Source: Promethearchaeia archaeon | GTDB taxonomy: Archaea > Asgardarchaeota > Lokiarchaeia > Sigyniarchaeales > SOKP01 | Assembly (NCBI GenBank): GCA_029856295.1 | Contig: JAHQWS010000208.1 | Location: 1 to 32,091 of the forward strand | Reading direction: 5' to 3' | DNA length: 32,091 bases | Shown: positions 1 to 32,091 of the stretch, piece after piece | Position numbering within the stretch: the stretch's first letter is position 1 | How the letters are laid out: each line of letters starts with the position of its first letter | The notes under the pieces: generated by a model | The model's database searches: none | Told to the model about the DNA's origin: nothing | The model's input: only the letters and a program-made list of their open reading frames with translations | Made by a program: the position numbers and the translations under genes

Positions 1-2
1 AG

Positions 3-542
3 GGAGCGGTTATTATCAAAAAAAACATGTTACATCGTTGTGATCCTCAAGGGTGTAAAGCTTGTGTCAATATTTGTCCGACTGAATCTTTTTTCATACC
101 TGAAAGCGCGGAAGATGTTTTAAAATATGGAAAAATAGCTTGTAATGAAGATGCTTGTTTTTATTGCGGAGCATGTGAGAATTCTTGCCCGGACGATTTG
201 ATCATTGTAGAACGGGAAGATATTGAAATAAATAATCCTAAAACAGTGGGGAGCTTCCCCTGGATTGAGGGTTGGGTAAAAAATATAAAAGAGATTTTAA
301 GAAAAAGATTAATTCAGAGAGAAAAAGAGCCTATAGATATTCCAATTATCGAACAAGAAATTGAGAAAGTAAAAGAAAAGATTTTAGAAGAAGTTCTTCA
401 ATTAACTGACGAGGATCGAGAGAAATTAAACGATTTAAACGATAAAATTCAAGCTTTACTTAAGTCGAAGAAGATTCGATATTGGATAAAAGATAAAAAG
501 ACAGATAAAATTGCAAAAGAATTAAAAAAGCAATTAAACTGA
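3..542 (+). CDS. 4Fe-4S dicluster ferredoxin-domain protein, 5'-truncated by the window edge
   Basis: Two Cys clusters (CDPQGCKACVNICP, CFYCGACENSCP). The frame stays open upstream of the ATG at 27 (GAVIIKKN-MLHRC...), so the real start is probably outside the window. Confidence 0.8.
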   Translation, partial: GAVIIKKNMLHRCDPQGCKACVNICPTESFFIPESAEDVLKYGKIACNEDACFYCGACENSCPDDLIIVEREDIEINNPKTVGSFPWIEGWVKNIKEILRKRLIQREKEPIDIPIIEQEIEKVKEKILEEVLQLTDEDREKLNDLNDKIQALLKSKKIRYWIKDKKTDKIAKELKKQLN

Positions 543-634
543 TCAATTTTTCATAATCTATTTTTAATTTTTATCATATTCAATAGTTATTTATACCATA
601 AAGTGTAATTATTTTTCTATCAAATTAAAATTGA

Positions 635-1837
635 ATGATTTTTGTGGCGCAGAAAAGATTCAAGACAATTGATATATTTCGTGGACTTGCTATGTTTTAC
701 ATGATTGGTGGACATCTTATGGACTGGTGGATTCAACCAGAGAGCCGTTGGTTATGGTATCTTATAATTTTTCTGTGTTCATGGGTGGGAGCAGCGGGAT
801 TTCTATTTGTTTCAGGGATAAGCAGTATTATTTCATATAGAAAAGGAATACTTATGGCGGAAAAATCAGATGTGTTTACTAAAGAAATGGTGAAAAACGG
901 TTTTATATTCCGCGCGTTATTAATAGTTTTAATTGGCTTAATTTTCAATACTTGTATCGCTATTGCATTGATGGATCCCTTTTATATATGGACATGGTTC
1001 ATCTTGTTTACAATAGGCATCTCCCTATTACTTGCAGTTCCATTATTAAATTCTTCGAAAATGACAAGAATTTGTATTTCGGGAATATCATGGATCCTTA
1101 ATCATTTATTATTCTCAATTTTAAGCGTATATGATGGACAATTTAATTTTTTTGGGATTTTATATCATATATTATATCACTCTCCTGATCAAGATATAGT
1201 TTTAGGATTTTTTCCATTTCTTCTCTATGGAACTGTTGTCGGAGATATATTATTCGAGGTAAGTAATACTAAAAATCCAATCGAAAGGAAGAGTGAAATT
1301 AAAAATAAGCTTTTAATCCCTTCATTAGCCATAGGATCAATTCTTATTTTTTTTGGTTTGTGGTTCTGGCATCCGAATTATGATGTGAAGGTTTTAACCC
1401 ACCCGACGAATTTTTACTGGACGATTTTTTCTTGCGGAGTTCAAATCATCATATTCTCAGTTGGTATTTATCTTGAAGAATATGTGAAAACCGAAAAAAA
1501 TTACAGATTTCTATTCTATTTTTCTTATTATTCGTTAACTATCTACTTAGCCCATTATCTATTATTTTTTGTGCCGTTACACGGGCAATTAAATGCGGTA
1601 ATTTTCTGGTTCTTCTTTATCCCAATTTTCATCATTATGGGGCTTATTCTTAGAATGTTCTTTAAAAAATATAAAAGTAAAATTGCGTTAAAAACTCTAA
1701 TAGGTATAGCAAGTATGATTTTAACCTTGGAAGTGGAGAAAAGAAAGAGGAACTTATCGAAAACTTCAATAAAAGGCCTTAAAAAGATGTACATTAGTAC
1801 TATATTCGGAGCAAAAAGGACGAGTGAATTGAAGTGA
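635..1837 (+). CDS. Multi-pass membrane acyltransferase-like protein (DUF1624/heparan-alpha-glucosaminide N-acetyltransferase-like)
   Basis: N-terminal KRFKTIDIFRGLAMFYMIGGHLMDWW followed by many hydrophobic segments. Confidence 0.65.
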   Translation: MIFVAQKRFKTIDIFRGLAMFYMIGGHLMDWWIQPESRWLWYLIIFLCSWVGAAGFLFVSGISSIISYRKGILMAEKSDVFTKEMVKNGFIFRALLIVLIGLIFNTCIAIALMDPFYIWTWFILFTIGISLLLAVPLLNSSKMTRICISGISWILNHLLFSILSVYDGQFNFFGILYHILYHSPDQDIVLGFFPFLLYGTVVGDILFEVSNTKNPIERKSEIKNKLLIPSLAIGSILIFFGLWFWHPNYDVKVLTHPTNFYWTIFSCGVQIIIFSVGIYLEEYVKTEKNYRFLFYFSYYSLTIYLAHYLLFFVPLHGQLNAVIFWFFFIPIFIIMGLILRMFFKKYKSKIALKTLIGIASMILTLEVEKRKRNLSKTSIKGLKKMYISTIFGAKRTSELK

Positions 1838-1984
1838 TAAAAATACTCGAAATATTAAAAATTTGCTTCTAAATTGTTTCAACTAAACTAAAAATCCAAA
1901 ATGGTTACAAAAGAATTAAAAAACCATTCATATTTAATAATTTAACCTTCAATGGATCTAAAATTTCAAAAATAATTGATATAA

Positions 1985-2530
1985 ATGTTCTTAGAAAAAT
2001 TATCTGATAAGCCATCTCCAAAAAACACGAAACTATTGCTCCTTATTGGCATTGTACTTCTAGTAGTTTTTTCCGCAATAATGCAATATTTTTCTGGATT
2101 AGCGAATTATCCCGTAAGTTTTATTGAAAGTCAGCTTTCTTTTTCTGGTTCTAAAATTAAATATTGGTTTAGTAGAATGAGTGCCGAGGAATTAAGATAT
2201 TATTCTATTACCCAAGCCCTCGATTACGGATTTATGACCGGCTTAGGACTTATAATATTTGATCTAACTCTTATTATTACGAGAAAATTCGATGAAGAAT
2301 CAGGTTGGAGAAAATCAGGTTATACTGTCGCCGTATTAGGGATATTAGCGGCTTCTTTTGATGGTATTGAAAATATATTTATTTTCTTAATGCTTAGTGA
2401 TCCCTCGGGGTTTCCAGATATATGGGCTATTGCTCACTCTTGTTTTGCTCTGGTAAAATTGATAATATACTTTTTGATTTTTACAATTTGGACTATTAGT
2501 GCAGTGTTAGCTCGACTAGTTAAAAAGTAA
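1985..2530 (+). CDS. Hypothetical membrane protein with about four TM segments
   Basis: Intact 181 aa ORF with hydrophobic segments; no family recognised. Confidence 0.6.
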   Translation: MFLEKLSDKPSPKNTKLLLLIGIVLLVVFSAIMQYFSGLANYPVSFIESQLSFSGSKIKYWFSRMSAEELRYYSITQALDYGFMTGLGLIIFDLTLIITRKFDEESGWRKSGYTVAVLGILAASFDGIENIFIFLMLSDPSGFPDIWAIAHSCFALVKLIIYFLIFTIWTISAVLARLVKK

Positions 2531-2682
2531 TTAAGTTTAAATTTAAAAAAATTAAATTAAAAGCTTTTTTTTAAGCAATATTTTATTTAAAAACACAAAA
2601 ATATTCCTTGTTTTTATAATTTCTTGAATAAATAATTTAATCTTTTACTTGAATTCAAATTAATAGAAGATAAAGCATTTTT

Positions 2683-2982
2683 ATGATTTTAAAAGTAAAG
2701 GTCCACAACAATAAAATAAAGAAAAATAATAAAGGAATAACTGTATGTATTCAAATAAATAAAGAACTTAAAGAAGATCTAAAACAATTATTCCAATTTT
2801 TTGAAGAAAATATACAAGTTACAAAACAAATGAGATTGCATAAATATTACAAGATAACTTCTGAAAATCCTGCAATCCTCCTTTCACTTGTTTCTACCAT
2901 TAATGAACTTATACCAGAAATTTACTTTAGTACTGAAAATCCAATTGAAAAAAAAGAAATACTAAACATTGAGAAGGTTTAA
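2683..2982 (+). CDS. Hypothetical protein (99 aa)
   Basis: Intact ORF with plausible composition; family not recognised. Confidence 0.4.
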   Translation: MILKVKVHNNKIKKNNKGITVCIQINKELKEDLKQLFQFFEENIQVTKQMRLHKYYKITSENPAILLSLVSTINELIPEIYFSTENPIEKKEILNIEKV

Positions 2983-3057
2983 ATTAGTACTCTAATTCAA
3001 CTAAACTCATTAAATTAACTCAATCTAATAATAATAGAAAAATTATAGAGAATAAAG

Positions 3058-3161
3058 TGGGAGGGGGGGGATTCGAACTTCCAGAAGGCTATCGACGTGG
3101 TAGCCTTTCCCCGGCCCCTTGGTCCCAAACCAAGAATCATACCAGGCTAGACCACCCTCCC
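3058..3161 (-). tRNA. tRNA-Pro(TGG) containing a 30-nt intron in the T-arm (intron 3079-3108)
   Basis: On the minus strand: GGGAGGG...CTTGG-TTTGGGA-CCAAG...GGGG-[30 nt]-G-TTCGAAT-CCCCC-CCCTCCC-A. Acceptor, anticodon and T stems all pair once the 30 nt are removed. CCA is not encoded. Confidence 0.9.
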
Positions 3162-3347
3162 ACAATTTCAGATTGGGAAGTTAAATTGATAAAAAATTTA
3201 AAAAATACAATTTAAACTTATTTTTATAAGAATTAATGTTATTTTTTCAATTTTTCTTTTTTTAATACTGAATAAGATATAATTATTTCTAATTTATATT
3301 TAATTAAACGTTATAGAAGAGAAAGAATATTTTTTATAGTTATAAAA

Positions 3348-3926
3348 TTGGAAAATATTATTTATATTCAAAAAATTGGAGAAATAGACCAAGCAGCTTT
3401 AATCAAATTAAAAAAGAATTTAAACCCCCTTTTCAAAGAGTTTATAGACAAAGTTAAAGTCTCACCGGATACAATCACTTTAGAGGATTCAGATTATCAT
3501 AAATCAAGGAGACAGTATAATGCCTCATCAATTATTAGAAAACTTATAAAACATGTAAACAACAAAGAATACTTTCGCACTTTAGGTGTTATGGATAATG
3601 ATATTTACACACGAAAATTAAATTTTGTATTTGGCATTGCTATAGTTCCTAAGCCTCAATTCATGAAATCCGAGGGAGTAGCTCTAATCTCTATTACTCG
3701 ATTAAGAGAAACATTTTATAGAAGAGAAGATGATGAGACTTTGTTTGACCTTAGAGTACTTAAAGAAGCTATTCACGAGTTAGGACACACATTTGGTTTA
3801 AGACATTGTGATAATCATTGTATTATGCAATTTTCAAATCATTTAGCTGATACTGATAAAAAACCTCCTGAATTTTGTGAATCATGCCAAAAAGAATTAA
3901 AATTAATTATCAATACGATAAAATAA
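3348..3926 (+). CDS. amzA: Archaemetzincin-type zinc metalloprotease (TTG start)
   Basis: HELGHTFGLRHCDNHCIMQFSNH...CESC matches the HExxHxxGxxHC...CxM...CxxC signature. Confidence 0.85.
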   Translation: MENIIYIQKIGEIDQAALIKLKKNLNPLFKEFIDKVKVSPDTITLEDSDYHKSRRQYNASSIIRKLIKHVNNKEYFRTLGVMDNDIYTRKLNFVFGIAIVPKPQFMKSEGVALISITRLRETFYRREDDETLFDLRVLKEAIHELGHTFGLRHCDNHCIMQFSNHLADTDKKPPEFCESCQKELKLIINTIK

Positions 3927-3931
3927 CTTAT

Positions 3932-4927
3932 TTAATAACGTAGTTCAAATTTCTTATGAAGTTCTTCGCTTATTTTTAAAATTTTCTTATAGTCTTTAAC
4001 TAATTTTATTAAATCATTAGGGATATTTTTTAACCCAAAGTAAGCTCCTGCTAGAGAACCACCAATTGCTCCTACTGTATCACTATCCCCTCCAGCAGTT
4101 GCCAATTCGAAAATACAATCTCTAAATGAATTTAGCTTTTTTAAGAAAATGAAAATTGAACATACAACTGTGCTAATTGCATAAGGATGAACAAAAGCAT
4201 GACCTAAATAATCTTCGATAAAGAAAGGCGATTTCACACCAATTTGAGAAAATTTAATCAAGCCTGCTTTAATAGATACATGCAAATTTGATTTTAATTT
4301 GTTTAAAATTTCAACAAATTCTTCCCAAATCTCCTCTTGAGAACCAGATATAGAGGATATTATTACATCAAAAAATTGGTCTACAGAAAACCTGAGTTTT
4401 GGATCTTTATCAATTAAATAAGCAATTGCACTAGCGATAACTATTGAGCCAGCTGAGGCTGCGGGATGTGAATGCGTTAGAATACTCGATTTTATAGCCG
4501 CAGATTTTAATCCTTTAAAGTCTTTATAATAAAATAATCCAATGGGTGCTATTCGCATGGCGGTACCATTTCCTCCCGAATTGGAAGCAGCATTTTCCCA
4601 AGGTATACCATATTTTAATTTTCTTATTGAAGATATACAGCCGTATCCTGCTCCAATGGGAGGATCATCCAACCACTTTATATATTCTGAAATGAAATTA
4701 TTAAGATTAAATCCATTGCCTCTAATTAACGCCTCTGCCGTATGTAATGTAAGTTGAGTATCATCAGTATAAGTTTTGAATAAATTCTTTTTATTTTGGA
4801 TGAATTCTTCAAAAGTGTTAAAATTTGCATAGATTTCAGATCTCAATTTTCCTTCAAATGGACGACCCAGAGTGTCTCCTATTGCTACTCCTAACAAAGA
4901 GCCTTGAAATTTGTCTAAAATTTCCAT
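3932..4927 (-). CDS. ADP-ribosylglycohydrolase (DraG-like) family protein
   Basis: QGSLLGVAIGDTLGRPFEG, TDDTQLTLH, GNGTAMRIAPIGL and GGDSDTVGAIGGSLAGAYFG motifs. Confidence 0.9.
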   Translation of the reverse strand: MEILDKFQGSLLGVAIGDTLGRPFEGKLRSEIYANFNTFEEFIQNKKNLFKTYTDDTQLTLHTAEALIRGNGFNLNNFISEYIKWLDDPPIGAGYGCISSIRKLKYGIPWENAASNSGGNGTAMRIAPIGLFYYKDFKGLKSAAIKSSILTHSHPAASAGSIVIASAIAYLIDKDPKLRFSVDQFFDVIISSISGSQEEIWEEFVEILNKLKSNLHVSIKAGLIKFSQIGVKSPFFIEDYLGHAFVHPYAISTVVCSIFIFLKKLNSFRDCIFELATAGGDSDTVGAIGGSLAGAYFGLKNIPNDLIKLVKDYKKILKISEELHKKFELRY

Positions 4928-5011
4928 ATAAATTTAATGTGATTTAATAGTTTTTCTCAAAAAATTGAATTTTTATGAGAATATTATTCAATATTAATAA
5001 AATTTTAAACA

Positions 5012-5395
5012 TTAATCAGGAGAGGAATTAGAGATATTTAAAACTTTTTCTATCTCCTTGACTAAATCAGCAAAGCTAAACGGTTTTTCTAAAAAACTAA
5101 TTGCTCCATTTAATAATGCCAATTTTTTTATGCTTTTATCAGCACTAGTAAAAATAATTTTTGTCCTAATATTACGTTCTAAGATTTCTTTTGTCGCCTC
5201 AATCCCGTTTTTAATTGGCATTCGATGATCCATTAAGATAATATCTAAATTCCCAGAATTTATATCGTATAACTGAACAGCCTCTTCTCCATTATTTGCT
5301 TTCCCTATAACATTAAATCCAGAGGTTTTTAAAATCATTTCATATAGCCTTTGTAATGACAAATCATCCTCGACGATCAATATATTTGCCGCTAT
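5012..5395 (-). CDS. CheY-like response regulator receiver protein; the track start is TTG 5380, an ATA start at 5395 is favoured
   Basis: ANILIVEDD, LMDHRMP and KPF receiver motifs. SD GGAGGTG (plus 5403-5409) sits 7 nt before ATA. Confidence 0.85.
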   Translation of the reverse strand: MAANILIVEDDLSLQRLYEMILKTSGFNVIGKANNGEEAVQLYDINSGNLDIILMDHRMPIKNGIEATKEILERNIRTKIIFTSADKSIKKLALLNGAISFLEKPFSFADLVKEIEKVLNISNSSPD

Positions 5396-5641
5396 TTTAT
5401 GGCACCTCCAGAGTTAAACCAATATAACGCTCTTTTAAATAAAAGAGAAGCCCCAATACTTTTTTTAACAGGTATACTTTTTTTATCAAAATATTTATAT
5501 TTAATAATTTGGTTATCGAAATTTTTATAAATTTGTAGAAATAAAAATTTATTTAACAAAAATGAATATCTCTAAGTTTAAATTATTACTTCCGGTAATT
5601 ATCATAGTATATTCACGATTTATGATATTGCAATAATAAAT

Positions 5642-8600
5642 TTATGCTTCCGGAATTAAGATTATAAAATTGCTCCCTTTTGAATAATCTCCATTAATCT
5701 TATCTTCCACTTTAACAGTCGCGTCATAACTTTCCAGTATTCTTTTTATTAATAACAACCCTAATCCAATTCCCCCTGGTTTGTCTTCGGTATAATCACG
5801 CTGAAATATTACGTTTTTCATAATGTCTGGTATACCAACACCATTATCAATGCATTCAATTTTCACATATTTCATATTATCCATTAAAGTTTTAGATATT
5901 TTAATTTGAATCTCAATTGTCGGATTTCTATTATGTTTAACAGCGTTAATAATTATGTCTTCAAATACGTCAAATATTAACTCATTTGCCTCAATAAGAT
6001 ATTGTTTTTCAGGAGAATGAAAACTGATATTAATTTGTTTATGGAGAAAATTCTTTTTTATCGAATTTATAACACTTTTTAGAACACTGCAAACCTCTAT
6101 AGAATATAATGGCTTCTTAAACTCTTCAAGCTCCGACAGTTTCTGAACATTTGATACTAATTTTGCCCCTCTTGAAACCTGTTCTTTTATGAGGTTGGCA
6201 ACTTCAACGTAATCTTGTAATTTTTCCGGAATATTAGAATATAACATGGCAAGCTCGTTTGACGATAAAATGTTTTGGAATATATTGTTGATATCATGAG
6301 TAAATAAGTCCTTATATAAGTTAATTCGATTATATGCTTCACGATATTTTTTTTCGGATTTCTTGAGTAATTGTTCTGATTCAAATTTCTGAATGATAAT
6401 TCCCATTTGCTTGCCGATCGCCACCAATAACTCTAATTCATTATGGAAGAGAACTTGATGAACTGGAGAACCAATGTTAAGGCTTCCCACGTATTCATCC
6501 TTAGAACGGAGTGGAACGATTACACTAGAATATACACCCAATTCTTTTGAATTTTCTATAAACTCCGAGAAATCTTCAATATAAAAGGGCTTATTCTTGT
6601 CAAATATTGTGTGAAAAAGACCTGTTGTTATGTCCACATCTTCTACTGCGGCAATAAAGTCAGGATGGACATTTTTATGAAGAATTAGGATGTTATGTTT
6701 TGTATTATAATCATAAAGATAAATTCCTCCTCTGTCGAAATCTATAATATCCAAAACTTGATCATATGATTTTTCCAAGAACTCTTGGAGGCTCTGGGAT
6801 TCGTTACCTAGCGTGATTATCCTATTCAACACTGATAATTCGATATTTTTTTCTTTTAATTTTTGTTCTGCTAACTTTATATCTGTAATATCAGTAGTTG
6901 TTCCTCTGAATCCATTTATTTTACCATCTTTAATTATTGGTCTTGAATGGATTCTACCGTAAATTTTGCTTCCATCCTTTTTGAGCATTTCATATTCATT
7001 TAGAGAAGTAGATTTTCCGGTTGATATGTCATTTATTCTCTTCTTAGCCTTGCTCAATGAATCAGATGTTAAAAGTTGGGCAATATTCAATCCGTCTTTT
7101 ACTTCCTGAGGTGAATATCCGAACATAATATATCCCGCAAGATTAATATATTTAAGATTCATATCTAAATCTGCTTCAAAAATAGTATCCGGCAACAATT
7201 CTGCCATGTCTCTATACTTTTCTTCGGATTCTTTTAATTTTTGCTCGGCAATCTTCTTATCTGTGATATCTGTAATAGATATTAATTCAGCATTTCTTCC
7301 TTGATATAAAATATTTTTAGAATATTGATCAATCCATTTTACTTGGCCTGATTTCGAAATTATTCTATAAGAAACGTATGGTTTTAGATTAAATTCTCCA
7401 GCCCTTCTTAAGTCTCGTTGCTCTCTGAGTCTTGGTAAATCGTCTGGATGAATGATATTGGTAATGTTAAAACTTTTGGTCCATGTATGCATTTCTTCTA
7501 ATGAATATACGAGTATTTCTGCTACTGCTTTATTTGCATATTTAACTTGGTCATCTTGAATAATTCCAATACCCATAAATGATTGTTCAGCTATTTTTCT
7601 AAATTTCTCTTCTGATTCTATTAATTCTTGTTCTGCTTTCTTACGTTCAGTAATATCATTAAAAGTTACCGCAAAATATCCCTTTTTAGGAGAATAACCA
7701 GAAACTTTAAACCAGCGATCGATTTGTTCAGAATAATCTTCTACGGTCAATGGAACTCCTGTAAGTCCCACATTACCAAACTTACCAATCCAATCTGCCG
7801 GATCATTTTCTGTTCCAGGCAATATTTCAGTTACAGTCTTTCCTATTATCTCAATTGCCTTCAAACCTGTCATTTTTTCAAAGGAGGGATTTGCCTCAAT
7901 ATATTTATAATTAACTGGTTTATTGTTTTCATCTACAATTACTTCATGTAAAGCAAAAGCAGCATTCATATTTTCAAATAACGTTCGATATTTTTCCTCA
8001 GATTCTCTTAGTTTTTGGTCTATCATCCATTTTTCACTAATATCTTCAATAGTTGCGACCATTCCATCAAAATTTCTATTTTCATCGAAAATAGGAGACG
8101 CATTTATAGAAAGATATCTTTTTTGACCATTAGGCCATTGAATTGCATGCCTCATATCAAATACAGATTCTCTTGTATTTTTCACTTTTTCAAATGGTAA
8201 TTCCTCATCAGGAAAAGGATTTCCATCATAATCAGTAATTTTCCAACCTGAAGCATTATATGTACGCTGAGTTATCTCATCTTTAGTTAATCCTAATATC
8301 TTTTCTGCTTTTGGATTGGCAAAGATAATTTTCCCAACCTTATTTACCACAGAAATTCCAACTGGACTTGTATCTGTTATTCGACCTAAAATATCCCGTT
8401 CTCGACGCAAATTCTCTTCTATATATTTTCGAGCAGTTATATCTCTTGTAATTTCAACCATACCTATTATATTTCCATTATCATCTCGTACAAGAAAACC
8501 CAATATAGACCAGACTCTTCCATCTGGGGTCCTCATTTCTTCTGATTCCGGTTTTCCTGTTTCTAGCGCTCTTAACACGGGACAATTTTCACAAGGTTCA

Positions 8601-9166
8601 TTTCTTTTCTGCCACAATTCATAGCATTTACGACCTATTATTGTTTCATTTGGTAAATTTAAAGAATCGCTTGCTGCTTGATTGGCCCAAATGATATTTT
8701 GGTCAGTATCATAATAAATAATATGATCGGATACTGCTTTCAATATCAATGATTTTTCTTGTTCTTCTTTTTTTAATGACTGTTCTGCTAATTTTTGCTT
8801 GGTTATATCTTCTGTATGAATAAGAATTAAATCTGGTTCTATATAATCATAAAATCTAACAAGTATCTTTTCCTTTCCAGTTGTAACAAGTTTATGAATT
8901 GTTTCCCTTGAGATATTTGTTCTTTTACTTAAGCAAAGTTTTAAATCCTCTCTAATTTTAGGTCTATCTCTATAATGCTCTGATGCTTTGATTCCAATTA
9001 AATTTCTTATTTTTCCCTCAGTAATTACTTCTGCGGCCTTATTAAAATCAATTAAAATTAAATCTTCTCCAACTTTTTGCCAGAGATATATAGGATGCGG
9101 GAGTACATTAAAAACAGCTTTATAATTTTTTCCAAGAACTCTCAAGTTTCGTTCATTCTGAACCAT
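5642..9166 (-). CDS. Soluble sensor histidine kinase with six PAS domains, a GAF domain and a HATPase domain
   Basis: Repeated PAS blocks ending in DIT-type motifs; GAF-like segment; HDINNIFQNI phosphoacceptor region; DNGVGIP and GGIGLGL ATPase motifs; no TM segment seen. Confidence 0.9.
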   Translation of the reverse strand: MVQNERNLRVLGKNYKAVFNVLPHPIYLWQKVGEDLILIDFNKAAEVITEGKIRNLIGIKASEHYRDRPKIREDLKLCLSKRTNISRETIHKLVTTGKEKILVRFYDYIEPDLILIHTEDITKQKLAEQSLKKEEQEKSLILKAVSDHIIYYDTDQNIIWANQAASDSLNLPNETIIGRKCYELWQKRNEPCENCPVLRALETGKPESEEMRTPDGRVWSILGFLVRDDNGNIIGMVEITRDITARKYIEENLRRERDILGRITDTSPVGISVVNKVGKIIFANPKAEKILGLTKDEITQRTYNASGWKITDYDGNPFPDEELPFEKVKNTRESVFDMRHAIQWPNGQKRYLSINASPIFDENRNFDGMVATIEDISEKWMIDQKLRESEEKYRTLFENMNAAFALHEVIVDENNKPVNYKYIEANPSFEKMTGLKAIEIIGKTVTEILPGTENDPADWIGKFGNVGLTGVPLTVEDYSEQIDRWFKVSGYSPKKGYFAVTFNDITERKKAEQELIESEEKFRKIAEQSFMGIGIIQDDQVKYANKAVAEILVYSLEEMHTWTKSFNITNIIHPDDLPRLREQRDLRRAGEFNLKPYVSYRIISKSGQVKWIDQYSKNILYQGRNAELISITDITDKKIAEQKLKESEEKYRDMAELLPDTIFEADLDMNLKYINLAGYIMFGYSPQEVKDGLNIAQLLTSDSLSKAKKRINDISTGKSTSLNEYEMLKKDGSKIYGRIHSRPIIKDGKINGFRGTTTDITDIKLAEQKLKEKNIELSVLNRIITLGNESQSLQEFLEKSYDQVLDIIDFDRGGIYLYDYNTKHNILILHKNVHPDFIAAVEDVDITTGLFHTIFDKNKPFYIEDFSEFIENSKELGVYSSVIVPLRSKDEYVGSLNIGSPVHQVLFHNELELLVAIGKQMGIIIQKFESEQLLKKSEKKYREAYNRINLYKDLFTHDINNIFQNILSSNELAMLYSNIPEKLQDYVEVANLIKEQVSRGAKLVSNVQKLSELEEFKKPLYSIEVCSVLKSVINSIKKNFLHKQINISFHSPEKQYLIEANELIFDVFEDIIINAVKHNRNPTIEIQIKISKTLMDNMKYVKIECIDNGVGIPDIMKNVIFQRDYTEDKPGGIGLGLLLIKRILESYDATVKVEDKINGDYSKGSNFIILIPEA

Positions 9167-9375
9167 TAAAATCTAACAACCCTCATTTTTATTATTATTT
9201 GATTTTTATATTGAAAATTTTTACAATCATAAAGAAAAAGTTTTATTATTTAATCTTTAGCCTTATTAAAATTTGAATTTGTGGTTCTAAACACTTTAAA
9301 TCAAAGAGAAATAATAAGAAAAGATAAATTTTAATTACTCCTTATTTATTTATTCAAAAGTGAAATGATGGAAAT

Positions 9376-10620
9376 ATGAGTAATTTAGGACCAAAAAAAG
9401 AAAAATACGATAAAATTTTATTAATGTATTCCGGTGGGCTTGATACAAGTGTTATGATCCGTTGGTTACAAGAAACTTACGGAGCGGAAATTTATACTTT
9501 CACGGCAGACTTGGGACAAGAATTTGCTGATCCCACAAGATTTAAGGAAATAGAGGAAAAAGCATATAATTTAGGTGCTGTGAAGCATTTTACTGTTGAT
9601 TGTAAGGAAAAATTTGCTAAAGAATATGTTTTTCCTACAATTAAAGCCAACGGGTTATATCAAGGAGTTTATCCATTAAGTACTGCCGTAGGGAGACCCT
9701 TAATTGCTATAGAAGCTATTAAAATTGCTAAAAAAGAAGGGATTTCTGTACTAGCACATGGATGTACCGGGAAAGGAAACGATCAAATTAGGATCAATAT
9801 AACCGCAAATGCGTATGCCCCTGAAATTGAGGTTTTACAACCATTAATTGAGTGGAATATGGGTAGAGATGAGGAACTCAAATACGCTGAAAGACATGGA
9901 ATTCCAGTCAATAGATATAAGAAATATAGTATAGATGAGAATCTTTTTGGAAGAAGTGCTGAATGTGATATACTGGAAAATCCAAGTGTGGAACCGCCTG
10001 AAGATTCGAAAGAATGGACTACTGCTCCCGAAAAAGCTCCTGATAAACCCGAATATATTACCATTAACTTTGAAGAAGGAGTCCCGGTAGGGTTAAACGG
10101 GGAAAAAATGAGTAGTGTTGACTTATTAAGAACATTACACGATATAGGATGTAAGCATGGTGTTGGAAGAATAGAACATATGGAGGATCGGGCCATTGGA
10201 TTAAAATCAAGGGAAACTTATGAAGTCCCCACCGCATTAATTTTAATTAAAGCGCATAAAGATCTTGAGAAATATGTATGCACTAAACATGAAAACTCTT
10301 TTAAAACTATTGTTGATCAGAGGTGGACGGAATTAGCTTATGAGGGGCTATGGGTGGATCCCTTAAAAGATGCCTTAGAGGCATTCATAAATGAAGTCAA
10401 TAAAAAGGTGACTGGTAGTGCTAAAGTAAAACTATTTAAAGGAAGCGCTGAAGTGGTCGCAAGAGAATCTCCTAACGGATTATATGACTTAAACTTGGCA
10501 ACATACGATACCGAGAGCACGTTTAATCAGAGATTGAGTTATGGTTTTATTCCTCTCTTTGGATTACAATCAAAAATGGGCTTTTTGATCAAAAAAAAAT
10601 TGAAAGAAGAAAAGAAATAG
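9376..10620 (+). CDS. argG: Argininosuccinate synthase
   Basis: YSGGLDTSVMIRWLQETYG, FTADLGQE, AHGCTGKGNDQIR and HGVGRIEHMEDRAIGLKSRETYE. Confidence 0.88.
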   Translation: MSNLGPKKEKYDKILLMYSGGLDTSVMIRWLQETYGAEIYTFTADLGQEFADPTRFKEIEEKAYNLGAVKHFTVDCKEKFAKEYVFPTIKANGLYQGVYPLSTAVGRPLIAIEAIKIAKKEGISVLAHGCTGKGNDQIRINITANAYAPEIEVLQPLIEWNMGRDEELKYAERHGIPVNRYKKYSIDENLFGRSAECDILENPSVEPPEDSKEWTTAPEKAPDKPEYITINFEEGVPVGLNGEKMSSVDLLRTLHDIGCKHGVGRIEHMEDRAIGLKSRETYEVPTALILIKAHKDLEKYVCTKHENSFKTIVDQRWTELAYEGLWVDPLKDALEAFINEVNKKVTGSAKVKLFKGSAEVVARESPNGLYDLNLATYDTESTFNQRLSYGFIPLFGLQSKMGFLIKKKLKEEKK

Positions 10621-10734
10621 AATATCTTTATATTAATATTATTCTCTTTTATAAGATTTTTAATAAGGCTTATAAAGGATTCTATACAAATAATACTTTA
10701 ATCAACAGATTAAATTAAATTGGTTGAGATTGTT

Positions 10735-11634
10735 ATGTCAAAACTGGATAAATTGAAAAATGTAATAACCGCAATGATTACACCATTACATGAGGATTTT
10801 AGTATAGATGAAGAAAAATATCGCGAGTTCATACGGTTCCAGATTGAGAATGGTTGTCAACCTTTAACCATGGGAACAACCGGAGAGAGCGCAACCTTAT
10901 CTCATGAGGAACACCACTATGCTATAGATATTACTGTCGATGAGGGAAAAAAGAGCGGAAAGGATCCATTTGTGTTAGCAGGAACAGGGAGCAATTCTAC
11001 TAAAGAAGCTATTTCACTTTCTCAATATGCTGAAAAAGCAGGTGCTGATGGATGTCTTATTGTTGTTCCATACTATAATAAACCAGTTCAACATTCTTTA
11101 ATAGACCACTATTCGGCAATTGCAGATGCTATTTCATTGCCGATTATTATATATAATGTTCCAAGTCGTACAGTGCGCAACATAGACCCAGATACAATAG
11201 CTACACTAGCCAATAAAAAAGATAACATAGTTGGAGTAAAAGAGGCAAGTGGAAATATTGATCAAATAACACAAATAATTAAAAATACTCCAGATGATTT
11301 CATAGTTTTAAGTGGAGATGATGGTATGACTTATCATCTCATGGCCTTAGGTGGAGTGGGAGTTATTAGTGTTGTTTCTAATATTGTTCCTGCGAAAATC
11401 TTTGAATTTACAAAAACAATGAATGCAGGAGATTGGGATAAAGCTAGGAAAATGCACTTAGAGCTATATGATCTTTTCAAAGTTTTATTCATAGAGACTA
11501 ATCCCGGTCCTGTGAAATATGCTGCTGAAATTATGGGAATCATGAATAAACGCATGAATTTACCAATGACTCCACCGTTAGAACTAAATCAAGCAAAAAT
11601 CAAAGCCGTACTAGAAAGTTTAAAATTACTTTAA
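10735..11634 (+). CDS. dapA: 4-hydroxy-tetrahydrodipicolinate synthase (ATG 10735 preferred over the track start 10720)
   Basis: GTTGESATLSHEEH, VPYYNKP, YNVPSRT and VGVKEASGN. Confidence 0.92.
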   Translation: MSKLDKLKNVITAMITPLHEDFSIDEEKYREFIRFQIENGCQPLTMGTTGESATLSHEEHHYAIDITVDEGKKSGKDPFVLAGTGSNSTKEAISLSQYAEKAGADGCLIVVPYYNKPVQHSLIDHYSAIADAISLPIIIYNVPSRTVRNIDPDTIATLANKKDNIVGVKEASGNIDQITQIIKNTPDDFIVLSGDDGMTYHLMALGGVGVISVVSNIVPAKIFEFTKTMNAGDWDKARKMHLELYDLFKVLFIETNPGPVKYAAEIMGIMNKRMNLPMTPPLELNQAKIKAVLESLKLL

Positions 11635-11660
11635 TTCGTATTATATTTTGGGTGATGTTT

Positions 11661-12482
11661 TTGATAAAATTGTTAATTTTAGGCGCAAGCGGTTCCATGG
11701 GGCGGTTAATTAGTAAGTTAGCACTAGATGATAATGAAATTCAGGTAGTTGCAGCATGTGATGTAAGCAATATTGGACAACCGCTTGAAAATTTAACAGG
11801 AACTATAGACCCCAACAAGTTGATGATTCGTGATATTAATGATCTTCAAAAAATTATAAACGATACAGCTCCAGACGTAGCCGCCGATTTTTCAATAGCA
11901 AAAGCTACGGAAAAAAATTGTTTGATTTGCATAAAGAATAAAATTAGATGCGTTATTGGTACCACAGGTCTAACTCAAGAATTTTTAGACGAATTTGAAA
12001 AATTAATTATAGAGTATGAATCCCCAGCAGTAATATCTTCAAATATGGCAACAGGAGTGAATATATTTTTTAAAATGGTCTCAATTTTGACTGCGTATTT
12101 AGAAGATTGGGATATAGAAATAATAGAAGCCCATCATCATAGAAAAGTAGATGCGCCGAGTGGGACGGCTTTAACTTTAGGAAATATAATCGGGGATACT
12201 ATTGGAAGTGATTTTAATGAAATTGCAAAATATGGTCGTGATTTAGGGCCTAATAAGAGAATAGTAGGAGCTAAAAATGAAATAGGGGTTCACTCCATTC
12301 GTGCAGGTGATATTGTGGGTGATCATATTGTTCTTTACGCTGGAACTGGAGAAAGAATCGAATTTAAACATCAAGCTCATAGTAGGAATTGTTTTGCAAG
12401 CGGAGCTATAACAGCTATTAAATTTATTGCAAATGCTCAAGAGAATAAGATTTATAGTACTCGCGAAGTTTTAGGTCTATAA
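11661..12482 (+). CDS. dapB: 4-hydroxy-tetrahydrodipicolinate reductase (TTG 11661 start preferred over track start 11652)
   Basis: MIKLLILGASGSMGRL Rossmann start, IEAHHHRKVDAPSGTAL, and GGTGAT SD at 11651-11656. Confidence 0.92.
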   Translation: MIKLLILGASGSMGRLISKLALDDNEIQVVAACDVSNIGQPLENLTGTIDPNKLMIRDINDLQKIINDTAPDVAADFSIAKATEKNCLICIKNKIRCVIGTTGLTQEFLDEFEKLIIEYESPAVISSNMATGVNIFFKMVSILTAYLEDWDIEIIEAHHHRKVDAPSGTALTLGNIIGDTIGSDFNEIAKYGRDLGPNKRIVGAKNEIGVHSIRAGDIVGDHIVLYAGTGERIEFKHQAHSRNCFASGAITAIKFIANAQENKIYSTREVLGL

Positions 12483-12818
12483 TTAGTTTCTTTTATAAAA
12501 AGTTTTTTTAAATGTCTCAATTCTAATATATTTTTTATATTATAAGAACATAAAGATATAAGATAAAATTATAAAAAATTATCAGAGCAGATCGGTATTA
12601 TCATCAATCTTTGTTAAGATTTCATTACGCCAACTCTTCATCGAGATCAATTAAAGGGTATCCAAGCCTTAAATGTCTCATTTTTATAATTTTATCTCAT
12701 TATAAAAAAGATGAATAAGGTATTTAATTTTATTCTTAAACAGAAGTCCGAAGCAAATTTTAATTTGCAAGGAGTTTTATTTTTTATTTTTACTCGTCAT
12801 TCCCTGAAAAAAGGAATA

Positions 12819-14099
12819 CTATTCACTTCTCTGTGTTTTCATCTTTTTTAATAAAGCTTCGTTCTCATCTTCCATTCTTTTTCTACCTTTTTTAGGATTT
12901 CCTAGCAACTCCAAATCTGGTTGATCTTTTCTATCCACTACCGCCCAGTATGGAAGAGGCTCACCAGGAGGGCATCCCATTACAAACAAACAGCTCTCAC
13001 CGGCTGTATCAATCTTCTTTTTCAGGGCTTTTGTGCAATCGCCCACGAGAATAAGATTTTTACCAAAACGGACGCCTTCAGGGATCTCCTTCTTCCTCCC
13101 TAATACGATATCAATTCCCTTATTCATGTCATATCCGTCCAATAACTTCAGTTTTGCCATGCTGAACGCCATAAGCCCCTGACAAGAACTGCAGGCATTT
13201 TCGATGTAAAAGTTATACTCTGGCCATGCTGCAAACCCCTCCAAGTACGGTAAATGCAACCGTTTGTAGACCTCTTTTATTGTGTTTCCTCTGATTTCTA
13301 TTTTGTCCTCATCCACAACCCCAAGACCTCGCTCACGGGCAGCCTCAAAGTAATCTACTTCTTTAATGGGCAGGCCAATCATTCTACAGACAGTGGCATC
13401 GAGAGCCACCGGGTCTTGACTGGCAACAATACAGCCGAAATCCACAGGGTTCCCTGTTGTGTGTGGGCCGTATCCCTCCATAGGTCGAATAAGATCCGCA
13501 ATGGAAAGGTCTGCCCTGACAACAGACCAGAGATCCATCATTGCAGCAGCGAGATTGGTCATGTGCATAGTTCCATGGATAGCATCCTGTACCACACCCT
13601 TTATATTTTTAAGGGCACAGGTAAACACCATACTCACATGTGTCTTAAAGATGGGAACATTTACTATATGATCTGCCTCCAGTAAAAAGCGCGGCAATTT
13701 TATGTTTCTTAAAGCTGATCTGGGGTTTTCAATTTTTTTCCTTATCAAATCAGGGTCACTTTTAATATCACGAATGTCATCTACTCCTGCCTCCTCAGCT
13801 GCTTTCTTTATTCCACTTATTTCAAGGCAGTTCATAGTATCACACCCTATGGCTGCTGCTTCAGCCAGAATGATCTTCTTTGGATTAGCCTTCTGAATAG
13901 CCTCAATAACGGCCTTCACAACAGCCGGACTCGTACACACGGAACTCTCGGGTGGACCCTCATGGCCTCCATTAGGCTTAACAACCACTGTTGAACCCTC
14001 TCTGATGAGGGACTCAACCCCACCAAGATGATTGAGGGCATCTTCCACCATTTTTTTGGCGACAGTACCTTTTACAATGGAAACAATCGATTTTGACAT
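12819..14099 (-). CDS. DUF362 domain-containing protein
   Basis: VVVKPNGGHEGPPESSVCTSP, PIFKTHVSMVFTCALKNIKG and DPVALDA typical of DUF362. Upstream SD AAGGAGGAT. Confidence 0.85.
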   Translation of the reverse strand: MSKSIVSIVKGTVAKKMVEDALNHLGGVESLIREGSTVVVKPNGGHEGPPESSVCTSPAVVKAVIEAIQKANPKKIILAEAAAIGCDTMNCLEISGIKKAAEEAGVDDIRDIKSDPDLIRKKIENPRSALRNIKLPRFLLEADHIVNVPIFKTHVSMVFTCALKNIKGVVQDAIHGTMHMTNLAAAMMDLWSVVRADLSIADLIRPMEGYGPHTTGNPVDFGCIVASQDPVALDATVCRMIGLPIKEVDYFEAARERGLGVVDEDKIEIRGNTIKEVYKRLHLPYLEGFAAWPEYNFYIENACSSCQGLMAFSMAKLKLLDGYDMNKGIDIVLGRKKEIPEGVRFGKNLILVGDCTKALKKKIDTAGESCLFVMGCPPGEPLPYWAVVDRKDQPDLELLGNPKKGRKRMEDENEALLKKMKTQRSE

Positions 14100-14161
14100 A
14101 TTTATCCTCCTTTTTATCTATTCTTACAATCTATTTTTTTTGCTACCTTATTTGACAGCCT

Positions 14162-15406
14162 TTATTTATATGGAATCCAGCATTCCATCAGTTCTTCTAT
14201 TGGCCATCGTGTAAGTACTTCACAGCCGTTTTTTGTAACAAGAACATCCTCTTCCAGCCGAACGCCATCTTTACCACCTTTTTTACCGGTGTATGTCTCG
14301 AGGGCGAGAACCATCCCCTCTTTGAGTTCTGTTGGCGGTAAACCTGCTTGCATCGTTATACGGCTGATACCTGGAGGATCGTGAAGCGTAAGGCCAAGAC
14401 CGTGGCCAACTGCGTATGGTAATACCTCAGCCCATGAATCATATCCCCAGTATTTAGGTGAATCCGGCCATTTCTCAGCGATATCGTTTGTTGTATTCCC
14501 CGCCTTTACAGCGCTTATCCCGTCATACAGCATCTTGTGGCATTCCTCGTACAGATCTTTCTGTTCCTGAGTGGCCTTTCCACAGCAAAATGTTCTGTAG
14601 ACACAGGACATATAGCCTTGGTAGGAAGCCCCATCAACATCTATATAGATCAGATCACCAGGTCGTATCGGTTTGTCAGTAAATGACCATCCGTAAGGAT
14701 TTGTATTGTAACCGGAACAGCATACCAAATCTTCTGTGTGATCATCACCTTCCTCATATAGGGCCTTTATACCTATGCCGACGAGATCACATTCCCTTAT
14801 ACCCGGTTTTATGGCGTCAGCAATATCTGCAAACGCCTTCTCGGAGTTTGCACAAGTAATACGCATCAGTTCTATCTCATCTTGAGTCTTTATCCATCTA
14901 GCCTCATCCATTGTGATCTTTCCATGGACCGCTTTAATTCGCTTTTTGTTAAAGGCCTCAGCGTAGAGCATCTGTAGAGTAGTTCCATCAATCCCTATTG
15001 GTTCTTCCTCCACGCCATGTTCTTTCATCAATTTAATCATTTCCTTAACAAGAGTTTTGATAAACATATTATTCGCATCCCTTGCAACAATCTTTGCTGG
15101 AGGAAAAGAAGGTTTTACTCTACCCTCCATCCAGGGCATTCTCCTCTCAGTTTCTGAGGGGGTACCCCCACCGAATAGGTATGGCTCGCCATTTCTTGCT
15201 AGAAAAACGATCTGCAGTTCAAGATTCCGCATGGGAGTGGTAACATAGTAGGATGTGAGATACCTTATATTGGCGTGATCAAAGGTTATCAAGGCTCCAA
15301 GACCATCCTTTTCCATCTGTTCCTTTGCCCGTTGTAACCTTTCTGTACGTAAACGGTCGTAATTGACCCGTTGTTCATAATCTACCGCATATTTTCCAAA
15401 TGCCAT
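14162..15406 (-). CDS. M24-family (creatinase/Xaa-Pro aminopeptidase/DddP-like) metallopeptidase-fold protein
   Basis: DHANIRYLTSYY, DVDGASYQGYMSCVYRTF, GHGLGLTLHDPP, LETYTG and VRLEEDVLVT. Confidence 0.88.
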   Translation of the reverse strand: MAFGKYAVDYEQRVNYDRLRTERLQRAKEQMEKDGLGALITFDHANIRYLTSYYVTTPMRNLELQIVFLARNGEPYLFGGGTPSETERRMPWMEGRVKPSFPPAKIVARDANNMFIKTLVKEMIKLMKEHGVEEEPIGIDGTTLQMLYAEAFNKKRIKAVHGKITMDEARWIKTQDEIELMRITCANSEKAFADIADAIKPGIRECDLVGIGIKALYEEGDDHTEDLVCCSGYNTNPYGWSFTDKPIRPGDLIYIDVDGASYQGYMSCVYRTFCCGKATQEQKDLYEECHKMLYDGISAVKAGNTTNDIAEKWPDSPKYWGYDSWAEVLPYAVGHGLGLTLHDPPGISRITMQAGLPPTELKEGMVLALETYTGKKGGKDGVRLEEDVLVTKNGCEVLTRWPIEELMECWIPYK

Positions 15407-15663
15407 TTTTAATTCCTCATTTATTTACAATGTATTGATATAATAAGACAATCAATTATATAAATATCTCTTTTATGAGATATAGTCAATAGAAATATCA
15501 AAATACATTACTCTCTTGCCTAATAGGTGCTATTTTGATGACTAATTTTTATGATATAAAAGGTAAGAAAAAAATTAATCTTGAAAAACCCCTCTAAGAA
15601 AATTATTTCGAAGATTCATGATTTTAAGACTATTTTTTTCAGTGTAAAAAAAAAGTTAATAAG

Positions 15664-16977
15664 TCATTTTAAATGATCTGGAATAATTTGGCTTTTTAAT
15701 AAATCTTTATAAGTTTCAGCTTCCCTAACTAACATGTCTTCTCCATTATTAATTAAGACTTCGGCCGGGCGCGGACGGGAATTATAAGAGCTACTCATTA
15801 TAAAACCATAGGCTCCTGAATCTAATATCGCTAGATATTCTTCTTCTTGTAATTCATGTAATGTTCTTTCCTTACCAAGTATGTCTCCGGACTCACATAT
15901 AGGCCCAGCAATATCATATTTCATTTCCTTTCTATCTTCGTTCTGAAGGCATGAAATGATGTGATGATAAGATCCATACATCGTGGGGCGAATTAATGTA
16001 TTGAAACCAGCGTCTACTCCAGCAAATAATTTATATCCGTTATTCTTAATTGTATTAATTTGAGTTAAAATTATACTTGCCTCGGCTGATAGATAACGAC
16101 CTGGTTCAACTTTAATTGCGGGTTTTTCCATTCCCATTTTTTCAATGGCTTCTTTAGACCTTTTAACAACAATTTCTTTATATACTTCTAAATCTAAAGG
16201 ATCTTCCTCAGGACGATAAGGTATCCCTAAACCACCTCCAAAATCAACAAATTCAAATGTAATATCTAACGTATCTGCCAGATTAATGATAATTCCCAAA
16301 TATTTATCAATTGCTTTATCATAATCATACGGATTAATAATACCGGAACCAATATGTATGTGAGTTCCAAATTGTTTGAAACCAAATCCCTTAGCTTTTA
16401 AATATGCTTCTATAACTTGATTATCCAAAATTCCAAATTTAATCTCTTTACCTGCCGTTATGGTGTGGACATGGTGACCTGCCCCGAACTCAGGGTTAAT
16501 TCTAAAAGAGATTATTTTTTTTTCCTTCCCTAACTCATCATGAATTCTGGCCAATCTTTTTAGTTGACTAATACTATCCAGATTAACCAATACATCATTT
16601 TCTACAGCAAATTTAAAATCATCATTAGTAAACATATTTCCGGTGTAAATTATGTGTTCTGGTTTTGCTCCCGCTTTTAAACAAGTATGGACTTCTCCTA
16701 CAGATGAACAATCAAAACCAGCCCCCTCTGATAAGAGGATTTTCAATACAGATAAACTTGTATTTGCCTTAACTGCGAAATGAATTTGGTTATTTTTATT
16801 TTCGGAATCTAAAACTTGCTTGAGAGTTTTATAGCGTTCCCTTATTAATCTTTCATTTATGACGTAGACTGGGGTTCCGTATTTTTTAGCCAAATCAATA
16901 GTATTAGCACCTGCAATATGGAGAACACCATTCTGGTATTCTAAATCCTTATTTTTTAACCATTCTTGGTAATTCAT
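15664..16977 (-). CDS. lysA: Diaminopimelate decarboxylase
   Basis: HFAVKANTSLSVLK, FDCSSVGEV, GGGLGIPY, EPGRYLSAEA and CESGDILGKER. Confidence 0.93.
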   Translation of the reverse strand: MNYQEWLKNKDLEYQNGVLHIAGANTIDLAKKYGTPVYVINERLIRERYKTLKQVLDSENKNNQIHFAVKANTSLSVLKILLSEGAGFDCSSVGEVHTCLKAGAKPEHIIYTGNMFTNDDFKFAVENDVLVNLDSISQLKRLARIHDELGKEKKIISFRINPEFGAGHHVHTITAGKEIKFGILDNQVIEAYLKAKGFGFKQFGTHIHIGSGIINPYDYDKAIDKYLGIIINLADTLDITFEFVDFGGGLGIPYRPEEDPLDLEVYKEIVVKRSKEAIEKMGMEKPAIKVEPGRYLSAEASIILTQINTIKNNGYKLFAGVDAGFNTLIRPTMYGSYHHIISCLQNEDRKEMKYDIAGPICESGDILGKERTLHELQEEEYLAILDSGAYGFIMSSSYNSRPRPAEVLINNGEDMLVREAETYKDLLKSQIIPDHLK

Positions 16978-16993
16978 TTTTCCTTACCTTTTA

Positions 16994-17875
16994 TTATATT
17001 TTTATACAATCAATAAAACCTTCAAAAGACTTTTCTACTGGACCTTCCATGAAAACTGTTTCTCCTGTATATGTAATTATTAAATCTCCTCCGTCATTAT
17101 GAACGACCACAGGTTTATTTTCTTCAAAATTATTAAGTAACGTTCCAGCAACAACAGCTGCACATGTACCTGTACCGCAAGATTTAGTTACTCCAACACC
17201 TCGTTCATAAACCCGGAGAATTGCCTCATTTTTTGAAAGTATCTTAACAAACTCAACATTAACCTTCTTAGGAAACCGTTCATGAGGTTCTATTGCTGAA
17301 CCATATTTATTTAAATCGTTATCATCCAGTTGATCTTCCACAAAAATAACAGCATGTGGATTGCCCATGGATATACCGGTAAACTGGAATTTTTTATCCA
17401 AAACTTCAATAGACTCATCTATACAATTGTCAGAATTTTTAATTGAAACCACTGGTATCTCATCGCATTCAAGAATAGGAGCACCCATATTAATTTTAAC
17501 CGCCTCCACTTTATCACCATTAATCTTTAAATCCCCAATCATAATACCCTTTAACGTCTCGATGTTGATTCTTGACTTTCTCACAATATTTTTTTCATAT
17601 ACATATTTACAGAAACACCTAATCCCATTCCCGCACAATTCAGCCTCAGAACCATCGTCATTGAAAATCCTCATCCTAATATCTGCCTTTTCGGAATCAC
17701 AGACGAAGATTAAACCATCAGCTCCAATAGAAAAATGGAATTCGCATAGCTTTTTTGCTAAAAGACTCTTTTTTTGTTCGGGAATCTCTAATTCAATATT
17801 ATTTATTATAATGTAATCGTTCCCCAATCCGTGGTATTTTCCGAATGTTAGGTTTTCTATCAAAATTTCATTCAT
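16994..17875 (-). CDS. dapF: Diaminopimelate epimerase
   Basis: KYHGLGNDYIII, AELCGNGIRCF and KSCGTGTCAAV, with both catalytic Cys present. Confidence 0.93.
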   Translation of the reverse strand: MNEILIENLTFGKYHGLGNDYIIINNIELEIPEQKKSLLAKKLCEFHFSIGADGLIFVCDSEKADIRMRIFNDDGSEAELCGNGIRCFCKYVYEKNIVRKSRINIETLKGIMIGDLKINGDKVEAVKINMGAPILECDEIPVVSIKNSDNCIDESIEVLDKKFQFTGISMGNPHAVIFVEDQLDDNDLNKYGSAIEPHERFPKKVNVEFVKILSKNEAILRVYERGVGVTKSCGTGTCAAVVAGTLLNNFEENKPVVVHNDGGDLIITYTGETVFMEGPVEKSFEGFIDCIKI

Positions 17876-17956
17876 AAACAATTCAGCTTGCTTGAGCTTA
17901 TTAAATTAATATTAACTCTTTGTAAGTTAAAATATATTCCGAATAATTTAAATTTA

Positions 17957-17982
17957 TTTGTGTATATATACATATATACAAA
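17957..17982. promoter_or_regulatory. Imperfect 26-bp palindrome in the dapF / TrmB-like divergent intergenic region
   Basis: TTTGTGTATATATACATATATACAAA; 11 of 13 symmetric pairs match. Confidence 0.45.
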
Positions 17983-18001
17983 TAGAAAACATAAGGTAAT
18001 T

Positions 18002-18925
18002 ATGCTAAAAGAAAACGAATTCATTGAATTATTGGAAAATATTGGATTAACGCGAAATCAAGCACTAGTTTATTTCGCTTTAATAAAAGCAGGATTGAAA
18101 GGAAGTATTGTAAGAGAATTAGATCATGCATTAGAGATAAAAAGAACTAACATTTATCCAATTTTAAGTGATCTGACTCAAATAGGATGCGTTAAGGAAA
18201 GTGGCCGAGCTGAGAAATCCAAGAATGCTACGATATATATCGCATTAGACCCCGTACAGTTTCTTGATCATCTCATTCAAAAAAAGCATGCTGAGATTGA
18301 AAATCTACTGCAAGTTAAAAAGACTCATTCTAAATCTTTACAAACCATCTTTAAAAAAGGAATTGAAGTTAAATTAGATGAGATCGATTCCAAATTAAAG
18401 GATTACTTCAAACCATTAATAGATAGTGGCTGGTGGATTCAGTCTTACATCGAAAGGAAAGAATTAGCCATGTTTAACTATCAAGTATACGATTGTTTGC
18501 TACATGCTCCTCATGCGAGATTTTTAAAGGACTGCAGTTTTCATCTATTCATTTTTGATTATGACATAGAAAAGGATAATAATGCTCTGGAATTTTTTAA
18601 GCAAGGACTTAAGCGTAAAACTAAGGAGATGAAATCATATTTTTTTGACATTAAGCAGTTCCAACTGGCTGATGATAAGCTAAATATTTTTGAAAAGCAG
18701 CTTCATTGTTTTAAGATGCGTGTTAAAATAAAGGATCTAGAAAACTCAGAATATTTCACTGAAATTCTTGGAGAATTTAAAGATAATGAGAGAAAGGATC
18801 AGTATTATGAAATTGGAAAAGCGGTTATTTTGCCGATTAAAGAAAAAATATTTTACCTCTGGGCAGAATCAGAAGAAATTCTAAAGGAAATGATTGAGCC
18901 CATTTTAAAAATTGAAGTTATTTAG
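18002..18925 (+). CDS. TrmB-like transcriptional regulator with N-terminal winged helix
   Basis: IGLTRNQALVYFALIKAGLKGSIVRELDHALEIKRTNIYPILSDLTQIGCV; an internal ATG is preferred over the track start at 17888. Confidence 0.8.
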   Translation: MLKENEFIELLENIGLTRNQALVYFALIKAGLKGSIVRELDHALEIKRTNIYPILSDLTQIGCVKESGRAEKSKNATIYIALDPVQFLDHLIQKKHAEIENLLQVKKTHSKSLQTIFKKGIEVKLDEIDSKLKDYFKPLIDSGWWIQSYIERKELAMFNYQVYDCLLHAPHARFLKDCSFHLFIFDYDIEKDNNALEFFKQGLKRKTKEMKSYFFDIKQFQLADDKLNIFEKQLHCFKMRVKIKDLENSEYFTEILGEFKDNERKDQYYEIGKAVILPIKEKIFYLWAESEEILKEMIEPILKIEVI

Positions 18926-20076
18926 TAAATAATTCTTTCTTTTATAGATTTCTCATTCAACGCGCATGCTATTATTAATCCTATTAACGTCCAAGAAAAG
19001 GCGAGATGATAATATACGGCGAACTTCCATATCCTTTTGTTTTTAAATAAAAGACCCACGCCGCATAGAAAACTAATCAACGATATAACAAAATGATAAA
19101 TTGCTACGGCAATAATTAGAGAATGGACTTCATTATAAGTAAAGTATTCTGAAATGCTATCACCATAATTCGAGAAAATCTGATCCAAAATCTCTTTATT
19201 GAAGATAAAGCCAAATATGGAGAAAGCTAAGGTAATTATTCCGCAAAAAAGCAACCATACAATTATAATCGCTAGATTTCTCTTACCTTTTTTAGCATCT
19301 TTAACACTAATTTCTATTTTTTCTTTTTTTTCTTCTTTCGGAATGCTGAAATCTTTAGTTGATAATACGCATAATATAATTGGAGTACCCCAAAATATAG
19401 CGACATATATTATTGCACCTCCGTCGGGATGAAACATTGTGGAAATTGAGCCTGCTAGGTAAAAGAAAATCAAAAATATTATTAAATAAAGGATTACAAT
19501 TATACCTGCCGTGTTAGAATTCTTTTTTAAAAACCAAATAAAAACGAATATAAATCCGAAAATCAAGGAAATCCCTACTACAACCGAAATTAAAAAATAA
19601 ATCTGTATAACACCATCATACCCAAAATTAACGAAATTTTCTAACGTCCAAGTGTATTCTTCAAAATTGAAAGGCAGTTGGGGGATAATTCGGAACTCAC
19701 CTTGCTTATTCATAATACCATCCAAATAGAGATGCATAATACCCCCCGCCAATACTAAGAAGTATGTGTTTATATACTGTAATTTATAGTTTTCTAGATC
19801 GATAATCTCAATATCTTTAATCCCGTTAATTCTAATTGTAAATCTAGTAAAATAACGGTAAACATATGCTAAACCCACCGCAAATAACGGCCAAAATAAC
19901 AGGGAATGGCTAAAACGCCCTATTCCCAGTACCCATCCCACATCAGGTCCCACATAATTACCTAAAAAGAGTATAAATACGTGCGTTTTTGAAAATTTTC
20001 CGTCGCTGATATAATATAAGCAAATCCCAATTATCCCTCCCATTACCAAATGTGCTATTGATGGCATATTTTTCAA
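18922..20076 (-). CDS. Multi-pass membrane protein, possibly a YdjM/DUF457-like membrane-bound hydrolase
   Basis: N-terminal SIAHLVMGGIIG...RFSHSLLFWPL and several TM segments. Confidence 0.5.
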   Translation of the reverse strand: MKNMPSIAHLVMGGIIGICLYYISDGKFSKTHVFILFLGNYVGPDVGWVLGIGRFSHSLLFWPLFAVGLAYVYRYFTRFTIRINGIKDIEIIDLENYKLQYINTYFLVLAGGIMHLYLDGIMNKQGEFRIIPQLPFNFEEYTWTLENFVNFGYDGVIQIYFLISVVVGISLIFGFIFVFIWFLKKNSNTAGIIVILYLIIFLIFFYLAGSISTMFHPDGGAIIYVAIFWGTPIILCVLSTKDFSIPKEEKKEKIEISVKDAKKGKRNLAIIIVWLLFCGIITLAFSIFGFIFNKEILDQIFSNYGDSISEYFTYNEVHSLIIAVAIYHFVISLISFLCGVGLLFKNKRIWKFAVYYHLAFSWTLIGLIIACALNEKSIKERIIY

Positions 20077-20253
20077 TCCTGATTTTAAATATATTTTGAG
20101 TTTTTATAATTTAGACTCCATTAAAAGATAATTTAAATAAATAAATTAGCATTTTTAATGATATTAATAGAAAATAATAAAAATTTAAAATATAATTTAT
20201 TTTCTAATTTAAATATTAGACCTCTTTCACATATTTTTTATAGGTTAAAACTA

Positions 20254-21528
20254 ATGAGATATACAATTACAGAAAAGATTCTCCGCGATCACTGTGATGA
20301 CAAGAATGCGTCTGCTGGTGATTTTATCCTTGCTAATGTAGATAAGTGTCTAGCTAATGACATTACGGCTCCTATAGCTATAGAAGTATTCAAAAAAATT
20401 GTAGAAGGAACCGATAAAGGTGTTTTTGATAAAAATCGAATTATTTTAACTCCTGATCATTTTACCCCTAATAAAGACGTAGCATCAGCAGAGCAATGTA
20501 AAATTTTAAGAAATTTTGCTCATGAAAAAAAAATTGTTAATTATTTTGAAATTGGACGTGTCGGTATAGAACATTGCTTAATTCCGGAACAGGGATTGGT
20601 ATTACCTGGAGAAGTCTTTATCGGTGCTGATTCTCATACATGTACCTATGGCGCTCTTGGAGCTTTCTCTACAGGTGTAGGTTCCACCGATTTGGGCGTA
20701 GCTATGGCATTAGGTCAATGTTGGTTTAAAATTCCCGAATCAATTAAATTCATTTATTCGGGCAAACTTAATGAATGGGTTTCGGGAAAGGATTTAATCT
20801 TATATACTATTGGTCAAATAGGTGTAGATGGAGCAACATATAAAGCCATGGAGTTTACTGGAGAAGTTATAGAAAATCTATCAATGGCAAATCGACTTAC
20901 TATGTGTAATATGGCAATCGAAGCCGGTGGAAAAAACGGAATTATTGCCCCAGATAAAATTACTGAAGCCTATTTAGAAAACATAGGAAATTTAAGTTAT
21001 AAAAAGTATGAAAGCGATAATGATGCTCAGTATGATGACATAATTGAGTATGAGTGTGAAAAAATAGAACCACAGGTTGCATTTCCTCATTTACCAGAAA
21101 ACGCTAAGCCCATATCTGAAGTCGACGGTATGAAAATTGAAATAAACCAATGTGTAATTGGTTCATGCACTAATGGTCGTATTGAAGATTTAAGGATAAC
21201 AGCCAAAATTCTGAAAAATCAAAAAATAAACTCAAAAATAAGATGTATAATCATTCCTGGCACTCAAAATATTTATCTTATGGCTATAAAAGAAGGTTTA
21301 ATTGAAATTTTTCTAGATGCCGGAGCGGTTGTATCAACGCCTACTTGTGGACCATGTTTAGGTGGACATATGGGTGTTCTTGCTGCCGGTGAAAGAGCTG
21401 TTTCAACCACTAATAGGAATTTTATTGGAAGAATGGGCCATGTAGAAAGTGAAGTGTATTTATCTAATCCGGCTGTCGCTGCGGCATCTGCTATTAAAGG
21501 TTATATTACATCGCCAAAATATTTATGA
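20254..21528 (+). CDS. leuC: 3-isopropylmalate/homoaconitate-type dehydratase large subunit
   Basis: [35 protein letters not shown] and [22 protein letters not shown] 20254 ([10 protein letters not shown]) preferred over 20158. Confidence 0.88.
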
Positions 21529-21549
21529 AATTAAAAAAGGCTAGAAAAT

Positions 21550-22047
21550 ATGAGAGGAAAAGTATTAAAGTACAATAAAAAAAATTTAAATACTGATTTG
21601 ATAATTCCAGCAAGACACTTAGTTAGCTCAGATCCTGAACATCTCGCTGCACATTGTTTTGAGGATTTAGATCCCGATTTTAATCAAAAGAAAAAAGAAT
21701 TTGGAATATCAATAATAGTTGCAAATCGTAATTTTGGGAGCGGCTCTAGTAGGGAACAAGCCCCGTTAGCAATAAAAGCTGCTGGAATTAAGTGCGTCAT
21801 AGCTCTTTCTTTTGCGAGGATCTTTTTTAGAAATGCTATTAATATAGGATTGCCGATAGTTGAATTCAAAGAAATTGATGATATAAATACTCAAGATGAA
21901 TTAGAAATTGATTTTGAAAAAGGAATTATAGCTAATACTACTACAAATAAACAATTTAAAATTAAGAAAATGCCGGATTTCTTGCAAGAAATTATTTCTG
22001 CTGATGGACTAGTCAATTATGCAAGAAGTAAAATTTTAAAAAATTAA
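21550..22047 (+). CDS. leuD: 3-isopropylmalate/homoaconitate-type dehydratase small subunit
   Basis: NTDLIIPARHLVSSDPEHLAAHCFEDLDP and NFGSGSSREQAPLAIKAAG. Confidence 0.88.
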   Translation: MRGKVLKYNKKNLNTDLIIPARHLVSSDPEHLAAHCFEDLDPDFNQKKKEFGISIIVANRNFGSGSSREQAPLAIKAAGIKCVIALSFARIFFRNAINIGLPIVEFKEIDDINTQDELEIDFEKGIIANTTTNKQFKIKKMPDFLQEIISADGLVNYARSKILKN

Positions 22048-22107
22048 TAAAAGTTAAAGGTTTAATAATTAATATCAAATTTAAAAAAAAATTCCACTTA
22101 AGATATA

Positions 22108-22638
22108 ATGAATTATAATAAGGTTTTTTTAGCATCCGTTATTTTCTTGCTACTATTTCCAGTTACATACTCGCTTGCTGAAACTAAATTCGTATTTGAA
22201 GATCAAATGAACGATGGGAACTCTCTTTTCTTTTTAGTAGAATTAGAGGAAGATGATGAAATAGAAATAGATCTAAAAGCTCAAGAAAATGGATATTTTC
22301 ATCTTTATCTTTTTGATGAGCGACCTGCAGAGACACATGTAAACATGGATAATACTATTGATAGTGATATTAACAAGGATAAAGTTGCTCATGATTCGGG
22401 AAGCAAGCCAGATATTAATTACACCGCCGAAGATGGTCAAATCTATTATCTTCAAATAATCCTTACAAAAGGTGGTCCAGACTTCTTCAGATTAGAAGCA
22501 AATGAAAAACTCTCACGATATTATTTACCACAGATACCCGGATATCAGTTAGAAATTTTAATGCTCTCGTTAGTGTTATCTATAGGAATAATACTTTATG
22601 TAATAAAAAAGAAAAAGATAATTTCTTTTGCTCAGTAA
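22108..22638 (+). CDS. Predicted secreted/membrane-anchored protein (signal peptide plus C-terminal TM)
   Basis: N-terminal hydrophobic stretch, acidic ectodomain, C-terminal TM followed by KKKKI. Confidence 0.6.
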   Translation: MNYNKVFLASVIFLLLFPVTYSLAETKFVFEDQMNDGNSLFFLVELEEDDEIEIDLKAQENGYFHLYLFDERPAETHVNMDNTIDSDINKDKVAHDSGSKPDINYTAEDGQIYYLQIILTKGGPDFFRLEANEKLSRYYLPQIPGYQLEILMLSLVLSIGIILYVIKKKKIISFAQ

Positions 22639-23083
22639 TAGATTGTCTTAAAAATATGCTCTAATTATTAAAATTCTTTATTTCTTTTATTTCCTCTCAA
22701 TAAATACAAGTTCAAAATACTTTAAGATCCAATTTAACTATCAGATTCATTCAAGTCCAAGCCTGTAAAACCGTTTAAGATTGAGAAGGAATAGTAAGAA
22801 ATTAATTGATAGTTTTAATTGAGTTGTTAATAACATATCGGTAAAATTTAGTGTTCACTCTTCGATTTATCATTTAATTCAATAATTATTAAAATTGATC
22901 ATGATATATATTTAAGTGATTTTCAACTTCGATCAAAGTATTAGTCGATTCGTGATAGCTTTCGGATTTTTTGTCAGATACTAGCGATCATTGATCAATT
23001 TGGAACAATCAAGTTTAAATGAGTTACACCTCTTTTTTTATTATCTATAAACCATAAAATAACATATTAGAAAGTGATAAAAG

Positions 23084-24277
23084 ATTTCATTCGAGGATTT
23101 AAGTAAAAAATTAGCTGAGTTAATGAAAGATACGGAGCAACTTGAACTGGTTGATGTAGAACTATTTGCTGAATACTTAGAATTTCAAGCTTTACCAGGG
23201 ATGATTGCCTCCGCAGCTCAAGCGGCAGGAATACCTGCACTCGGGAAAGCAGAATGGACTCCGGCAAAATTTCAGCTTGATATTGACTTTCCGGGAAAAA
23301 TTGAAACTACCGAATTTGTACGGGAAAATGGAAAAAGAGCTATAATTGGTGGTGAAGTTGTTCCGCCTTTCTACAATTTCTTAGGGCTTGAGAAGAAAAA
23401 CCCTAATCCGCCCTTAGTAACATACGACGTTTTCGATATGGGCTCAAAAATGATGCTCCCTAAACCAATAAAACAAGAGTATGGGGAAGTTCTCGCCCAC
23501 CCCGCAGATTGGGCAAAATTTGCAGTAGATAAATTTGGTGCCGACTGCATTACATTTCACAGTCTTGAAATTGATCCTGCAATGGGTGATGCGCCGATCT
23601 CTCAATCTGTCAAATATTTAGAGGATATTCTTCAGGCTGTTGATGTTCCGGTTATAATTGGCTGCTCTGGAAATAAAAAGAAAGATATGGAATTGTTTGA
23701 AGCTACCGCACCTGTCGCCGAAAGTGATGTGTTAATGCTGTCAGCGGCAGATAAAGCAACTTGGGAGGATGTTATCCCACTTGCGGTTAAATATGACCAT
23801 AATTGCCTACTCTGGACTTCTTTAGATCTGAACAATCAAATCAAAATGAATAAAGATGCCTTAGAATTAGGACTACCTCGGAATAGGATTGTCATGGACC
23901 CCACATGTGCTACACTTGGATACGGAATGGAATATAGTTTTAGCATCTACCAAAGAATGAGAATTGCTGGCCTACTAGGCGAAGAGGATCTAGCTTATCC
24001 TATTAGTGGCGGTACAACAAATGCGTGGGGTGCCCGTGAGGCGTGGATGAGCGAAAAAATAGTTCCTGATTGGGGCTTAAGACAATACAGAGGGCCAGTA
24101 TGGGAGGTATTAAATGCTCTCTCTTTGACATTGGTCGGTTTAGATTTGGCAATGATGTTCCATCCAGTTGCCGCAAAACATGTGAAAGATATAACATCTC
24201 AATTCTTTGCTGAGATTCCAAAAGTTATGGAAGATAAGGGGTATTACGACTGGGCATCAGCTAACTTAAAAAGATAA
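23084..24277 (+). CDS. cdhD: Acetyl-CoA decarbonylase/synthase delta subunit (corrinoid protein); ATG in track at 23123, ATT at 23084 proposed
   Basis: NPNPPLVTYDVFDM, HPADWAKFAVDKFGADCI, VPVIIGCSGNKKKDMELFEA and RIVMDPTCATLGYGMEYSFSIYQRMRIAGLLG. Confidence 0.85.
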   Translation: MSFEDLSKKLAELMKDTEQLELVDVELFAEYLEFQALPGMIASAAQAAGIPALGKAEWTPAKFQLDIDFPGKIETTEFVRENGKRAIIGGEVVPPFYNFLGLEKKNPNPPLVTYDVFDMGSKMMLPKPIKQEYGEVLAHPADWAKFAVDKFGADCITFHSLEIDPAMGDAPISQSVKYLEDILQAVDVPVIIGCSGNKKKDMELFEATAPVAESDVLMLSAADKATWEDVIPLAVKYDHNCLLWTSLDLNNQIKMNKDALELGLPRNRIVMDPTCATLGYGMEYSFSIYQRMRIAGLLGEEDLAYPISGGTTNAWGAREAWMSEKIVPDWGLRQYRGPVWEVLNALSLTLVGLDLAMMFHPVAAKHVKDITSQFFAEIPKVMEDKGYYDWASANLKR

Positions 24278-24309
24278 ATTTTCTTTTCTATTTTTTTCTT
24301 TTCCAATTT

Positions 24310-26046
24310 CTATTTCGCTTCATTTTGTTTCATGTCTTTAGCTATGGCCAGATATTTTTTTAGATTCTTCCTAATTTCCCTTTTATTATACTTTCCTACA
24401 CTTGTCTTGGGCACCTCGTCGACGATGGCTACCAATTTAGGAAGCATCCAGTTGGTTATCTTACCTTTATCTACACCTTCGGCCTTGAGGAACTCGATAA
24501 AGTCATCTTCCGTTTTGTTAGAATCGGGTAAAAGCTTTATAATTGCAAGCGGCTTTTCACCCCATACATCATCGGGAACACCCACAACGGTAGCTTCAAT
24601 GATAAAATCGGCCATGTTAGCAAGATTTTCAAGAAGTATTGTTGGAACCATTTCAGAACCGCTCCTAATAACATCCGACATCCTATCAGCGATTATTATG
24701 AAATCTTCCTCATCAACCTTAGCCACATCTCCTGTATGAAACCATCCATCATACCATACTTCAGCAGTCTTTTCAGGGTTTTTATAATATTTTTCAATTA
24801 CCCAGGGACCACGGATAACAATTTGCCCAAGTGTTTTATTGTCATGCGGGACGGGCTTTCCATTTTCGTCGACAACTTCTACCTCGATTCCGGGAATAGG
24901 AAGCCCTGACTTAACTCTAACTTCATCCAGTTTTTCTTTTGACCACTCACTCATATATTTCTTAACGAAAGATCTAACTGTTGTTGGGGCAGTTTCAGTC
25001 ATGCCGTATCCCGAGGTTGCCGAAAATCCGGGAATTCTCTTCTCAACCTTAGTTTTTAAACCCAGCGGTAATGCTCCACCGCCCACTCTAACATACGTAA
25101 GGCTACTCAAATCATAATTATCCAAATCTTTATATTCAGTAAGTAAAGCCAGAATTGTTGGAACTACGGCGGTATCTGTTACTCCCTCAGTCTGAACTAG
25201 CTCGCAGAACCCCTCAACCGTGAATGTACCCGGTAGTACCAATTTTGCTGTCAAAAAACCATAGATGAAAGGCGCACACCAGGCGTGAATGTGATATAAT
25301 GGTGTGATCATCATGAAAACGATATTTTCACCAAGCAGTACATAGGAGGGATCATTGACAAAACTGGCATGGGCTATTAGATGGATTGTTTGGAGGTAAA
25401 GCGCTCTGTGAGTGAACATAGCCCCCTTGGGAAGCCCTGTAGTGCCGGTAGTATAACAGAGAGTAGCATAATTATCCTCACTTAAATGTGGCCACTCGAA
25501 TTCCTCGGATCCCTGCTCAAGCAGCACTTCATATTCATAGAGGTTATCAATCTTAGTATCAGGTAGTCCCGGCTTATCAGACATGTACACGAATTTCTCT
25601 ACAGTGTCTTTTATCTTGTCGTAAATCGCTTCAACCAAGGGTAGAAATAAATCATCAAAAAATATAATTTTATCTTCTGAATGATTTATTGTATAGATGA
25701 TATGATTCTGAGCAAGTCTTATATTGATTGGATGGAGTACTGCTCCACTACAGGGTACAGCATAATAAAGTTCCAGGTGTCTATGTGTATTTAAAGCCAT
25801 AGTAGCAACTCTATCACCTGGTTCACCCGGTTTTCCAGCATGTACACCAAGTGAGTTCAAGACATTTGCCAGACGGCAGGTATGCTTCTACCATTCAAGC
25901 CAGGTAAAACGCTGGTATTCACCACTGATATGATTTCTGTACACTACGCCAATCTCATTTGGATAAATCTTCACTGGTCGGTTCATAAAGGTCGTGAGAA
26001 GCAAGGGATAGTGAATGCTAAATTCTGGGTAGGTTTTATGTTTCAT
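24310..26046 (-). CDS. AMP-forming acyl-CoA synthetase (fatty-acid--CoA ligase), frame interrupted by one TAG at 25888-25890
   Basis: YTTGTTGLPKGAMFTHRA, TSGYGMTETAPT, WFHTGDVAKVDEEDFIIIADRMSDVIRSGSEMV and PKTSVGKYNKREIR. The upstream ORF (MKHKTYPEF...TWLEW) continues in the same frame after the TAG (KHTCRLANVLNSLG). Confidence 0.85.
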
Positions 26047-26219
26047 AATCCTTCTTCCTAAAATTAGAAATACCATGAAATATTTATGTAATAATTTGTG
26101 TATATGATTTTGATTAATTTATAAATTTACTTTCCCTCTCCAATTTTGAGGAGAAAAATAATTTAATTAAAAAGTAGAATTAAAAATATAAATAGATAGA
26201 GAAAAAAAATAGTTTGTTC

Positions 26220-27374
26220 TTATTTCTCAATTTCAACTAATTCTTCTTTTTTGATATAGGATGGCAAATTTGAGATGATTTGCTCGGCTTCACTCATGAT
26301 GCTTTCGAGCAGTTCTTTCACAGTAGGTATTGAATGTATGCGTCCTGTAACTACACCGCCTAATATTATAGACTCATCTTCATTTTCTTCAATAAGTTTC
26401 TCAAGTCCTTGCATCTCAATTCTCATTATTTTATCATTCGATGGACAGGGAATACCTCGAAATAGATTAGATGCATCAGAAATTGTCTCATCAACCACTT
26501 TTAAGGACATATCATTTCTCAGAAATCTCATAGGTCCAAACAGGCCTCGTGCGATAAGAGTATCTGTTTCAGCTCGTTTGACAAGAGCTTCTTTCCACAT
26601 TTCTTGAAAATCTGCTTCTTGAGTGGCTATAAAACGAGTTCCCATTTGAACGCCAGCAGCTCCCAAAGCCAAAGCAGCCGCTAAAGATGCTCCATCTGCA
26701 AATCCTCCCGCACCAACAACAAGTTTACTGACATTTTTCACGACTTCGGGAAGTAATACCATTGATGATACATCCCTCCATGCACAATGAGCTCCACCTT
26801 CTCTCCCTGATGCAATGACGATGTCTGCACCTGCTTTTTCGGCCCGTTTTGCTCCTCTTACATTAGGAACAACATGACACCACGTAATGTGAGGCAGTTT
26901 TTCTTTAATCGCAATTCTTGCTTTTTTTGCCCCTTTTGACACCGCATCAATAGCCCATGGTAAAGGATCTCCAGCGGAAGTTACAATAACTTTCAATTTT
27001 TCTTGCATTTCAGGATTTTCCTTTAAGATTTCTATAGCTCCCTTCATTAAACTTCTCGCCGCATATATAAAATCTGTAGCTACTGGAATATTTACTCCAA
27101 ATTTCGCATCTGGGTAATCTTTTAAATGATCATATACATATTGGATTACTCTCTTTATAATAACACCCGGACGTCCCTTTCCAAAGATTTCTTGAGCAGC
27201 CTCAGGAGCTGCGGAACTAGCACCTCCGGCAGTCATACCAATTGTAGATATCAAACCTAATGCGCCTTCCTTAGCAACGGCAATACAGAGGTCGGTGGTA
27301 CTATAAGGACCCATACCGGCTTGTATTATCGGATATTTCGTCCCAACTAATTCTTGAAATTTTGTATATATCAT
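26220..27374 (-). CDS. Nitronate monooxygenase / FabK-like FMN TIM-barrel protein
   Basis: YPIIQAGMGPYST, ASGREGGAHCAWRD, VGAGGFADGASLAAALALGAAGVQMGTRFIATQE. Confidence 0.85.
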   Translation of the reverse strand: MIYTKFQELVGTKYPIIQAGMGPYSTTDLCIAVAKEGALGLISTIGMTAGGASSAAPEAAQEIFGKGRPGVIIKRVIQYVYDHLKDYPDAKFGVNIPVATDFIYAARSLMKGAIEILKENPEMQEKLKVIVTSAGDPLPWAIDAVSKGAKKARIAIKEKLPHITWCHVVPNVRGAKRAEKAGADIVIASGREGGAHCAWRDVSSMVLLPEVVKNVSKLVVGAGGFADGASLAAALALGAAGVQMGTRFIATQEADFQEMWKEALVKRAETDTLIARGLFGPMRFLRNDMSLKVVDETISDASNLFRGIPCPSNDKIMRIEMQGLEKLIEENEDESIILGGVVTGRIHSIPTVKELLESIMSEAEQIISNLPSYIKKEELVEIEK

Positions 27375-27569
27375 ACACTTAAATATATTATCTTTTTATA
27401 TAAATAAATTGATTGAAGAGGAGGGTTCAAAAAAAGATAAGATACGAAAAATAATTATTAAAACCAAATTAAAATCTCTAAAAACGATTATTTAAATTAT
27501 TTCGAGAAATACCAAATAATATGAAGTTAGTTTGGAATTTAATAAAATGGTAATAAAAGAGCTTCTTCT

Positions 27570-27797
27570 TTACATTTTTTGAATTTTCATGTGAAAATTT
27601 TCTCCTTCGGGTTTGAATTCTAAAATCTTTCCTCCATGATTTTCGGCGAATCTCTTTATATTTTCTCCAGCTTCGTAAAAGTCTCCAGATACTTCTAATA
27701 TTTCTCCACTATTCATATTATTCAGCATTCTTTTTGTTTTAGCTACGGGCATAGGACAAACAAGACCAGAGCAATCTAATTTTAAAGGATCTTCCAT
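27570..27797 (-). CDS. TusA/SirA-like sulfur carrier protein
   Basis: LDCSGLVCPMPVAKTKRML; SD GAGGTGA upstream. Confidence 0.88.
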   Translation of the reverse strand: MEDPLKLDCSGLVCPMPVAKTKRMLNNMNSGEILEVSGDFYEAGENIKRFAENHGGKILEFKPEGENFHMKIQKM

Positions 27798-27816
27798 TAT
27801 TTTTTCACCTCATTAA

Positions 27817-28176
27817 TTATCCAAACATAATGTTATCCGCTTCTTCGCACATTTCAAGAAAGCCGTGCATTGTTGTTTTTTGGATACCTGCAATTAATTC
27901 ATCTTCGGACATTCCGCGGGCCTTCATACACACTCCACAGGATAAAACTTTAGCTCCTTCTTCAATAACATCTTTTAACCATTTTCCGACATTATCATAA
28001 GTAGTAGGATCCTGGTTTTTCTTTCCCACCCAAATACCGTCTTCCACAAGAAAAATATTTATTTTATGTCCCTCTAAAAGAGCAGTATATGCAAATCTAA
28101 GAAGAGTATAAGGTCTTTCCTTGGTATATTGACCGCTGCCAATAACAATCGTAAAGACCTTTTTTTTATCCGACAT
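27817..28176 (-). CDS. DsrE-family protein
   Basis: SGQYTKERPYTLLRFAYTALLEGHKINIFLVEDGIW...GAKVLSCGVCMKARGMSEDELI. Confidence 0.8.
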   Translation of the reverse strand: MSDKKKVFTIVIGSGQYTKERPYTLLRFAYTALLEGHKINIFLVEDGIWVGKKNQDPTTYDNVGKWLKDVIEEGAKVLSCGVCMKARGMSEDELIAGIQKTTMHGFLEMCEEADNIMFG

Positions 28177-28311
28177 TTTTTATCTCTAATCTAAAACAAT
28201 TAATCTTAATAAGCAGGAAATGATTAGAGAATATATTAATTTTTTGAAAATGATCTATTAGATTTTTTCATAAATCCAAAATTAAAAAAAATTGTTCATA
28301 ATCTCAAATTA

Positions 28312-29799
28312 TTATGAATGGGTTCTAGTGTATTCTACATATTCAATTATCTTTGCCAAGGCATTTACGGGACGATCCCAGTATTGAAAAACTATTCCTC
28401 ACTGTTCCCTTATTTTTTTAGACCAATGACATGCGTAATTTTGAGGATTAATATAAATAATGGGAACTGAAAACTTTTGAGATGCTTTAATTATCGGCGC
28501 TACAAATATTTTATCCATCTCGTCCATTCTTTCGGCCATATCTTCCCTAAGTTCTATGTATGGTCCTATTTTCTCATTTTCTTTCAGAGCAGGCATAGTT
28601 TCATGAAATCCTATTGCCCCATAAATGATTATCGCATCAATCTCGCCAGATTTCATTAACATTTTGGGAATTGAAGTATAAAAATTAAATATATTCATAT
28701 CAAACGTTACGTCAACTGGATTGAGCCAACCGGCAGTAGGAGGCAAAATCTTTTTTAATTTTAATTGTAAGGATTCCGATAATTTAGGAACGATTAATCC
28801 TTTTCTTTCGGCATTATTGGCTATTAAAGCTCCCGGACCTCCTGAATTTGTTATAATTCCAATTCGTTTTCCTTTAGGATATGAAAAATTCGGATTTGAT
28901 AAGATCGAAGCAATATCTAAAAACTCTTCAATATAATCAGTTTTAATAATACCAGTTCCTTTAATCATAGCATCAAACACTTTCAAATTCCCGGCCATTG
29001 AACCTGTATGGCTCTTAATTGCGCGATTTCCAGCTCCGGAACCACCCCCATACATCGCAATTATCGGTTTTGTTCGGGTAATTTCCTTGGCCAGCTGTAT
29101 AAATTTTTGTCCTCTTTTAATTTCCTCGATATATAATCCTATTACGTCGGTTTCTTCATCATCCTTAAAATATTCTAAGAAATTCACAAGATCGATATTT
29201 GCTTCATTTCCGATTGAAATTGATTTGCCAACGCGGACATCAAGAGATTCGGGGTCCATCCCCCAATGACTTGACATCGTTCCGCTCTGAGACGCTACCG
29301 AAAATTTCCCCCGCTTTAATCCATCTCCCCATACCATCATATTGAATATGCCGTTATCTTCGGGGTAAAGCCAGCTATTATAAAACCCGAAACAATTCGG
29401 GCCGGTAAACCTAATCCCATAACGATTTGCGATTTTGGTTATTTCCTCGGTAAGAGTGTTAGCACGATCACCGATTACTTCTCTAAATCCTCCGGAAATT
29501 AATACAATCTTTTTAATCCCTTTTTCTCCGCATTCCTTAAATACTTGGGGGACCACTTTAGGGGGTAATACAATGATAACCAGATCGGGAATTTCCGGAA
29601 CTTCGGCAATCGATTTATAAGCCTTGAAACCTAAAACATTGTCTAATTTTAGGTGAATCGGGAAAATTTTGCCCTTATATCCGGATGATATAATTCGGAT
29701 AAGTTGCATAGTTCCCATTGTAGTACCATAGCTATTATTTGCCCCATAAATAGCTATGCTTTTTGGACGTAAAAAATCGTGTAAAAAATGTGCACTCAT
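28312..29799 (-). CDS. ADP-forming acyl-CoA synthetase alpha-subunit-like protein; frame carries an in-frame TGA at 28399-28401
   Basis: CoA-binding N-terminus (PKSIAIYGANNS), GPNCFGFYN, SHTGSMAGN and TNSGGPG. The frame continues past the TGA as GIVFQYWDRPVNALAKIIEYVEYTRTHS to a TAA. Confidence 0.8.
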
Positions 29800-30034
29800 G
29801 GTTAACTTTTAAACTTTTCTATTAAAAATATATATCCCATTCCTACATAGGAAAATATAGTTTAACTTTAAAACTTAATTAAATTAGCTTAACTTCCAAT
29901 TCTCGTTTTCTATTATTAGAGTTGAAAATAATTTATTAAGTTAGTATTCGACCATATGTAATTTTGAATTAAAGCAATATTCAAATGTAAGGAGAGGATC
30001 TTTGAAAAAGTTAGATAATAAAGCAATTAGGAAT

Positions 30035-31513
30035 CTAAGAATGTGTCCTTCGGTATTCGGCATATTTACATATTTTTGCCAGCGCTTTCACTGGCCGGTC
30101 CCAAAATTTGAAAACAATACCCCCCTCTTCTCTTACTTTGTTTGACCAAGTACTCGCAAAACTTTGCGTATTAATATATATAACGGGGATTGAAAATTGT
30201 TGCGAATTTTTAATAGTTGGGGTAATTAGAATTTTCTCCAAGTTGTTTAATTGTTCAGCGAAATCTTCCCGAAAATCTATATGGTTTGAGATTTCATGTT
30301 GTTGGAATCTCTGGATATCGTAAAAGAATCCTGCAACGCCAATTATTATTATTGCGTCAATTTCACCTGATTTCATTAGCATTTTTGGATATTTAATATA
30401 AAAATTTAAGACATTTGTATCAAAAGTCACATCAACTGGATTACTGCAGTTCGCAGTTGGGGGTAAAAACTTCTTAAATTTTTGTTGGAGGGATTCTGAT
30501 AATTCAGGGACTGCTAATCCTTTCCTATCTGCGTTATTTGCAATCAGAGCCCCTGGTCCTCCAAAAGTGGTTAAGATTCCAAGACGGTTTCCTTTAGGGT
30601 ATACTACATTCGGTTTTGATAAAATTGATATGATATCCAAAAACTCTTCTACATAATGAGTTTGAATAATACCCGTTTCACTAATCATTGCATCAAACAA
30701 CTTAGTATTTCCTGCCATAGAACCCGTATGACTTCTTACTGCTCTATTTCCTGCTCCGGATCCACCCCCGTACATCGCTATAATTGGTTTTTTAGGCGTA
30801 ATTTCTTTGGCCAATTCTATAAATTTTTTTGCTCTTTTTATTTCTTCAATATATAATCCAATTACTTCTGTCTCATTATCATCTTTAAAATATTCTAAAA
30901 AATCCACAAGGTCGATATTGGCTTCATTTCCGATAGATAAAGTTTTACCTAATTTTAAATCTGTATTCTCAGGATCTCGAAATAATTGGGACGAAACTGT
31001 TCCGCTGTGACTCACTAAGGAAAACTTGCCCCGTTTAATTTGGTCGTTTATCATCATATTGAAGGACTTTTGACCGTCCGGATCAAGCCAACCATTATAA
31101 ACACCCAGACAGTTGGGCCCAATGAACCTTATCCCATATTCATCTGCGATTTCGACAATTTCCTCGGTTAAAGTGTTCTTGCGTTCGCCAACTATTTCTC
31201 TGAATCCCCCCGATACAATAACGAGATATTTTACACCTTCTTCCGCACATTCCTTAAAAATTTGAAGGATAACTTTAGAAGGTATAACAAGAACAACGAG
31301 ATCCGGTACTTCTGGAACATCTGCAATTTTTCTATAAGCCTTAAGGCCTAGGACATTGTCCAATTCTAAGTGAATCGGATATATATTCCCCTCAAATCCA
31401 GAGGTTATGATCCTCATGAACAGCATACTGCCCATTTTTTCATAGCTATTGTTTGCTCCATAGAAAGCAATACTTTTTGGGTTTAATAAATCATGTAAAA
31501 AATGAGATGACAT
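30035..31513 (-). CDS. ADP-forming acyl-CoA synthetase alpha-subunit-like protein, tandem paralog of 28312-29799
   Basis: PKSIAFYGANNS, GPNCLGVYNGW, SHTGSMAGN and TTFGGPG; collinear with the neighbouring paralog. Confidence 0.85.
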   Translation of the reverse strand: MSSHFLHDLLNPKSIAFYGANNSYEKMGSMLFMRIITSGFEGNIYPIHLELDNVLGLKAYRKIADVPEVPDLVVLVIPSKVILQIFKECAEEGVKYLVIVSGGFREIVGERKNTLTEEIVEIADEYGIRFIGPNCLGVYNGWLDPDGQKSFNMMINDQIKRGKFSLVSHSGTVSSQLFRDPENTDLKLGKTLSIGNEANIDLVDFLEYFKDDNETEVIGLYIEEIKRAKKFIELAKEITPKKPIIAMYGGGSGAGNRAVRSHTGSMAGNTKLFDAMISETGIIQTHYVEEFLDIISILSKPNVVYPKGNRLGILTTFGGPGALIANNADRKGLAVPELSESLQQKFKKFLPPTANCSNPVDVTFDTNVLNFYIKYPKMLMKSGEIDAIIIIGVAGFFYDIQRFQQHEISNHIDFREDFAEQLNNLEKILITPTIKNSQQFSIPVIYINTQSFASTWSNKVREEGGIVFKFWDRPVKALAKICKYAEYRRTHS

Positions 31514-31784
31514 AATTCTAATATATGAATTTCTAAAAATGATAATTAGATTTTAATTATAAATTTAAATACTTTCTAACTTTAAAGCTTATAGATTTAA
31601 TAAACATGTTGACTAATAACATTTAAAAATATATCTGGAATTATTATATAATCCCAATGGGGAAACGCATAAAAAATGTTCAGATAATGAGTAATTATAA
31701 ATGTGATTTCTTATATAGAAGTATTTAAATAAAATTATATTTGCTTTTAAATTAGAAAAGAATACTTTTGAGCGGATATTTAAT

Positions 31785-32091
31785 TTGAATATTGAATTTT
31801 TACGAAATTTCATAAATTTGATAAAATATGAGAGTTTTTCTGGTTTAGCAAAAGATCTTTCAATATCCCAAAGCACATTATCTCATCAGATATCTCAATT
31901 AGAGGAGGAATTAGGCGTTAAGCTAATAGATAGAACAACTAGGAAATTTAAACTTACCCCGGAGGGAAGAATTTTTTTAGGTTATGCTGAGAAAATTATA
32001 GATTTATATGACTCATGTAAACAAGAACTTTTTAAATATAGTACAACTATTAGTTTAGATATTTTCATTACCACTTCTACGATTCCAGGAG
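31785..32091 (+). CDS. LysR-family transcriptional regulator, truncated by the window edge (TTG start)
   Basis: My translation: MNIEFLRNFINLIKYESFSGLAKDLSISQSTLSHQISQLEEELGVKLIDRTTRKFKLTPEGRIFLGYAEKIIDLY. Typical LysR HTH; not in the supplied ORF track. Confidence 0.88.
   Translation, partial: MNIEFLRNFINLIKYESFSGLAKDLSISQSTLSHQISQLEEELGVKLIDRTTRKFKLTPEGRIFLGYAEKIIDLYDSCKQELFKYSTTISLDIFITTSTIPG

Follow-up and report, generated by a model that had tools for sequence, protein, structure and literature searches.

The window analysed here, a stretch of 32,091 nucleotides of Lokiarchaeal DNA (genome bin G000), carries on its minus strand a tRNA-Pro(UGG) gene (3058–3161) whose T-arm is interrupted by 30 additional nucleotides, and the question is whether these are an intron that is spliced from a working tRNA. 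The Rfam tRNA model RF00005 was matched in full over exactly 3161–3058, scoring 38.8 bits (gathering score 29), and placed the insertion just before the T-arm. A cloverleaf drawn by hand gave an acceptor stem GGGAGGG/CCCTCCC with all 7 pairs formed, a D-arm of the usual archaeal tRNA-Pro form, and the anticodon arm CTTGG-TTTGGGA-CCAAG, with the anticodon TGG at 3125–3127. These are followed by the variable loop GGGCC, by GGGG, by the 30 extra bases, and then by G, TTCGAAT and CCCCC. Once the insert, AAAGGCTACCACGTCGATAGCCTTCTGGAA (3079–3108), is taken out, GGGG+G pairs with CCCCC in a T-stem of five G-C pairs and the cloverleaf is complete, as in an archaeal BHB tRNA intron. The 104-nt precursor would yield a mature tRNA of 74 nt, CCA not being encoded, from a 5′ exon (3109–3161, tRNA positions 1–52), identical at 53 of 53 nt to the tRNA-Pro(UGG) gene of G012, and a 3′ exon (3058–3078, positions 53–73) placed by reading the sequence and by the Rfam match. 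A preliminary description made from the letters of the window had held that this tRNA folds only if 3108–3079 are removed, and that the canonical 37/38 site is uninterrupted; Rfam and the manual cloverleaf agree with the former, and the 37/38 site is indeed unbroken. ARAGORN reported no tRNAs in the window, as expected for a T-arm intron, and since the gene is missed in this way, tools that consider only the anticodon loop may report too few tRNAs for Lokiarchaeal bins.

The boundaries of the insert were also examined as a splice site. CCGG of the 5′ exon (3111–3114, tRNA positions 47–50) pairs at all four positions with a CTGG (3081–3084) located close to the insert's 3′ end, giving a central helix with one G-U pair, and this helix is bordered by two 3-nt bulges, GG|A (3108–3110) and AA|G (3078–3080). 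The BHB rule, by which each bulge is cut between nucleotides 2 and 3, predicts the 5′ and 3′ cuts where the bars stand. As the cloverleaf and the cut rule independently give the 52/53 boundary, the register of the intron is fixed twice. Within the insert, AAGGCTA (3101–3107) and TAGCCTT (3085–3091) form a 7-bp stem around CCACGTCGA (3092–3100), all of these elements being on the minus strand. When the 30 nt were shuffled with their base composition preserved, 5 of 2,000,000 sequences had all four central pairs as well as a stem of 7 or more contiguous pairs. The helix, bulges and stem proposed in the preliminary description are thus confirmed in their geometry. A 5-nt loop with a closing C-G pair, C[ACGUC]G, describes the intron loop better than the 9-nt one given there, because the closing pair and the loop pattern C[NNNUC]G recur in each of the 14 family introns described below. 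For the outer helix no more than one G-C and two G-U pairs could be written (GGG at 44–46 with TTC at 54–56), in agreement with the weak outer helix noted earlier. The stable exon-side outer helix of a strict BHB (hBHBh′) is missing, and the intron therefore has the relaxed form. Unconstrained minimum-energy folding of the precursor produced the intron stem without the central helix, and the folding z-score (−1.02) was not informative; the BHB assignment is therefore based on register and covariation instead of energy.

In the pathway that we propose, the 3′ part of the intron would pair in the precursor with exon nucleotides 47–50, so that the 4-bp helix forms, flanked on either side by a 3-nt bulge, with the intron hairpin inside. 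In each bulge a two-subunit endonuclease would cut after the second nucleotide; ligation of the exons, probably by RtcB, would then let the T-stem close. We infer that the window tRNA is transcribed, cut and ligated in this manner, and that the product functions. The other course, in which the 30 nt are retained and the tRNA functions despite an enlarged T-arm, has no positive point in its favour. The T-stem would be split between 52 and 53, with the insert competing for nucleotides 49–50, and in relatives this tRNA lacks the insert. Transfer RNAs with such an enlarged and split T-arm are not known to work, and we consider retention most improbable compared with removal by splicing.

To search for introns at the same site, we built two covariance models for the splice region, R1 and, with the loop masked, R2, and ran both over 228 genomes of the phylum. 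At E < 1e-6, R2 had 14 matches, all at position 52/53 and distributed over 10 genomes, every one of which belongs to a single Lokiarchaeal family, that of the window; R1 gave the same 14 and two weak matches. The introns (loci L102–L111 and L115–L117, and the window) are found in tRNA-Pro(UGG) (G000, the window genome, and G026), tRNA-Pro(GGG) (G055, G031 and G027), tRNA-Phe (G000, G009, G026, G017, G097 and G100) and tRNA-Arg(UCG) (G009, G026 and G022). Weak model matches in G192 and G204, from another family, were excluded because their T-arm inserts do not fit 52/53 cleanly. A loop-blind DNA pattern for the 3′ splice region, scanned over 84,980 named genomes, yielded six real matches, all labelled Lokiarchaeota or Lokiarchaeia. 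Pattern matches at G077:C87 and G028:C239, and in Bacteroidia and Burkholderiaceae, had no surrounding tRNA and were discarded as chance. A strict DNA pattern that required an intact GG before TTC had no match in 58 relatives. BLAST with the window gene detected tRNA-Pro genes nearly everywhere among 97 relatives, and in most of the family members inspected tRNA-Pro(UGG) is intronless.

Each of the 14 same-site introns is 30 or 31 nt long. The central helix is paired at 4/4 positions in all of them, in the variants TCGG/CCGA, CCGG/CCGG, CCGG/CTGG and TCAG/CTGA, and the intron stem has 7–9 bp whose sequence varies widely by position. Among the ten 30-nt members, both sides have changed in 6 of 13 pairs, and the covariation score was 0.47, compared with 0.27 in shuffles (0 of 500 reached 0.47) and at most 0.21 when the strands were slid. 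Compensatory helix changes are thus present among related introns (ten 30-nt members scored, all 14 compared). For the window, shuffles and family comparison support the CTGG strand of the central helix, these together with covariation support TAGCCTT, and covariation supports AAGGCTA. The source bin is 72% complete and 4.4% contaminated, in 337 contigs, and an assembly error or a mixture of strains might have put 30 nt into the gene; independent assemblies from other genera, however, have introns of equal length and form at the same site, and an artefact of this kind is exceedingly unlikely.

Heterotetrameric splicing endonucleases with a lysine-bearing loop are linked to relaxed substrates (PMC12397907, PMC4033280). 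With PF01974, almost all relatives were found to have two endonuclease genes. In the window genome, the catalytic subunit (L181) could be aligned to crenarchaeal structures (179 residues, E = 2.7e-38). It keeps His, Tyr and Lys, whereas chain 3ajv, otherwise nearly identical, has Ala in place of the His, and its FYGSPLGINKPR is aligned at the crenarchaeal loop. The partner subunits of G003 (L174) and G022 (L177) are without the catalytic His and without the loop. From sequence, the Lokiarchaeal enzyme is predicted to follow the (alpha-beta)2 heterotetramer pattern, both genes being present in relatives. Typing of the endonuclease in the same genome, which the preliminary description had suggested, succeeded for the catalytic subunit; the partner was missing from the window's own bin, 72% complete, and was found in relatives. 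RtcB was likewise not found in this 72% complete bin, and is present in 18 of the 21 genomes searched; close relatives have both subunits and RtcB. The relaxed, noncanonical T-arm BHB intron first proposed from the window is supported by same-site introns in three other kinds of tRNA, by compensatory changes and by an endonuclease of the broad-specificity type, and we conclude with high confidence that the window contains a functional Lokiarchaeal tRNA-Pro(UGG) gene with a BHB intron at 52/53, which would be spliced as proposed.

The bin holds further tRNA-Pro(UGG) genes. One, intronless, lies at G000:C308:5286–5360, inside a dense array of 24 intronless tRNAs (G000:C308:5286–8171, L185). Another, of bacterial type, is on C219 (L184), a 4.3-kb contig in which the GC content increases near 3 kb, from about 0.33 to 0.49, with bacterial-looking genes in its right part; this contig is probably contamination or a chimera. 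The preliminary description had listed against itself a second intact tRNA-Pro(TGG) accompanied by a silent or unspliced window gene, and as to the second gene it is present, in the C308 array and also on C219, so the window gene need not be essential. With such genes at hand, the window gene could be a decaying or silent copy that has received an insertion, decoding being left to an intronless tRNA-Pro(UGG) such as that of the array. Against this, the stems outside the intron are all intact, the 5′ exon has an identical counterpart in another genus, and an exact BHB register with covarying structure is not expected of a random insertion. Moreover, the array tRNA-Pro(UGG) is strongly unlike the chromosomal one, and the array tRNAs evolve fast, with a mean identity of 75% between G000 and G004. 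A silent copy is therefore very unlikely, and we retain the functional, spliced gene as the explanation of the locus.

The array is collinear in the congeners G002 (G002:C160, L197) and G004 (G004:C22, L194:6304–9336) at about 70% DNA identity, and partially so in G007 (G007:C266, L196) and G015 (G015:C157, L195), which belong to another genus. Because collinear arrays exist in congeners, contamination is unlikely to account for the one on C308. In G004, where it lies on a 280-kb contig, it has 27 tRNAs for all 20 amino acids, including an Ile tRNA with anticodon UAU. The array is a second, apparently complete tRNA set in genomes where many other tRNAs have introns. A viral or mobile origin is possible; only short tRNA matches were obtained for the array in a phage collection. 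In a 2019 survey, tRNA clusters were found only in haloarchaea and methanogens (PMC6333295).

Noncanonical introns are not confined to the window gene. The same bin has further ones in tRNA-Phe (52/53), tRNA-Gly (53/54), tRNA-Ala(CGC), tRNA-Ala(UGC) and tRNA-Thr(CGU), and by eye about 30 of the 42 tRNA genes of G022 contain inserts. The tRNA-Gly(UCC) intron (L031:5069–5170) is 30 nt long, with a central helix CCCG/CGGG. The tRNA-Phe genes at L095, L098 and L101 apparently have three introns each, in the D-arm, in the anticodon stem and at 52/53 in the T-arm, and tRNA-Pro(GGG) of the window's bin (L183, G000:C316) apparently has two, in the anticodon stem and variable loop, with its T-arm uninterrupted. 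Within tRNA-Pro(UGG) itself, introns occur in the T-stem (the window), the anticodon stem (G001), the anticodon loop (G002–G004), the variable loop (G011), the T-loop (G012), and both the anticodon stem and the T-stem (G026). None of the four congeners has the window's 52/53 site in this gene, which points to a fast turnover of intron positions. The G012 gene (G012:C231:11400–11700, L187) shares the 5′ exon of the window gene, yet its intron is in the T-loop at 58/59, with a perfect helix GTTC/GAAC.

Without exception, the 14 introns at 52/53 have the hairpin loop C[NNNUC]G, across four kinds of tRNA and despite turnover of the stem. As neither R2 nor the pattern scan carried loop information, this conservation is not an artefact of the search. 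The shared loop may reflect common ancestry, since the 14 introns amount to about seven combinations of tRNA and genus. Related loops were seen in the 53/54 intron of the Gly-UCC gene of the window's bin, C[AUAUC]G, and in a T-loop insert of the Lys-CUU gene of G022, C[AUCUC]G. For the latter (L125, 1–200, minus strand) a clean BHB could not be written by hand. The 58/59 intron of G012, which also has 30 nt, has the loop C[CUUUA]G, and C[NNNUC]G is therefore not a rule for all T-arm introns. In the tRNA regions of G022 that were fetched and inspected by eye, C[NNNUC]G was never an intron hairpin loop except in the Arg 52/53 intron and in Lys. Origin by a single transposition was probed by pairwise identity, the mark sought, as for the transposed introns of Thermoproteales, being that different tRNA genes within a genome contain almost the same intron. 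Compared with the tRNA-Phe intron of G000, the window intron is identical at only 18 of 30 positions, and compared with Pro-GGG introns of another genus at 23, with site, length and loop in common. That the Lokiarchaeal 52/53 introns (30–31 nt) form one dispersing family, with the loop under selection and the stem turning over by compensation, is a tentative idea to which we give limited credence. If it is true, C[NNNUC]G would serve a separate purpose, such as binding a processing factor or holding the precursor in shape while the T-arm is open. Pairing of the intron loop with the T-loop was rejected on reading, as it fails in genes having UUCAAAU. A contact of the loop UC with the D-loop GG is possible by reading, but the hairpin looks too long for it.

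The conserved intron loop was the least expected result, together with the turnover of tRNA-Pro(UGG) intron positions. The loop is a concrete and testable oddity, and a single tRNA gene with several intron positions in one family is a good setting in which to study intron gain and loss. The window adds a Lokiarchaeal T-arm site to the map of archaeal tRNA introns, and no description of noncanonical tRNA introns in Lokiarchaeia was found among the papers searched. T-arm introns in Thermoproteales and other TACK archaea occupy sites that include 53/54, 56/57 and 59/60, and tRNA-Pro(UGG) of Pyrobaculum islandicum has introns at 25/26, 37/38 and 56/57 (PMC4090602). The window intron resembles these in its BHB or relaxed BHB form, in its occurrence in tRNA-Pro(UGG) and in the related type of endonuclease; it differs in that 52/53 is absent from the example sites of that review, an open-ended list closed by 'etc.', and in that the window gene has one intron (PMC4090602). 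The lysine-bearing loop is shared with the crenarchaeal heterotetrameric endonucleases (PDB 3p1z, 3ajv and 2zyz; PMC12397907), the Lokiarchaeal protein being known from its sequence. Closer in lineage are the Atabeyarchaeia and Freyarchaeia, Asgard archaea of other classes, in which, according to the portions of the report drawn on here, 92–95% of tRNA genes have introns, often noncanonical and with several in many genes; those portions mention neither the loop motif nor a 52/53 family (PMC11291895). Noncanonical tRNA introns are already reported in other Asgard archaea, and the 52/53 intron adds a member to them.
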